Of a DNA stretch of 64,000 bases, positions 1 to 64,000 are shown one piece after another. A program made the position numbers and the translations under genes. A model generated the notes under the pieces. The model saw only the letters and a list, made by a program, of their open reading frames with translations. It made no database searches and was not told where the DNA came from. The stretch is from Chromatiaceae bacterium. GTDB taxonomy: Bacteria; Pseudomonadota; Gammaproteobacteria; Chromatiales; Chromatiaceae. Location of the stretch: NCBI GenBank assembly GCA_022340805.1, contig JAJDNF010000034.1:1-64000 (forward strand), in the 5' to 3' direction. Numbering within the stretch: the stretch's first letter is position 1; each line of letters opens with the position of its first letter.

Positions 1-894
1 CAACGCAGAAAACTCCGGCGCATAGGGGTTATAACCAAAATTTTTCAGATCCGAAAACATCATCAGCCAGTTGATAGGATAGTTGCTGTGGATTGGGCTT
101 GCGTGCGACCGGCGCTCAACTAACCCAAGACGCACAACCTCGCGCATGATTTCGTCTTGATCATAGCGCCAGGCATGAAAGGGCGCGATGTACCGGGGAA
201 ATTGAGTATCAGCTGGGAAACGGGACGGGTTCCAGAATCGTGCAAGGTCGTCGCCGTCAAACTCACTAGCTGCGCGCAATCCCGGTGGGGTCCAATCCGT
301 CTCAGAGATCAGCGCTTGCGAGAACTCGTAAAGGATACGTTCAGGTTCTGGCTGGCCAGGCGAATACCCCGCCGCGACGAGCGGGATGCCCTTTTCAACG
401 GCCACCGCCATGGCATCACCCTCGAAAAGTGGGGCATACACGTGCGATAGAGTGTAGACAGCTCCTCGACTCTCCTGGTTCATCAGCACATGCCGGAACA
501 GCTTGCGATAGAACGCCGTCGGCGGTCTGTACACCAGGTGGTCAACAGCGAGTTTGTCGACCGTCTTGCGCATGCTGGCCCACGCGACATCCGGAATACT
601 GACATCTGTCGTAAAAGCTAGAACCCTAAGGCGGTATTCAACCTTCAATCTGTGTAACAAATACAGGCTGTCTTTGCCGCCGCTCAAACAGACCAGTATG
701 TCGTAGGGCCCTTGGCCGCGAACGCTGGATAGCGTATGTTCGAGATCCGCCTCCCTTTCCCGGCGCGCCAGTTCTGCCGTTTCTCCGTTGGCACCACCTG
801 CCGTGGGTTCTCGACAGAATCGGCATATTCCCGCCGCGTTCAGTTCCGCACCCGGCACGCTCGAAGGCAATAGACATTGTTTGCAGCGTCGCAT
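1..894 (-). CDS. PP-loop ATP-pyrophosphatase (N-acetyl sugar amidotransferase-like), 3' partial
   Basis: An open frame of 298 codons starts at ATG 894 and runs off the left edge without a stop. The N-terminus has two CxxC pairs (CKQC at residues 4-7, CRFC at 26-29), a zinc-finger-like start seen in WbpG-type amidotransferases. It is followed by the PP-loop LSGGKDS near residue 73, which binds ATP and activates a substrate by adenylation. The family adds ammonia or sulfur to sugars, tRNA or metabolites; the substrate here is unknown. A GTG two codons upstream is an alternative start and no strong ribosome site is visible. The next gene on the same strand is an O-methyltransferase, which hints at a specialised metabolite or glycan cluster continuing to the left. 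Confidence 0.75.
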   Translation of the reverse strand, partial: MRRCKQCLLPSSVPGAELNAAGICRFCREPTAGGANGETAELARREREADLEHTLSSVRGQGPYDILVCLSGGKDSLYLLHRLKVEYRLRVLAFTTDVSIPDVAWASMRKTVDKLAVDHLVYRPPTAFYRKLFRHVLMNQESRGAVYTLSHVYAPLFEGDAMAVAVEKGIPLVAAGYSPGQPEPERILYEFSQALISETDWTPPGLRAASEFDGDDLARFWNPSRFPADTQFPRYIAPFHAWRYDQDEIMREVVRLGLVERRSHASPIHSNYPINWLMMFSDLKNFGYNPYAPEFSAL

Positions 895-1259
895 TCTCAC
901 GCTCGCGTCAACTAAGCAAAGGAGCTTTAAACACTAACCGATCGCAAATACTCCATCGCTGGCCCAAGCGCGTAGATTGGGCTACGACCACTTCAACCGA
1001 GGGAGAGAAAATTGCAATCATTGATGAGCGGCTTCGGCGCATTCCGTCTAATCGATACACCAAATACCCGTTCACGACCCAGCCCTTCAGGGCCAAGGCG
1101 CAGTATCAGCCGGACTCTCCATTAGGTTTATCTCGATATCCGTTTTCTTCATACCCACACCTATTTTTATATAAGTCAAAACCACAAAGATTTACTAATA
1201 TCACCCTGCAGTTTATTGCTTTTTCATGGCCCGCATTCAGCCTTATTCAAATCTTGTAA
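895..1259. other. 365-bp intergenic region, no gene recognised
   Basis: Lies between the PP-loop gene and the methyltransferase. The part near 1130-1260 is AT-rich. Short open frames exist on both strands but none shows a recognisable domain or ribosome site. A decayed gene is possible. The promoter for the PP-loop gene could lie here. Confidence 0.4.
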
Positions 1260-2342
1260 TTATTTTATACCAATAATGACTCCATGATCCCTTATAAGAA
1301 CCTGCTTCTTGACTTCTTTGAACCCAGCGTCTCTCATCCATGCTTCATATTCTTGCCATGTATACAACATCCCTTCTCCCGTAGCGAGGGTCAAAAAATA
1401 TGGCGACCCCATCGCCGCGCTCAGCGGACCGTCCTCATTATCATTTTGCATCATATTAAAGATGATAGCTGTGCCACCCGACGGCAGAGATTCAAAACAC
1501 TTCTTCAACAGCCATCTATTACGCTCCTCAGACCAAATAGTGAAGAAATGACAAAACAGGAGACAATCCACACCATCGGGAAATTCATCCGAAAAACAGT
1601 CGCCGGCAACCGCGCCAAGCCGAGCTTGCATCCCAGCCTTATCTATATTCTTGCGTGCGATATCACAGACTGAGGGGGAGTCAAATACCGCGGCGCTCAA
1701 CTGCGGGTATTTTTTTGCGAGGGCAATGATATTGGTGGCATTGCCCCCGCCAACGTCCACCAAATACTTATAGGGTGCGAAATCCACAAACCGGGTCAAT
1801 TGGACATTCGACTGAATGGAGATGTCCTCCATAGCGTCCTGAAAAATCTGCTCAAGCTCCGGATGATGTGTCAATCGCCCATAAAGATAAGGCTCGACTC
1901 CGTCGAATTCCTTTATTCCAACATTTGCGTTCGCTTTTATCGCGTCGTAAAAAGAGTGCATTGGCTTATAGTTGATGTGGTGTTGCCACCTGACTACCGC
2001 CAAGATATTACGCGGACTTTTACGACTCAGTGCTATCTCCGCAAGTCGAGTATTTCGGTACGACTGTTTTGATTTCTTCAGCAACCCAAGCGCCGTGCAG
2101 CCGAGCAGCAAAATTCTGGTCGGCTTGTGATCGATCTGCAAATGGTCTGCAATTTGAGTCGCCGTCAAGCCTGGCTTTTCAGATAGCAAAGAAAACAAAT
2201 CAAACTCGACCGCTGCGCTTAACGTTTCAAAAAATATAGCGCCCCCCATAATCAGATACAGCTTCTCGATCTGCTTTTTGAAAAGGACACGCTCGAAAAA
2301 CTTGTTGCCAAGTATCGCCACCATATCCGCAACTTTGCTCAT
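1260..2342 (-). CDS. SAM-dependent O-methyltransferase (COMT/CrtF-like)
   Basis: A 360-residue protein with the two-part architecture of O-methyltransferase family 2: an N-terminal winged-helix dimerisation domain (about residues 30-120, with TATQIADHL and a leucine-rich stretch) and a C-terminal Rossmann domain. SAM motif I is LVDVGGGNATN near residue 190, and CHFFTIW near residue 265 supplies the histidine expected of the catalytic base. Such enzymes methylate hydroxyl groups of polyketides, phenolics or carotenoids in the cytosol. ATG 2342 follows an AAGGAAA ribosome site. The gene is clearly AT-richer than the core genes from 3100 onward, suggesting transfer. The substrate cannot be told from sequence. 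Confidence 0.8.
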   Translation of the reverse strand: MSKVADMVAILGNKFFERVLFKKQIEKLYLIMGGAIFFETLSAAVEFDLFSLLSEKPGLTATQIADHLQIDHKPTRILLLGCTALGLLKKSKQSYRNTRLAEIALSRKSPRNILAVVRWQHHINYKPMHSFYDAIKANANVGIKEFDGVEPYLYGRLTHHPELEQIFQDAMEDISIQSNVQLTRFVDFAPYKYLVDVGGGNATNIIALAKKYPQLSAAVFDSPSVCDIARKNIDKAGMQARLGAVAGDCFSDEFPDGVDCLLFCHFFTIWSEERNRWLLKKCFESLPSGGTAIIFNMMQNDNEDGPLSAAMGSPYFLTLATGEGMLYTWQEYEAWMRDAGFKEVKKQVLIRDHGVIIGIK

Positions 2343-3101
2343 CTCTGTTTCCTTATCCTACTCGCCTACACTGTAGCGGCCGCTTCAACGAAAAAAGCTC
2401 AGGTACCGTGGTGGCCGGATTAAAGTTCCCATACTGAACGTTGCGCCGCTCGTTGTCACGTTAACCACCCGGCACGCTGTTTTCTGGCTCATGGAAATTA
2501 TCGTCCACAAATGGCGGGCGTTTAGATACTGTCCTGCGCGCGGAGCAGCCAATTGGGCGAGGGCCACACGGAGCAAGCCTGCCCGACTCAGTTTTCAAGT
2601 TGTCGGAAAGAGGATTCCCATAGTACCATCCAAGACAAAAGCACCGCTGGAAGCCACCGTCCGAGCCGAAGCTGAGCACCGGTAATCGGATGCCGCAGGG
2701 CGCCCCCCCCGGACGAGACGCCTAGCGTCCGGCCGCTCGACCGTCACTTAGAAACCCCAAACGACGCTTTCGGGACTTGGCGAGGAACACCGTCCAGTGG
2801 GCAACGCTGGTTACGGCGTTCGATCTTTGCTTGTCGAGGCGGCAGTTGTTACAGGCCAACGCGCCCCGCCACCGGGAAGCGGCCAGCGTCCCAGCCCTTC
2901 AGATCAAAACGCGCGGTAACCCGGTGCAAAATGGAATGAAGCGCAATCCATGGCGCCGCGTTTTCACCGCAGCCATTCCTGCAAAACTCCGTCTGAGGAT
3001 CGTTATATGCGCGCCATTACGAACGACAATACAAAGCACATTAGCCGGGTTGCGCCACCTTTGCACATTGCTTGCCCAGAGATACGTTGCGAATGCCCCT
3101 C
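2343..3101. other. 759-bp region without a recognisable gene
   Basis: Sits between the methyltransferase start and the bolA-like gene. Both strands carry only short open frames with no recognisable motifs; the longest (2777-3121, plus) has no domain signature. It includes a run of eight C around 2704-2711. The promoter for the methyltransferase should lie near 2343-2450. It may be eroded DNA at the edge of an acquired segment. Confidence 0.4.
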
Positions 3102-3320
3102 TCAGGGGACTGCCGTCTTGATCGATAGCGCATGCAACTCATCACTCTCGATCTCGCTATTCACGGTCGCCAGTACCATCCGATGCCTTTGAATCAGCGA
3201 CTTACCCTCGAATGCATCGCTGACCACCACGGCCTCGAAATGTCGGCCGTCGCCGGTCACTTCGACCTCGGCACCGGGGAGTCCGGCCTCGATCAGGGCT
3301 TTGACTCTTTCAATTTCCAT
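3102..3320 (-). CDS. BolA/IbaG family protein
   Basis: A 72-residue protein with the BolA fold signature: GDGRHFEAVVVSDAF at 23-37, then RHRMVL and a C-terminal HALSIKT. BolA proteins partner with monothiol glutaredoxins and take part in Fe-S cluster handling and stress response; the short form with GDG-HF resembles IbaG/YrbA. The protein ends just after the conserved ALSIK strand, so it lacks the short tail found in E. coli IbaG. It lies 59 bp downstream of prfC on the same strand. Confidence 0.85.
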   Translation of the reverse strand: MEIERVKALIEAGLPGAEVEVTGDGRHFEAVVVSDAFEGKSLIQRHRMVLATVNSEIESDELHALSIKTAVP

Positions 3321-3379
3321 TCGGTCCCCTCCAACTTGCTTGGCCAGGCCCGGTCGGCTGGCCAGGCGTAACGGATTCT

Positions 3380-4960
3380 TTACAGTTCGCGGGTGGCCAG
3401 GAATTTCACCTCCGGCCAGCGCTCGATGGTGAGATTGAGATTGACTCTTGTCGGTGCCAGATAGACGAGTTGGCCGTCGCCGTCCTCGGCCAGGTTGTCA
3501 TAGGCCTTGTCGCGAAAGCGCTTGAGTTCCTTTTCGTCTTTGCAGACGACCCAGCGCGCTGCCTGCACACCGACCGGCTCGACGATCGCGTCCACACCGT
3601 ATTCGCCTTTCAAGCGATGCGCAGCCACATCGAACTGCAGGACCCCGACTGCGCCGAGGACCAGGTCATTGTTGCGCAACGGACGGAAGACCTGCGTGGC
3701 CCCCTCCTCACCGAGCTGCACGACGCCTTTCTGCAGCTGTTTCGTCTTCATCGGGTCTTTCAGGACGACCCGGCGGAACAGCTCGGGCGCGAAGTACGGG
3801 ATCCCGGTGTACTTGAGCTCCTCACCCTCGGTGAAGGTATCGCCAATCTGGATCGTACCGTGGTTGTGCAAGCCGATGATATCGCCCGGCCAGGCCTCGT
3901 CGACGTGCAGACGCTCATCCGCCTGGAAGGTGATCGCGTTGGCGATCTGCACCGTCTTGCCGATGCGCACGTGTTTCATTTTCATGCCCTTCTGGTAGCT
4001 GCCTGAGCAGACGCGTAGAAAGGCCACACGGTCGCGGTGCGCCGGATCCATGTTTGCCTGGATCTTGAACACGAAACCGGTGAACTTTGACTCACCCGGA
4101 TCTACGACCCGCTGCTCGGTCTCGCGCGGGCGCGGCGGAGGCGCATATTCAGAGAAGGCATCGAGCAGTTCCTCGACGCCGAAGTTGTTGATCGCCGAGC
4201 CGAAGAATACCGGCGTCTGCTCGCCGCGTCGATACGCGTCCAGGTTGAATTCGTGGCTGGCGCCGCGCACCAGTTCCACCTCGTCACGGAGTTCCTGGGC
4301 CTGGTCGCCGAGCATCTGGTCGAGGCGCGGATTGTCCAGCCCTTGGATGCGCTCGCCGGTCACGATGCGGCCGCCGTGCTGCGGGTCCAGCAAATGCACC
4401 GTGTTGTCGCGCAGGTCGAGCACGCCCTTGAGGCGCTTGCCCATACCGATCGGCCAAGTGATCGGTGCACATTGGATCTTGAGGACCTGTTCCACTTCGT
4501 CCAGTAGCTCGACCGGGTCGCGACCCTCGCGGTCGAGTTTGTTGATGAAGGTGATGATCGGAGTGTCGCGCAGACGGCAAACCTCCATCAGCTTGATGGT
4601 GCGTTCCTCGACGCCCTTGGCGACATCGATCACCATCAGCGCCGAGTCGACCGCAGTGAGGGTTCGATAGGTGTCCTCGGAGAAATCCTCGTGGCCAGGG
4701 GTATCGAGCAGGTTCATGACCTTGCCCTTATAGGGGAACTGCATCACCGACGAGGTCACCGAGATACCGCGCTGCTTCTCCAGTTCCATCCAGTCCGAGG
4801 TCGCATGGCGTGCGGCTTTGCGCCCTTTCACGGTACCAGCAAGCTGGATCGCCCCGCCGAACAGCAGCAGCTTCTCGGTCAGGGTCGTCTTGCCCGCGTC
4901 CGGATGCGATATGATCGCGAAGGTACGGCGTTTTGCGCGTTCTTTGTCGAGGTCGGCCAT
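3380..4960 (-). CDS. prfC: peptide chain release factor 3
   Basis: A 526-residue translational GTPase, close to the 529 residues of E. coli RF3. The G1 motif SHPDAGKTT is at residues 18-26, followed by DTPGH (G3) and NKLD (G4), then the RF3-type domains II and III. RF3 recycles RF1/RF2 from the ribosome after peptide release, using GTP. Full-length and intact. The GAGKTT-type P-loop with aspartate (DAGKTT) is typical of RF3 and EF-G. Confidence 0.97.
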
Positions 4961-5086
4961 GGGAACTGCTGGATGTAAAGAGAGCGCGAATTATACGGGA
5001 TCGGCGGCGCCCCGCCGAGGCCAATGACAAGATGCCTCGTGCCGACCAGCGCAGTTTCGGCACAACACGGCGATCGAGGTGCCCGG

Positions 5087-5554
5087 CTACAGGATCGCCT
5101 TTGCGTAGACGATGGCATCCTCCCGCCCCACCCTCGCCGGATAGTAGTCGCGCCGCCTGCCGATCTCGCCGAAGCCTTCTGACTCGTAGAGGCCTCGTGC
5201 CGATTCGTTCGATGCCCTGACCTCGAGAAACATCGTGTCGGCATTGCGCTCCCCGGCGATCCTCAACATGCGCTTCAGCAGTCGCCGCCCCAGTCCGTGG
5301 CCCTGCCAGCCGGGGCCGACGCAGATATTCAGCAGGTGGGCCTCGCCGATCGCCACCGACAAAACCGCGTGGCCTACGATCTGATTGCCCAATTCGCATA
5401 CCCAGCAGCTGTAACCTACGCGCAGGCAATCGCGCAGAATGCCCTCCGACCACGGATGGGTGTAGGCGCTGTGCTCGACCGCGAACACCGCCTCGAGGTC
5501 GTCGTTGCGCATCGGGCGGATGAACGGCGTCAGTTCCTGAAGGACAGCGCTCAT
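5087..5554 (-). CDS. rimI: ribosomal protein S18 alanine N-acetyltransferase
   Basis: A GNAT acetyltransferase of 155 residues from ATG 5554. It has the acetyl-CoA motif A as VGPGWQGHGLGRRLL, and the C-terminal motif VRASNESARGLYESEGF typical of RimI. It acetylates the N-terminal alanine of S18. A GTG start at 5617 would add 21 residues with no family counterpart, so the ATG is preferred. It follows the family 4 UDG gene on the same strand and is probably co-transcribed with it. Confidence 0.9.
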   Translation of the reverse strand: MSAVLQELTPFIRPMRNDDLEAVFAVEHSAYTHPWSEGILRDCLRVGYSCWVCELGNQIVGHAVLSVAIGEAHLLNICVGPGWQGHGLGRRLLKRMLRIAGERNADTMFLEVRASNESARGLYESEGFGEIGRRRDYYPARVGREDAIVYAKAIL

Positions 5555-5633
5555 AGACGGCTTATGCAGAAATTCGGGATTTCCGGGAATTATAGCCAGC
5601 AACCCGGCATCCGCCACGCGGCCGCGGACTTTA

Positions 5634-6461
5634 TCAATCGCTTAACAGGCGAAAGGCCGCCTGCAGATCCTGCCAGGCCTTGGCCTTTTCCTGCGGTCGC
5701 CTGAGCAGATAGGCCGGGTGATAGGTAACGAGCAGCGGGATATCTCCAGGCTCGAAGCGGTGCGTACGCCCACGCAGGCGACCGACCGATTCCTCGGTGC
5801 CGAGCAGGCTGTGGGCCGAAATTCGCCCAACCGACAGGATCAGGCGTGGCTGGATCAGCGCGATCTGACGGTGCAGAAACGGCTGACAGGCAGCTGTCTC
5901 TTCGACGTGTGGATCGCGGTTGCCCGGTGGCCGGCACTTGATGATGTTCGCAATATAGACCTGATCGCGCGCGAACCCGATCGCCGCGAGCATGGCGGTG
6001 AGCAACTGCCCGGCCCGACCGACAAACGGCTCGCCCTGGCGGTCCTCATCTGCACCCGGCGCCTCGCCGATGACCATCAGCCGGGCATGCTGATCACCGA
6101 CCCCGAACACGGTCTGGGTGCGCGTCTGATGCAGGGCGCAGGCCTGGCAACGGACCACGGCGGCGCGCAGCGCGTCCCAGTCCAGCGTCAGCGGAGCGGC
6201 AATGGCCGGCGGAACCGGGTCGCCGGAAGGCTCGACCGTCGGATCGATGCGCGCGCCGGAGGGCGCCGCTCGACCGGTCTCGTCCGCGTCATGCAGGGTC
6301 GGCGCGGCTCCGGCCAAGGTGGGCAGTTGCGGATCGGGTGACCCAGACTGGCCCTCCGGCGGCCGCCGCTGCAGCCGGCCCGCGCCTGCGCGTCCGGTAT
6401 CGAGCTGCCAGCGATCTATACCCATCGCATCCAGGCATGCCCTCTTACGGGCAGACGACAT
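5634..6461 (-). CDS. family 4 uracil-DNA glycosylase (Fe-S)
   Basis: A 275-residue protein. After a proline/alanine-rich, probably disordered N-terminus of about 95 residues comes the UDG core. Motif 1 is GEAPGADED, where the acidic residues mark the Fe-S family, and motif 2 is [11 protein letters not shown]. Cysteines of [14 protein letters not shown] and AACQPF fit the four ligands of the 4Fe-4S cluster. It removes uracil from DNA in base-excision repair. Its ATG overlaps the leuA stop as ATGA, so translation is likely coupled. The long N-terminal extension matches a layout common in gammaproteobacteria, where it is poorly understood. Confidence 0.92.
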
Positions 6462-8008
6462 CAGACGTCGCCACCCTGTGGATGCGCCCTGAGCGCCGGC
6501 TCCAACAGCTTGTTACAGCCGTTGATATAGGCCTTGGCAGAGGCGATCACGATATCGGTGTCGGCACCCTGACCATTGACCAGCCGCCCGCCTTTCTCCA
6601 GACGTACCGTCACCTCGCCCTGGCTGTCGGTGCCGCTGGTTATCGCGTTTACCGAATACAGCTTCAGGTCGGCGCCGGTCGTGACCAGCGCCTCGATCGC
6701 CTTGTAGGCGGCGTCCACCGGACCACTGCCCTCGGCGGACACCGAGCGCTCCTCACCATCGATGCTCAGCGTGACATCCGCATTCGGGGTCTCCCCGGTC
6801 TCGGAGACGACCCGCAACGACACCAGGCGGACGCGTTCGTTCTCGGCCTCGATGCCTCGCTCGGTGACCAGTGCCTGCAGGTCCTCGTCGAACACCTCGT
6901 GCTTCTTGTCGGCGAGATCCTTGAAGCGGGCGAATGCAGCATTCAGCTCTTCCTCGCTGTGGAACACGATACCGAGGGCGTCGAGACGACTGCGGAAAGC
7001 ATTGCGCCCTGAGTGCTTGCCCAGCACCATGCGGTTTTGCGTCCAGCCGACATCCTCGGCACGCATGATCTCGTAGGTCTCGCGGTGTTTGAGCACACCG
7101 TCCTGGTGGATGCCGGATTCGTGCGCGAATGCGTTCGCGCCTACGATCGCCTTGTTCGGCTGCACAGGGAAACCGGTAATGTTCGACACCAGCTTGGAGC
7201 AGGCGACGATCTGCGTGGTGTCGAGACCGGTATCGCAGGTGAACACGTCCTGGCGCGTGCGCACTGCCATCACCACCTCTTCAAGCGAGGCATTGCCGGC
7301 CCGCTCGCCCAGCCCGTTGATCGTGCACTCGACCTGACGCGCACCGTTCATCACCGCCGACAGCGAGTTGGCGACCGCCAGGCCCAGATCGTTGTGGCAA
7401 TGAACCGAAAACACCGCCCTGTCGGCATTGGGAATACGCTCGAGCAACAGGCGCAGCGTCTCACCAAACTGGTTTGGCAGGTTGTATCCGACGGTATCGG
7501 GCACATTGATCGTCGTCGCCCCGGCATCGATCACCGCTTCGAAGATGCGGCACAGGAAGTCCAGTTCGGAGCGGCCGGCATCCTCGGCCGAGAATTCCAC
7601 GTTGTCGGTAAATTCACATGCACGCTTGACCGCCCATACGGCCTGCTCGACCACCTGGTCCGGCGACATGCGCAGCTTGCGCTGCATGTGTACCGGCGAT
7701 GTGGCGATGAAGGTGTGGATGCGCGCCGAGGCGGCTCCTTTCAATGCCTCGCCGGCACGCGCGATATCAGCCTCCAGCGCGCGCGCCAGACCACACACAG
7801 TGGAATCCTTGACCACGTTCGCGACTGCCTGGACCGACTCGAAGTCACCCACGCTGGCGATCGGAAACCCGGCCTCGATCACGTCCACCCGCATCTTTTC
7901 TAGCGCCTTGGCGATCCTGACCTTTTCGTCCTTGGTCATCGATGCGCCAGGGCTCTGCTCGCCGTCGCGCAGGGTAGTGTCGAAGATAATCAGTCTGTCC
8001 TGGCTCAT
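6461..8008 (-). CDS. leuA: 2-isopropylmalate synthase
   Basis: 515 residues from ATG 8008, the usual size of LeuA. It has the DRE-TIM signature [13 protein letters not shown] at residues 9-21 and the metal-binding [13 protein letters not shown]. The C-terminal LeuA dimer domain gives leucine feedback inhibition. It condenses acetyl-CoA with 2-oxoisovalerate in the first committed step of leucine synthesis. An 18-residue extension to 8062 lacks family support. It lies downstream of pssA and of ilvBHC on the same strand, forming a branched-chain amino acid block. Confidence 0.96.
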
Positions 8009-8211
8009 ATGCACTCCGACCGGATCGGACGACCCGGCGATCTTGCTGGCTGTGTTGAACATCGAGCGGGGTCGTCGGGCAGTAACCGGCCCTCGCTGTG
8101 TCGCCCGACTTTAGCAGGGGGCAACGCCAACCAACAGAGGAGTCGTCCTGCCCGGCAGCAGATCGAAAGATGTCGCCGGGCCAGGTACACGGCCCGGACC
8201 CACGCAAACGG

Positions 8212-8985
8212 TCACTCGGACGGTCGAACGGCCTTGCGCTTGCGGATACCGCGTTGCACCGCAAACCCCGGCCCCGACAGGGTGTAGACGAAGAAGATCG
8301 CGAACAGCACGAGCGGTGGCTCGGACAGGATCACCGCGAATACCAGCATCACGATGACGATGGAAAAAAACGGCACCTTGCCCTTGAAATCGATCTGCTT
8401 GAAGCTGTGGTAACGGATATTGCTCACCATCAGCAGGCCGGCTGCCACCGTCAATAAAAGGCCGAGCCAGGCCGTCGAGTCTCCCGGAATCGTGTTGTCC
8501 GCCGACACCCAGATCCAGCCCGCCAGAACGGCGGCCGCCGAGGGACTGGGCAGACCGGTGAAGAAACGCTTGTCGGCCGTATCCAGCTGGGAATTGAAAC
8601 GCGCCAGACGCAGCGCAGCGCCGGCGGTAAAGATGAACGCCGCCAGCCAGCCGAGCTTGCCCAGATTGGACAGGCTCCACTGGTACATCACCAGGGAGGG
8701 TGCCAGACCAAACGCCACCATGTCGGACAGGCTGTCGTATTCGGCCCCGAACGCCGTCTGGGTGTGGGTCATGCGCGCGACGCGCCCATCCAGACCATCC
8801 AGGATCATCGCGACGAAGATCGCGATGGCGGCTTTCTCGAACTGGTCATTCATCCCCGCCAGCACGGCGTAGAACCCGGCGAACAGGGCCGCGGTGGTGA
8901 ACAGGTTGGGCAGCAGATAGATACCACGCGCGCGCTGCGGGCGCTCGTGGTCAAGTTCGGCGACTTTGGCGGGTTCCTGATCCAT
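8212..8985 (-). CDS. pssA: CDP-diacylglycerol-serine O-phosphatidyltransferase
   Basis: An integral membrane enzyme of 257 residues with about seven to eight hydrophobic segments. The CDP-alcohol phosphotransferase motif is DGLDGRVARMTHTQTAFGAE followed by YDSLSD, giving the metal-binding aspartates. It makes phosphatidylserine, the precursor of phosphatidylethanolamine. The start is ambiguous: ATG 8985 is chosen, with TTG 9003 possible. Placement between ilvC and leuA is common in related gammaproteobacteria. Confidence 0.93.
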   Translation of the reverse strand: MDQEPAKVAELDHERPQRARGIYLLPNLFTTAALFAGFYAVLAGMNDQFEKAAIAIFVAMILDGLDGRVARMTHTQTAFGAEYDSLSDMVAFGLAPSLVMYQWSLSNLGKLGWLAAFIFTAGAALRLARFNSQLDTADKRFFTGLPSPSAAAVLAGWIWVSADNTIPGDSTAWLGLLLTVAAGLLMVSNIRYHSFKQIDFKGKVPFFSIVIVMLVFAVILSEPPLVLFAIFFVYTLSGPGFAVQRGIRKRKAVRPSE

Positions 8986-9044
8986 AGCGGCAGTATAAGC
9001 CAAACCCCCGATTCAAGGATCGAGGTTCGATGTGAGGCAGGAGC

Positions 9045-9069
9045 GCGGGCCGGGCTGTGCCCGACCCGC
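9045..9069. terminator. imperfect hairpin between ilvC and pssA
   Basis: GCGGG-cc-GGGC-TGT-GCCC-ga-CCCGC forms a strong interrupted stem with a three-base loop. It sits just after ilvC on the minus strand. There is no U-tract on either side, so it may be an mRNA-stabilising hairpin or attenuating structure rather than a full terminator. Confidence 0.35.
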
Positions 9070-9122
9070 CAGGCGCAACCTGACCTATCGCCCCGTGCCT
9101 GCCCAGTGATCCAGAGTCAGCG

Positions 9123-10688
<1,566 letters not shown>

Positions 10689-10689
<1 letters not shown>

Positions 10690-12422
10690 CAGGCAAGCTC
10701 CCTGTCCGAGGAGAGATGGGGAGACAGATGCATCTCGTGGTGTCCCTTGCCGGCCTCGATCATCGGATAAACATTCTCGGATGGATCGACGATGATATCC
10801 ATGAATACCAGTCGATCCTTCATTGCGAAGGCCTCGCGATAGGCGCCCTCGAGATCGGCCGGATTATCGATCCGCATCCCGACGTGGCCAAAGCTCTCGG
10901 CCAGCATCTTGAAGTTAGGCAGCGCATCGACGTAGGAGTGCGAATAGCGTCCGTCATAGAAGAACTCCTGCCACTGCCGCACCATGCCCATGTAACCGTT
11001 GTTCAGCAGCACTACTTTGATCGGCAGGTTGTACTGCTTGCAGGTGGCCAGTTCCTGGATACACATCTGGATACTGGCCTCGCCGGTCACACAGGCCACC
11101 ACCGCATCGGGAAACGCCTGCTGCACACCCATTGCGGCCGGCAGGCCGAAGCCCATCGTCCCCAGGCCACCGGAGTTGATCCAGCGGCGCGGCTTCTCGA
11201 AAGGATAGAACTGGGCGGCAAACATCTGGTGCTGGCCGACGTCAGAGGTCAGGTAGAAGTCGCTGTCCCTGGTCACCTTGTGCAAAGTCTCGACCGCATA
11301 CTGCGGCTTGATCGCACCGCCACCCTGCTCGTAGCTCAGGCAATCCATCTTGCGCCAGCCGTTGATGCGCTCCCACCAGGTCTTCAGCCGGGCGCTGTCC
11401 GGCTTGCGCGTATGTTCCTTCAGCACGCGCAGCATGTCGTGGAGCACGCTGCGCACCTGGCCAACGATCGGCACGTCGACCCGCACGGTCTTGGAGATCG
11501 ATGCCGGGTCGACGTCGATGTGAATGATCTTCGCATTGGGACAGAAATGCGCGATCTTGCCGGTCACACGGTCATCGAAGCGCGCACCGATGGCGATCAG
11601 CACATCCGTCTCGTGCATCGCCATGTTGGCCTCGTAGGTCCCGTGCATGCCGAGCATACCGATGAATTGGGGATCGCTCGCCGGAAAGGAACCCAGGCCC
11701 ATCAGGGTGTTGGTGATCGGGAAACCGGTTGTGCGGATCAGCTCCGTCAACTGCTCCGAGGCCTCGCCAAGGATAACGCCGCCTCCGGTGTAGACCACCG
11801 GCCGTTCGGCATCCAGCATCATATCCACGGCCTTGCGGATCTGACCCAGGTGACCCTTCTCGACCGGGTTGTACGAACGCATCTCGATCTTGTCCGGATA
11901 ATGATAAGGAATCCGGATATTCGGGTCGGTGACATCCTTGGGGATGTCCACGACCACCGGCCCGGGACGTCCCGAGGCGGCGATGTAGAAGGCCTTCTTG
12001 ATGGTGTCGGCGAGGTCCTCGACGCGCTTGACCAGGAAATTGTGCTTTACGCAAGGCCGCGTGATGCCGACCGTGTCGACCTCCTGGAACGCATCCGAGC
12101 CAATCACCGGGGTCGGTACCTGGCCGGTCAGGATCACCATCGGGATGGAGTCCATGTATGCGGTCGCGATCCCGGTGACCGCATTGGTCGCACCCGGCCC
12201 CGAGGTCACCAGGACCACGCCGACCTTGCCAGTTGCACGGGCATAGCCGTCAGCCGCATGGGTGGCGCCCTGCTCATGGCGCACCAGGATGTGACGAACG
12301 TGCTCCTGATTGAACAGCGCATCGTAGATATGCAGCACGGCGCCGCCCGGGTAGCCCCAAACGTATTCCACGCCTTCGTCTTTCAGTGCCTGAACGACGA
12401 TCTCGGCACCACTGAGTTCCAC
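10689..12422 (-). CDS. ilvB: acetolactate synthase large (catalytic) subunit
   Basis: 577 residues from GTG 12422. This start is chosen because GGAGGT lies seven bases upstream and the protein then begins as the family does (VELSGAEIVVQALKDEGVE). It is a ThDP-dependent enzyme with the ThDP site GDGE replaced by VTGEASIQM, and it has the GYPGGAVLHIYDA motif and FAD-binding middle domain. It joins two pyruvates or pyruvate plus 2-oxobutyrate for valine, leucine and isoleucine. A TTG at 12446 would add eight residues. Confidence 0.96.
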
Positions 12423-12539
12423 CTTGATGACCTCCAAAACCTGCAATAATCTTTCTGCGCGGTCGCAAAAGCTTGAACTCTTTCAAGGTTGGAACATGAA
12501 GGAGTACTAAGCTTATCGGAACCGGCCAAACTACTAATA

Positions 12540-12556
12540 TTGATCTTTTAGGTCAA
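12540..12556. promoter_or_regulatory. dyad in the ilvB / DUF4124 divergent promoter region
   Basis: TTGATCTTTTAGGTCAA is an interrupted dyad (TTGA-N9-TCAA) in an AT-rich patch between divergent genes. Read on the minus strand it contains TTGACC, a plausible -35 for the ilv operon. It could be an operator, for example for a leucine-responsive regulator, but no consensus match is strong enough to name one. Confidence 0.3.
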
Positions 12557-12595
12557 TAGCCGATGTATTGAAAAACCAAGCTGCAAGGACACCGC

Positions 12596-13054
12596 ATGCC
12601 CAGACGCCCCCTCCTGATCCTGCTCGGGCTGGCCACAATCGCGCTCCCGGCCCTGGCCGCCAAGGACTATCACCTTTGGTACGACGAAAACGGCCAGGCG
12701 GTCTATTCCCAGTTCGCTCCGGGCGAAGGCCGCGAAAGTGAGATCGTCAAGCCGCCTCCGCCGCCTGCCGAATCCCCCGAGGTGGCCCAGCAGCGCCTGC
12801 AGCAGCAGCTGCAGAAGTTCGAGGACAACCGCGAAGACCAGGAACTGACAAAGAAAAAGTCTGCCGAGGCTAACAGCGAGGCGCAGCTGGCCAGGCAGCG
12901 CTGCGAGTCGGCAAAGGAAAACCTCAGGGTGCTGAACGGCCCCCCGCGCCAGCTCTATCAGACCCCTGACGGCAAGGTGATCCGCATGGCCGAAGAGGAT
13001 CGGCAGAAAAAACGCGCCGAGATGGAACAGATCATCGCCAAGGACTGCAAATAG
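12596..13054 (+). CDS. DUF4124 domain periplasmic protein
   Basis: 152 residues. A signal peptide (residues 1-21, cleavage after PALA) is followed by a short DUF4124 segment, KDYHLWYDENGQAVYSQFAP, with the typical W-x-D-x-x-G pattern. Then comes a proline patch (PPPPP) and a long Gln/Glu/Lys-rich coiled coil to the end. DUF4124 proteins are common in gammaproteobacteria and their role is unknown. It is transcribed alone, divergent from the ilv operon and convergent with rmuC. Confidence 0.85.
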   Translation: MPRRPLLILLGLATIALPALAAKDYHLWYDENGQAVYSQFAPGEGRESEIVKPPPPPAESPEVAQQRLQQQLQKFEDNREDQELTKKKSAEANSEAQLARQRCESAKENLRVLNGPPRQLYQTPDGKVIRMAEEDRQKKRAEMEQIIAKDCK

Positions 13055-13072
13055 CGCCTGACCGGTCAGGCG
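13055..13072. terminator. perfect palindrome between convergent genes
   Basis: CGCCTGACCGGTCAGGCG is an uninterrupted 18-bp palindrome starting one base after the DUF4124 stop and facing the rmuC stop at 13100. It probably acts as a transcript-end hairpin for one or both genes, though there is no T-tract. Confidence 0.4.
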
Positions 13073-13099
13073 GCGCTGCAGACCAGCCGGGAATGCTGA

Positions 13100-14599
13100 C
13101 TAAGGCGTCGACTCGCCCGGCAGGGCCGCTGGCTCGTCGTCGTCTTCCGGCTCCGGCAATTGCACCTGATCGATGTCCTGGAAGCGCGAGCTGATCTTCT
13201 GCGCCGAGGTATTGACCTGCCTGACGTCGTCGTTTGCCTGCTGAATGTGCACGGCCAATTTGTCCATGCGCTGCCGAAACCGCCCGAAGTCCTCGGACAG
13301 CCTGCGCAGATGATCCTGGATGATGTGCACCTGCTTGCGGGTGGCCTCGTCCTTCAGTACCGCCCTCGCCGTGGTCAGTACCGCCATCAGCGTCGTCGGT
13401 GAGACCAACCACACACGGGCGCGCTGCGCCTCCTCGACCAGATCGGGAAAATGGGCGTGGATCTCGGCGAAGATCGCCTCGGCCGGCAGGAACATCACGG
13501 CACCGTCTGCGGTCTCGCCGGCGATCAGGTATTTGTCCGCTATGTCCTTGATGTGTTTGCGGATATCCAGGCGAAACTGACGCGCGGCGCGGGCCCGGTC
13601 GGTATCCGGCAGATCGTTGTCCAGCATGCGCTGAAAACTCTCCAGCGGAAACTTCGCGTCGATCGCGACGTTGCCGGTGGGTTCCGGCAGAGTCAGCAGA
13701 CAATCGACCCGGGTACCGTTGCTCAGCGTGTGCTGAAAATCAAAGCTGCCCTCTGGCATGACGTTTCGCACCAGGCCGGCCAGCTGCACCTCGCCAAAGG
13801 CGCCGCGTGAACGCTTGTCGGTCAGGACTTCCTGCAGGTTGACCACGCTGGTCGACAGCTCGGTGATGCGCTTCTGCGCCTCGTCGATCCTGGTCAGGTG
13901 CTCGAGCACCCGGGTGAAGGTCTCCGTGGTCTTCTCGAAACCCTCGGCGAGACGCTTCTCGACCTGGCCACTGATCTCCCTGAGGCGGTTGTCGGTGGTC
14001 TGGGTCAGCCCATCCACGCGCTTGCCGAGTTCGTCCGAAGAAGAACGAAACGCCTCGCCGACCTGGCTCGCCATCGCCGCCATGCCGCTGGTCAATGCCT
14101 CCTGCTGTCCCTTCAGCGCATCGCGCTGATGCTGCTCGGAGGCCTCCCGATGCCGGGTCAGCGCCGCCTCGAAAGACTCGCGCAACTGCGCCGACTCGCG
14201 TTGCTGGGCCAGGCGGCCATCCGCGAGGCTGTCCGAGATCGCCTTGCGCTGGGTCTCGAAACGCTCGATCAACTCGGTCTTGAGGGCCGCGGAATCCTGC
14301 AACATCTGCCGCTGCAGCCCGCTCATGCGCTGATCGAGCAGGTCCTGCAGGCGCATCAGCCCGGCGCTCAGGGACTCCTGGACCTGCTGGCGGCTGTGCG
14401 CGACATCGTCGCCGATATCCTCGCGAATCTCGCGCAACAGCGCGCGCTGGTCGCCCAGTTCGTCGCGCAGCCTGTGGCGCAGCCCACGCTGGGCGAACAG
14501 CACCCAGACCAGCAGGAACAGCGCGAGGATCCCGACAACGAGCGTGAGCAGGCCCAGATTGGGCGCCAGGTGAGATAGAAATTTCCCAATCACTTCCAT
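13100..14599 (-). CDS. rmuC: DNA recombination protein RmuC
   Basis: 499 residues. One transmembrane helix (about residues 14-35), a long coiled coil (about 40-240), then the RmuC nuclease-like domain with AIDAKFPLESFQRML and the LLTLPEPTG/GEVQL strands. RmuC limits recombination at inverted repeats. The acidic tail (EPEDDDEPAAL) is probably disordered. ATG 14599 is in frame with the TM helix. Divergent from mtaB. Confidence 0.94.
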   Translation of the reverse strand: MEVIGKFLSHLAPNLGLLTLVVGILALFLLVWVLFAQRGLRHRLRDELGDQRALLREIREDIGDDVAHSRQQVQESLSAGLMRLQDLLDQRMSGLQRQMLQDSAALKTELIERFETQRKAISDSLADGRLAQQRESAQLRESFEAALTRHREASEQHQRDALKGQQEALTSGMAAMASQVGEAFRSSSDELGKRVDGLTQTTDNRLREISGQVEKRLAEGFEKTTETFTRVLEHLTRIDEAQKRITELSTSVVNLQEVLTDKRSRGAFGEVQLAGLVRNVMPEGSFDFQHTLSNGTRVDCLLTLPEPTGNVAIDAKFPLESFQRMLDNDLPDTDRARAARQFRLDIRKHIKDIADKYLIAGETADGAVMFLPAEAIFAEIHAHFPDLVEEAQRARVWLVSPTTLMAVLTTARAVLKDEATRKQVHIIQDHLRRLSEDFGRFRQRMDKLAVHIQQANDDVRQVNTSAQKISSRFQDIDQVQLPEPEDDDEPAALPGESTP

Positions 14600-14673
14600 G
14601 GGTTAGGCGAGACCCCCGGTAGCAGGTAGAATGCGCGGCCTGCGTTGACAGAGCAAGCTAGCACAGATCCACG

Positions 14674-15954
14674 ATGCGCGTTTTCCTGCAAACCCTGGGC
14701 TGCCGACTGAACGAGGCCGAACTCGAGGGCTGGTCGCGCGACTGCCGCGAGCGCGGTTTCACGGTGACCCGGGACGCCGAACAGGCAGACCTAGTGGTGG
14801 TGAACACCTGCGCGGTCACCGGCGAGTCGGTGCGCAAATCGCGTCAGCTGATCCGGCGCGCACAGCGCGCCAACCCGCGGGCCAAGCTGGTGGTCAGCGG
14901 CTGTTATGCCTCGCTGTCGCCCACCCAGGCGGCTGGCGAGTTCGGCGTGGACCTGATAGTGCCCAACTCGGACAAGGACCGCCTGATCAGCATCGCCGCG
15001 GAGCGGCTCGATCTGCCGGTCATGCCGGAGACCGCCACCGCGCCGGGCGAGAACGCATTGCTCGCGCGCGGGCGCCACCGCGCCTTCGTCAAGGTCCAGG
15101 ATGGCTGCCGCTACCGCTGTACCTTTTGCATCGTGACCAAGGCACGCGGCGACGAGCGCAGCCGGCCCGTGGCGGAGGTGGTCGACGAGGTCAATCGCGT
15201 GCATGCGGACGGGGTGCAGGAGATCGTGCTGGCCGGGGTCCACCTCGGCGGCTACGGCAGCGACGTCAACAGCGATCTCAGGGCGCTGGTCGAGACAGTG
15301 CTGGCCGGGACGTCGATACCCAGGGTGCGGCTCGGCTCCCTGGAGCCCTGGGAACTGCCGGACGGCTTCTGGTCGCTGTTCGACGACCCGCGGCTGATGC
15401 CGCACCTGCATCTGCCCATCCAGAGCGGCGCCGACAGCGTGCTGCGGCGCATGTCACGCCGCTGCCGGACCAACGAATTCCGCGACCTGGTCGAGCAGGC
15501 CCGGCAGGCCGTCGACGGCTTCAATGTCACCACCGACATCATTGTCGGCTTCCCCGGCGAGACCGACGAGGAGTGGCGGCAGAGCCTGCGTTTTGCCGAA
15601 CAGATGGCGTTCGGCCACATCCATATCTTTGCCTATTCAGCGCGCGCCGGGACCAAGGCCGCCGCGCTGCCGGACCAGCTGTCGCGCGACACCAAGCGCG
15701 AGCGCAGCCGGCGACTGCACGAAGTGGCCCGCCAGGGCTGCCGGCAGGCACTGGAGCGGGCCGTCGGCCGGGAGTTCCTCGTGCTGGTCGAGGGTCGCGG
15801 CGGCGATGCCGGTAGCTGGTCGGGCTACACGCCCAACTATCTGCGTGTCGAGTTCGCCGACAGCGCCGGCCGCGATCTGGAGAACCGTATTGTACGGGTG
15901 CGAGTGCGGGGGATTTCCGACGACGGCGAGCGCCTGATCGCGGTCCCGGCCTGA
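14674..15954 (+). CDS. mtaB: tRNA t6A37 methylthiotransferase
   Basis: 426 residues with the three methylthiotransferase domains: the N-terminal UPF0004 domain with TLGCRLNEAE, C45-type NTCAVTG and SGCYA; the radical-SAM domain with CRYRCTFC (CxxxCxxC); and a C-terminal TRAM domain. The CRYRC form and overall length match MtaB, which makes ms2t6A in tRNAs, rather than MiaB or RimO. Stand-alone gene between rmuC and xthA. Confidence 0.95.
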   Translation: MRVFLQTLGCRLNEAELEGWSRDCRERGFTVTRDAEQADLVVVNTCAVTGESVRKSRQLIRRAQRANPRAKLVVSGCYASLSPTQAAGEFGVDLIVPNSDKDRLISIAAERLDLPVMPETATAPGENALLARGRHRAFVKVQDGCRYRCTFCIVTKARGDERSRPVAEVVDEVNRVHADGVQEIVLAGVHLGGYGSDVNSDLRALVETVLAGTSIPRVRLGSLEPWELPDGFWSLFDDPRLMPHLHLPIQSGADSVLRRMSRRCRTNEFRDLVEQARQAVDGFNVTTDIIVGFPGETDEEWRQSLRFAEQMAFGHIHIFAYSARAGTKAAALPDQLSRDTKRERSRRLHEVARQGCRQALERAVGREFLVLVEGRGGDAGSWSGYTPNYLRVEFADSAGRDLENRIVRVRVRGISDDGERLIAVPA

Positions 15955-16028
15955 TTCGCGCACTGTCCGTTGCTGACGGATTTACCTGGTTACCACCGCG
16001 CCCGCCGCCCGTTTCCTGTGAAAACTCT

Positions 16029-16841
16029 TCAGTCGAAATCGACCCAGATCGGGCAGTGATCCGAGGGCCTGTCCATCGCGCGGATATCGTAGGCGATGCC
16101 CGCGTCGCGGATGCGTGACTGCAGGCCGACCGTGGCCAGCGCCAGGTCGATGCGCAGGCCGCGCTTTGGCTCGCGCTCGAAGCCCTTGCTGCGATAGTCG
16201 AACCAACTGAAGCGATCGTCCACCTCCGGGAAGCGGTTGCGAAAGGTGTCGCACAGGCCCCAAGCGAGCAGCCGCGCGAGCCACTCGCGCTCCTCGGGCA
16301 GGAAGCTGCACTTGCCATCACGCAGCCAGCGCCTGGCGTTGTCCGCCCCGATCCCGATGTCTCCATCACCCGGCGCCACGTTCATATCGCCGAGCACGAC
16401 CAGGTCCTGGGCCGGTGAATAGCGCTGCTTGAGCAGTTCGGTCAGCTGGGCATAGAAAGCCTGCTTATGCGGGAACTTGACCGGGTGATCGCGGCTCTCA
16501 CCCTGTGGGAAATAGCCATTGAGCACGACCAGCTGGCGCTCGCCGAGCTGATAGGTGGCAGCGATCAGGCGGCGCTGGGCCTGGTCATCCTCGTTCGGAA
16601 AGCCGTACTCGACCGACAGCGGCGCCGATTTGGACAGCAGCGCAACACCGTAATGACCCTTTTGGCCGTAGAAAGCCACGTGGTAGCCGAGACCCTCGAT
16701 CATCTCACGCGGAAACTCGGCATCCTGAACCTTGGTCTCCTGCAGGCCGATGATGTCCGGATCATATTGCTGCCTGAGGGCCTCGAGCTGGTGCGGACGA
16801 GCCCGCACGCCATTGATATTGAACGAGACGACGCGCGTCAT
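16029..16841 (-). CDS. xthA: exodeoxyribonuclease III
   Basis: 270 residues from ATG 16841, matching E. coli XthA in size. It has the exonuclease-endonuclease-phosphatase fold motifs FNINGVRARPHQ, LQETKVQD, LNGYFPQGE, LGDMNVAPGD and the C-terminal PSDHCPIWVDFD. It is an AP endonuclease and 3' exonuclease in base-excision repair. The ATG overlaps the stop of the small upstream gene as ATGA. A longer in-frame start at 16916 would extend into that gene and is rejected. Confidence 0.95.
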   Translation of the reverse strand: MTRVVSFNINGVRARPHQLEALRQQYDPDIIGLQETKVQDAEFPREMIEGLGYHVAFYGQKGHYGVALLSKSAPLSVEYGFPNEDDQAQRRLIAATYQLGERQLVVLNGYFPQGESRDHPVKFPHKQAFYAQLTELLKQRYSPAQDLVVLGDMNVAPGDGDIGIGADNARRWLRDGKCSFLPEEREWLARLLAWGLCDTFRNRFPEVDDRFSWFDYRSKGFEREPKRGLRIDLALATVGLQSRIRDAGIAYDIRAMDRPSDHCPIWVDFD

Positions 16842-17158
16842 GCTGCTGGATCCCCTGTGACTTCGTAGGTTTCGCGGCTGCCCATGGACTCGCCGTGCCG
16901 GTAGGCCCGGCCCCAAGGCGTCCCCAGGTGACCGGTGACCACCGCGGCGGCGTCCGGCACCCGCGTACCGAGCCGCCCGCGTTGCTGCAGCTGTTGCAGG
17001 GACAGCACGATGCCGTTGGCATAGCCGCGGTTGTACCAGAGCTGCTGCTCGCCGGGCTGATCCAGATATCCGGCGGTCTCTCCGCGCAGCCGATCGATCA
17101 GGTCGGGCAACTGACTCAACAGCGCTTCAGGCAGCTCAGGCATAGTAAAATGCTTCAT
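16838..17158 (-). CDS. conserved small protein coupled to xthA
   Basis: 106 residues with no domain I recognise. The middle contains LWYNRGYANGIVLSLQQLQQ, likely amphipathic helix; there is no signal peptide or membrane segment. Start ATG 17158, or ATG 17143 five codons in. Its stop overlaps the xthA ATG by four bases (ATGA), which supports real translation and co-expression with a repair nuclease. Function unknown. Confidence 0.65.
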   Translation of the reverse strand: MKHFTMPELPEALLSQLPDLIDRLRGETAGYLDQPGEQQLWYNRGYANGIVLSLQQLQQRGRLGTRVPDAAAVVTGHLGTPWGRAYRHGESMGSRETYEVTGDPAA

Positions 17159-17224
17159 ACTTTGGGTGATGCGAGAGACTAGCAGCTGCCCGCCATTCCA
17201 TCCAACCGCAGTGAAATTGAAACG

Positions 17225-17542
17225 ATGGCTATCAACCTCAAAGACGTGGGCGGGCTGCGACTGGCCCTGCTCGCATTCAGCGTGGCCACCCTGCCCCTGG
17301 TGTTGTTCGCCGACATGGCTCCGCAGGGGATCGGTGTGATGACGAGCTATATCGTCCCGGCCCTAGTCGTGATGTTTTTCTTCGTGCTGTTGCTCGACGC
17401 ATTGATGAACCGGGTGTTCATGATCGAGCAACCCCCGGAGGTACGGGAAGTCAAGCGCACACGCATGTGGCTGGATCTTGCCGCCGCCGCGGGCCTGCTG
17501 ATCGTATGGGGCACGTACTTCCGGACCCTGATGCAGGGCTGA
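17225..17542 (+). CDS. small inner-membrane protein, three TM helices
   Basis: 105 residues with hydrophobic segments at about 12-30, 38-61 and 83-101 and a charged loop (EVREVKRTRMW) between the second and third. No family recognised. Starts 66 bp from the divergent xthA-linked gene and ends 24 bp from the convergent phoU stop, so it is a monocistronic unit. Confidence 0.65.
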   Translation: MAINLKDVGGLRLALLAFSVATLPLVLFADMAPQGIGVMTSYIVPALVVMFFFVLLLDALMNRVFMIEQPPEVREVKRTRMWLDLAAAAGLLIVWGTYFRTLMQG

Positions 17543-17566
17543 CAGGCGCGGCCGCTCGATGCGGGA

Positions 17567-18310
17567 TCAGCTGGCGGCCAGGCTGGCGATGTTGACGTGG
17601 CGCACGTCCTTGCCGGTGACCGAATAGATCACGTTGCGCGCGATGCTGCAGGCATGGTCGCCGATCCGCTCCATGGACTTGATGCCGAGCGTCGCGTCGA
17701 TCACCCAACGGATATTGCGCGGGTCTTCCATCAGGTAGGTGGCGAGCCGACGAACGGCCCCCTCGAACAGCTCATTCAGTTCCTTGCAGTCGAAGGCGAC
17801 CTGAACCGCCAGCTGAACATCCTCATCCGCGATCGCCTTGAGGCTGCGCTCCAGCAGCGCCACCGCAGGCACCGTGATCCGCCGGACATCTTCGAAGATC
17901 ACACAATCGCGCACCGACGGCTGGTACTCGTACATGGCCTCGGCAACATCGGCCATTCGCACCGCCTCGCCCGCGATGCGCTCGAGATCATATACAGCGC
18001 GCGCGAGGGTCAGCACGAAACGCAGATCGCGTGCTACCGGTTGATGGATGGCGTACAGCCGGGCATTCGCCTCCAGCGCATCCATGTCCAGGTCGCGGAT
18101 CCGACGGTGGTCGTGGATCACCTTGCGCGCCTTGACCACGTCGCAGGTGGACAGCGCCTCGCTTGCCAGAACGACCTGCGCGACGATTCGTTGCCCCATG
18201 TCGAGCACCAGGCCGCGAAAATAACCCAGATCGCCGTCGAAACGCGACAGTATGTGGCGATCCACAGCCTTTGTACCGTCCTCCTGCACCACCTTTGCAG
18301 CGCGCCCCAA
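17567..18310 (-). CDS. phoU: phosphate signalling protein PhoU
   Basis: About 247 residues with the two three-helix PhoU repeats, including ERIGDHACSIARN near the C-terminus (the metal-binding E/DxxxD signature) and the matching ERIAGEAVRMAD in the first repeat. PhoU links the Pst transporter to PhoR and prevents phosphate over-accumulation. The start is uncertain: the TTG at 18310 directly follows the pstB stop, and GTG codons at 18292, 18289 and 18265 are possible; family alignment favours the last. Confidence 0.93.
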   Translation of the reverse strand: MGRAAKVVQEDGTKAVDRHILSRFDGDLGYFRGLVLDMGQRIVAQVVLASEALSTCDVVKARKVIHDHRRIRDLDMDALEANARLYAIHQPVARDLRFVLTLARAVYDLERIAGEAVRMADVAEAMYEYQPSVRDCVIFEDVRRITVPAVALLERSLKAIADEDVQLAVQVAFDCKELNELFEGAVRRLATYLMEDPRNIRWVIDATLGIKSMERIGDHACSIARNVIYSVTGKDVRHVNIASLAAS

Positions 18311-19186
<876 letters not shown>

Positions 19187-19212
19187 ATCATTTTCCTCGT
19201 CTCGCACCGCCA

Positions 19213-20511
19213 TCACCACCGACGCTCAAAGCGTCGCCGCATGATCACGGCAAAGGTATTCATCGCTATCAGGAAGGCCAGCAGCACCAGGATGGCCGCC
19301 GAGGTCCGTTCGACAAAGGCGCGCTCCGGGCTGTCGGCCCACAGGTAGACCTGCACCGGCAGCACCGTGGACGGATCCAGCGGCCCGCCCGGGATATCGA
19401 CGATGAAGGCGACCATACCGATCATCAGCAATGGTGCCGTCTCGCCGAGCGCCTGTGCCATGCCGATGATGGTCCCGGTCAACATGCCGGGCATGGCCAG
19501 CGGCAACACATGGTGAAACACGGTCTGCATCTTGGATGCACCGACGCCGAGCGCGGCCTCGCGGATCGACGGCGGGACCGATTTGAGCGACGCGCGTGCC
19601 GCGATGATGATGGTCGGCAGGGTCATCAGCGTGAGTACCAGACCGCCGACCAGCGGCGCCGAGCGCGGCAGGCCGAACAGGTTGATGAACATCGCCAGGC
19701 CAAGCAGACCGAACACGATCGACGGAACGGCCGCCAGGTTGTTGATGTTGACCTCGATAAGGTCGGTCCAGCGGTTCTTTGGCGCGAATTCCTCCAGATA
19801 TACCGCCGCTGCCACGCCGATCGGGAACGACAGCAGCAACGTCACCAGCAGTGTGTAGAAGGAGCCCGCGGCGGCCCCACCGATGCCGGCGAGTTCCGGT
19901 TCGCGCGAGTCACCGTTGGTGAAGAAACGCGTGTTGAACTTCTTCTTGACGACCCCGTCTGCCTCAAGCTTGCTGATCCAGCCGATCATCTGGTCGTTGA
20001 CACGTCGGTCGGCGGCCGGGGCATTGCGGTCGATATTGCCCTTGACCACCATATCGACATCGTCATCTGCGACCAGATCCACGACCTGGCGGGTGCCGAT
20101 CAACCCGGGCTCCTTCATGACCATCTTCGACAACTGGTATGGCGCACCGCTGCTCAGCATCGAATACAGCGCGCGCTTGTCGCCGCGCGAGGTGACCTCG
20201 GGAAACAATTTGGCCAGGGGCTCACGTGCGATCTTGCGGAAGTCGGCGCGCGCGATCTCGGCCATGTCGCGTTTGCCGTCCGGATCGATCACCGCGGGGT
20301 CGAAGTACACCTCAAGCGCGATGTGGGTCTGCACGAAGGCGGTGTAGCCTTTGCTGACGATATCGAAAAACAGCAGCGTGACGAACAGCAGCCCGAGCAA
20401 GACGGCACCGAGCCCCATCAGCTTAAAACGACGCTCGCGCGCATAGCGTCGCTTCAGCGAGGCCTCGACGATATCTATGGTACGCGCAGTACTCTTGTCA
20501 GGTTCGCTCAT
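19213..20511 (-). CDS. pstA: phosphate ABC transporter permease PstA
   Basis: 432 residues, longer than the roughly 300 of E. coli PstA. A first TM helix (about 32-52) is followed by a large periplasmic region of about 150 residues. Then come the core permease helices with the EAA motif [21 protein letters not shown]. This long form is common in marine and purple sulfur gammaproteobacteria. It forms the channel with PstC. Six bases separate it from pstC. Confidence 0.93.
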
Positions 20512-20517
20512 GATGTA

Positions 20518-21906
20518 TCACTCATACTGCTCGCGGTACTTGCGCACGATGTGCAAGGCCACGATGTTCAAACCCAGGGTAACCACAAACAGCAGCAGAC
20601 CCAGCGCAAATGCCGCCAGGGTCTTGGCACTGTCGAATTCCTGGTCACCAACTAGCAGGGTCACGATCTGCACCGTCACGGTGGTTACGCTCTCGAGCGG
20701 ATTCGCCGTGAGATTGGCACTCAGGCCGGCTGCCATCACCACAATCATGGTCTCGCCGATCGCACGCGACGCCGCCAACAGGACGCCACCCATGATGCCG
20801 GGCAGGGCTGCCGGCAGCACCACGCGGCGGATGGTCTCCGAACGGGTCGCGCCGAGCGCATAAGAGGCGTCGCGCAGCGACTGTGGGACCGCGTTGATGA
20901 CATCGTCGGACAGGGAGGACACGAACGGGATGATCATGACCCCCATGACCAGGCCCGCGGCCAGCGCGCTCTCCGAGGAGACCACAAGTCCGACTGACTC
21001 GCCCAGATTGCGTATCGCCGGGGCCAGGGTCAGCGCGGCAAAAAATCCGTATACAACAGTCGGGACACCGGCGAGCACCTCCAGCACGGGCTTGGCATAT
21101 GAGCGCAGTTTCGGCCCGGCGTAATCGGCCAGATAGATCGCCGACATCAGGCCGATCGGAACCGCCACCAACAACGCAATAAATGACACCAGCAGGGTGC
21201 CGGCAAACAGCGGCACGGCGCCGAACGCGCCGCTCGCGCCGACCTGGTCGGCGCGCAATGCGATCTGCGGGCTCCACTCCAGGCCGAACAGGAAATCTGT
21301 CAGCGGTATCTTATGGAAAAACCGGAAAGACTCGAACAGCACCGAAAGCACGATGCCGACGGTGGTCAATATTGCGATCAATGAGCTGGCGATCAACAAG
21401 CCGTTGACGATGAACTCCACCCGGTTGCGCGCGCGCATCTTCGGGCCGATCGCCCGCCAGGCGAGCGCTCCTGCCGCCAGAGCGATACTCAGGACGACAA
21501 CGCCCAGTGCCATCCGCCCAACGGAACGCAGCTCATTGAGATGATCGGCAGCGCGCTGCATGGTCTCGTCGACATGGGCGGACACGATATTGCCACTGGC
21601 CAGGTTTTTGATGTCGTTGACCAGAAGACCGAGCCGCCCCGGATCGGTATCGCGCATCTCTGCTGGCAGTCCATCGACCACCAGGGTGGTGATGATCGAC
21701 CCCTCGAAGGACAACCATAGACCCGCCACCAGCAGCGCGGGCAGTCCGGCCCACAATGCCGTGTAAAAACCATAGTAGGCTGGCAGGGAGTGCAGATTCT
21801 TGACCCCGCTCCTGCCACCCACGACAGTCAGGGAACGACGCCTGCCCAGGTAGAAGGCGAACGCCATCAGCGTGAGTAGGGCCATGATCAAAACAGAAAT
21901 ATGCAT
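20518..21906 (-). CDS. pstC: phosphate ABC transporter permease PstC
   Basis: 462 residues, again an extended version: an N-terminal TM helix, a periplasmic domain, then six or so core helices with the EAA loop RDASYALGATRSETIRRVVLP. Partner of PstA in the membrane channel. Preceded by pstS after 90 bp. Confidence 0.93.
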   Translation of the reverse strand: MHISVLIMALLTLMAFAFYLGRRRSLTVVGGRSGVKNLHSLPAYYGFYTALWAGLPALLVAGLWLSFEGSIITTLVVDGLPAEMRDTDPGRLGLLVNDIKNLASGNIVSAHVDETMQRAADHLNELRSVGRMALGVVVLSIALAAGALAWRAIGPKMRARNRVEFIVNGLLIASSLIAILTTVGIVLSVLFESFRFFHKIPLTDFLFGLEWSPQIALRADQVGASGAFGAVPLFAGTLLVSFIALLVAVPIGLMSAIYLADYAGPKLRSYAKPVLEVLAGVPTVVYGFFAALTLAPAIRNLGESVGLVVSSESALAAGLVMGVMIIPFVSSLSDDVINAVPQSLRDASYALGATRSETIRRVVLPAALPGIMGGVLLAASRAIGETMIVVMAAGLSANLTANPLESVTTVTVQIVTLLVGDQEFDSAKTLAAFALGLLLFVVTLGLNIVALHIVRKYREQYE

Positions 21907-21996
21907 CGTCGCTACCGCGTCATCACGAAAACAGGACGGCGGCGCACCGAGGTGGCGCCGCCGTCACGGCTATCTACCGGGTATCAGGCCGGGAGA

Positions 21997-23058
21997 TTAG
22001 AGCGCACCCATCGGGGTCATCGCCTTCGCATCGTGGGCGAACTGCTTGCGCTCGGCCTCCGGCATCGGGATCAAACCCTTTTCGGAAAGGTAGCCTTCCG
22101 CGCCCCAGGCCTTGTCCGAGGTGAACTCGGCGAGGTAATCGGCGATGCCGGGCACCGCACCCACATGCGCCTTCTTCACGTAGAAGAACAGCGGACGCGA
22201 GACCGGGTAGCTGCCATCCGCGATGGCGTCGAAGGTCGGGGTGACGCCGTCGATCTTCGAGCCCTGGATCTTGTCGCCATTCTGGTCAAGGAAACTGAAG
22301 CCGAAGATACCCAGTGCATTCGGGTTGGCCTCGATCTTCTGTACGATCAGGTTGTCGTTCTCACCGGCCTCGATGTAGGCACCGTCTTCACGAATACCCA
22401 TGCATGCGGCCTGGAAGGCCTTCTTGTCGGTCTTCTTCATCGCCTTGATGAAGCCGAATTCCTGGCAACCGTGCTCCATGACCAGTTCGCCGAACGCGTC
22501 GCGGGTACCGGATGTCGGGGGTGGGCCCAGCACCTCGATCTTGGTCGCCGGCAGGCTGGCATTCACGTCTTTCCAGGTCTTGTAGGGGTTCGGCACCAGA
22601 TTGTCGCCGCCTTGCGGGTTCGGCACATCCTTGGCGAGGGCCAGGTACAGGTCCTTGCGGCTGAGGTCCATCTGCGGCGCGGCCTTGGTATTGGCGACCG
22701 CGATGCCGTCATAGCCAATCTTGACCTCGACGATCTCTTTAACGCCATTCTTGGCGCACAGTTCCTGCTCGGACTTCTTAATCCGACGCGAGGCGTTGGT
22801 GATGTCCGGGTGCTCCACACCGACACCGGCGCAGAACAGTTTCAGGCCACCGCCCGAACCGGTCGATTCGATCTTCGGGGTCTTGAACTTGGTGGTCTTG
22901 CCGAACTGCTCCGCCACCACGGTGGCAAACGGGTACACAGTCGAGGAACCCACGATGCTGATGTAGTCACGAGCAGCGGCCGCGTGGGCGGTGCCGGACA
23001 CGATCGCAGCGGAAAGCGCCGCCACTACCAAAGTCTTTTTAAACACAGAAGCCTCCAT
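21997..23058 (-). CDS. pstS: phosphate-binding periplasmic protein PstS
   Basis: 353 residues from ATG 23058. A signal peptide (KKTLVVAALSAAIVSGTAHA) precedes the PBP-like domain. The phosphate-binding motifs are present: IVGSSTVYPF, ESTGSGGG and PTSGTRDAF. It captures phosphate in the periplasm and hands it to PstCA. The upstream in-frame extension to 23214 has no signal-sequence character and is rejected. The 270 bp upstream should hold a Pho-regulated promoter; only one CTGTCAC half-site is visible near 23163, too weak to call. Confidence 0.95.
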   Translation of the reverse strand: MEASVFKKTLVVAALSAAIVSGTAHAAAARDYISIVGSSTVYPFATVVAEQFGKTTKFKTPKIESTGSGGGLKLFCAGVGVEHPDITNASRRIKKSEQELCAKNGVKEIVEVKIGYDGIAVANTKAAPQMDLSRKDLYLALAKDVPNPQGGDNLVPNPYKTWKDVNASLPATKIEVLGPPPTSGTRDAFGELVMEHGCQEFGFIKAMKKTDKKAFQAACMGIREDGAYIEAGENDNLIVQKIEANPNALGIFGFSFLDQNGDKIQGSKIDGVTPTFDAIADGSYPVSRPLFFYVKKAHVGAVPGIADYLAEFTSDKAWGAEGYLSEKGLIPMPEAERKQFAHDAKAMTPMGAL

Positions 23059-23330
23059 TGGGCAGATTCGGTTCGTTGTCGAGCCACCTCCGCCGTGGCC
23101 CGGCCTCACTTGGAATTTCAGCAAACACTGAAGTTCGGGCAGCATTCTGTATGCGCAATGTGACAGGTTCGTGTCGTTTGCGGACGAGTTCGATGAACGA
23201 ATGTCAGGAATCACCCGCCGGGCGCCCCTTATCCATTTGTTTTAATTGATTATTGCGACTTCTGGCCGGAACCGGGCCCTGACCTGCGGCTGCAACGACC
23301 GGTAGAACGCAGACACGCAAGGACGGCTGA

Positions 23331-23681
23331 CTACAGCCCCGCGGCCGTGGCCTTGAGGACCACGTCCGGGTCCGCACCGGCCGCAATCGCCTGCGCGGCT
23401 ATGTCACCCTCGCAGCCCAGAGCACGCTGCTGATGCGCGCGCTGCGCCTGGGCAATTGCTGCGGCCTGCACCACCGCCGAGGCCAGCTGCGGACCGTTCT
23501 GCCGGATGGTTTGAAACACCAGGTTCTCGATGCACTGATCATGGTCTGCGGCGTTCAACAGCTCCAGGACCAGCGCACTCGGCGCCATTGCCGCGGCTTC
23601 GGCCGCCGCTGACAGCAGGACGACACAGACCCCGCTGAGCAGAAGTTGGTTAAGACGTCGATATGCGGTTTTGCGCACCAA
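23331..23681 (-). CDS. small secreted alpha-helical protein, unknown
   Basis: 116 residues. A hydrophobic signal (LNQLLLSGVCVVLLSAAAEAAA) is followed by an alanine/glutamine-rich helical body with two cysteines (DQCIEN and LGCEGD) that could form a disulfide, ending DPDVVLKATAAGL. No family recognised. TTG 23681 or the next codon GTG is the likely start. It lies 230 bp downstream of lapD on the same strand, with an AT-rich gap between them that suggests its own promoter. Confidence 0.6.
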   Translation of the reverse strand: MVRKTAYRRLNQLLLSGVCVVLLSAAAEAAAMAPSALVLELLNAADHDQCIENLVFQTIRQNGPQLASAVVQAAAIAQAQRAHQQRALGCEGDIAAQAIAAGADPDVVLKATAAGL

Positions 23682-23910
23682 GTCACCCGATTCCTAAAAG
23701 GACGCCATGCCGTCGCCCGGGTGGTAAGCCCCGGCAAGCATTTACCTAAGCAAAACTCGATCCAAATTAATTTTGCTGAGGATTTCAGTGAGTTGGCACG
23801 TTGCCGCTGCGCAACTGCAAAAAAGGCTGACAGCGATCATTATCGTTATTTATCGAGGCGGGCGATTGCGCCCGCGGCCCAGTATAACGAATTTATTTCG
23901 CCTGGCATGC

Positions 23911-25854
23911 CTATTTCGGAGCACTCAGCCAGTACCCTCGCCCACCGTCGACGCCAAGTTCGCTCAGCACCAACCAGTCGTCCTCGGTCTCGACCGATTC
24001 GGCGATCACCCGCATCTCCAGCCCGTGCGCGATATCGGCGAGCGCACGCAGGAAGAACCGGTTGGCATCCTGCTGGCGAAGATTCTGCACGAAACTGCCG
24101 TCGACCTTGAGGTAATCCGCCTTCAACGAACGCAGGTAGGCGAATGACGCAAACCCCCTGCCGAAGTGGTCGAGAGAAAACTCGACACCGAACGGGCGCA
24201 GGCGTTCAATCCAGGTCATCAGGCGTCTGGCATGTGCCATGGCGCCATACTCCGGCAGCTCCAGGATCAGCCTGGCGGCTGCAGCGGGATGCGCTTCGAG
24301 CTTGTCCTGGAACCACTGCAGCAGATCCTCGTCATTCAGGCTCGGGGCCGCCAGATTGACCGCGACCCTGCCCGGACAGTCACCCGACTCCAGCTCGGCA
24401 ATCACCCGTTCGGTGACAGCCCTCTCGACCAGCGCAGTGATGCCGGCACCTTCGGCCATCGGCATGAAAACCGCCGCTGCGATCTGTTCGTCGGGGCGCT
24501 CCGGGTCAGGGATGCGCAGAAACACCTCGTGATGCAGCAGTTCGCCGGCAGCGCAGCCGACCACGGCCTGGCGCCGCAGCGTGAAGCACTGCCGGTGCAA
24601 CGCCTGCTCGATCAGCGTGCGCCACTCGCTGGCCGAGCGTGCGGCGACCGGTGCGACGCCGCGCCCGGATACAACGTAGGCGTTGGCACCGTCGCGCTGT
24701 GCCTCACGCAGGGCCATATCGGCCTCAGCCAGCAGTTCCGAGGCGGTCTGCCCGGCGTAGCTGACGGCGCCGAGGTGGGCGACGTCGGGGCTCGGCAGTT
24801 GCAGGGTGCCATACAGTGCCGCCACCGCGCCGACCGCGCGTTCGGCGAGTTCACGCAACCTCTGCCCGCTGGCACTGTCGAGCAGCACGGCGAAGTCGGC
24901 ACCCGACAGATGGGCCAGCGTCGCCCCGGCCTCGTCCTGCAGCGCCGCCAGCAGTGCGCGCGCTGTCTCGGCCAGCAGATGGTCGCCCGCCGGGTAGCCG
25001 CGCGCCTGGTTGAATGCCTTCAGGTGCCGCAACTGCAGCAGCATCAGGCCGCCAGCCGCGAACTGCTCGGGGTCGCTCACCCTGTGGGTCAGCACATCCA
25101 TGAACTGACGCCGGTTGGCGAGCCCGGTCACCGGGTCCTGGAAGGCCTGGTGGCGAAGGATTGCCGCCGACCTTTCGGCGTCGCCCAACATGCGCTGGAC
25201 CTTGGACGACAGCGTGTTCATGGCCTGTACCACGCGGCGGAACTCGAGCGTGAACGGGCGTGCCTCGACCACCGGGAACTCGCGGTTGCTGATCGCCTGC
25301 GCCTGCGATTCCACCGCCTTGAGGGGGCGCAACAGGATACGCAGTGCGACCATGCCGCCGAGCAGCGCGAGCACCGCGACGACCAGGAAAAGGTTCAGGG
25401 TCTGCACCGAGGTCTGCCACAGCTGACGGTAGGCCAGCCCCGGATGACTGGTCACCAGCACCTGGCCGACCTGGCGCCAACCCGCCATCATCGTGGCCGA
25501 ACGCTGCGGCGGCTCGAGCGCAAAGACGCGCATGAACCACGCCGGCACACCGTTGACCCTGAGCTCCGCGACGCGTTCGATCCACGCCTTCCCCTGCAGG
25601 TCCTCGAAACGGATGCGCAGGTAATCGCCGCGGTGAAACATCGCGTTTACCATCGCGGCAACCATCGCCTGGTCGTCGCGTTCGACGTGCGCGGTCGCCG
25701 ACAATCCCAGCGAGCTCGCAGCATCCTGTGCATGCGAGGCGAGCTGCGTCTCGAGATAGTCGCGGGTATTGAGGACACTGATCGCCAGGGTCCCGGCGAA
25801 CAGCACCATTACCAGCATCACTACCAGGATCATCATCTGTCTGGACAGCGTCAT
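23911..25854 (-). CDS. lapD: LapD-type c-di-GMP receptor (degenerate GGDEF-EAL)
   Basis: 647 residues from ATG 25854. TM1 (about 7-28), a periplasmic LapD/MoxY N-terminal domain, TM2 (about 152-172), HAMP, GGDEF-like and EAL-like domains. Both enzymatic motifs are degenerate: GGDEF is SGADF (317-321) and EAL is EVF (443-445). It should therefore bind c-di-GMP without making or cleaving it. In Pseudomonas LapD, c-di-GMP binding inside lets the periplasmic domain sequester the protease LapG. The gene overlaps lapG by ATGA, which supports the assignment. No LapA adhesin or LapBCE exporter is in the window. Confidence 0.88.
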   Translation of the reverse strand: MTLSRQMMILVVMLVMVLFAGTLAISVLNTRDYLETQLASHAQDAASSLGLSATAHVERDDQAMVAAMVNAMFHRGDYLRIRFEDLQGKAWIERVAELRVNGVPAWFMRVFALEPPQRSATMMAGWRQVGQVLVTSHPGLAYRQLWQTSVQTLNLFLVVAVLALLGGMVALRILLRPLKAVESQAQAISNREFPVVEARPFTLEFRRVVQAMNTLSSKVQRMLGDAERSAAILRHQAFQDPVTGLANRRQFMDVLTHRVSDPEQFAAGGLMLLQLRHLKAFNQARGYPAGDHLLAETARALLAALQDEAGATLAHLSGADFAVLLDSASGQRLRELAERAVGAVAALYGTLQLPSPDVAHLGAVSYAGQTASELLAEADMALREAQRDGANAYVVSGRGVAPVAARSASEWRTLIEQALHRQCFTLRRQAVVGCAAGELLHHEVFLRIPDPERPDEQIAAAVFMPMAEGAGITALVERAVTERVIAELESGDCPGRVAVNLAAPSLNDEDLLQWFQDKLEAHPAAAARLILELPEYGAMAHARRLMTWIERLRPFGVEFSLDHFGRGFASFAYLRSLKADYLKVDGSFVQNLRQQDANRFFLRALADIAHGLEMRVIAESVETEDDWLVLSELGVDGGRGYWLSAPK

Positions 25855-26558
25855 TGCACGACGGTTTCCCGGCCCATCGCCATCTGCTGCATCAACCTGG
25901 ACTGATAGGCGCGCCAACGGGACAAGCGGTCCGCGCTACCAACTCTTCTGGGTTCCAGGCCATTCACCGCGAGCCACAGGTCCGTGCCGTTGAAGCTGTA
26001 CACCGGGACCAGGTCGGTGCGCTCGGCGGCCGCGGCGATTCGCGCCGTCAGATTATCAAGGATCAGCGGATCGGCCTCCGGCGACGGATAATAGCCGAGC
26101 ACCATGTGCGCCTCGTCGGTATCGATTGATTTGACGTAAGTGATCCGCAGACGCTGCTCTTCCACCCCCATGCTGATCAGGGTGAAATACTTGGAAATGG
26201 CGTAGTCCTCGCAATCCGCCGAGTTAACCCCGAGCACCTCGAATGGCGTGGCCCAATAGTCCTTCTGGTCCCAGCGCAGGTCGTCGGAATCGTAGCCGAT
26301 GCGATTGAAGAAGGCATTCACCCGCTCAAGTTTGGCGCGTTCGTCGAGCGCCTCCCCATGCGCTACCAATTCCTGCAACTCGACCACCCGGTCGCGCGCC
26401 GCGTCTCCATACTCGTGCTCGATCCAGTTGAGCAGCGCGGCGTTGAACACCAGTCCCTGGGCAAAGGCCCAACCTGCCAGAAGCAGGCCAAGACCGGCCA
26501 CAAGCACCGCGTGATGGCGCCCGGCGGATGGCATTGGGTTCAGCGCGACGAGGGACAT
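25851..26558 (-). CDS. lapG: LapG-type periplasmic transglutaminase-like cysteine protease
   Basis: 235 residues from ATG 26558 (an in-frame ATG at 26534 is also possible). An N-terminal hydrophobic signal/anchor precedes a bacterial transglutaminase-like cysteine protease domain. The catalytic triad is Cys116 (SADCEDYA), His151 (EAHMVL) and Asp168 (ILDNL). LapG cuts giant biofilm adhesins to release them from the outer membrane, and needs calcium. Four-base overlap with lapD. Confidence 0.9.
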   Translation of the reverse strand: MSLVALNPMPSAGRHHAVLVAGLGLLLAGWAFAQGLVFNAALLNWIEHEYGDAARDRVVELQELVAHGEALDERAKLERVNAFFNRIGYDSDDLRWDQKDYWATPFEVLGVNSADCEDYAISKYFTLISMGVEEQRLRITYVKSIDTDEAHMVLGYYPSPEADPLILDNLTARIAAAAERTDLVPVYSFNGTDLWLAVNGLEPRRVGSADRLSRWRAYQSRLMQQMAMGRETVVQ

Positions 26559-26708
26559 GCTGCCGGGGACGCTCCTGGTGCATCGGTGGGCCGGGGTCCC
26601 CGGCCCGCCACCTACCATGCTTGCGGCGCGGCAGACTGAAACTTGACTCCTTGGCCCTGAGGTCGGGCACCGCTAGAATCGCGGGTTCACCGTCAAAGAC
26701 AGGCCAAC

Positions 26709-28448
26709 ATGCGCACCTCGAACTTCCCGCTCCAGACCCTGAAAGAAGTCCCCGCCGACGCCGAAATCGCCAGCCACCGCCTGATGCTGCGCGCCGGCCT
26801 GATCCGCAAACTGGCGGCCGGCCTGTACACCTGGCTGCCGCTCGGCCTGCGGGTACTGCGCAAGGTCGAGAACATCGTGCGCGAGGAAATGGACCGCGCC
26901 GGTGCGCTCGAACTGCTTATGCCAGCCGTGCAGCCGGCCGAACTCTGGCAGGAATCTGGGCGTTGGGAGCAGTACGGTCCCGAGCTGTTGCGCCTGAGCG
27001 ACCGCCATCGGCGCGAATTCTGCTTCGGCCCCACCCACGAGGAGATCATTACCGACCTGGCGCGCAACGAGCTGCGCAGCTATCGCCAGTTGCCGGTCAA
27101 CTACTACCAGATCCAGACCAAGTTCCGCGACGAGATCCGACCGCGTTTCGGCGTCATGCGCGCGCGCGAGTTCCTGATGAAAGACGCCTATTCCTTCCAT
27201 CTCGATCAGGCCTCGCTGCAGCAGACCTACAACGTGATGCACGCGACCTACTGCCGCATCTTCCAGCGCTGCGGGCTGGACTTCCGTCCGGTGGCCGCGG
27301 ATACCGGCAGCATCGGTGGCAGCGGCTCGCATGAGTTTCACGTGCTGGCCGACTCCGGCGAGGATGCGATTGCCTTCTCCACATCCAGCGACTACGCGGC
27401 CAACGTCGAACTCGCCGAGGCCGTCGCCCCGGCATCCGCGGCGCCGGCGCCCGGCCGCGCCCTGGAACTGGTCGACACGCCGCGTGCGAAGACCATCGCG
27501 GAATTGGTCGAGCAGTTCGCGCAACCGATCGAACAGACCGTCAAGACGCTCATCGTCGTGGCCGCCGAAGACGCCGGCAGCGAGCTGGTGGCGCTGCTGC
27601 TGCGCGGCGACCACGAACTGAATGCGATCAAGGCAGAGAAATTGCCGCTGGTGGCAGCCCCGCTGCAGATGGCCAGCGAAGAACAAATCCGCGCCGTGGT
27701 CAATGCCGGGCCGGGCTCGCTCGGCCCGATCAATCTGGACCTGCCGATGATCGTCGACCGGGCCGCAGCAGTTGCCGGAGACTTCAGTGCCGGCGCCAAC
27801 ATCGACGGCAAACACTACTTCGGTATCAACTGGGGCCGCGATGTTGCACTGCCCGAGGTGGCCGACATCCGCAACGTGGTCGAGGGCGATCCCAGCCCCG
27901 ACGGTCAAGGGAACCTGACGATCGCGCGCGGTATCGAGGTCGGTCACATCTTCCAGCTCGGTCAGAAATACAGCGCCGCGATGAATGCCGGCGTGCTGGA
28001 CGAAAACGGCCGGCAGGTCACCATGACCATGGGCTGCTACGGCATCGGCGTGTCACGTGTGGTCGGAGCATCGATCGAGCAGCACAACGACGAGCAGGGT
28101 ATCGCCTGGCCGACCGCGATCGCGCCATTCACGCTGGCGCTGGTGCCGATGCAGATGAAGAAATCCGAGCGCGTGCGCGAGGCGGCCGAAAAACTCTATG
28201 CAGACCTGCGCGATGCGGGAATCGATGTCCTGTTCGACGACCGTGATGCCAGGCCAGGCGTGATGTTTGCGGACATGGAGTTGATCGGAATACCGCATCG
28301 CGTCGTGGTCGGCGAGCGCGGCCTCGACAACGGCGAGGTGGAATACCGTGCACGCAGGGACGCCGAAAATCAGATGCTGCCACTGGCGGATTTCGTCGAT
28401 TTAATTCGCGACCGCATAGCCACGGAGATCGCCAAGGGGACCGGTTGA
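26709..28448 (+). CDS. proS: prolyl-tRNA synthetase (bacterial type, with editing domain)
   Basis: 579 residues. Class II motifs are present: motif 2 [21 protein letters not shown] and motif 3 GCYGIGVSR. The INS editing domain lies between (about 220-400), ending near GINWGRD, and the anticodon-binding domain follows. Charges tRNA-Pro and edits Ala-tRNA-Pro. Divergent from lapG and ends four bases from the convergent response-regulator stop. Confidence 0.97.
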
Positions 28449-28451
28449 GGG

Positions 28452-29360
28452 CTATCGGCTGCCGGGCACATCGACGGCAACCTCGACCTCGTTGCCGTTG
28501 CCGCGAAATTCGATCCGATCGAAGCTGATCAGGCGTGACATGGCAATTCCGCGACCATGGTTGTCGAGCGCGCGTGCCGGATCCATCTCAAGGTATTCCT
28601 GCCAGTCGAATCCGTTGCCCTGGTCCCTGATGACCACGCGGATGCTGTCCGCATCGCGTGCATATCTTACCGATACCTGCTTCTCCGCGTGCGCCGGATC
28701 GGCCAGTCGCGCCTCGATCTCCTGCTCCCAGCGGTTCTGTTCGCGCAGCAGACCCTTCTCCTGGAAACCGATACCCAGGTTGCCGTGTTCGACCGCGTTC
28801 ACCAGCAACTCTGACAGGCCGATTACCACCCGCTGCGGATCCGGGAAGGCGTTGGCCAGGACGGTGGCCAGATCACGTGCCGAGCCGAGTGTCCTGAAAC
28901 TGAAGGCCGCTTCGCGCATCAACCCAAAGGTGCGGCTGGCCACGCCGCTCTCCTCCAGTGCATGCCGGTAGCGCATGCGGTCCTCGAGCGCGGTCGAGAC
29001 CACGCTCAGCAGCATGTCGTGATCGAATGGCTTGGTCAGATAATAGTAGGCGCCGGCGCGCAGTCCCTCGATGATCTCATCCCTGGCGGCGAGGGCCGTC
29101 TGCAGGATGACCGGCACGCTCCGCAACAGCGCGTGCTGCTTGATGCGAGCGAGCACCTCGAGTCCATCGAGACCCGGCATCCTGCGATCCAGGATGACGA
29201 CGTCATAGTGGTCCGGATCGGCCTCGAGCAACTCCCAGGCGGAGAGTCCGTCCCGTGCCGATTCGATCGCGTAAGCGCTGTCGGCGAGATACTCGAGCAG
29301 GATGTCGACGTTGAACGGCTCGTCATCGACGACCAGGATAGTGGGATTGACTGGGCTCAT
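28452..29360 (-). CDS. receiver domain - HATPase fusion response regulator
   Basis: 302 residues from ATG 29360. Residues 6-125 are a CheY-like receiver with phospho-acceptor Asp58 (VVILDRRMPG) and the switch lysine in YYLTKPFDHD. A linker leads to a GHKL ATPase domain of the RsbW/anti-sigma kind, with N-box ELLVNAVEHGN, G1 DQGNGFDW and G2 NHGRGIAMS. Such fusions may phosphorylate or bind an anti-sigma-factor antagonist under two-component control. A GTG at 29387 would add nine residues. The region upstream holds a broken histidine kinase. Confidence 0.85.
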   Translation of the reverse strand: MSPVNPTILVVDDEPFNVDILLEYLADSAYAIESARDGLSAWELLEADPDHYDVVILDRRMPGLDGLEVLARIKQHALLRSVPVILQTALAARDEIIEGLRAGAYYYLTKPFDHDMLLSVVSTALEDRMRYRHALEESGVASRTFGLMREAAFSFRTLGSARDLATVLANAFPDPQRVVIGLSELLVNAVEHGNLGIGFQEKGLLREQNRWEQEIEARLADPAHAEKQVSVRYARDADSIRVVIRDQGNGFDWQEYLEMDPARALDNHGRGIAMSRLISFDRIEFRGNGNEVEVAVDVPGSR

Positions 29361-29544
29361 TGCGCTATCGTGAAAATCCTTTTGCACTATCGGCAGCAGC
29401 CCTGGCGCCTTGAACGAAGTCGCTGGCCCACCTGGCCTGCATGTTGCGTCGGTCGTGCGCCAAACAGTGAAACCCGATGTGGCGGCTTCGGATCATTTCC
29501 ATATGCGGTCTCCTCGAGGATGCAGGGCGTAACCGACGCATGCT

Positions 29545-29964
29545 CTATCCGAGCCGTTGCTGTTCCGCCAGGGTCTGGAACTCGACCATGACCGGCACGA
29601 TTACAGCGTCCAGCCGGGTCGGCCGCACATCGCAGCTGAACCGTCCGACCTCTGCCTTCGACAGGTCCAGCAGGTCGTTGATCATGCTCAGCAGGCGCAG
29701 TTGCACGTCGATTTTCTTGCGCTCGGTGATATCACGCAGAATGCACAAAAACGCCTCGTGGCCGGACTCGTCCACCCGATCCGCATCCGAGAAACCGTCG
29801 AAAAGCAGCAAGTCGTTGCCGGCGATCCCGGCCACCCAGACCTCGAGCAACACCGTCGCGCCGTCACCGGATACCTGTTCGCCAGTCAGTCTTGCCTGCT
29901 CGCTAGCCGCCATCCGGACCTGCCGCGTTCCCACCACCTGCGTGCCAGTTGTATCGCCACCGCG
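29545..29964 (-). pseudogene. truncated PAS-histidine kinase remnant
   Basis: An open stretch of about 140 codons that reads as the end of a PAS domain (AFLCILRDITERKK, the typical PAS/PAC exit). It jumps straight to LRLLSMINDLLDLSKAEVGRF, the end of a HisKA dimerisation helix. The H-box with the phospho-accepting histidine (usually NMSHEIRTP) and the catalytic ATPase domain are missing, and a stop follows at 29545. It is best explained as a kinase with an internal deletion and lost ends. It may once have partnered the response regulator downstream. Confidence 0.75.
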
Positions 29965-30056
29965 CTAGCGGCCCCCGCCAGGATGCTTGAGTTCGGTTGA
30001 CAAGCCCGGCGACAGCCGGGAAACTCGCCCGCTTCGCAGACACGGGACACAGATTC

Positions 30057-30572
30057 ATGGCCAAGATCGAGTCGTTCGAACGCGACGGCCTGCTGAAATG
30101 CGGCTACGGCGAGTTGTTCGGACCGGGCAATGCCCAGCTGCCTGTGCCGAATATGCTGATGATGGACCGCATCACCCGCATCGCGGATACCGGCGGTCGC
30201 CACGGCAAGGGCGAGGTTGTCGCCGAACTCGATATAAACCCGGACCTCTGGTTCTTTGCGTGCCACTTTCCTGGCGACCCGGTAATGCCCGGTTGCCTTG
30301 GCCTGGATGCGATGTGGCAGTCGGTCGGCTTCTTCCTGGCCTGGCTGGGTAACCCGGGGCATGGACGTGCACTCGGCGTGGGCGAGGTGAAGTTCACCGG
30401 ACAGGTGCTGCCGACCGCAAAAAAGGTCACCTATTTCCTGGACATGAAACGCATCATCACCCGCAAACTGGTGCTCGGGATCGCCGACGGGCGCATGGAG
30501 GTCGATGGCCGGGAGATCTATACCGCGAAGGATCTGCGAGTCGGCCTGTTCACCTCGACCGAGGGGTTCTGA
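30057..30572 (+). CDS. fabA: 3-hydroxydecanoyl-ACP dehydratase/isomerase
   Basis: 171 residues from ATG 30057, the length of E. coli FabA, with catalytic His70 ([21 protein letters not shown]) and Asp84. It dehydrates 3-hydroxydecanoyl-ACP and isomerises the product to cis-3-decenoyl-ACP, which starts anaerobic unsaturated fatty acid synthesis. The usual partner fabB is not in the window. An upstream in-frame start at 29997 would add 20 residues that do not match the family. Confidence 0.96.
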
Positions 30573-30648
30573 TCGGACCCGGGGCGTCGGCCACCACCCT
30601 GCCCAGCGCCGGCGCAGCCGGCGTGGAGCGGTCAGCTGCGAGACATGA

Positions 30649-30676
30649 AAAAGCCCGGTCAAGACCGGGCTTTTTT
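30649..30676. terminator. intrinsic terminator, probably bidirectional
   Basis: AAAAGCCCGGTC-AA-GACCGGGCTTTTTT is a strong GC stem flanked by A-run and T-run. It lies between fabA (plus) and the convergent DUF3501 gene (minus), 77 bp past the fabA stop, so it can serve both strands. Confidence 0.85.
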
Positions 30677-30696
30677 CGCACCGAACCCGGCACGCC

Positions 30697-31281
30697 TCAG
30701 CTGAGATCCTCGGCCAGCGAGTCGCGGATATTCTGAGCAACGGGCTCTACCGCATGGATATAGGCCGGGTGGTCGATACCCATGCTGATCGACGCACCCT
30801 GTTTGACCGCCGCCACCATGTCCGGGGTCAGTTCGAAACGCAGGAAGTGGACCGAAGAGGTCTTCTCCTCGGTTTCACGCTCCAGGTCTTCGTCGGCAAC
30901 CGGCGTGACCCGCGCGAAATCGCCCACCTGCGCCCATACGTGCCGCTCGATGCCGATCAGCTTCTGCAACTGCACCCGGCGCTCTTCCTCGTCCGGATAC
31001 TCCATCATGAAGGTCGCCTTCCAATTGCTGCCGTCCGGGATCAGCGGGTTGTAGGCATCGAGCTCTTCCTGGATGCCGGAGGCCTCGAAGATGCGCTCGG
31101 CGCGCAGCATCTCCTGGATCTGGTAGTGCATGGTCAGCGCGTCTTCGAAATACAGCGTGGCATTGGGCCCGATCGGCAACCGCCGGTTCTGCTTGTGCGC
31201 CATCACACGTGCGCGAAACTCCGGACGTACCTCCGCGTACTTCTCCAGGCTGAAGAGATCGTCGCGAGCCAATTTGTTCAT
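30697..31281 (-). CDS. DUF3501 family protein
   Basis: 194 residues from ATG 31281, chosen because GGAGG lies eight bases upstream. Typical DUF3501 features: LYFEDALTMHYQIQEMLRAERI, YNPLIPDGSNWKATFMMEYPD and HPAYIHAVEPV. The function is unknown, but the family consistently sits beside a rubrerythrin and a two-cluster Fe-S oxidoreductase, as here. The three genes on the minus strand with short gaps look like one operon. Confidence 0.9.
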   Translation of the reverse strand: MNKLARDDLFSLEKYAEVRPEFRARVMAHKQNRRLPIGPNATLYFEDALTMHYQIQEMLRAERIFEASGIQEELDAYNPLIPDGSNWKATFMMEYPDEEERRVQLQKLIGIERHVWAQVGDFARVTPVADEDLERETEEKTSSVHFLRFELTPDMVAAVKQGASISMGIDHPAYIHAVEPVAQNIRDSLAEDLS

Positions 31282-31311
31282 CGTTTCCACCTCCGTCTGC
31301 CAGTCGTCAAC

Positions 31312-32640
31312 TCAAATGCCGTATGCGAGGCGCAGCAGCGAAATAGGGTGTTCGGGTTCGCTGCCGTCGCCCAGACCATTGGCTATCTGGTGCCCGGCCA
31401 TGGCGCAGTCGCTGCTGTAGTGGTCCGGCGCATTCTGTTTGACCTTGTTGACCACCGGCCTGGCGATCTTCATCGACAGTTCGTGCGACTCTTTCTTCAC
31501 CGCATAGGTGCCGTCGTGGCCGGAACAACGCTCGATCAGGTCGATCTCGGTGCCCGGCACCAGTTGCAGGGCCTCCCTGGTCTTCGGGCCGATGCGCTGC
31601 ACCCGCTGGTGACAGGCGGCGTGATAAGAGACCTTGCCGAGCGGGTTCTTGAAATCCGTCTTCAGCTTGCCGTACTTGTGCCGCAGCATCAGGTACTCGA
31701 ACGGGTCGTACATCGCATCGCGCACCTTGATGACATCCGGGTCGTCCGGGTACATCAGCGGCAGTTCCTGCTTGAACATCAACACGCAGGACGGGACAGG
31801 CGCGACGATATCCCAACCCTCGTCGACCAGCCTGGCGAGCATCGGGATGTTCACCTCTTTGGAGCGCGCGACCGATTCGAGATCACCGAGCTCGAGCTTC
31901 GGCATCCCGCAGCACTTCTCCTTGTCCGCGGTCGTGACCGCGATGCCGTTGTGACGAAACACAGCCACCAGATCTTCGCCACTCTTCGGATCATTTCGAT
32001 TGCCGTAGCAGGTCGCGAACAGGGCCACCTTGCCGGTCGTTGGACCGCCAGCCTCGGCGCCGTCGCCGGCGTCGCGCGACACGCGGTCGCGCAACGGCTT
32101 GCTATGGTATTCGGGTAGTTTGGCGTCCCTGTGCACACCCAGTGTGTCTTCGAGGATGCCGCGGAAGGTCGCATTCTTGTTCAGCGCGTTGACGACGCCG
32201 CTGACCACCGGGATGCCGGCGATCGAACCCACCGCATCGGTGCTGGTGAGCGTCTTGTCGCGAAACGATGCGCCCTGTGTTTTGTATTTGACCGCCTTGG
32301 CCTGCAGCATGAGATGCGGGAAATCCAGATCCCATTCATGCGGCGGGACATACGGACACTTGGTCAGGAAGCACAGATCGCACAGATAGCACTGGTCGAC
32401 CACCTTCCAATAGTCCTGCTTCGCTACGCCGTCGACTTCCATGGTAGAGGAGTCGTCCACCAGATCGAACAGCACCGGGAAACTCTGACACAGACTGATA
32501 CAGCGCCGGCAGCCGTGGCAGATGTCGAACACCCGCTCCAACTCGGCAAAAAGCTTGCTCTCGTCGTAAAATTCCGGGTTCTTCCAGTCCAGGACATGCC
32601 GAACCGGCGCTTCCAGACTGCCCTCTCGTGCACCAGCCAT
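31312..32640 (-). CDS. Fe-S oxidoreductase, heterodisulfide reductase B/GlpC-like
   Basis: 442 residues from ATG 32640, with GAGGAG eight bases upstream. The N-terminal half has two 4Fe-4S motifs, CHGCRRCISLCQ and CYLCDLCFLTKCP. The C-terminal half has CCG-type cysteine-rich segments (EKCCGMPKLELGD and a later ERCSGHDG) like HdrB/GlpC. It probably passes electrons between a quinol or reductant and the neighbouring rubrerythrin, by inference from context. The longer frame to 32730 crosses the intergenic spacer and is rejected. Confidence 0.9.
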   Translation of the reverse strand: MAGAREGSLEAPVRHVLDWKNPEFYDESKLFAELERVFDICHGCRRCISLCQSFPVLFDLVDDSSTMEVDGVAKQDYWKVVDQCYLCDLCFLTKCPYVPPHEWDLDFPHLMLQAKAVKYKTQGASFRDKTLTSTDAVGSIAGIPVVSGVVNALNKNATFRGILEDTLGVHRDAKLPEYHSKPLRDRVSRDAGDGAEAGGPTTGKVALFATCYGNRNDPKSGEDLVAVFRHNGIAVTTADKEKCCGMPKLELGDLESVARSKEVNIPMLARLVDEGWDIVAPVPSCVLMFKQELPLMYPDDPDVIKVRDAMYDPFEYLMLRHKYGKLKTDFKNPLGKVSYHAACHQRVQRIGPKTREALQLVPGTEIDLIERCSGHDGTYAVKKESHELSMKIARPVVNKVKQNAPDHYSSDCAMAGHQIANGLGDGSEPEHPISLLRLAYGI

Positions 32641-32731
32641 AGTTCCAACTCCTCGCGACGGCCGCAGTTGTATCCCTGTTTCGAGCAGCGAATCGGGGGG
32701 AGGCATTCCGCCTCCCCCCGCTCTCGCCAAA

Positions 32732-33151
32732 TCAGTCGTTCAGCTGATCCAGCGCCTTCTGGAAACGGTTCGCGTGCGAGCGCTCGGCCTTGGCCAGGGT
32801 CTCGAACCAGTCGGCGATCTCGTCGTGACCTTCGCCACGCGCGGTCTTGGCCATACCCGGGTACATATCGGTGTACTCGTGCGTTTCACCCGCGATCGCG
32901 GTCTTGAGGTTATCGGCGGTACCACCGAACGGCATGCCGGTCGCCGGGTCGCCACACTGTTCCAGGTACTCCAGGTGGCCGTGGGCGTGGCCGGTCTCAC
33001 CCTCGGCAGTCGAGCGGAACACCGCTGCGACGTCGTTGAAACCCTCGACGTCGGCCTTCGAGGCGAAGTACAGGTAACGACGGTTGGCCTGCGACTCACC
33101 CGCGAACGCGGCCTTCAGGTTTTCTTCGGTCTTCGAGCCTTTGAGAGACAT
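32732..33151 (-). CDS. rubrerythrin-like diiron protein without rubredoxin domain
   Basis: 139 residues. Two ExxH-type helices give the diiron ligands (ESQANRRYLYFASKAD, EGETGHAHGHLEY, ETHEYTDMYPG and AERSHANRF). The C-terminal rubredoxin domain of classic rubrerythrin is absent, as in sulerythrin. It likely reduces hydrogen peroxide in the cytosol, using the co-encoded Fe-S protein for electrons. GGAGG stands eight bases before the ATG. Confidence 0.92.
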   Translation of the reverse strand: MSLKGSKTEENLKAAFAGESQANRRYLYFASKADVEGFNDVAAVFRSTAEGETGHAHGHLEYLEQCGDPATGMPFGGTADNLKTAIAGETHEYTDMYPGMAKTARGEGHDEIADWFETLAKAERSHANRFQKALDQLND

Positions 33152-33262
33152 AAAGCTATCCTCCAGTCATTTTTGACATTATGCCGGTTCCGACCGGCGG
33201 CTTGCGGGAGCACTATAGGGGGTGGCTTGCGCAGTATGAAATTGATTCTGGCAATTCACTCG

Positions 33263-33277
33263 ATAGCCGCCAACTAT
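33263..33277. promoter_or_regulatory. OxyR-like dyad upstream of the rubrerythrin operon
   Basis: ATAGCCGCCAACTAT is a perfect ATAG-N7-CTAT unit, half of the OxyR consensus. Seven bases on, AATG-N7-CAGC gives a poorer second unit at the right spacing. It lies 112 bp upstream of the rubrerythrin ATG, between it and the oxyR stop, so it could activate the peroxide operon. Confidence 0.5.
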
Positions 33278-33350
33278 CACTCCCAATGAGCGGTTCAGCC
33301 GATCGCATGCGGCCACGAACCAGTCGACACTAACGGTCGCTCGTGAAACA

Positions 33351-34277
33351 TCAATGAATCTGCTCGACACAGGACATGTCGCAGCTGTGCACCGCGTCAC
33401 GCAACACGTCGACCACGCCGGGTCTGGGAAAACTCTTGCGCCACGCCAGCGCCACGGTACGTGAGGGTGCGTCATGATCGAACCGGCGGATACTCAGCAG
33501 ACGCTCGGAGAAGCGCTCGGCACCCGCTGCGGAACACGGCAGGACGGTAACCCCCAGGCCACTGGCCACCATATACCGGATCGTCTCGAGCGACCCGCCC
33601 TCGAGCGTCTGCGCCGGACTGCCCTCGGTCGCGGTGCGCCGCATGCAATCGGGGCAGACCTCCAGGACCTGGTCACGGAAACAATGCCCAGCGCCGAGCA
33701 ACAGCACGTCTTCCTTCTTGAGGTCACCGATCTCGATGTGCGGCTTCTGGTTGAGCGGATGGCTGCTGGGCAGCAACAGCACAAACGGCTCACGGTACAG
33801 CGGCAGCGTCAGTATGCCGGGCTCCTCGAACGGCAGCGAGATAATAATGACATCGAGATCACCACGTTTGAGCTTCTCGGCCAGGCTGGCGGTGTAGTTC
33901 TCCTCGATCATCAGCGGCATCTTCGGGGCGCGCTCGGACAACTGGGGAATCAGGTGCGGCAGTAGATAAGGTCCGATCGTGTAGATCGCGCCCACACGAA
34001 GCGGGCCATCCAGTTGATCCTGGCCCTGGCGCGCCATCTGCCGGATGCTGCTGGCCTCCTCCAACACGCGCTGCGCCTGGGCCACGATCTGCTCGCCGAC
34101 CGGGGTCACACTGACCTCACCCTTGCGCCGCTCGAACAGGCTTACCCCCAGCTCTTCCTCGAGCTTTTTGACCGCCACGCTGAGCGTGGGCTGGCTGATG
34201 AAACAGGCCTCCGCGGCGTGGCCGAAGTGCCGCTCGCGCGCGACGGCGACGATATACCTCAGCTCGTTCAGGGTCAT
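33351..34277 (-). CDS. oxyR: peroxide-sensing LysR regulator OxyR
   Basis: 308 residues from ATG 34277 (E. coli OxyR has 305). A LysR helix-turn-helix (RHFGHAAEACFISQPTLSVAVK) precedes the sensing domain. Cys199 and Cys208 (GHCFRDQVLEVCPDC) match the redox pair of E. coli OxyR exactly. It activates antioxidant genes when the disulfide forms. An upstream extension to 34493 crosses the divergent cpdA promoter and is rejected. Its neighbours suggest it controls the rubrerythrin operon directly downstream. Confidence 0.95.
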   Translation of the reverse strand: MTLNELRYIVAVARERHFGHAAEACFISQPTLSVAVKKLEEELGVSLFERRKGEVSVTPVGEQIVAQAQRVLEEASSIRQMARQGQDQLDGPLRVGAIYTIGPYLLPHLIPQLSERAPKMPLMIEENYTASLAEKLKRGDLDVIIISLPFEEPGILTLPLYREPFVLLLPSSHPLNQKPHIEIGDLKKEDVLLLGAGHCFRDQVLEVCPDCMRRTATEGSPAQTLEGGSLETIRYMVASGLGVTVLPCSAAGAERFSERLLSIRRFDHDAPSRTVALAWRKSFPRPGVVDVLRDAVHSCDMSCVEQIH

Positions 34278-34398
34278 GGGTGCGGGACGTTGCTCACAAA
34301 ACAGCTTTGGCTGCCGATAGTTACGTTTGTGGCCATAAATGTATGGGCTACTATAACCTGAAAACACGGCAGGGGACCCGGTCGGGCTCAACGCATCA

Positions 34399-35247
34399 AT
34401 GACGGCAAGCATCACTGGCTCGACGCCCGACAACCACCTGCGCGACACAGATTTCCCCGCCGGGACACTGCGGGTGCTGCAGTTGACCGACACCCACCTC
34501 TACGCAGATCCGATCCGCACCCTGCTCGGCGTCAACACCCTGGATACGTTCCAGCAGGTCATTCGCTATTTTCGCGACTTCCACTGGCCGCTGGACGCGC
34601 TACTGGCCACCGGCGACCTGGTCCACGATGCAAGTCCGAAGGGCTACAAGCAGATCGGTGAGATCCTTTCCGGCTTCGGCGTCCCGGTATATTGCCTGCC
34701 TGGCAACCACGATGTCCCGCCCGTGATGCGCGAGCACCTGCGCGCGGCCCGGGTCCACACGACTGCGGTGATGGATCAGGGTGCCTGGCGCTTCGTGATG
34801 CTCGACTCGGTGAAGCCGGGTGAGGAAGGCGGGCACCTTGCACCCGATCAGCTCGAACTGCTGGACGAGGCGCTGGCCACTGGCGACCGACACACCCTGG
34901 TCTGCATGCATCACCAGCCGGTCGACGTCGGCAGCGCCTGGATCGACACCATGGCGATCGACAACCCTGGACCGCTGTTCGAGATCATCGACCGCCATAG
35001 CCATGTGCGTGGCATCCTGTGGGGCCACGTGCACCAGACCTTCGACGCGCGGCGCGGCGCGGTCCGCCTGATGTCCTCACCCTCGACCTGCGTACAGTTC
35101 ACACCGCGCCAAGACGACTTCCAGGTAGACGAGGAACCGCCCGGCTTCCGCCTGCTGGCGCTGCTGCCCGATGGCAGGATCCTCAGCGAGGTAGTGCGCG
35201 TCGACGAGATGCCCCAGGGACTGGATCTCGCCTCGGGCGGATACTGA
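34399..35247 (+). CDS. cpdA: 3',5'-cyclic-AMP phosphodiesterase CpdA-like
   Basis: 282 residues with the class III metallophosphoesterase signature: LQLTDTHLYAD (DxH), ALLATGDLVHD (GDxxxD), LPGNHDVP (GNHD), CMHHQPVD and GHVHQTFD. This fits CpdA/Icc, which lowers cAMP. Divergent from oxyR; the 121-bp gap holds both promoters and an imperfect ATAG...CTAT pair (34317-34354 region) that may serve OxyR autoregulation. Confidence 0.9.
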   Translation: MTASITGSTPDNHLRDTDFPAGTLRVLQLTDTHLYADPIRTLLGVNTLDTFQQVIRYFRDFHWPLDALLATGDLVHDASPKGYKQIGEILSGFGVPVYCLPGNHDVPPVMREHLRAARVHTTAVMDQGAWRFVMLDSVKPGEEGGHLAPDQLELLDEALATGDRHTLVCMHHQPVDVGSAWIDTMAIDNPGPLFEIIDRHSHVRGILWGHVHQTFDARRGAVRLMSSPSTCVQFTPRQDDFQVDEEPPGFRLLALLPDGRILSEVVRVDEMPQGLDLASGGY

Positions 35248-35393
35248 TCGCTTGACGGATGCGGGTGCCGGTGGCCACCACGGTCTGCTATTTTCTGCTA
35301 GCGGTGGGATAGCGATTTGCCATGGACCCCGCGCGGAGCAGCCAAGTGACGACACAACTTCCGAACGACCAGCCATCCGGCGCCGCGGCGTCG

Positions 35394-36197
35394 ATGAAAC
35401 TGATTGGCGCGTTGCTCCTGGCACTGGCCAGTGCGGTCGCCGCAGGCGACTATCCGCCCCCACCCGGTCCCTACCATAGTGAACCTGCCGAGCAGGCACT
35501 GCCGCAACTGTCGGACCCCGAGCGCCCCCAGGCCGCGGCATCCACCGCGCAGGTGTCCGGAAAGACCGCAACGCCAAGCTCGCGGATGCTCCCGCTGCCC
35601 GATCTCCAACCCGGGGCCGGCGCGCGTGGCTATGACGCGACCACACTTTTCGGTGCCCCGACGCCGGGCAGACCGATCGCGCCAACTGCGTCCGGACCCC
35701 AGCCAGACGCGGCGGGGGATCCACAGCCATCATCGGCCGGCGACCTCGCGACGCCGTTCGAGCGCGCCAGCCCGAGTGCCAGCCTGACAACCCCTGGCTA
35801 CCCGATGCAGCCGACCCATCCCGGCCCCCAGGCATATCCGGGCGGCGCACCTGCCTACCCGCAATATCCGCGCTACCCGGCAGAGCGTGCCCCGGGGCCA
35901 GACCGCACATACGGCGCCTACCCGGGCGGCTTTGCGCCCACCCCTCCGCAGGCCGGCTATCGCGACCTGGTCTACCCCGGAGGTGCCCAGGCACAGGGTT
36001 ACCATCCGTCGACCGATACGCCGACGGGTGGGCCCGCGGGCGGACAGTTCCGCGACGCGGACGGATCCGCGGCGGGTTACCTTCCTCAGTCGCCGTGGGC
36101 CCCGGCGTCCGCGATGTCGCCGGGCCCGGATGCCACGGCCATCGACGCTGCGGGTGGTTCGGTGTTTCGCCCGGCCGACATGTCGCCCGGCAACTGA
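35394..36197 (+). CDS. secreted Pro/Gly/Tyr-rich low-complexity protein
   Basis: 267 residues from ATG 35394; an in-frame start at 35322 would add 24 residues before the signal. Signal peptide MKLIGALLLALASAVAAG is followed by an almost fully disordered chain rich in Pro, Gly, Ala and Tyr, with repeated YP, PGP and GGA elements. No cysteine, no domain. It may coat the cell, bind metals or scaffold the envelope; nothing in the sequence decides. Monocistronic between cpdA and the convergent acyP. Confidence 0.6.
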   Translation: MKLIGALLLALASAVAAGDYPPPPGPYHSEPAEQALPQLSDPERPQAAASTAQVSGKTATPSSRMLPLPDLQPGAGARGYDATTLFGAPTPGRPIAPTASGPQPDAAGDPQPSSAGDLATPFERASPSASLTTPGYPMQPTHPGPQAYPGGAPAYPQYPRYPAERAPGPDRTYGAYPGGFAPTPPQAGYRDLVYPGGAQAQGYHPSTDTPTGGPAGGQFRDADGSAAGYLPQSPWAPASAMSPGPDATAIDAAGGSVFRPADMSPGN

Positions 36198-36240
36198 GGC
36201 ACCTGCCGGGTCTCAACCGGTTTTGGCTGGCTGGTGATGC

Positions 36241-36507
36241 TCATCCCGTGCGGAAACCCACAATCAGCTGGTCGGCCAGCGGCTCACTATGCACATCCGC
36301 GACCACCGCCAGTTCGGGTCCGAGCCATAGCCAGCGGCCCAGTTCATCGAGCGCCGTCGGGTCTCCGCAGGCCACCACCTCGACGCGCCCGTCGGGCAGG
36401 TTGACCGCATGTCCGTCCAGGCCCAGCCGCAAGGCCTGCTGGCGGGTAGAGGCGCGGAACCAGACACCCTGGACCCGGCCGCTGATCACGAAACGTCGGC
36501 AGGCCAC
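36241..36507 (-). CDS. acyP: acylphosphatase
   Basis: 88 residues with catalytic Arg in GRVQGVWFRAS and Asn in NLPDGRVEV, the two residues that define the family. It hydrolyses acyl phosphates such as carbamoyl phosphate. The GTG start at 36507 follows an in-frame TAG by one codon and lacks a visible ribosome site. The palindromic repeat begins four bases upstream, so the natural 5' region may have been replaced. Confidence 0.9.
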   Translation of the reverse strand: MACRRFVISGRVQGVWFRASTRQQALRLGLDGHAVNLPDGRVEVVACGDPTALDELGRWLWLGPELAVVADVHSEPLADQLIVGFRTG

Positions 36508-36510
36508 CGG

Positions 36511-36601
36511 CTAGCCCGCATCCGTCAGCGGCATCACCGATGCTGGCGGATTTCGCAGCCGGCGCGAGCGAGAAACCGCCGGGGCCGGGATAGGCAGGCA
36601 G
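36511..36601. repeat. MITE/REP-like palindromic repeat, copy A
   Basis: 91 bp starting CTAGCCCGCATCCG and ending GGATAGGCAGGCAG. It aligns base for base, with few mismatches, to the repeat at 43131-43293 except that it lacks a 63-bp internal segment and the right-hand terminal inverted repeat. Internal inverted pairs (GGCGG...CCGCC) let it fold. It abuts the start of acyP. The rest of the 205-bp gap to the adaptor stop is unremarkable. Confidence 0.8.
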
Positions 36602-36712
36602 CGAAAACAGGGTGTTAATCCTGGGTCACGAACCGATTCAATCATTTCTATCGCCATTTCATTCTGTTACGCCACAGCTGCTTTCCGACCGGTGACGGCT
36701 GCGGGCTGGGCC

Positions 36713-37489
36713 CTAGTCCAGATGCAGCATCACCGGCTCGCCGACGCGCACCGTTTGCTGCTCGCTGGCGATGATGTCTGCCACGAGTTCGTAGCGCGGC
36801 TCCTGACCCGATTGGGCCACCGGCTCGTATCCGACGTAGCTGACCCTGGCCTCGAACGACTGGCCCCGTACCGTGGCAGTCAGCGGCGCCCCGGCCTGCA
36901 GCAGTCCTGCCTGCGCGGCATCCACCTGGGCACGCGCCTGGTAGGTGCGATTGTCGGCCAGCGTGACCAGCGGTTGGCTCTGCAGCTCGGTAACCACGCT
37001 CTGCCCCGGCGCGGCATTGACTACCAGCACCACGCCATCGAACGGCGCGCGTATCTGGCTGTGCTCGAGGTCGAGACGCGCGGCCAGCAGGTTGGCGCGC
37101 GCCCGCTCCGCGGCGGCGCGCGCGGATTGCAGCCCGATCAGGGCCTGGTTGCGCTCATAGTCCGACAGCAAGGTGCGGTCGTAGAGCTCAGCGGCCCGCT
37201 CGTCCTCGCGCTTGGCCTCCTCGAGCAGCGCCAGTGCGTGCCGTTGTTCCGCGATGCGCCGACTTACCTGACTGTCGAAACCGCGTTTGTCCAGGCTGAT
37301 CAACAGGTCGTCCTTGTGCACCGACTGACCCGGCCGGACAGGCACCTCACTGACCACGCCGGAGACCAGCGTGCCCAGCTCGACCCGTTGCGACCAGCCC
37401 ACGACGGCAGCGATGTCGGCTGCCGCTGCGGGCAACGCGGCCAGCAGGCCAAACATCCCTGCGGCGAGTATCGGCGGCAGTCTGTTCAT
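36713..37489 (-). CDS. periplasmic adaptor (HlyD/RND membrane-fusion) subunit
   Basis: 258 residues from ATG 37489, overlapping the tolC-like stop (ATGA). Signal peptide, then a biotinyl-lipoyl strand (GVVSEVPVRPGQSVHKDDLLISLD), an alpha-helical hairpin of about 80 residues and the second lipoyl half (SQIRAPFDGVVLVVNAAPGQSV). The protein is short, and it probably docks to the co-encoded TolC. No pump gene follows. The 246-base open extension upstream lies inside the tolC-like gene. Confidence 0.85.
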   Translation of the reverse strand: MNRLPPILAAGMFGLLAALPAAAADIAAVVGWSQRVELGTLVSGVVSEVPVRPGQSVHKDDLLISLDKRGFDSQVSRRIAEQRHALALLEEAKREDERAAELYDRTLLSDYERNQALIGLQSARAAAERARANLLAARLDLEHSQIRAPFDGVVLVVNAAPGQSVVTELQSQPLVTLADNRTYQARAQVDAAQAGLLQAGAPLTATVRGQSFEARVSYVGYEPVAQSGQEPRYELVADIIASEQQTVRVGEPVMLHLD

Positions 37490-38781
37490 TGGGTCTGCTC
37501 CTCGGGCAGGAGGCGTCCGGCCAGCGCGGCCAGCCGGGCCTGTGTCATCATCCAGTCGAATTCGGCCTGCGCAACGTCGAGCCGCAGCGCGGATATCTCG
37601 GTCATCGCGTCGCCCAGATCGGCCTTCACTTCCATTTCGTACAGCGCGCGGCTGCGATCCAGGTACAGCTCGCGGTAGTCGCCGCGGACCTTGAGCCCGG
37701 CCAGCTGCGTACGCAGGTTGTCCAGCTGCAGCCACAGGTCCAGCACCTGTTGGCGCAGCGTCTGTTCGCTCGCCGCCAACGTGGCACTGACGGAACGCAG
37801 ACGCGCACCCGCCTTGGCAATCTCGGCATCTTTGGCACCGCCGGTTAGCAACGGCACCTCGAAGATCAACGTTGCGCCCAGTGGATTGGTGGTATTGGTC
37901 TCGCGGTTGAAGGTCTGCGCCTCGAGCTCGGCACTGATCACCGGGCCATGGCCGTTGCGCGCCGCCTGGACCTCGGCGCGCGCCGCGTCGACCTCGGCGC
38001 GCAGCGCCTTCAGGCCGGGATTGTTCTGCAGCACCTCGGCGAGCAGGGTCTCGTAGTCCGGCAACGGCACCGTGGTATCCGGTGCCTTTGGCCGGACGAC
38101 ATTGGGCGCCAGCTCACTCGGCCGCCCCATCGCGATCGCCAGCCGCGAGCGGGCTGCACGCTGCAGCGTCTGGCTCTGCGCCCGGTTGCGCAGCGCGACC
38201 TGGTATTCGGCCTCGAGTTGCAGAAGGTCCACATCCGACAGCCGCTTCAGTTCGTGACGGTCGCGCGCACGGTCGGCGGCAATGTAGGCGCCGGCCATCG
38301 CCTCGTTGTCGCGTGCATACTGCAGGTCGGCCAGGATCACGTCGAAGAAACTGCGCATTATCTGCTGATGCGCCTGCTGGCGGGCATCCAGGTAACGCCA
38401 CTCGTTGCCGTCGCCGGCCAGACGCGCGGCCTGCTCGCGCGCGGCGCTGTAGCCAAAGTCGTACAGCCGCTTGGTCAGGGCCAGGCGCGCGCTGCTGTCG
38501 TTCGGGTCGCGGTTGAGCGCAATCGAGGACGGCTCGATCGCACGCAGCCGACCTACTGCATCGAGGCGCAGACCCGTTAGCGACTGTGCCTCGGCGAGCG
38601 CCGCGGCACTGGCGTCGCGCGCCGCGCCGGCCAATTCGAGCGCCGGCAGATCGTCGCGCGCCAGGGCGAGCGCATCCGCGAGCGACAACGGATCCGGCAG
38701 CGGCTGCTCGTCGGCCAGGGCAAGCGAGACCGCACAAGCCAGAAGCAACGTCGGCAGATGCCGGTTTAGGGCCAGGATCAT
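37486..38781 (-). CDS. TolC-family outer-membrane efflux protein
   Basis: 431 residues with a signal peptide and two OEP repeats of long helices (e.g. LRAEVDAARAEVQAARNG and the first-half equivalent). It forms the outer-membrane channel of an export system. Its ATG shares a base with the upstream soxW-like stop (TAATG) and its stop overlaps the adaptor ATG. All four genes of this unit are translationally coupled. Confidence 0.88.
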   Translation of the reverse strand: MILALNRHLPTLLLACAVSLALADEQPLPDPLSLADALALARDDLPALELAGAARDASAAALAEAQSLTGLRLDAVGRLRAIEPSSIALNRDPNDSSARLALTKRLYDFGYSAAREQAARLAGDGNEWRYLDARQQAHQQIMRSFFDVILADLQYARDNEAMAGAYIAADRARDRHELKRLSDVDLLQLEAEYQVALRNRAQSQTLQRAARSRLAIAMGRPSELAPNVVRPKAPDTTVPLPDYETLLAEVLQNNPGLKALRAEVDAARAEVQAARNGHGPVISAELEAQTFNRETNTTNPLGATLIFEVPLLTGGAKDAEIAKAGARLRSVSATLAASEQTLRQQVLDLWLQLDNLRTQLAGLKVRGDYRELYLDRSRALYEMEVKADLGDAMTEISALRLDVAQAEFDWMMTQARLAALAGRLLPEEQTQ

Positions 38782-39308
38782 TAACGCGCGGCGCGTTTGT
38801 AGCGCGTGAACGGCTCGTCTTTGTAGGCGCCCTCGACCACGTACTTGCCGAGCAACATGAACTCTTCCTTGTCGCGCGTCGCGCCGGTGAAACGGGCAGG
38901 CTTGATGTAATTACCGTCCAGGTCGAAGAATGCGAACACCGGCGTCGCGCGGACGCGGTACTGTTTGAATGCAAAATCCTTCATCGTGGTCGAGTTACCC
39001 TGAAAATCGGTAATCTCGACATCACCCTCGATGTCCACCGGGAAGATCAGGAAATGCTCGCGGAAATAGTCCTGCACATCAGGCTGGTTGAGGACCGTGG
39101 CCTTCATACGGTGGCAAAACGGACACTCATCCATTTCGAACATGATCAGCAGACCCTTCTTGCCCGAGTCCCTGGCGTTGGCCAGCTCCTCTTTGAAGTT
39201 GCCGAACGTGTCGTTGAAGAAGTACTGGCCAGGATCGCGTGCCGCCTCGGCAGACGCGGCCGCCGACATCACCAGCATCAATCCTGCAAGCATAGAACGC
39301 GCGATCAT
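38781..39308 (-). CDS. SoxW-like periplasmic thioredoxin
   Basis: 175 residues: signal peptide, then a thioredoxin fold with the redox pair in DECPFCHRM and cis-Pro in RATPVFAFFD. It resembles SoxW and related thioredoxins that keep Sox or cytochrome cysteines reduced. Overlaps tlpA by ATGA. No sox genes are in the window, so a link to sulfur oxidation is inference. Confidence 0.8.
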   Translation of the reverse strand: MIARSMLAGLMLVMSAAASAEAARDPGQYFFNDTFGNFKEELANARDSGKKGLLIMFEMDECPFCHRMKATVLNQPDVQDYFREHFLIFPVDIEGDVEITDFQGNSTTMKDFAFKQYRVRATPVFAFFDLDGNYIKPARFTGATRDKEEFMLLGKYVVEGAYKDEPFTRYKRAAR

Positions 39309-39826
39309 TTTGCTCCTCCAGCTTTGCCGCTCTCGTAGTTGTCGATGAAATCATTGATCGCCTTGGCCGTGATCGGCCCGACCTGGCGCGCGACCACCTC
39401 GCCAGACGGCGTCACCAGATAGGATGTCGGCAGACCCTCGACCGGCCCGAGCAGCTGCTCACGGCGCGGCTGTTCCGTGGCGATCAGGATCGGGTAGGAC
39501 AGGAACTGCTGTTCAGTGAAGTCGCGCAGCCGCGGTCTGGATATCGCCTCCATGTTCACCCCGAGCACCACCGCCTTGCCCTGCGCGCCGCTGTGGAAGA
39601 CCTCGAGCTCGGGAAGCTCCTCGAGGCATGGCGGGCACCAGGTGGCCCAGTAGTTGACCAGGACCCAGCTTCCCCGGTAGTCAGACAGGCTGTGTTCCTG
39701 GCCATCCAGACCGGGCAGGGTAAAATTGTCCTCGGCAGCGGCCACCGGTGCGTTGCCGATCAGCAGGGACACAAGCAGGCCAATGATTGGCCCTGCAGGA
39801 AAAAAACGTGTATCAAGTCGCAGCAT
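39305..39826 (-). CDS. TlpA-like periplasmic thiol-disulfide oxidoreductase
   Basis: 173 residues: signal/anchor peptide, then an AhpC/TSA-Redoxin fold with WATWCPPCLEELPEL (CPPC active site) and cis-Pro in GLPTSYLV. TlpA/ResA-like proteins reduce disulfides in the periplasm, for example in cytochrome maturation. First gene of the four-gene coupled unit; its promoter lies in 39827-40018, shared with the divergent PilZ-like gene. Confidence 0.85.
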   Translation of the reverse strand: MLRLDTRFFPAGPIIGLLVSLLIGNAPVAAAEDNFTLPGLDGQEHSLSDYRGSWVLVNYWATWCPPCLEELPELEVFHSGAQGKAVVLGVNMEAISRPRLRDFTEQQFLSYPILIATEQPRREQLLGPVEGLPTSYLVTPSGEVVARQVGPITAKAINDFIDNYESGKAGGAK

Positions 39827-40018
39827 CGGTCTATATCCTGGCGGATTTGCGCGCCATCAAGGGACGCCGCAGATGGACGAAATATTCTACGTGTCGTGGG
39901 ATTGTTGCGGCAACAAAACTCCCTCGCGCCGAATCCAGCATGCACAATGGACCCGGATTCGGCAGAAAAGTCCATCAGGCGGGCTGCCGCTGACCGGTCA
40001 CCCCATCGAGAGTGAGGA

Positions 40019-41524
40019 ATGGTAGACGCTCCATCAGCCCAACCCAAACCCGGCCTGTTCAGGACCCCCGGCGCCGCCGTCGCACGCCACCCGGGAGTCA
40101 TGCTTGCGCCGCGCGCGTTGCGCCAGTGGATCGATGCGCTGCCGCTCGGCAACCCACCCAGGGCGGCGCAGATGCTGTTGCAGCAGTTGCGCCTGCTGGT
40201 ACGTGACCCACAGCCGGGCGCGCGCCTCGGCGCTCTGCTGGACCTGTACGATGTCCCTGGAGGTCAACTGCTGGAGATCGTCAACGAGCGCCTGCAGACC
40301 AACCAGGAGGGTGCCGTCCCGCTCGACCAGTTGGAACACAGCATGCTCGAGCTGCTCACCGAACTCGCGTATGGCCGGCTGCGCCAGGCCAACGAGGCAC
40401 TGGCCGGCGGCAAATCGCCGGCGACCGCGACCCTGTATCAGGCCATGCGCCTGCTCGACGGAGTCCAGAACATCGAGCGACTACACTACTACACGCTCGA
40501 TCCCGGCAACTGGCAGCTGCTGCTGGGCATCTATCTGCATGCCGCAGCGCAGGATGTCGCCGATCAGCCAGTCGACCGTGCCCTGCTGCGCAGCGGTGAC
40601 GAGCCGGACACGGTCCAGGGCCTGTTCTTCCGCGCACTGGTGCTGCAACTTTGCGATCCACATCAGCACCGCCCCGAGCAGATGCTGAGCTGGCACCACT
40701 GGGCCGGTGAGCATGCCAATCTGCTCGAGTTGACGATCCTGCCCCAGGGGCCGTTCGCGATTCCGCTGGATATCAGCGGACAACTCCCGCCACTGGCCGC
40801 GGCGCGGCGCGGCAAACCCGGTCCGGATATGCGCTATCTGGCCGCCGAAAGGTTCCTGCAGCAGCTGCAGGATGACCCGACCGCGCCACAAGATCTGCAG
40901 CGCACGCTGCATGAATTGATCAAGGGCCGTAAGGCGTCCGAACAGCGCCAGGGGCCCCGTCAGCCGCGCAACCATCGCTACGGTCTGATGAATGGCTTGC
41001 GCAATATCCACGCCCGGCTCGAATCGCTGATCCAGGGTGCCGAACAGCACGACCAGGATCTCGCCCAGGTGCCGTGCCTGCTCGTGAATCAGTCCAGGTC
41101 CGGGGCCGCCTTGCAGGTGCAGGGACCCTTGAGCCCCCCACTGACCGTCGGCGAGGTGCTGTTGATAGAAGCACAGACGCCTGCGCCAGGCGGCGCGGCG
41201 GTCGGTTTCGCCGCGTGTATCCGGCGACTGGTGAACGGCGCCGATCACCAGATCGAGATCGGGGTGGAGAAACTCGCCGGGCGGGTTATCCCGGTCGAGA
41301 TTACCGGTAGCGCAGCTCAGCGCGGGCGCGGCGAGACGCGTGCCCTGCTGCAGCAGGACGTAGAGGCCGGTCGCCATACCTTGTTCGCACCGCGCAGCTT
41401 CTATCGCGAGGGCGACTCCCTGGTCGCCGAGAGCGCCCATGCACGACACGGCCTGCGCATGCAGGAACTGCTGGAGGTCGTGCAACACACCGCCATCATC
41501 GCCGTCGAACCCGAAGACGCCTAG
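40019..41524 (+). CDS. conserved protein with C-terminal PilZ-like domain
   Basis: 501 residues, cytosolic. A long alpha-helical N-terminal part (about 1-340; e.g. ALRQWIDALPLGNPPRAAQML) precedes a beta-rich segment (about 345-430) with NQSRSGAALQV, VGEVLLIE and a final GVEKLAGRVIPVEI. These strands resemble a PilZ barrel, though the classic RxxxR is not clear. Proteins of this build in related bacteria are often annotated as c-di-GMP binding; this is tentative. The stop codon TAG is completed by the junction with the IS element and would also be TAG without it. Confidence 0.55.
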   Translation: MVDAPSAQPKPGLFRTPGAAVARHPGVMLAPRALRQWIDALPLGNPPRAAQMLLQQLRLLVRDPQPGARLGALLDLYDVPGGQLLEIVNERLQTNQEGAVPLDQLEHSMLELLTELAYGRLRQANEALAGGKSPATATLYQAMRLLDGVQNIERLHYYTLDPGNWQLLLGIYLHAAAQDVADQPVDRALLRSGDEPDTVQGLFFRALVLQLCDPHQHRPEQMLSWHHWAGEHANLLELTILPQGPFAIPLDISGQLPPLAAARRGKPGPDMRYLAAERFLQQLQDDPTAPQDLQRTLHELIKGRKASEQRQGPRQPRNHRYGLMNGLRNIHARLESLIQGAEQHDQDLAQVPCLLVNQSRSGAALQVQGPLSPPLTVGEVLLIEAQTPAPGGAAVGFAACIRRLVNGADHQIEIGVEKLAGRVIPVEITGSAAQRGRGETRALLQQDVEAGRHTLFAPRSFYREGDSLVAESAHARHGLRMQELLEVVQHTAIIAVEPEDA

Positions 41525-41529
41525 ACATG

Positions 41530-41542
41530 ATGTTTTGACCTG
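41530..41542. repeat. IS left subterminal inverted repeat
   Basis: ATGTTTTGACCTG, perfect inverse of 43115-43127. It begins six bases after the end of the upstream stop codon. Confidence 0.85.
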
Positions 41543-41613
41543 CCCAGCCTCAACGCACGTGGGTTATGTTGAGGTTGGACACATCACACAGAGCCACATT
41601 GAGGGGGCAGGTC

Positions 41614-42816
41614 ATGAAACAGGATATCGCAAAAGAGATCAGTCGGCAGACGGCATCGGCTCTGGACAGGGCGGCGGGTTGGAGCGGCTATGCGGCGTTT
41701 GTCGGCTTGGATGTGCACAAGGACATGATCGCGGTAGCGGTAGCGCTACCGGGCCGCGGTACGCCGGAATACCGGGGTGAAATCGTGCACGAGCCGAAGG
41801 TGGTCCGGAAATGGCTGGATCAACTGAGCAGGGAGTTTGACGGTGTCATGCTGTTGTTCTGTTACGAGGCGGGTCCGTGCGGTTATGGACTGTACCGCCA
41901 GTTGCTCGAGGCTGGCCATGCGTGCCAGGTGGTGGCACCGTCGCTGATTCCGAAGAAGCCGGGCGAGCGGATCAAGACCGACCGGCGGGATGCGCTGAAG
42001 CTGGCGCGGTTGTTACGCGCAGGTGATCTGACCGCGGTGTGGGTACCGGATACCGAGCAGGAGGCGATGCGCGATCTGACCCGCGCCCGGGATGACATGA
42101 AGAGCCAGGAGCGCAAGGCGCGTCAGCAGTTGAACGCTTTCTTGCTGCGTCGGGGACATCACTGGCCGTCGGGTAAAAAGCGTTGGACGAAGATTCATTT
42201 CAGCTGGTTGGAATCGATCCCGTTCGAACAACCCTGGTTGCAGATTGTGCTGCAGGAGTACATCGGCGCCGTGAAGGCGGCGACGCAGCGCGTCGACGAT
42301 CTGACCGATCAGCTGATGCAGGCCTTGCCGGGCTGGTCGCTGGCGCCAGTGGTGGATTCGCTGGTGGCCTTGCGTGGCATCGACAAGCTGGCCGCCACGG
42401 TGCTGTTGGCTGAGCTGGGTGATATCAGCCGTTTCGACTCACCGAAACAGTTGATGGCCTATCTGGGGCTGGTGCCCAGTGAGCATTCCACGGGATCACG
42501 CCGACGCCAGGGGGCGATCACCCTGACCGGCAACGGCCACGCACGACGGATGCTCGTCGAGTGTGCCTGGAGCTACCGTTTTCCGGCACGCCAGACGATG
42601 CATCTTAAGCGCAAGGCCGAAACAGCCTCGCCTGAGGCCAAGGCGATTGCCTGGCGGGCACAGAAGCGTCTGTGCGGACGTTATCGTCAGCTCACTCAGG
42701 CTGGTAAGAATATCAAGCTGGTGTGCGTCGCCATCGCGCGCGAGCTGGTGGGCTTTCTCTGGGACATCGTCCGCCATGAGATGCCGAATCTTCAGGGCCA
42801 GGCCACGCGCGTCTGA
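41614..42816 (+). CDS. IS110-family DEDD transposase
   Basis: 400 residues from ATG 41614, preceded by AGGGGG; an in-frame start at 41566 would run into the left end structures. The RuvC-like N-terminal domain has Asp33 (GLDVHKD), Glu85 (CYEAG) and Asp123/Asp126 (KTDRRDA). The C-terminal Transposase_20 domain has LRGIDKLAATVLLAELGD and YLGLVPSEHSTGS with the conserved serine. It is a site-specific recombinase guided, in studied relatives, by an RNA from the element. Intact, so the element may be active. Confidence 0.95.
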   Translation: MKQDIAKEISRQTASALDRAAGWSGYAAFVGLDVHKDMIAVAVALPGRGTPEYRGEIVHEPKVVRKWLDQLSREFDGVMLLFCYEAGPCGYGLYRQLLEAGHACQVVAPSLIPKKPGERIKTDRRDALKLARLLRAGDLTAVWVPDTEQEAMRDLTRARDDMKSQERKARQQLNAFLLRRGHHWPSGKKRWTKIHFSWLESIPFEQPWLQIVLQEYIGAVKAATQRVDDLTDQLMQALPGWSLAPVVDSLVALRGIDKLAATVLLAELGDISRFDSPKQLMAYLGLVPSEHSTGSRRRQGAITLTGNGHARRMLVECAWSYRFPARQTMHLKRKAETASPEAKAIAWRAQKRLCGRYRQLTQAGKNIKLVCVAIARELVGFLWDIVRHEMPNLQGQATRV

Positions 42817-43114
42817 CCAGGCCACCCCTGTAACGAGATAGCAAAGGAGAAACGACAGGCACCTTGACTCAGGATCTATCTGGCCGGTGTGGAGAACCCT
42901 TGGGCGGGCTACACCGGCATCGGCCAACGGGATAACCTCAACTGAGCATCCCCGGTCGATGATCCCTGACCCTAGAGAAAGGCCAGCTCCGCGACGTAGT
43001 GAAGTCCGGTGGTAACCAATCCACGTATATCAGCATGATCCACCGTCGCAATCTGCTGGATAGGTCCTGAGCCAAGGTGCTTGAATGGAGACATGAGATG
43101 AATCAACCACTTGA
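42817..43114 (+). ncRNA. candidate bridge RNA in the 3' noncoding tail of the IS
   Basis: About 300 bp with no gene, after the transposase. Hairpin GCCGGTGT (42883-42890) / ACACCGGC (42911-42918) encloses a 20-base loop that can pair again through CCC/GGG, leaving an internal loop. Its 3' side GCGGGCTA (42904-42911) is the reverse complement of TAGCCCGC at the insertion site. A second hairpin CGGTGG (43007-43012) / CCACCG (43040-43045) encloses 27 bases. Two stem-loops with internal guides fit the bridge-RNA plan, and a 3' location fits the IS1111 group. No expression evidence. Confidence 0.5.
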
Positions 43115-43127
43115 CAGGTCAAAACAT
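43115..43127. repeat. IS right subterminal inverted repeat
   Basis: CAGGTCAAAACAT, perfect inverse of the left copy; the three bases ATC separate it from the palindromic repeat. Confidence 0.85.
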
Positions 43128-43130
43128 ATC

Positions 43131-43293
43131 AGCCCGCATCTGTCACCGGCATCACGGATGCCGGCGGATTTCGCAGCCGGTCCGGCGCCGGGCTGGAGCG
43201 CAAGTGGTAGCTGTAGCTACCACATGAGTGAAGACCAAGCCGGCGCGAGCGAGAAACCGCCAGGACCGGGATAGGCAGGCAGATGCGGGCTAG
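43131..43293. repeat. MITE/REP-like palindromic repeat, copy B, interrupted by the IS
   Basis: Its right terminus CAGATGCGGGCTAG (43280-43293) is a perfect 14-bp inverse of the left terminus CTAGCCCGCATCTG, whose first bases (41521-41522) are now on the far side of the IS. Inside are a hairpin CCGGCATC-ACG-GATGCCGG (43146-43164) and a 63-bp segment (43181-43243), bounded by AGCCGG repeats and absent from copy A. That segment contains GTGGTAGCT-GT-AGCTACCAC (43204-43223). Its terminal CTAG supplies stop codons to both flanking convergent genes. Confidence 0.8.
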
Positions 43294-44582
43294 CGCCCCC
43301 CTGTCTCGTCATCTCGCTGCAGCGGCACCGCCGCGGCGCGTTGCAGGCGAAACGCCGCCAACGGCACATCGAGTGCGCTCGCAATGCCCAGATTCGCGTT
43401 GTGCAACACCTCGGCGAGATGCCGGTCGCCAGGCCAATCCGGATCATCCTCGCGCGGCAGATCGAAGCGCCTGCTGGCATACAACTCGAGCAGGCTCGCG
43501 TGGTCAAGCCGCCGTGCCAGGGCCCAGCCGCTGTCGCGCGTCATGTGCACCCAGCCCAGGTCCTTCAGCGCGCTCAACAGATCATCCAGCTGCGGCTCCA
43601 TCCAGCGCTGGCGCTGCGCGGCCAGATCCACCGTGGTCGGCGCCAGCCCCCGGGCAGCCGCCTCATCAAGGGCCAGCAGCACCGCAATCGCATCACCCAT
43701 GCCGGTCTCGCAGCGGCTCTGATCATGGCTGGTCCAGCGGTAGATGCCCAGGCAGTGGGTGATCTCGGCGCCAAGCAGAACCACGATCCATGACAGGTAC
43801 AGCCAGACCAGGAAGATCGGGACGCTGGCCAGCGCGCCATAGATCGTCTCGTAGGTCGGAAACCGGGTGACATAGACACCGAAGCCGCGCTTGGCCATCT
43901 CGAACAGCACCGCGGCCACCACACCACCGACCAGCGCATGCATGAACCGCACGCGCCGATTGGGGACGACCAGGTACATCATCGTGAATGCAACCGCCGA
44001 GGCCGCGACCGGGGTCAGCCCGAGCAGCGTGCGCCCGACCCCGGTAGTGGCCGCCTCAGACAGGATCGGCAGCGAAACGATGTAAGAGGTGACCAACACA
44101 CTGACCCCGATCAGCACCGGGCCGAGCGAGAGCACCGCCCAATAGATCAGAAACTTGATCGCGAAGCGGCGCTTTTCCCTGACCTCCCAGATCGCGTTGA
44201 GCGCGCGGTCGATGTTGGACATCATCAGCAGCGCGACGATGAGCAGGAAGACCGCTCCCAAACCGTTCAGACGCGATGCCTTGGCGATGAACCCGGACAG
44301 GTACTGCTGCAGCACCTCGCTCGACGCCGGCACAAAATTCTTGAAAACGAACTCCTCGATAACCTCGTACACCCGGTCGGCCACAGGGAAGGCCGAAAAT
44401 ATCGCCAGCGAGACGGTCATCAGAGGCACCAGTGACAGCAATGTCGTGTAGCTCAGCGCGGCCGCGTTCTGCGGCCCCTCGTGGCGCGCGAAACGCCCGG
44501 CGACCAGCATCAGGAAGCCGCTCAACTGGCGTATCGCCAACCAGACCCTCGCAAAACCCGTCAGCTGCTGCGTGCCAGTCAC
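43290..44582 (-). CDS. YihY/BrkB family membrane protein with C-terminal extension
   Basis: 430 residues from GTG 44582, with AGGTG upstream. About six TM helices in the first 300 residues, with the family motifs ALSYTTLLSLVPLM and FPTYETIYGALASVPIFLVWLYLSW. A cytosolic C-terminal extension of about 130 residues resembles a winged helix (LDDLLSALKDLGWV). The family was once called RNase BN; its true role is unknown. The TAG stop lies within the terminal repeat of the palindromic element. Confidence 0.9.
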   Translation of the reverse strand: MTGTQQLTGFARVWLAIRQLSGFLMLVAGRFARHEGPQNAAALSYTTLLSLVPLMTVSLAIFSAFPVADRVYEVIEEFVFKNFVPASSEVLQQYLSGFIAKASRLNGLGAVFLLIVALLMMSNIDRALNAIWEVREKRRFAIKFLIYWAVLSLGPVLIGVSVLVTSYIVSLPILSEAATTGVGRTLLGLTPVAASAVAFTMMYLVVPNRRVRFMHALVGGVVAAVLFEMAKRGFGVYVTRFPTYETIYGALASVPIFLVWLYLSWIVVLLGAEITHCLGIYRWTSHDQSRCETGMGDAIAVLLALDEAAARGLAPTTVDLAAQRQRWMEPQLDDLLSALKDLGWVHMTRDSGWALARRLDHASLLELYASRRFDLPREDDPDWPGDRHLAEVLHNANLGIASALDVPLAAFRLQRAAAVPLQRDDETGGR

Positions 44583-44644
44583 ATTTCACCTGCCCGAGGA
44601 TGTTAAAATCGCCCAATGTTGTCCACATCGAACATTGTGCCCCC

Positions 44645-45937
<1,293 letters not shown>

Positions 45938-45941
<4 letters not shown>

Positions 45942-46633
45942 GCCGCCAGCTGCCGCTTGCGCTCGCGCTGCAACACGCCCCCGGCCTCGACGATTTCATC
46001 GTCGGCCGCAACCAGGCAGTGATCGATGCGCTGCAACGCTCCATCGACGGTGCCGGGGAACCGAACATCTTCCTCTCCGGGCCGGCCGGCTGTGGACGCA
46101 CCCACCTGCTGCTCGGCCAATGTGCGGCCGCACAGCACAGCGGCCTGCGCTGCGCCTATCTGCCGTTGGCCGACCGCAGCCAGCTCGCACCGGAGATGCT
46201 CGACGGTCTGGAGACGCTCGACCTGGTGGCGCTGGATGACGTGCATCAGATCGCCCAGGACTCGGCCTGGGAGGAGGCCCTGTTCGGCCTGTTCAACCGT
46301 TGCCGGGACAATGCCACGCGCATGCTGTTCAGCGCCGACCGCGGGCCTGCCGCATTGCCGCTGCGCCTGCCAGACCTGCGCAGCCGGCTGGCCTGGGGCC
46401 TGACGCTGGCCCTGCAGGCGCTCGACGACCAGGGGCGGCGCCAACTCTTGCAGTCGCTGGCCGCCCGGCGCGCGCTGAAGATGCCGGAAGAGGTCGCACG
46501 CTACCTGCTCGAGCGTGCCCCGCGCCATCCCGCCGACCTGGTCGAGATGATCACCCGCCTGGATCGGGCCTCGCTTGCCGAACAGCGTCGGCTGACCATC
46601 CCATTCGTGCGCGAGAGCCTCGACCTGAACTGA
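45938..46633 (+). CDS. hda: DnaA regulatory inactivator Hda
   Basis: 231 residues. N-terminal QLPLAL matches the beta-clamp-binding QL(S/P)LxL motif. The AAA+ domain has Walker A GPAGCGRTHLL, with Arg in place of the usual Lys, and Walker B LVALDDVHQI. It stimulates ATP hydrolysis by DnaA with the clamp, preventing over-initiation. Last gene of arsC-wrbA-DUF2069-hda, all coupled; convergent with perM. Confidence 0.93.
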
Positions 46634-46685
46634 GCGGCAGGGCGTGCCGGATCCGCCGGCCGGCGCAGGTCGAGCGCCGCCCGGG

Positions 46686-47780
46686 CTAGCCCTGTTCCGG
46701 CTGGTCCGGATCCGGCGACTCGCCGGGTGGATGCCCATACAGGCTGCTGGCGCGGTAGTTGTGCAGTAGGTGGCGGATCAGCACCATCACCACTGCCGCC
46801 ACCGGCAATGCCAGCAGGATGCCGAAGAAGCCGTACAACTGCCCACCGGCCATCACCGCGAAGATCACCGCGACGGGGTGCAGGCCGATGCGCCCGCCGA
46901 CCAGGCGTGGTGTCAGCAGCGTGCCCTCGAGGACCTGGCCGACCACGAACACCAGGATCACCCACGGCAGGTCTGCCAGCCCCTGGACCTGCAACACGGA
47001 TGCGAACCCGGCCACCAGGATCCCGACGATCAGCCCGAGATACGGCACGAAGCTGACCAGCCCCGCGAGCATGCCGATCAGCAGTGAGAAGTCCAGGCCG
47101 ACCGCCCACAGGCCGGTGGTATAGATCACGCCGAGCGCCCCCATCACCAGCAACTGGCCGCGCAGGAAGGCACCTAGCACCTCGTCGGCCTCGCGGGCCA
47201 GGCCCGACCATGCCGCCGCATTGCGGCGCGGTAGCAGGGCATCGACCCCGGCGACCAGGTGGTCCCAGTCACGCAGCAGGTAGAAGGTCAGTACCGGGAT
47301 CAGCACCAGGTTTGCCAGCCAGCCGATCAGCGTCAGCCCGGACCCGGATACCGACGACACGACGTGCGCCAGGATGCCGCCCGCCTCGCGCCAGTGCCTG
47401 GCCAGGGTCTGCTGCACCGAGCGCAGATCGAGGCCGCCCATCTCGCCCGGCAGCAAGGCCTCGAGCCGCGGCAGCAGGTTGGCCCTGAGCCACTCCAGGT
47501 AGCCGGGCAGCTTCTGCAGCAACTGGCCTATCTGGGTCTCGACGCGCGGCACCAGCAACAGTAGCAGCACTACCAGCACTACGAAGATGACCACGAAAAC
47601 CAGGACCACGGCGGTCGTGCGCTTCAGCCCGCGCGCCTCGAGCCGATCGACCAGCGGGTCGCCGAGATAGGCCAACAGGGCCGAGACCACGAACGGTGTC
47701 AGGATCGGCGAGAGCAGATAGACCAGCCAGGCCGCCAGCAGCAGCCAGGCGGACACCCACAGCCGATGCACGTCAGTCAT
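46686..47780 (-). CDS. AI-2E family transporter (PerM-like)
   Basis: 364 residues with eight predicted TM helices and the family signatures YLGDPLVDRLEARGLKR, FVPYLGLIVG and EGTLLTPRLVGGRIGLHPV. The role of PerM-type members is unclear. Start ATG 47780 overlaps the upstream gene by eight bases. Confidence 0.92.
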   Translation of the reverse strand: MTDVHRLWVSAWLLLAAWLVYLLSPILTPFVVSALLAYLGDPLVDRLEARGLKRTTAVVLVFVVIFVVLVVLLLLLVPRVETQIGQLLQKLPGYLEWLRANLLPRLEALLPGEMGGLDLRSVQQTLARHWREAGGILAHVVSSVSGSGLTLIGWLANLVLIPVLTFYLLRDWDHLVAGVDALLPRRNAAAWSGLAREADEVLGAFLRGQLLVMGALGVIYTTGLWAVGLDFSLLIGMLAGLVSFVPYLGLIVGILVAGFASVLQVQGLADLPWVILVFVVGQVLEGTLLTPRLVGGRIGLHPVAVIFAVMAGGQLYGFFGILLALPVAAVVMVLIRHLLHNYRASSLYGHPPGESPDPDQPEQG

Positions 47781-48339
47781 GCTGATGGGGACCGGCCGCC
47801 CGCGCCCGGCGACTCCACTCGCGCACGTAGCCGGTACCGCTGAGCAGCACGGTCAGCATCACCGCGGCGATCAGCGTGTACATCAGCCATGCCGGGATAA
47901 TGCCGAAACCGAGCTGGGCCACGCCGACCGCGGCCAGCGCGATCTGCAACAAGGTGTTGAGTTTGCTGACCAGACTCGGTTCCGGCTGCACCGTCTCGAT
48001 CCGGAAGTTGTACAGGGTCGCGCCGATCACGATCACCAGGTCGCGCGCCAGCACGCTCAGCACCAGCCACCAGGGGAAGATGCCCAGCCACCACAGGCAG
48101 ACGAAGGTCGAGATCAGCAGGAACTTGTCGGCCAGCGCATCCAGGATCCCGCCCAGGCGCGAACTCCAGCCGAAGCGCTTGGCGAGGAACCCGTCCAGTC
48201 CATCCGAGGCACCGGCGATCAGAAACAGCCAGATGGCCAACGTGAAGTCGCGCCTGATCAGACTCCAGATGATCGGCCCCACCAGGATGATGCGCACCAC
48301 GCTGATGGCATTGGGCAAATGGCGCAGGGCGGTGTTCAT
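47773..48339 (-). CDS. CDP-alcohol phosphatidyltransferase (PgsA-like)
   Basis: 188 residues, membrane protein with the motif SDGLDGFLAKRFGWSSRLGG then ILDALADK. The usual AR is AK; all metal-binding aspartates are present. It may make phosphatidylglycerol phosphate or a related lipid; the small size and its position between DUF2066 and perM are typical of a second CAPT in gammaproteobacteria. Confidence 0.88.
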   Translation of the reverse strand: MNTALRHLPNAISVVRIILVGPIIWSLIRRDFTLAIWLFLIAGASDGLDGFLAKRFGWSSRLGGILDALADKFLLISTFVCLWWLGIFPWWLVLSVLARDLVIVIGATLYNFRIETVQPEPSLVSKLNTLLQIALAAVGVAQLGFGIIPAWLMYTLIAAVMLTVLLSGTGYVREWSRRARAAGPHQHD

Positions 48340-48365
48340 CTGGGCGTGGAGATCCGGGCGGGCCT

Positions 48366-49487
48366 TCAGTTCAGCAATCGATACCGGTAATCAGCCTCGG
48401 GGGCCGGCACGCCTGTCGCAGTGCCGTCGAGCGGCGCCAGCTCGCGCACCGCTGGCCGAGCGAACTCGCCGGCCGCCGGCTCGGCGACCAGCTGCCCGCT
48501 CGCATCCAAGCCGCGGAGCATATCCTGCTCGTTGCCGCGCAGGCGCAATTCGAACGTGAAGCTGTCGCGGTCGACGCCCCGCAGCGCAACCTCGTTCAGC
48601 GGATCCAGACCCGCGAGGATCCCCACCAGGCGGCCGTAGCCGGGCAGATCACGCACCTCGGAGAAGCGCACCAGGGTGCCGCGTCCAGGGCCTGTCACCG
48701 GCATCGGTGCATGGCGGGCGGCGAGCAGATTCTGGGTCTGGTCGACCGCAAAGGTGAGCGCAGCGGCCAGCGGCTGTGGCGGAGACTGGAAGGTCTGGCT
48801 GGCGTCGCGGTCATACAGGGTCCACACACCGCTCCACTTGTCACTGCCCTGGGCGCGCAGGCGCCCGGTAATCACCACGTCGTGCGGATAGCGCGCCGAG
48901 GCCTGCTCGACCGCGGCCTGGTAGTCGGACCACACATCAGCGGCGGTCAGCTGGGTCTGGTCTTCGAGATCCATCAGCGGCAGCTGCAATGGCATGCCGC
49001 GCTGTTGTGCGCGTTCCTGGGTCGCCATGCGCTCGGCGGGCAGGCCTTCCAGATTCAACAGGTCGCGCTGCCCGCCGCGCTCGGTGGCGACCCACATCAG
49101 GACACGCGGCCGCTGTACCCAGACCGCCAGGTTGCGCTCGCGCATCATGCGCTCGACAGCGGACTGGTCGAAATGCGCCCACAGGAAGCGCTGCAGTTCG
49201 CCATTCCGCTGCGCGCTGCGGTAGCGGTACTGCTCGACCAGCGAAGGGGCCGCGCTGAGCACCTCGCGCGCCGCGGGCTGGGCACTGATCGCCGGGTTGC
49301 CGCTGATCCTGACGAGCACCTCGGCGAGCAACCCCGACAGGGCTGCATTGCGCGTCTCGCTGCCCTCATCGGCGACCACGGTCTCGGCGGCGAAGAGTTC
49401 ATACGGGTCGGCCGCGCTGGCGACACATGGCAGCAGCACCAGCAGGCACAGCGGGAGTAGCATTCGTGACATGGACATGTTTGGCAT
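48366..49487 (-). CDS. DUF2066 domain periplasmic protein
   Basis: 373 residues with a signal peptide (LLPLCLLVLLPCVASA) and the DUF2066 domain, including ALSGLLAEVLVRISGNP and VEQYRYR. Function unknown. It heads the DUF2066-CAPT-perM minus-strand operon and is divergent from purM, a layout conserved in many gammaproteobacteria. ATG 49487 or the ATG three codons later (49478) is the start. Confidence 0.88.
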   Translation of the reverse strand: MPNMSMSRMLLPLCLLVLLPCVASAADPYELFAAETVVADEGSETRNAALSGLLAEVLVRISGNPAISAQPAAREVLSAAPSLVEQYRYRSAQRNGELQRFLWAHFDQSAVERMMRERNLAVWVQRPRVLMWVATERGGQRDLLNLEGLPAERMATQERAQQRGMPLQLPLMDLEDQTQLTAADVWSDYQAAVEQASARYPHDVVITGRLRAQGSDKWSGVWTLYDRDASQTFQSPPQPLAAALTFAVDQTQNLLAARHAPMPVTGPGRGTLVRFSEVRDLPGYGRLVGILAGLDPLNEVALRGVDRDSFTFELRLRGNEQDMLRGLDASGQLVAEPAAGEFARPAVRELAPLDGTATGVPAPEADYRYRLLN

Positions 49488-49607
49488 TTTAACCCGCTTC
49501 GCGCGCCCGGTCGCCCGGCAAATCGGCGCCGGACGCAGCGCGGCGATTGGTGAGACCCCCGGCGTGGCGCTAAAATGCCGGCTTTGCCGTCCCGCCTGGA
49601 GTCAGCC

Positions 49608-50666
49608 TTGAGCGAACAATCCCCGAAAACCGACCCCGCCGCGCTGAGCTATGCCCAGGCCGGGGTGGACATCGATGCCGGCAATGCGCTGGTCGAGCGC
49701 ATCAAACCGATCGTCAAGAACACCTTCCGTCCCGGCGTGATGGCCGGCCTGGGTGGTTTCGGTGCCCTGTTCGAATTGCCGCTGGACCGCTACCGCGAAC
49801 CCGTGCTGGTCTCCGGTACCGATGGTGTCGGCACCAAGCTCAAGCTGGCCATGCAGCTTGGCCGGCACGACAGCATCGGCATCGACCTGGTCGCCATGTG
49901 CGTCAACGACATCGTGGTGGCAGGCGCCGAACCGCTGTTCTTCCTGGACTACTACGCGACCGGCAGGCTCGATGTGGAGACCGCCGCGACGGTCATTGCC
50001 GGCATTGCCCGCGGCTGCGAACTGGCTGGCTGTGCACTGACTGGCGGCGAGACCGCCGAGATGCCCGGTATGTACAGCGAGGGTGACTACGACCTGGCCG
50101 GCTTCGCAGTCGGGATCGTCGAAAAGGCGCGCATCCTGCGGCCGGACAATGTGCAGATCGGCGACGTGCTGCTAGGCCTGGCCTCGTCCGGTCCGCATTC
50201 GAACGGGTATTCGCTGATCCGCAAGGTGCTGGAGGTCAGCGGCGCACCGCTCGACCAGGCGCTGGGTGACCTCAGTCTGGGCGATGCGCTGATCGCGCCG
50301 ACCCGCATCTATGTGAAGTCGCTGCTCGCCCTGCTCGCCCAGACCGAGGTCCACGCGCTGGCGCATATCACCGGTGGTGGGCTGACCGAGAACCTGCCGC
50401 GCGTGCTGCCCGACCACAGCTGTGCGCGCATCGCACGCGACAGCTGGCAGCTGCCCGCAGTGTTCCAGTGGCTGCAGCGCCACGGCCGGATCGCCGACAG
50501 CGAGATGCTGCGCACCTTCAACTGCGGGATCGGCATGGTCGTGTGCGTGCCGGCACATGCCGCAGAGCAGGCCAGCGCAGTGCTGCAGGCCCAGGGTGAA
50601 ACCGTCTACCGGATCGGCGAGATCGCCGCCTGCGAGTGTGAGACACCCTGCGTTCGCTACGCATGA
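49608..50666 (+). CDS. purM: phosphoribosylformylglycinamidine cyclo-ligase
   Basis: 352 residues from TTG 49608, chosen because GGAG lies six bases upstream and the protein length then matches PurM. An ATG at 49575 gives 11 extra residues. Signature motifs [31 protein letters not shown] and [15 protein letters not shown]. Fifth step of purine synthesis, ATP-dependent. Overlaps purN by four bases. Confidence 0.96.
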
Positions 50667-51310
50667 TGTCGGACGACGGTAGATTGCCCGTCGTCGTGCT
50701 GATCTCGGGCAGCGGTACCAATCTGCAGGCGTTGATCGATGGCGCGGCAGGCGGCCAGCCGTTCCGGGTCTGCGCGGTGATCAGCAACCGCCCGGACGTG
50801 CCCGGCCTGCAGCGCGCCCGCGCCGCGGGCATACCGACCGAGGTGGTCGATCACACGGCATTCAGCGACCGCGAGGGCTTCGATGCCGCGTTGGGCGACG
50901 CGATCGACGGGTTTGCAGCCGAACTGGTCGTGCTGGCCGGTTTCATGCGCATCCTGAGCAACGCCTTCGTCGAGCGTTTCGCCGGGCGCATGCTCAACAT
51001 CCACCCCTCGCTGCTGCCGGCATTCCCGGGTCTGCACACGCACCGGCGCGCGCTCGAGGCCGGGGCCCGCGAACACGGCGCCAGCGTGCATTTCGTCACC
51101 GCCGAGCTGGACGGCGGCCCGGTGATCGCCCAGGCGCGGCTTGCGGTGGCGGCCGATGACACCGAGGCATCACTGGGTGCGCGCGTACTCGCACGCGAAC
51201 ACATACTGCTGCCGCAGGTCGTATGCTGGTTTGCCGAGGGACGGCTGCGACTGCGTGAAGGGCAGGTCTGGTTCGACGGCCATCCACTGCGCGCTCCATT
51301 GCAATGTTGA
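50663..51310 (+). CDS. purN: phosphoribosylglycinamide formyltransferase
   Basis: 215 residues. [14 protein letters not shown] near the N-terminus, the catalytic set Asn-His-Asp in [14 protein letters not shown] (His) and [13 protein letters not shown] (Asp). Uses 10-formyl-THF in the third step of purine synthesis. Overlaps the downstream lipoprotein gene by seven bases. Confidence 0.96.
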
Positions 51311-52044
51311 CCCGGCTGACGCGCCTGTCGGTATTCGCGCTGGCGCTGCTGCTGGGCGCCTGTAGCCGTCAACCCGAGACACTGCAGGGCCCGTTGGCAG
51401 TCGAGGCCCGCTACCGCCTGCTGTTCAACGACACGCTGGTCGGCGGCTCCCTGTTCACGCTGCAGATTGGCGCCGACGGCGCGTACCGCATCGAGGCCTT
51501 CACCACGCCGGCCGGGCAGATGCAGCAGGCCACCGCGCACGAGGTGCTGGAGACCAGCGACGGCGTGATTGGGCACGCCGCGATTCAACCGGCACGCTAT
51601 GAACAGAGCGTGCTGCAGGGTGAGCAGATCGAACTCGTCAGCCTGCAGTTCGACTGGGACCGGCATAGGCTCCGCGTGCTCGGCAAAGACATGCAGCGCG
51701 ACCTCGTCCTGCCGCCCGGCACCCACGACCGGCTCAGCTACCTGCTGGCCGCCCGCGACCTGGCCGCAGCCGGCGAGGGTGTGATGCAGATCCAGGTTGC
51801 GTCGACCGAGGCCAGCGAGGAGACCCGCCTGGAGGTGACGGGCCGTGAGGCGGTCGAGGTGCCGTTGGGGCATTACCCGGCAGTCGGCATCCGTCACGTG
51901 ACGCCGGACCCCGACCAGACGCGCCAGCTATGGTTCGACACCGCATTCGCGCCGCTGCCACTGCGTGTGCTGCAGGTTCGCGACGGCAACACCGTCGAGA
52001 TGCAGCTCGAAGACTTCAGCCGCCGCCCGAGCGATCCTCACTGA
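51304..52044 (+). CDS. DUF3108 lipoprotein
   Basis: 246 residues with a type II signal peptide and lipobox LLGAC (Cys20), then a beta-rich DUF3108 domain ([23 protein letters not shown]). DUF3108 proteins follow purN in many gammaproteobacteria; function unknown. The 3' end overlaps the convergent dcd gene by 29 bp. Confidence 0.88.
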
Positions 52045-52612
52045 TACGGCTGGCCAGCGGTCCGCTCTGGCCACGGTACTTGGCATCGTCACGCTTGGTG
52101 TAGGGACGCTCTGCCGGCCCGGTCATTGTCTCGAAGCTCATCGCGCCGATCGCCATACCCGGACGCAGCGCCAACGGCAGCTTTCCGGAGTTGAAGAACT
52201 CCAGCACGATGTTGCCGCTCCAGCCAGGGTCTATACGGTGCGCGGTGACGTGCACCATGAGGCCGAGCCGTGCGAGGCTCGAACGTCCATCGAGCCAGCC
52301 GACCAGGTCGTCCGGCAGCGTGATCGACTCCAGGGTGATGCCCAGCGCCAGCTCCCCGGGATGCAGCACGAAGGTATCCTGGTCGCTGATATAGATTTCG
52401 TCGCCCATCACCTTCTCGACCGCCTGGTCGACCTGCACGCGCGAGCCGGAAAGATCGATGTAAGGAATCGTGTGCGAGCTGAACACGCGAAAGCGATGAC
52501 CGAGGCACAGATCGATGCTGACCCCGCTGATCACCCGATCTTCGGGGCGTGGATCTATGCCGATGCGTCCCGCGTTCATCGCAGCGATGATGTCGCTGTC
52601 GCAGAGTCTCAT
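52016..52612 (-). CDS. dcd: dCTP deaminase
   Basis: 198 residues (E. coli Dcd has 193), with [15 protein letters not shown], the catalytic-region [23 protein letters not shown] and the C-terminal [12 protein letters not shown]. It converts dCTP to dUTP for thymidylate synthesis. Full-length despite the overlap with DUF3108. Confidence 0.95.
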
Positions 52613-52690
52613 TCTCGAAGGGCCTCCCCGGGGGCAGTGCGAGCGCCGAGTTTACACTAGGAGCCTGCCGGATCGACGCGCGCCGCACCG

Positions 52691-53890
52691 CTACAGGCCG
52701 AGCTTTGCGGCGACGAAATCGGCATCCTTGTCACCACGGCCCGACAGATTGATCAGGATGGTCTCCTCTGATCCCATCCGGGGTGCCTCGCGCATCGCGT
52801 AGGCGACCGCGTGCGCCGACTCCAGGGCCGGAATCACCCCCTCCAGCCGCGACAGGGTCATGAAAGCGTCAAGGCATTCGTCGTCGGTGGCCGTGGTGTA
52901 TTCGACGCGCTGGATGTCCTTCAGAAAACAGTGCTGCGGCCCTACCCCGGGGTAGTCCAGGCCGGAGGCGATCGAATACACCGGCAGCGGATTACCGCGC
53001 TCGTCCTGCAGGTTGTAGCACTTGAAACCGTGCAGCGCACCGGGCGTGCCCAGGGTCAGGGTCGCGGCATGGTCCGGGGTATCCAGCCCGCGCCCGGCGG
53101 GCTCCACGCCGACGATGCGCACCTCCTCATCGTCGAGGAAGGCGGTGAACAGGCCAATCGCATTCGACCCGCCTCCGACACAGGCCGTGATGCGGGTCGG
53201 CAGGCGGCCCTCACGGGCGAGAAACTGCGCACGCGCCTCTTCACCGACGATCTGCTGGAAATCGCGCACCATCATCGGGAACGGGTGTGGTCCGACCACC
53301 GAACCGATTGCATACAGGCTGTTGACCGGGTCTTTCAGGTATTCCTCGAACGCCGAGTCGACCGCGTCCTTCAGGGTGGCCGTACCACGGCTCACCGGCA
53401 CCAGGCGGCACCCAAGGATCTTCATCTTGGTAACGTTGGGGTGTTCCTTCTCGATGTCCACCTGCCCCATGTGGATCTCGCAAGGTATGCCGACCAGCGC
53501 GCAGGCGGTGGCCAATGCGACGCCGTGCTGTCCGGCACCAGTCTCGGCCAGCACCTTCCGCTTGCCCATGTGTTTGGCCAGCAGGGCCTCGCCGATGCAG
53601 TGATTGATCTTGTGCGCACCGGTATGGTTGAGGTCTTCACGCTTGAGGAAGATGCGCGCACCGCCCAGCTTCTCGGACAAACGCCTGGCATAGAAAAGGG
53701 GGCTCGGCCGGCCGATGTAATTCGCCTGCAGGTCACGCAGCTCGTTCTGGAAAGGCTCGGTGTCGCGGATTTCCGCGTACGCCGACGCGATTTCGTCCAT
53801 CACCGCCTTGAGCTCGGGGGGAATGATCTGTCCGCCGTACTCGCCGAAATAGCCGTCCTTGTCGGGCATCGGGGTTGATGGCATTTTCAT
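52691..53890 (-). CDS. trpB: tryptophan synthase beta chain
   Basis: 399 residues from ATG 53890. PLP-lysine motif [18 protein letters not shown], catalytic Glu in [11 protein letters not shown] and the phosphate-binding [10 protein letters not shown]. It makes tryptophan from indole and serine. No trpA or other trp gene is near; most gammaproteobacteria keep trpBA together. It may be a second, stand-alone TrpB or a relocated gene. The in-frame extension to 53998 lacks family support. Confidence 0.93.
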
Positions 53891-54249
53891 GGTGTGTTGT
53901 CGCTCTTCCTGTTTCGCCGGGCATTCGGCCAAGGCTACCGCGATTTGCCACTGGGAAGAAATGACCTGCCGCAGTTGCAGCGCAGCCGGAAAATGCAATG
54001 CTTTGTACGTTCAGGCCGGCGCGCCAACCACCGGGCTCGGTCGGATGCCAGGATGCGGTGCGACCCGAGTCAGCAGCGCGGATCCGAGACCAGCCGTGAT
54101 GCACCTGGGTGCGGCGCAATACCATGCGGATGCCGTGCGAGGTGGGTTCGATACCATGCACCGCGCAATTGCACCCTACCCTCACCCTGCTGGCACCCTG
54201 CCTTCAGTTGTCGATCAGGCCTGTATTGGCGGGGCGGTATGCGCTGGCG
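53891..54249. other. 359-bp region without a recognisable gene
   Basis: Between the trpB start and the stop of the next minus-strand gene. No credible coding frame; only antisense frames of flanking genes cross it. It should contain the trpB promoter. No terminator hairpin with T-tract was seen. Confidence 0.4.
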
Positions 54250-54891
54250 TCAGACCGCATCATCGTCGCCGATGTCGTGCGCCTCGGAGTGGGTAAGATG
54301 AGGATGATTGCGCAGCACGTAGCCGGCGTCGTGCAGCTGCAGTACCGCGTTGTGCAGATTGCTGCGCAGCGCCGAACTCGGCGAATCCAGATGCCGGGCC
54401 AGCGACTGCAGGCAGACCTCGACGTGGTGATCGTGCACCGCCACCGGCATCTGCAGACGCTCGGCGATGTTCAGGAAGGGATCGAGCGGCGCGACATCGG
54501 CACCGTCATGCACAGGGTGATGGGCCTGCTCGACCAGGCCCTCGCGCCTGGATGCGGCATCCAGGCGGGCGCCAAACACCTCGACCCAGCGCTGCTCGAC
54601 ACCAGGCTCCCCGCAGATCACCGCGGCCACGATCGACACCGCGGCGCTGGCTGAACGTTGGTCGGGTGCACATGACAGCACCGCGGCCATCAGGTCGCGC
54701 TGATCCCCTGCCAGATGGGCGGCTTTGTAGCCGCTCATCGCGAAATCCTCGATCTGCGACAGGTGGCGAAGAAAGGCCTCGGTGGCGAGGTAATAGCGCG
54801 ACGTATAGTGGAACAACTCCTCGGCGAACCCGCCCCAACCGCGGTGAAAGGCCGGATAGAGGTGTCCGTCGACATTCTTCAGGTCGGTCAT
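54250..54891 (-). CDS. unknown protein downstream of pckA
   Basis: 213 residues, no signal or TM segment, no family recognised. N-terminal WGGFAEELFHYTSRYYLATEAFLRHLSQ suggests helices. The C-terminal half is histidine-rich (AVHDHHVEVCL, HPHLTHSEAHDIG) and acidic at the end (GDDDAV). That could bind metal, which is inference. It starts 24 bp after the pckA stop, so it is probably in its operon. Confidence 0.6.
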   Translation of the reverse strand: MTDLKNVDGHLYPAFHRGWGGFAEELFHYTSRYYLATEAFLRHLSQIEDFAMSGYKAAHLAGDQRDLMAAVLSCAPDQRSASAAVSIVAAVICGEPGVEQRWVEVFGARLDAASRREGLVEQAHHPVHDGADVAPLDPFLNIAERLQMPVAVHDHHVEVCLQSLARHLDSPSSALRSNLHNAVLQLHDAGYVLRNHPHLTHSEAHDIGDDDAV

Positions 54892-54915
54892 GGCGGGGAT
54901 CCCCCTGCAACCGGG

Positions 54916-56529
54916 TCATCTCTGGTCCGGCGTCGTCGGGCCAGCCGTGCGCACTGCCGCCGGCACCTCGTCGGCATACAGGCGGAAGTTGTCATGGAAC
55001 ATCGCCGCCAACCGCGCGGCCTGGGCATCGTAGGCGGCTTTGTCCGTCCAGCTGACGCGCGGACTCAGGATGTCCGCGGGGACTCCCGGGCAGGATTCGG
55101 GGACCTCGAAGCCGAACACCGGGTCGCGCCAGGTCGGCAGGCCGTCCAGCTTACCGTCCAGCGCCGCATTGACCATCGCCCGGGTATGCGGGATCGCGAT
55201 GCGCCTGCCGGTGCCGTATGGCCCGCCTGTCCAGCCGGTGTTGATCAGCCACACGCGCGCACCGTGCCTGTTGATGCGGTCGCCGAGCAGCTCCGCGTAT
55301 CGACGCGGGTGCAGGGGCATAAACGGCGCGCCATAGCAGGCACTGAACACCGGGCTGGGCTCGGTGACACCCTTCTCGGTCCCGGCGACGCGCGCCGTGT
55401 AACCGGAGATGAAATGGTACATGGCCTGCTCGGGCGTCAGACGCGCCACCGGGGGAAGCACGCCGAAGGCGTCGCAGGTCAGGAAGATGATGTTCTCCGG
55501 ATGGCCGCCCACGCCGTCCGGCGTGGCATTCGGGATCGCGCTGATATGGTAGGCGCCGCGCGTGTTCTCGGTCAGCGAGCCGTCATCCAGGTCGAGGCGC
55601 CGCCCGTGCGCATCCATCGTCACGTTTTCCAGCACGGTGCCGAAACGCTGCGTCGTGGCATGGATCTCCGGCTCGTTCTCGGCCGAGAGCTTGATCATCT
55701 TCGCATAGCAACCACCCTCGAAATTGAAGATCCCGTTGTCGCTCCAGCCGTGCTCGTCGTCGCCGATCAGGGTCCGCGACTGGTCCGCGGACAGCGTGGT
55801 CTTGCCGGTACCGCTGAGACCGAAGAACAGCGCGGTCTTGCCGTCCGGGCCGATGTTCGCCGAGCAGTGCATCGGCAATACGCCGCGGTCCGGCAGCAGG
55901 TAGTTCATCACCGAGAAGATCGACTTCTTGATCTCGCCGGCGTAGCTGGTGCCGCCGATCAGCACCATCCGCTGGTGAAAATTGACCAGGATGAAGGTCT
56001 CGCTGCGCGTGTGGTCCTGGCTCGGAATGGCGTGGAACCTGGGCGAGTCGATGACCGTGAAATAGGGCTCGTGATTGTCCAGTTCGCCCGGCTGGCCCTG
56101 GATGAACAGGTTGCGGGCGAACAGGCTGTGCCAGGCGTACTCGGTGATGATGCGGATCGGCATCCGGTATTCGGGATCGGCCCCGGCATAGCAGTCCTGC
56201 ACATACACGTCCTTCATCTGCAGGTACGAGGCCATGCGCTGGTGCAGGATATCGAAGTTGTGCTCCGGGATCGGCTGGTTGATCGTGCCCCACCAGATCT
56301 GGTCGTGGCTGCCGGCCTCGTCGACGATGAACTTGTCGTTGGCCGAGCGGCCGGTGTGATGACCGGTCCGCACCACCAGCGGGCCGAGATGCGACAACGA
56401 GCCCTCGCGCCGCTGCAGGGCCTGCTCATACAGTGCAGGGGTCGGCAGATTCCAGTAGATCTCGTTCAGATTGTAGAGTCCGTGGGCCTCCAGCCCGCGA
56501 CTGCCCTGTCTCATATCGTTTTCCAGCAT
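54916..56529 (-). CDS. pckA: phosphoenolpyruvate carboxykinase (ATP)
   Basis: 537 residues from ATG 56529 (GGGAGAGG upstream; E. coli PckA has 540). Active site motifs RSANDKFIVDE, HCSANIG, the kinase-2a P-loop GLSGTGKTTLSAD and TFxxCDAFGV-like FLTCDAFGVLPP. It decarboxylates oxaloacetate to PEP for gluconeogenesis. An 11-residue extension to 56562 is unlikely. Confidence 0.96.
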   Translation of the reverse strand: MLENDMRQGSRGLEAHGLYNLNEIYWNLPTPALYEQALQRREGSLSHLGPLVVRTGHHTGRSANDKFIVDEAGSHDQIWWGTINQPIPEHNFDILHQRMASYLQMKDVYVQDCYAGADPEYRMPIRIITEYAWHSLFARNLFIQGQPGELDNHEPYFTVIDSPRFHAIPSQDHTRSETFILVNFHQRMVLIGGTSYAGEIKKSIFSVMNYLLPDRGVLPMHCSANIGPDGKTALFFGLSGTGKTTLSADQSRTLIGDDEHGWSDNGIFNFEGGCYAKMIKLSAENEPEIHATTQRFGTVLENVTMDAHGRRLDLDDGSLTENTRGAYHISAIPNATPDGVGGHPENIIFLTCDAFGVLPPVARLTPEQAMYHFISGYTARVAGTEKGVTEPSPVFSACYGAPFMPLHPRRYAELLGDRINRHGARVWLINTGWTGGPYGTGRRIAIPHTRAMVNAALDGKLDGLPTWRDPVFGFEVPESCPGVPADILSPRVSWTDKAAYDAQAARLAAMFHDNFRLYADEVPAAVRTAGPTTPDQR

Positions 56530-56750
56530 TGCCTCTCCCGATCTCGCCGACGTCCCTGGCACAGGGGCCGGCTATAGCGCGCCATGAGTCCCGGCCGCGC
56601 ACCGGCACGGCCCCTCTTTTCTCGTTGCACGCACCATTTTGGACCAAACGGAGCCCGTGTGCAGGTGCCGGATCGCAACTGCAGTAAGCCATGCAAATTG
56701 CTTTCCAGGTATCCGCCAGCCACACCGGCCGACCGGGTGCGCGCACAAAA

Positions 56751-56772
56751 AAACCCGGGAGACCCCGGGTTT
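56751..56772 (-). terminator. intrinsic terminator downstream of the DUF2853 gene
   Basis: AAACCCGGG-AGAC-CCCGGGTTT; on the minus strand the stem is followed by a run of seven T. It lies 26 bp after the stop of the DUF2853 gene. Confidence 0.85.
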
Positions 56773-56797
56773 CTTGCGCAATCGTGCGTCGCGCAGC

Positions 56798-57109
56798 TTA
56801 AAGGCTGGCGAGCTTACCCATCTCCTTGGCAACCAGGTAGTAAAAGGTCACGCGTTTTTTCTGGCGGTCGTCCTTCATGGTCGAGCAGACCTTGCCGATA
56901 ACCTTATCGGCGGCGCCCGCGTCCGTTGCCCCCAGTTTCTTCATGCACCACTTCTCGCGGACGCGGTCGAGTTCGGACTTGTCCGAACAGGAAACCAGCG
57001 ACGCGTCCTTGCTTTGCAGCGCAATACCGAGATGTTTGACGATCTTCTGCACCACGTCGGCGTCGGCACCCGCGTCGTAGCGTTTTACGTCCGTAAGGTA
57101 TTCACTCAT
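56798..57109 (-). CDS. DUF2853 family protein
   Basis: 103 residues from ATG 57109 with GGGAG six bases upstream. Features: MSEYLTDVKRYDAGADADVV, VSCSDKSELDRVREKWCMKKLG and a C-terminal KRVTFYYLVAKEMGKL. DUF2853 is a small helical family of unknown role. Monocistronic with its own terminator. Longer in-frame ORF to 57526 is not supported. Confidence 0.88.
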   Translation of the reverse strand: MSEYLTDVKRYDAGADADVVQKIVKHLGIALQSKDASLVSCSDKSELDRVREKWCMKKLGATDAGAADKVIGKVCSTMKDDRQKKRVTFYYLVAKEMGKLASL

Positions 57110-57360
57110 GGTTGACTCCCGCTCGATCGAATTGAAATGACTGGTCAGAATGGAAACCGCGCTTGTTCTTGATTGGAGGCCTGCCCGTCCGGCATCAGTC
57201 AACAACCCTGATCGGCCCGTGACCCGGCGCTGGCAACCGCTGTTACCGTTGCTAGCATACCCGAAAACGGTTCGGGCCCAGCGCTGCTGCACGGTACGCG
57301 CTGCGCGCCGCGGACGGGCAGACGAGTGGGCGCCACTAGCCGGCACATGGGGCGCCGCGC

Positions 57361-57861
57361 ATGCTGGATGACTGGATACCGATGGACGAGCTGTATGCAC
57401 TGCTGATGCTGCTGGCCGCGAACGGCGCCCCGATCGTCGCCGGCAAATTGCTGGGCCGGCGCTGGGACGCCCCGCTGGACTGCGGATGGCGGCTTGCCGA
57501 CGGGCGCGCGCTGCTGGGCCCGTCAAAGACCCTGCGCGGCGTGGTGGCGGCCGTCTTGGCCACCATGTTGCTCGGGCTGCTGCTTGGCTACCCCTGGCAG
57601 CTGGGCTGCGCCATCGGTGGCCTGGCCATGCTCGGCGACGCCTTGTCCAGCTTCATCAAGCGACGCCTCGGCATCGCATCCGGCGGCATGGCGCCCGGCC
57701 TGGATCACATCCCGGAATCGCTGTTGCCGCTGATTGCCTGCAAGTCGATGCTCGGCCTTTCCTGGGGTGGCGTGCTGGGGCTGAGCCTGGCATTCATGAT
57801 CGCCAACATTCTGCTGTCGCGCCTGCTATACCGGCTGGGGGTGCGCGACCACCCTTACTGA
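57361..57861 (+). CDS. CarS-like CDP-archaeol synthase homologue
   Basis: 166 residues, membrane protein with about four helices. The motifs GRALLGPSKTLRGVV, GDALSSFIKRRLGI and GMAPGLDHIPESLLPL match the CarS/DUF46 family. Archaeal CarS transfers CMP to unsaturated archaetidic acid; bacterial members have no known substrate. Start is the ATG at 57361 or the ATG at 57382. Convergent with the phosphoesterase. Confidence 0.82.
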   Translation: MLDDWIPMDELYALLMLLAANGAPIVAGKLLGRRWDAPLDCGWRLADGRALLGPSKTLRGVVAAVLATMLLGLLLGYPWQLGCAIGGLAMLGDALSSFIKRRLGIASGGMAPGLDHIPESLLPLIACKSMLGLSWGGVLGLSLAFMIANILLSRLLYRLGVRDHPY

Positions 57862-57900
57862 CGCATCCGTGTGCGGTCGCCAGCCAGTAAGCACTGCCGG

Positions 57901-58839
57901 TCAGGCCTTGTGCAGGCGGTGCAAGACCACCTCCGGCGGACAGTTCAGCCGCACCGGCACGATGCAGGTGCCTGCGCCAACCGAGGTATAGCCGTGCATG
58001 CCGCGGTATTCCCAGGCTCCCGAACCCATGTAGCGAGGACATTTCGAGTCCAGCGTGATCGGGATGCCACCAGGCAGGCAGATCTGCCCGCCATGCGTGT
58101 GTCCGCACAGCATCAGGTCGAAACCCGCGTGCGCGGCCTGGCGGTAGATCTCGGGCGTATGTGACAACAGGATGCAGGTGCCCTCGGGCTGGACCGCCGC
58201 AGTCGCGGCGGCCAGGTTGTCCACCCGGTAGTAGTGTGGATCGTCGACACCGGCCAGGTAGATCGAATCGGCGCCGCGTCTGATTTCAACGGACTCGTTG
58301 AGCAGCATCCGCACCCCCATCCCCTCCATGCCCGGCAACATGCGGATACTGTCGTGGTTGCCGAACACCGCGTAGATCGGTTGCGACAGCTGGGTGCACA
58401 ACGCGGCCATCTGCTGCAGGGCCGGCTCGAACGGCCCGAAGGTCTGCGCGCGGTAGTCCCCGGTGAGCACGCAGACGTCGTAGCTGAGACCGCATACCAA
58501 CTCGGCCAGCGCGCCGATCGCGCGCGGGTTCAGGTCGGCGTGCAGATCGGTCATATGCAGCATGCTGAATCCGTCGAACGTCGCCGGCAGGCCCTTGAGG
58601 TAAACGTCGTTGTGGCGCAACTGGATCTTCAGCGTGTTGCGATGCCCGAGCCAGTAAAGCCCGCTGACACGCAGTGCGTATTCGATCAGCGCGTGGGCCG
58701 AATACCAGTTCTCGGGGTGGAACAAATTCAGCCCCCTGCCAAACACGCGCGGCTCTTTCTCGCCCTCGATGCCGAGCCGCTGGCGGGCGTGCAGACGGCC
58801 GAGGCGCTGTTCGAGCAATTGCTGGATGTCGTCTTGCAT
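57901..58839 (-). CDS. metallophosphoesterase, YkuE/YaeI-like
   Basis: 312 residues. After about 80 residues with no clear domain come MLHMTDLHADL, CVLTGDYRAQ, VFGNHDSIRM, LLSHTPEIY and CGHTHGGQICLPGG, the complete metal-binding set. Relatives hydrolyse UDP-diacylglucosamine-like or lipid phosphates. It is not a secreted form: no Tat signal. Convergent with the CarS-like gene. Confidence 0.9.
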   Translation of the reverse strand: MQDDIQQLLEQRLGRLHARQRLGIEGEKEPRVFGRGLNLFHPENWYSAHALIEYALRVSGLYWLGHRNTLKIQLRHNDVYLKGLPATFDGFSMLHMTDLHADLNPRAIGALAELVCGLSYDVCVLTGDYRAQTFGPFEPALQQMAALCTQLSQPIYAVFGNHDSIRMLPGMEGMGVRMLLNESVEIRRGADSIYLAGVDDPHYYRVDNLAAATAAVQPEGTCILLSHTPEIYRQAAHAGFDLMLCGHTHGGQICLPGGIPITLDSKCPRYMGSGAWEYRGMHGYTSVGAGTCIVPVRLNCPPEVVLHRLHKA

Positions 58840-58969
58840 GGCTGACCGAACCGAAGGCCTGCCCGGTGCAGACCTGGTCGGTAAAGTCTAACGCACAGCG
58901 CCAGCACCACGCGCGATTGCGCAGCCCGCCGGCAGTGCCGCGCCAGGCACGATGCCGGCGCGATCGCAG

Positions 58970-59221
58970 TCAGTCGCAGTCATCATCCGCATACTCCACG
59001 GTATCGGGCAGCGTGGGCCTTGCAGCGACCGGCAGGGTGTTCTGCGCCGGTGCCAATCCAGCATCCATGACGCGATCGAGGGTGTCCCGGTGCATGCCGT
59101 CCGCGATCCGGATACCGCCCTGTCCCTGCGGTACCTGTTGGGCCGCCAGGGTCTCGCCCCGCGTCGCCGTGATCGCCAGTAGCAGCGGGAATACACAGAG
59201 GGTCTTGGTCCGGCTTGTCAT
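58970..59221 (-). CDS. small secreted peptide, unknown
   Basis: 83 residues from ATG 59221, with AAGGAG seven bases upstream, a very good ribosome site. A signal peptide (TLCVFPLLLAITATRGETLA) is followed by a short glycine-rich exported part ending in the acidic EYADDDCD. No family known. An upstream frame to 59395 is not needed. Confidence 0.6.
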   Translation of the reverse strand: MTSRTKTLCVFPLLLAITATRGETLAAQQVPQGQGGIRIADGMHRDTLDRVMDAGLAPAQNTLPVAARPTLPDTVEYADDDCD

Positions 59222-59466
59222 GTTCAGTCTCCTTGGCGCCAGCGGCGCCTGGTCTTGACCAGCCCGCGCCCGGGATGTGGCGTGGCGCTGTCCAATACGG
59301 GATTTGTAGCTACGCTGGTAGAACAAAGCCCAACGCAAAGGCGACGAAAGTACGACGAAACAGGCACGCCCATATTCCTCTTTGGATACAGGCACTTGGC
59401 TCGGTCATAAACGAAGTGCAGGAGGCCAGTGAGGCGGCGCGGCCAGGCTGCCCCGGTTAAACGAGA

Positions 59467-61194
59467 GTGGATATTCGGGAGCACAGGGATTTTTGTGTCG
59501 GGGAATGGCTGGTCTCACCGGCCCAGGGCACCCTGTGTCGAGACGGCCGCTGTACAAAACTCGAGCCGCTGGCGATGGATGTGCTGGTTCATCTCGCGTC
59601 GCGGCAGGGCGAGGTGGTCTCCCGCAGCGAACTCGAGCAGGTGGTCTGGCACGGTGCCGTAATCGGCTACGATGCGGTCACCAATACCGTGATCAAGCTG
59701 CGCAAGGCGCTGGGGGACAGTGCGCGCAACCCCAGCTTCATCGCGACCGTTCCGAAGCGTGGATACCAGCTGATCGCGCCAGTCGCGGCAGCGTTCAGCA
59801 GCGAGGGACCTGGCAAGGCCACCGGCGACCCGGGCGCGTCACCACACCCGTCCGCGTTGCGCGGGCGTACAGATCGGGCAAAGGTCGCGCTGCTGGTCGT
59901 GATCCTGGCCGCAGTCGCCGCAGTGATCTGGGTGATCCTGACCAGGCTGACACCTGCACCCTCGCCAGATCCTCCCCCTGCCACGCAGACCCTGACCCGA
60001 CCGCTCGGGCAGCCGCCATCGATCATCGTCCTGCCGTTCGAAAACCTCAGCGAGGATCCCCTGCAGGAGCGCTTCGCGGACGGCATGACCGAAGACCTGA
60101 TCACCGACCTGTCTGGCCTCGCCAACCTGCTGGTGATCGCCAGCAACACCGCGTTCTTCTACAAAGGTCAGCGGGTCCAGGCGCGGCAGCTCGGTACGGA
60201 TCTGCACGTGGATTTCGTGCTCGCGGGCAACGTGCGGCGGCGGGGCGATTCGCTGCGGGTCAACGCGCAGCTCGTCGATACCAGGTCCGCGTTCCAGGTC
60301 TGGGCCGAACGCTTCGACCGACCCACCAGCGAGACGTTTGCGGTACAGGACGAGTTGACCAACCGTATCGTTGAGGCCCTGGCGGTCAGGCTGAGCGAGC
60401 AGGAAAGACAGCGCCTGGCGCGCCAGTCGACCACCAGCCTCGCCGCCTACGATCACTTCCTCGAGGGCCAGAGGCTCTCGCATAGCGGCACCCGGGAGAG
60501 TAACGAGCAGGCCCAGGCGGCATACCGCCGCGCGATTGCGGCAGACCCCGGCTACGGCCGGGCCTACGGCGCCCTCGCATACACGCTGGCATTCAGCTTC
60601 CGCCGGGGGTGGAACGCGGCACCGTTGGAGACCGCCGACCGGGCACTTGAGCTCGCTCAACGAGCCGTCGAACTCGATGATTCGATACCCCAGACCCATT
60701 GGTCGCTCGGTTTTGTCCGCCTGATGCGCCGCGAATACCAGCAGGCCGAGAGGGCGGTGGAGCAGGCGCTGCTCTTGGCACCCAACTATGCCGACGGCTA
60801 CGGCCTGCTGGCGCTGATCAAGAATGCGGTCGACGACGCCCCGGCGGCCATCGCACTGATCGAGAAAGGCATGCAGCTGAATCCATTTTACACCTGGGAC
60901 TATCCATATAACCTCGGCAGGGCCTATTACACGCTGGGCCAGATCGACGCGGCGATCTCCGCGCTCGAGGCTGCCAGGGCGCGCAACGAAAACGCGGTTC
61001 CGGTGCGTCTGCATCTCGCCGCCGCCTACGCACGCGCGGGCCGGGTGGACGACGCGCAATGGGAGGTCGAGGAGGTTCAGGTCCTGAGTCCGACCGATAC
61101 GATCTCGCATCTGCGCGCCACACACCCGATTGGCGACCCCGAACTGATGCGCGAATTGGTCGAGGACCTGCGCAAGGCCGGCCTGCCCGAGTAG
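59467..61194 (+). CDS. CadC-like membrane transcription regulator with TPR
   Basis: 575 residues from GTG 59467. Residues 10-105 are an OmpR-type winged helix (LEPLAMDVLVHL...YDAVTNTVIKLRKALGDS...ATVPKRGYQL). One TM helix is at 139-158. A TolB-N/adenylate-cyclase-associated domain (about 184-300, LPFENLSEDPLQERFADGMTEDLI) and several TPRs (about 315-560) complete it. One-component sensor: DNA binding inside, sensing outside. Possible targets are the cytochrome genes directly downstream. Confidence 0.9.
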   Translation: MDIREHRDFCVGEWLVSPAQGTLCRDGRCTKLEPLAMDVLVHLASRQGEVVSRSELEQVVWHGAVIGYDAVTNTVIKLRKALGDSARNPSFIATVPKRGYQLIAPVAAAFSSEGPGKATGDPGASPHPSALRGRTDRAKVALLVVILAAVAAVIWVILTRLTPAPSPDPPPATQTLTRPLGQPPSIIVLPFENLSEDPLQERFADGMTEDLITDLSGLANLLVIASNTAFFYKGQRVQARQLGTDLHVDFVLAGNVRRRGDSLRVNAQLVDTRSAFQVWAERFDRPTSETFAVQDELTNRIVEALAVRLSEQERQRLARQSTTSLAAYDHFLEGQRLSHSGTRESNEQAQAAYRRAIAADPGYGRAYGALAYTLAFSFRRGWNAAPLETADRALELAQRAVELDDSIPQTHWSLGFVRLMRREYQQAERAVEQALLLAPNYADGYGLLALIKNAVDDAPAAIALIEKGMQLNPFYTWDYPYNLGRAYYTLGQIDAAISALEAARARNENAVPVRLHLAAAYARAGRVDDAQWEVEEVQVLSPTDTISHLRATHPIGDPELMRELVEDLRKAGLPE

Positions 61195-61304
61195 GCGTCG
61201 GGCGCGAACACCCGCACTACTGACCCGGCAATGCCGCGCTGCCAGATGATCGCGCGGTTGCTACTATGCCAGCCGCAGGTGCCACCCAACCACGAGGGAC
61301 AGAC

Positions 61305-61748
61305 ATGAACAAGACCACACTTATCGCCGCCGCTTTGATCACCGCCGCATCGGCCGTGCAGGCGCAAGAGCCCGAGGACTACATCAAGTACCGCCAGGCC
61401 ATGATGGCTGCCATCGGCGGCCATAACAGCGCCGCCAGCCAGATCGTGCGCGGCAAGGTGTCCCCGGAAGGCGCACTCGCGATGCACGCCCGCGCGCTTG
61501 CCGAGTTGACCAGCGACCTGCCCAGCCTGTTCCCGGAGGGCTCCGACTTCGGCGAGACCAAGGCCAAGGCCGAGATCTGGAGCGACCGCGCGGGCTTCGA
61601 GAAGGCCGCCAGCGATGCCAAGTCGGCGACCGCCGCGTTCGCCGAGGTCGTCGCCGGTGGCGACGCAGCCAAGATAGCCGCAGCCTTCAAGGACGTCGGC
61701 GAGGCCTGCAAGGGCTGTCACAAGACCTACCGCGAGAAGGACGACTGA
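61305..61748 (+). CDS. cytochrome c' (class II)
   Basis: 147 residues from ATG 61305. Signal peptide ending VQA, four-helix body (YIKYRQAMMAAIGGH) and the C-terminal heme site CKGCHKTYR, as in cytochromes c'. These bind NO or act in electron transfer in the periplasm. A start at 61266 would add 13 residues before the signal. It precedes the diheme cytochrome by three bases. Confidence 0.92.
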   Translation: MNKTTLIAAALITAASAVQAQEPEDYIKYRQAMMAAIGGHNSAASQIVRGKVSPEGALAMHARALAELTSDLPSLFPEGSDFGETKAKAEIWSDRAGFEKAASDAKSATAAFAEVVAGGDAAKIAAAFKDVGEACKGCHKTYREKDD

Positions 61749-61751
61749 CAG

Positions 61752-62591
61752 GTGCGCGGCTGCTTGGCGCTCGCGCTGGCACTGCTGGCCACGCCAGTGG
61801 GCGCACGGGCGACGGACGGCGAATACCTGTTCCATGCGGCAGGCTGCCTCGCCTGCCATACCCGGGAAGGCGGCCAGCCACTTGCGGGAGGGCGGCCGCT
61901 GGAGACGCCGTACGGGGTGTTTTATACCCCCAACATCAGCCCGGACCCGGCGACCGGGATCGGCAACTGGAGCCGGGCGCAGTTCATCCAGGCCCTGAAA
62001 CACGGCACCGCACCCGACGGCAGCGCCTACTATCCGGCCTTCCCCTATCCCTCGTATCGGCTGATGACGGACCAGGATGCGGCCAGCCTGTTCGACTACC
62101 TGCGCACGACACCGGCGCAGCACCAGGCCAACCGGGAACACGACCTGCCCTGGTGGCTGGCACGCTGGATGATGAGGCTCTGGCAGTGGTGGGTGCTCGA
62201 CGAACCACCACCCGAACCGGCCGCAGTTCGCGCCGATCCGCTGCTCAGTCGCGGCCGTTACCTGGTCGACGCGCTGGGACACTGCGGCGAGTGCCACACG
62301 CCACGCAACTGGCTGGGCGTTTCGATCCGCACACGCTATCTGGCCGGCAATGCCGCCGGTCCGGATGGCGACAAGGTACCCAACATCACCCCGGACCGTG
62401 GCAGCGGCATCGGCAAATGGGATGCCGACGATCTGGAATATTTCCTCGAATCCGGCCAGCTGCCGAACGGCGACTACGCCGGCAGCCTGATGACCGAGGT
62501 GATCGACAACGCCACCTCGAAGCTCACCGCGGACGACCGCCGTGCGATGACCGCGTACCTGCGCTCGATCCGCGCGCTGCCCGGCGGCTGA
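61752..62591 (+). CDS. diheme cytochrome c
   Basis: 279 residues from GTG 61752. A signal peptide is followed by two cytochrome c domains with heme sites CLACH (about 32-36) and CGECH (about 178-182), plus axial-methionine regions (e.g. SLMTEVID). Resembles the cytochrome subunits of membrane dehydrogenases such as alcohol or gluconate dehydrogenase, but no dehydrogenase is nearby. Co-transcribed with cytochrome c'. Confidence 0.9.
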   Translation: MRGCLALALALLATPVGARATDGEYLFHAAGCLACHTREGGQPLAGGRPLETPYGVFYTPNISPDPATGIGNWSRAQFIQALKHGTAPDGSAYYPAFPYPSYRLMTDQDAASLFDYLRTTPAQHQANREHDLPWWLARWMMRLWQWWVLDEPPPEPAAVRADPLLSRGRYLVDALGHCGECHTPRNWLGVSIRTRYLAGNAAGPDGDKVPNITPDRGSGIGKWDADDLEYFLESGQLPNGDYAGSLMTEVIDNATSKLTADDRRAMTAYLRSIRALPGG

Positions 62592-62782
62592 ACTGCAGTT
62601 CGCGCACCGGCCTTTGTGCGAATGCCGGCATTCACCTGCAGCGGCGCCACGGCTTGCGGCTGCAGCCGGCTGGCCGGCCCCCGCCACCACACCTATGCTT
62701 GGTGCGTGCGCAAACGCTGCCCGGCACCCGGAATGGCGCCGCACGAAACGGATATTTACGTGATCGACCGGGAGTAAACGCC

Positions 62783-63712
62783 ATGCAGGACCAGCCCCTG
62801 CGCTTCGAGCAGATCCACATCGACGTGGCGCGTAACTCCACGGACGACTTCAATCCATTCCACGACCCGATGCGCTGGCGCAACATCCGCCGCAACCCGT
62901 TCGGCTCGACCATCGCGCTGGGCTTCCAGATGGCATTCCTGGCATCCGACCGGATCCAGCGGTATCGCGAGCAGCAGGGTGAGGCGGCGCACATCCGCGG
63001 GCAGGGACTGCACTTCAGCAACTACGAGTTTCTGTTTGCCGGCGCACTGCAGGCGGGCGAGGAATTCACCCTGGAGGTGAAGAAGACCGTCGACACCAAC
63101 GCCGGCAATGGCGGAGTCTCCAATCGCAGCGCGATCCGCAGAATCGGCGGCGAGCTGATCCTGCTCGGTACGCAGAGCGAGACACGCACGCCGCGCTTTC
63201 TCGACCAGGCCGTCCTGCAGGGACTTCCATCGCTGCAACACCTGCCAGACCGCGCCAAGGTCCCCGGCACGCCGTTCTTCTTGAAGCGCAAGTTCCTGAA
63301 TACCAGCAATGCCAAGAACTTCACCCTCGGGGCATTGTGCGACCAGTTTCAGTACTTCGACGAGCTCAGCGAGCGGATCTGCTTTCCGCCCCTGTTCACC
63401 ACCGCATTGCTGTCTTGCGCACTGCTCGAGAAAGGCTGGTCGGAAGGCTACGACTTCGAGGCCGACCCACTGGTCTATACCAGCCACCAGATCTCCGTCG
63501 ACAGGCGGATCCAGCGCCAATTGCGCAGCAACGATGTGCTGCACCTGCTGATCGAGGGTCCGCTGCCGCTGCCCGCGCACAAGGGGCTGGGGCGCAGCGC
63601 GGTCGAGCAGCAGTCTTACCATTGCTATGGGCTGCTGCACGGCAACCAGGTGCTGCTGCGCGGCCAGTTGCAGCTGGCACCGTTGCACGCGTTTCTTGCC
63701 GCGGAGATTTAG
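62783..63712 (+). CDS. hot-dog-fold (MaoC-like) protein
   Basis: 309 residues from ATG 62783 with GGGAG eight bases upstream. The N-terminal STDDFNPFHDP and IALGFQM resemble the hydratase motif of MaoC/FabZ-like hot-dog domains. A second, more divergent half runs to about 300. Substrate unknown; possibly acts on an acyl-CoA or ACP. The N-terminal Asp and His of the motif are present. No clear neighbour partner. Confidence 0.65.
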   Translation: MQDQPLRFEQIHIDVARNSTDDFNPFHDPMRWRNIRRNPFGSTIALGFQMAFLASDRIQRYREQQGEAAHIRGQGLHFSNYEFLFAGALQAGEEFTLEVKKTVDTNAGNGGVSNRSAIRRIGGELILLGTQSETRTPRFLDQAVLQGLPSLQHLPDRAKVPGTPFFLKRKFLNTSNAKNFTLGALCDQFQYFDELSERICFPPLFTTALLSCALLEKGWSEGYDFEADPLVYTSHQISVDRRIQRQLRSNDVLHLLIEGPLPLPAHKGLGRSAVEQQSYHCYGLLHGNQVLLRGQLQLAPLHAFLAAEI

Positions 63713-63910
63713 CCTTGATATTGCACCAGTCGAGCATGGACCAAACAACAGGACCTGACGTGGCGGGCGTCGAACCCGGGACACAGCGAATTTGCCACCA
63801 GCACCGCAAACCAAGAATCGAACGCGCCGGGTCCTTGTCGGTGACGATCTGGCAAATGTAGCAGGAGTACCTATACTCCCTTTGCAATCAACCAAGTAGA
63901 GGGCAGCACG

Positions 63911-64000
63911 ATGGCGGTGAAAAAGGCGGCGACGAAGAAGAAGGCAGCTGTAAAAAAGAAGGCGGCACCGAAGAAAAAGGCAGCTGTAAAAAAGAAGGCA
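63911..64000 (+). CDS. Lys/Ala-repeat, histone H1-like protein, 3' partial
   Basis: The first 30 codons are MAVKKAATKKKAAVKKKA and on, a 12-residue unit KKKAAVKKKAAP repeating. GAGGG lies upstream of the ATG. Similar to AlgP/histone H1-like tails that bind DNA non-specifically. Continues past the right edge. The repeat makes the locus prone to length variation. Confidence 0.75.
   Translation, partial: MAVKKAATKKKAAVKKKAAPKKKAAVKKKA

Follow-up and report, generated by a model that had tools for sequence, protein, structure and literature searches.

An IS110-family element of a Chromatiaceae bacterium carries, in the noncoding tail downstream of its transposase gene, a predicted bridge RNA (seekRNA) whose putative guides vary together with the DNA that flanks the element. 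The element lies in the window, the term used here for the whole stretch of 64,000 nucleotides that was analysed. Very probably it moves as a complex of recombinase and RNA, in which the tail RNA guides recognition of both target and donor. By comparison of relatives, the RNA structure is conserved and the guides covary with the flanks and, in part, with the element ends. Transcription, processing, binding by the protein and strand exchange would follow what is known of the family. The features of the element and its surroundings are listed below.

41523-43130, + strand: IS110-family element with IS1111-type ends, 1608 bp, delimited by inverted repeats and comparison with relatives
41523-41542, + strand: left end, with a 7-bp extension AGACATG (AG is the core), then the left subterminal repeat ATGTTTTGACCTG at 41530-41542
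41614-42816, + strand: DEDD transposase/recombinase of 400 aa, by Pfam and NCBIfam matches
about 42856-43083, + strand: predicted bridge RNA/seekRNA, with P1 (42856-42882 with 43057-43083) as closing stem, by minimum free energy (MFE) and two-sided changes
42891-42990, + strand: predicted target-binding loop closed by P2 (42891-42894 with 42987-42990; 42898-42901 with 42979-42982)
42904-42911, + strand: putative right target guide GCGGGCTA, complementary to the target top strand TAGCCCGC, by covariation with the right flank
42918-42961, + strand: predicted P3 hairpin, between both target guides, with two-sided changes in six of eight outer pairs (15 RNAs)
42971-42975, + strand: putative left target guide CCTAG, of the same sense as left flank CCT plus core AG, by agreement with the left flank
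42991-43049, + strand: predicted donor module of P4 (42991-42996 with 43044-43049) and P5 (43009-43012 with 43021-43024)
43003-43006, + strand: candidate right donor guide AGTC, for pairing with the left-end sequence GAC(A/C), by one position and two single compensations
43027-43033, + strand: putative left donor guide ATATCAG, identical to right end ATATC plus core AG, by covariation with the right end
43111-43130, + strand: right end, with TTGACA at 43111-43116, the right subterminal repeat CAGGTCAAAACAT at 43115-43127 and a 3-bp extension ATC
43131-43292, no strand assigned: remainder of the target that the element interrupts, an inverted-end repeat with outer end TAGCCCGCATCTG (its T is base 41522)

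By the features tested, the element is of the RNA-guided IS110/IS1111 kind. The transposase combines the DEDD and Transposase_20 domains of the IS110 family: it scores above the cut-offs of both PF01548 and PF02371 and matches NF033542, the NCBIfam IS110 model, with 266 bits (cut-off 140); its sequence match to the solved IS621 and ISCro4 proteins is weak. The catalytic residues D33, E85, D123 and D126 are kept in 46-47 of 47 elements, and the motif GL-P----S(T)G is present as GLVPSEHSTG (residues 285-294). At the S(T)G position, residue 293, the window protein has Thr; among the 47 elements there are 44 Ser, two Thr and one Gly. An alternative upstream ATG at 41566 would give a transposase of 416 aa. 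The subterminal repeats are 13 bp in length (41530-41542 and 43115-43127), within the 11-13 bp of the IS1111 group, the extensions of 7 bp on the left and 3 bp on the right follow the pattern of that group, and the noncoding region 3′ of the gene (42817-43130) is long, as the group requires. Repeats of the 13-bp type with 7-bp and 3-bp extensions are given as the mark of the IS1111 group in the part of PMC11187229 used here. The ends and tail are of IS1111 type, but the transposase is longer than reported for the group, and the IS1111 subgroup name is therefore provisional. The genome assembly (3.49 Mb, 98 contigs, 89.9% complete) holds a single copy by DNA match, and neither DNA search nor a search with the RNA covariance model found further copies in it.

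Removal of the element rebuilds GACGCCT/AGCCCGC, where T41522 is joined to the AGCCCGC that starts at 43131. The original prediction was that a loop in the 3′ tail holds the complement of this junction, and the match is exact: GCGGGCTA at 42904-42911 is complementary to TAGCCCGC. It was also cautioned that an 8-base match may occur by chance. In the window alone, the longest complement that spans the junction is 8 nt, and of 3000 tails shuffled by dinucleotide, 34 contained one at least as long. The caution was thus justified, and it is the relatives that decide. Species genomes were scanned and yielded 80 related loci; L003 and the window bring the set to 82. A script located both ends in 58 of these and a recognisable loop in 61. 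The right-guide test covers 47 of the 82 loci (the window and 46 relatives), 35 having been dropped for want of both ends, the loop motif or six flank bases. L051, L053 and others have no exact loop motif and therefore stand outside this test; some of them are detected by the RNA model.

In relatives, the consensus of the loop is GAGAACCCTyG-NNNNNN-CTA. Its six variable bases were compared with the six bases to the right of the AG core in one fixed register, the registers of this and the other comparisons having been picked after inspection of some of the same loci. In the 47 elements, 198 of 282 positions form Watson-Crick pairs, while 20000 shufflings of the flanks gave a mean of 83.4 and a maximum of 123. 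When each of the 39 distinct guides is represented by one element, there are 163 pairs in 234 positions vs 68.8 with shuffled flanks (at most 102). Pairing at +1 to +6 is found in 44, 42, 45, 38, 17 and 12 of the 47, the expected values being 14.3, 15.6, 16.7, 12.9, 11.0 and 13.0. Accordingly, the signal sits in the four bases past the core, and the fifth contributes a little. Fewer than three of the first four guide positions pair in L054, L084, L090 and L094. Comparison of the loop with the insertion sites of other copies, proposed in the original prediction as a check, thus finds that guide and site change together. The covariation of the guide counterpart with the real right flank across the 47 elements supports the bridge RNA hypothesis, and the stretch 42904-42911 behaves as a right target guide would.

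On the left side of the core, agreement is in the opposite sense. An RNA stretch nnnYTAGA sits 3′ of the P3 hairpin, and the bases before its TAG match the left flank in sense. Among 52 elements, guide position -2 agrees with the flank in 45 (expected 21.8, reached in 0 of 20000 shuffles) and position -3 in 26 (expected 13.3, reached in 3 of 20000 shuffles); positions -4 to -6 are at background level in these 52. Position -1 is T in nearly all elements and is therefore uninformative. In the window, CCTAG of the RNA corresponds to the flank ...GCCTAG. Left and right guides together give a predicted target CCT-AG-CCCGC. The right guide comes before the left guide, which is the order given for IS1111-type seekRNAs (PMC11187229, in the part used).

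The proposed RNA secondary structure displays conserved properties. A single-sequence fold of 42855-43085 has an MFE of -106.6 kcal/mol (z -6.33), and none of 200 shuffles is as low. In 15 near relatives, 18 of the 26 pairs of P1 have two-sided changes and 90.4% of cells are paired. RNAalifold on 15 relatives pairs GGAG and CCTT with AAGG and CTCC. Stems P2, P4 and P5 together are 98.2% paired in 52 RNAs (most of the 15 among them) and have nine two-sided pairs vs 3.5 in shuffles; moving the partner strand by one to three columns lowers the pairing to 35-48%. In 56 RNAs, these stems are 98.1% paired, again with nine two-sided pairs (3.4 in shuffles). There is one loop inside P2, with the right guide on its 5′ side, P3 at the tip and the left guide on its 3′ side. 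P1 and P3 align less well in the wider set, where the whole window structure has 68.0% of cells paired and its two-sided pair count is reached by 101 of 500 shuffles.

Two stem-loops had been drawn in the tail at the outset. The first (42883-42918) does read GCCGGTGT...ACACCGGC, but the stem so drawn is absent from the conserved helices. As a candidate guide stem, 42884-42890/42911-42917 is paired in 83.8% of cells in the 15 near relatives with zero two-sided changes. Over 52 RNAs, it is 39.6% paired, a percentage that 16 of 500 shuffles also attain; 92 of 500 attain its covariation score. It was rejected. The second (43007-43045) reads CGGTGG...CCACCG as described, but is really part of the two-helix module formed by P4 and P5.

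A covariance model built from 56 RNAs was searched in 369 genomes of the class and matched in 21, the genome of the window among them. The search gave 30 loci, of which one is the window, 11 were judged and 18 were left unjudged. All of positions +1 to +4 pair, wobble allowed, in eight of the 11 judged (L136, L137, L145, L147, L157, L160, L163 and L165; L147, L157 and L165 were scored by eye). L142 pairs at three positions; the remaining two, L138 and the inner right end of L140, do not fit. Genome G378 has four transposase-bearing copies with one common guide, TTTGGGTTA. The right ends of L157 and L165 adjoin AACCCGAA, that of L163 adjoins AGCCCGGA and the outer one of L140 adjoins AACCCGCA. 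The outermost right ends are thus followed by A[AG]CCCG in four of four copies (partly by eye). The original prediction named two findings that would speak against it, the same loop at unrelated sites and no conserved structure in relatives. For the most part, neither is seen: the structure is conserved and the G378 copies fit at their outermost right ends, but L138, the inner right end of L140 and the four elements with poorly pairing right guides (L054, L084, L090 and L094) do not fit their guides.

The donor-guide test covers 54 elements. At the last two right-end bases before the core, RNA and end match in 53 and 54 of the 54 (expected 32 and 33); where the end base is a variant one, 14 of 15 and 14 of 14 elements still agree. 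The base that precedes these two agrees in 41 of 54 overall and in only two of 14 variants, and thus displays no covariation. Covariation with the right end at two positions supports ATATCAG as a putative left donor guide. Most donor variants are of one related group in which GAG replaces ATC. L041 is a separate variant, with AAC in both the RNA and the right end, and L036 and L059 look likewise by eye. For the candidate right donor guide, 16 of 16 variants pair at one position and L034 and L035 each have a compensating change; L067, L092, L074, L090, L096 and L098 do not fit. The guides that could not be placed at the outset, the left target guide and the donor guides, are now proposed, with weaker support for the right donor guide.

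It is possible, although rather unlikely, that the element is RNA-guided and that the target guides alone matter, the protein recognizing the ends by way of the subterminal repeats and the ATATCAG of the RNA having some other cause. Siddiquee et al. (PMC11187229, in the part used) describe a 70-100 nt seekRNA with target matches as sufficient for ISEc11, and the donor covariation consists of few independent changes, the right donor guide being weak. However, the agreement of the last two right-end bases holds among the variants as well as overall, and the change in L041 is an unrelated one, with similar changes by eye in L036 and L059. Two published accounts disagree on the presence of donor guides in IS1111-type RNAs, and the ATATC covariation makes the question directly testable.

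The target of the window element is itself a repeat. In the same genome, the outer end TAGCCCGCATCTG is found 22 times with at most one mismatch (reversed control, three times), and six units of 163-260 bp, the one in the window among them, have such ends inverted. Uninterrupted copies of the repeat elsewhere in this genome serve as empty sites. Locus L105 in genome G001, at the same intergenic place, was rejected as an exact empty site; the repeat copy there is in the other orientation. Sequence 43131-43292 and loci L114-L135 represent an interspersed 163-260 bp repeat of the genome, with inverted ends TAGCCCGCATCYG. The insertion point (41522-41524) is inside the TAG stop of a 501-aa frame, and TAG is preserved with or without the element. 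No match to PF13701 (IS1380-type transposase) was found in the genome of the window. In G378, TARCCCGRATRTTTCA is present 145 times (control, 0 times), in inverted pairs about 150 bp apart plus two pairs about 1.56 kb apart. The 1.56-kb pairs enclose IS1380-type transposase genes (PF13701) at 1619501-1620769 and 3194377-3195646. This G378 terminal repeat is common to IS1380-type elements and the units of about 150 bp.

Among 49 loci, each with at least 1200 bases of right flank, an inverted partner (at least 13 of 16 within 2.4 kb) is found at 11 right flanks, the window included and two being on one contig, vs 3 of 490 controls. Thus, landing on the ends of transposable elements is frequent but not universal. 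By Pfam, open reading frames to the right of targets match PF13701 in two of 50 (L022; the other was taken as L025), and a few match other transposase models, among the matches listed (25 of 71 families). The 48 to the left of targets gave one DDE_Tnp_IS240, among the matches listed (25 of 49 families), and a phage search gave one partial match. The lineage may be one of RNA-guided elements that live largely on other transposable elements. One RNA would specify both the ends of its element and the target, and the target guide would be rewritten repeatedly, in many cases to fit the terminal repeats of IS1380-family members, of other insertion sequences and of derived short repeats, which give many near-identical sites. 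The chances of this appear to be even. Such a target habit would point to the ends of other mobile elements as a route to many safe landing sites for an RNA-guided element.

The target in the window forms one arm of a unit with inverted ends, and an inverted partner exists for 11 of 49 right flanks. This might suggest that a folded target, the palindrome of the repeat, is recognized, as proposed for attC- or REP-targeting relatives, the linear match being secondary. This is quite improbable: by the same threshold, 38 of the 49 flanks lack a partner, and 43 of 47 elements nevertheless keep the guide register.

Relatives with similar transposases bear on whether the protein alone reads the target. 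When flanks were shuffled only inside clusters of at least 70% identical transposases, the 136 pairs observed in 148 positions (+1 to +4) were reached in 0 of 5000 shuffles (mean 95.1, maximum 116). Fifty-two pairs of elements are at least 75% identical and have two or more of the four guide positions changed. In 51 of these pairs, the own targets fit better than those of the partner, and one pair is tied; since members recur among the pairs, they are not 52 separate events. L056 and L057, with transposases 91% identical, fit their own targets at 8 of 8 positions and the crossed ones at 2 of 8. For L030 and L032 (95% identical), the own fit is 8 vs 4 when crossed. Choice of site by the protein exists in some IS families, and the tail is GC-rich and folds well. 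The tail RNA might then be a regulatory leader, terminator or attenuator, and the guide-target agreement might come from shared descent. However, near-identical transposases with different guides, as in these two pairs, occupy correspondingly different sites, and a search of Rfam at gathering scores gave 0 matches in the window, and no regulatory family; such an explanation is thus very improbable. Hardly credible at all is a likeness of guide and flank due to capture of flanking DNA, or to a common origin in a repeat, without RNA-DNA pairing, since, although targets are repeats here and in some relatives, the match is limited to a fixed 4-5 nt register by the core with background at +6, and the left guide, of opposite sense, has a fixed place of matching of its own.

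The preferred reading, a recombinase-RNA complex guided by the tail RNA, suggests the following course of events. The 3′ tail would be transcribed, probably from a promoter formed when the ends join in a circle. In the family, gene and RNA are both transcribed from a circular form, whose joined ends make up a promoter (PMC11187229, PMC11208160, each as far as used here). The joined ends of the window element give the promoter-like sequence TTGACA-17-CATGAT. Sequences with two or fewer mismatches to TTGACA-N16-18-TATAAT are formed by the joined ends of 32 of 52 elements, vs 0 of 52 for either end in place. The tail transcript would fold into a single RNA with two loops. In the first, GCGGGCTA may pair with the top strand of the target, from the AG core to the right, and CCTAG with the left part of the bottom strand. 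The second would bring ATATCAG, and perhaps also AGTC, into pairing with the ends of the element in their joined state. By analogy with the family, strands would be exchanged at the AG core by the DEDD recombinase. In the window, the target used would be CCT-AG-CCCGC at the outer end of the interspersed inverted-end repeat.

The IS1111-type seekRNAs of ISEc11, ISPa11, ISKpn4 and ISPst6, in the part of PMC11187229 that was used, resemble the window system in the tail 3′ of the gene, the 13-bp repeats and 7/3-bp extensions, the top-strand complement that precedes a bottom-strand match, the S(T)G motif and the promoter-like circle junction. They differ in transposase length, 330-350 aa vs about 400 aa in the window element, and in RNA length, which is 70-100 nt with long forms of 145-170 nt, whereas the window RNA is predicted to be about 228 nt and has a covarying putative donor guide. 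IS621/IS110 bridge RNAs, as presented in the part of PMC11208160 used, are alike in having two loops, left and right guides for the target and, as proposed for the window RNA, for the donor, and a core common to all guides. The IS621 RNA is at the left end with its left guide first, whereas the window RNA is at the right end with its right guide first. The same source, in part, predicts a bridge RNA in the right end of 93% of IS1111s, with donor bases often in a multiloop.

The transposases of ISSso6 (known here by its annotation name) and of an Escherichia coli copy, L102, are 47.0% and 49.6% identical to that of the window, and the RNA model matches L102 at E 7e-6. IS4321 and IS5075 insert in the ends of Tn21-family transposons. 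They are likewise IS110-family elements that use the ends of other transposons, but the identity to the window transposase is 24.4% over 74% of the protein for IS5075. IS5075 was rejected as a carrier of the same RNA: its locus L166 gives no match to the RNA model, even with a cut-off of E 10, and by this measure the RNA of the window differs from that of IS5075. A description of this clade was not found in the open-licence papers searched. The clade appears to provide a natural series of reprogrammed right-end bridge RNAs, with 39 distinct guides and all four guide positions proposed.

Some relatives show irregular arrangements of the RNA gene. L140 (G378:C1:28550-28994) has tandem RNA copies, and its inner right end is joined to AG/AATCC of the second RNA gene. 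In L038, the donor module of the RNA model matches a second time, in part, at 3935-3988, behind the first RNA. In L029, at about 3739-3900, the RNA gene ends right after its own ATATCAG and is followed by CCCGG, which fits the guide TTCGGGCTA. Perhaps the donor-guide stretch of the RNA gene served as a false right end in this one case from a metagenome assembly.
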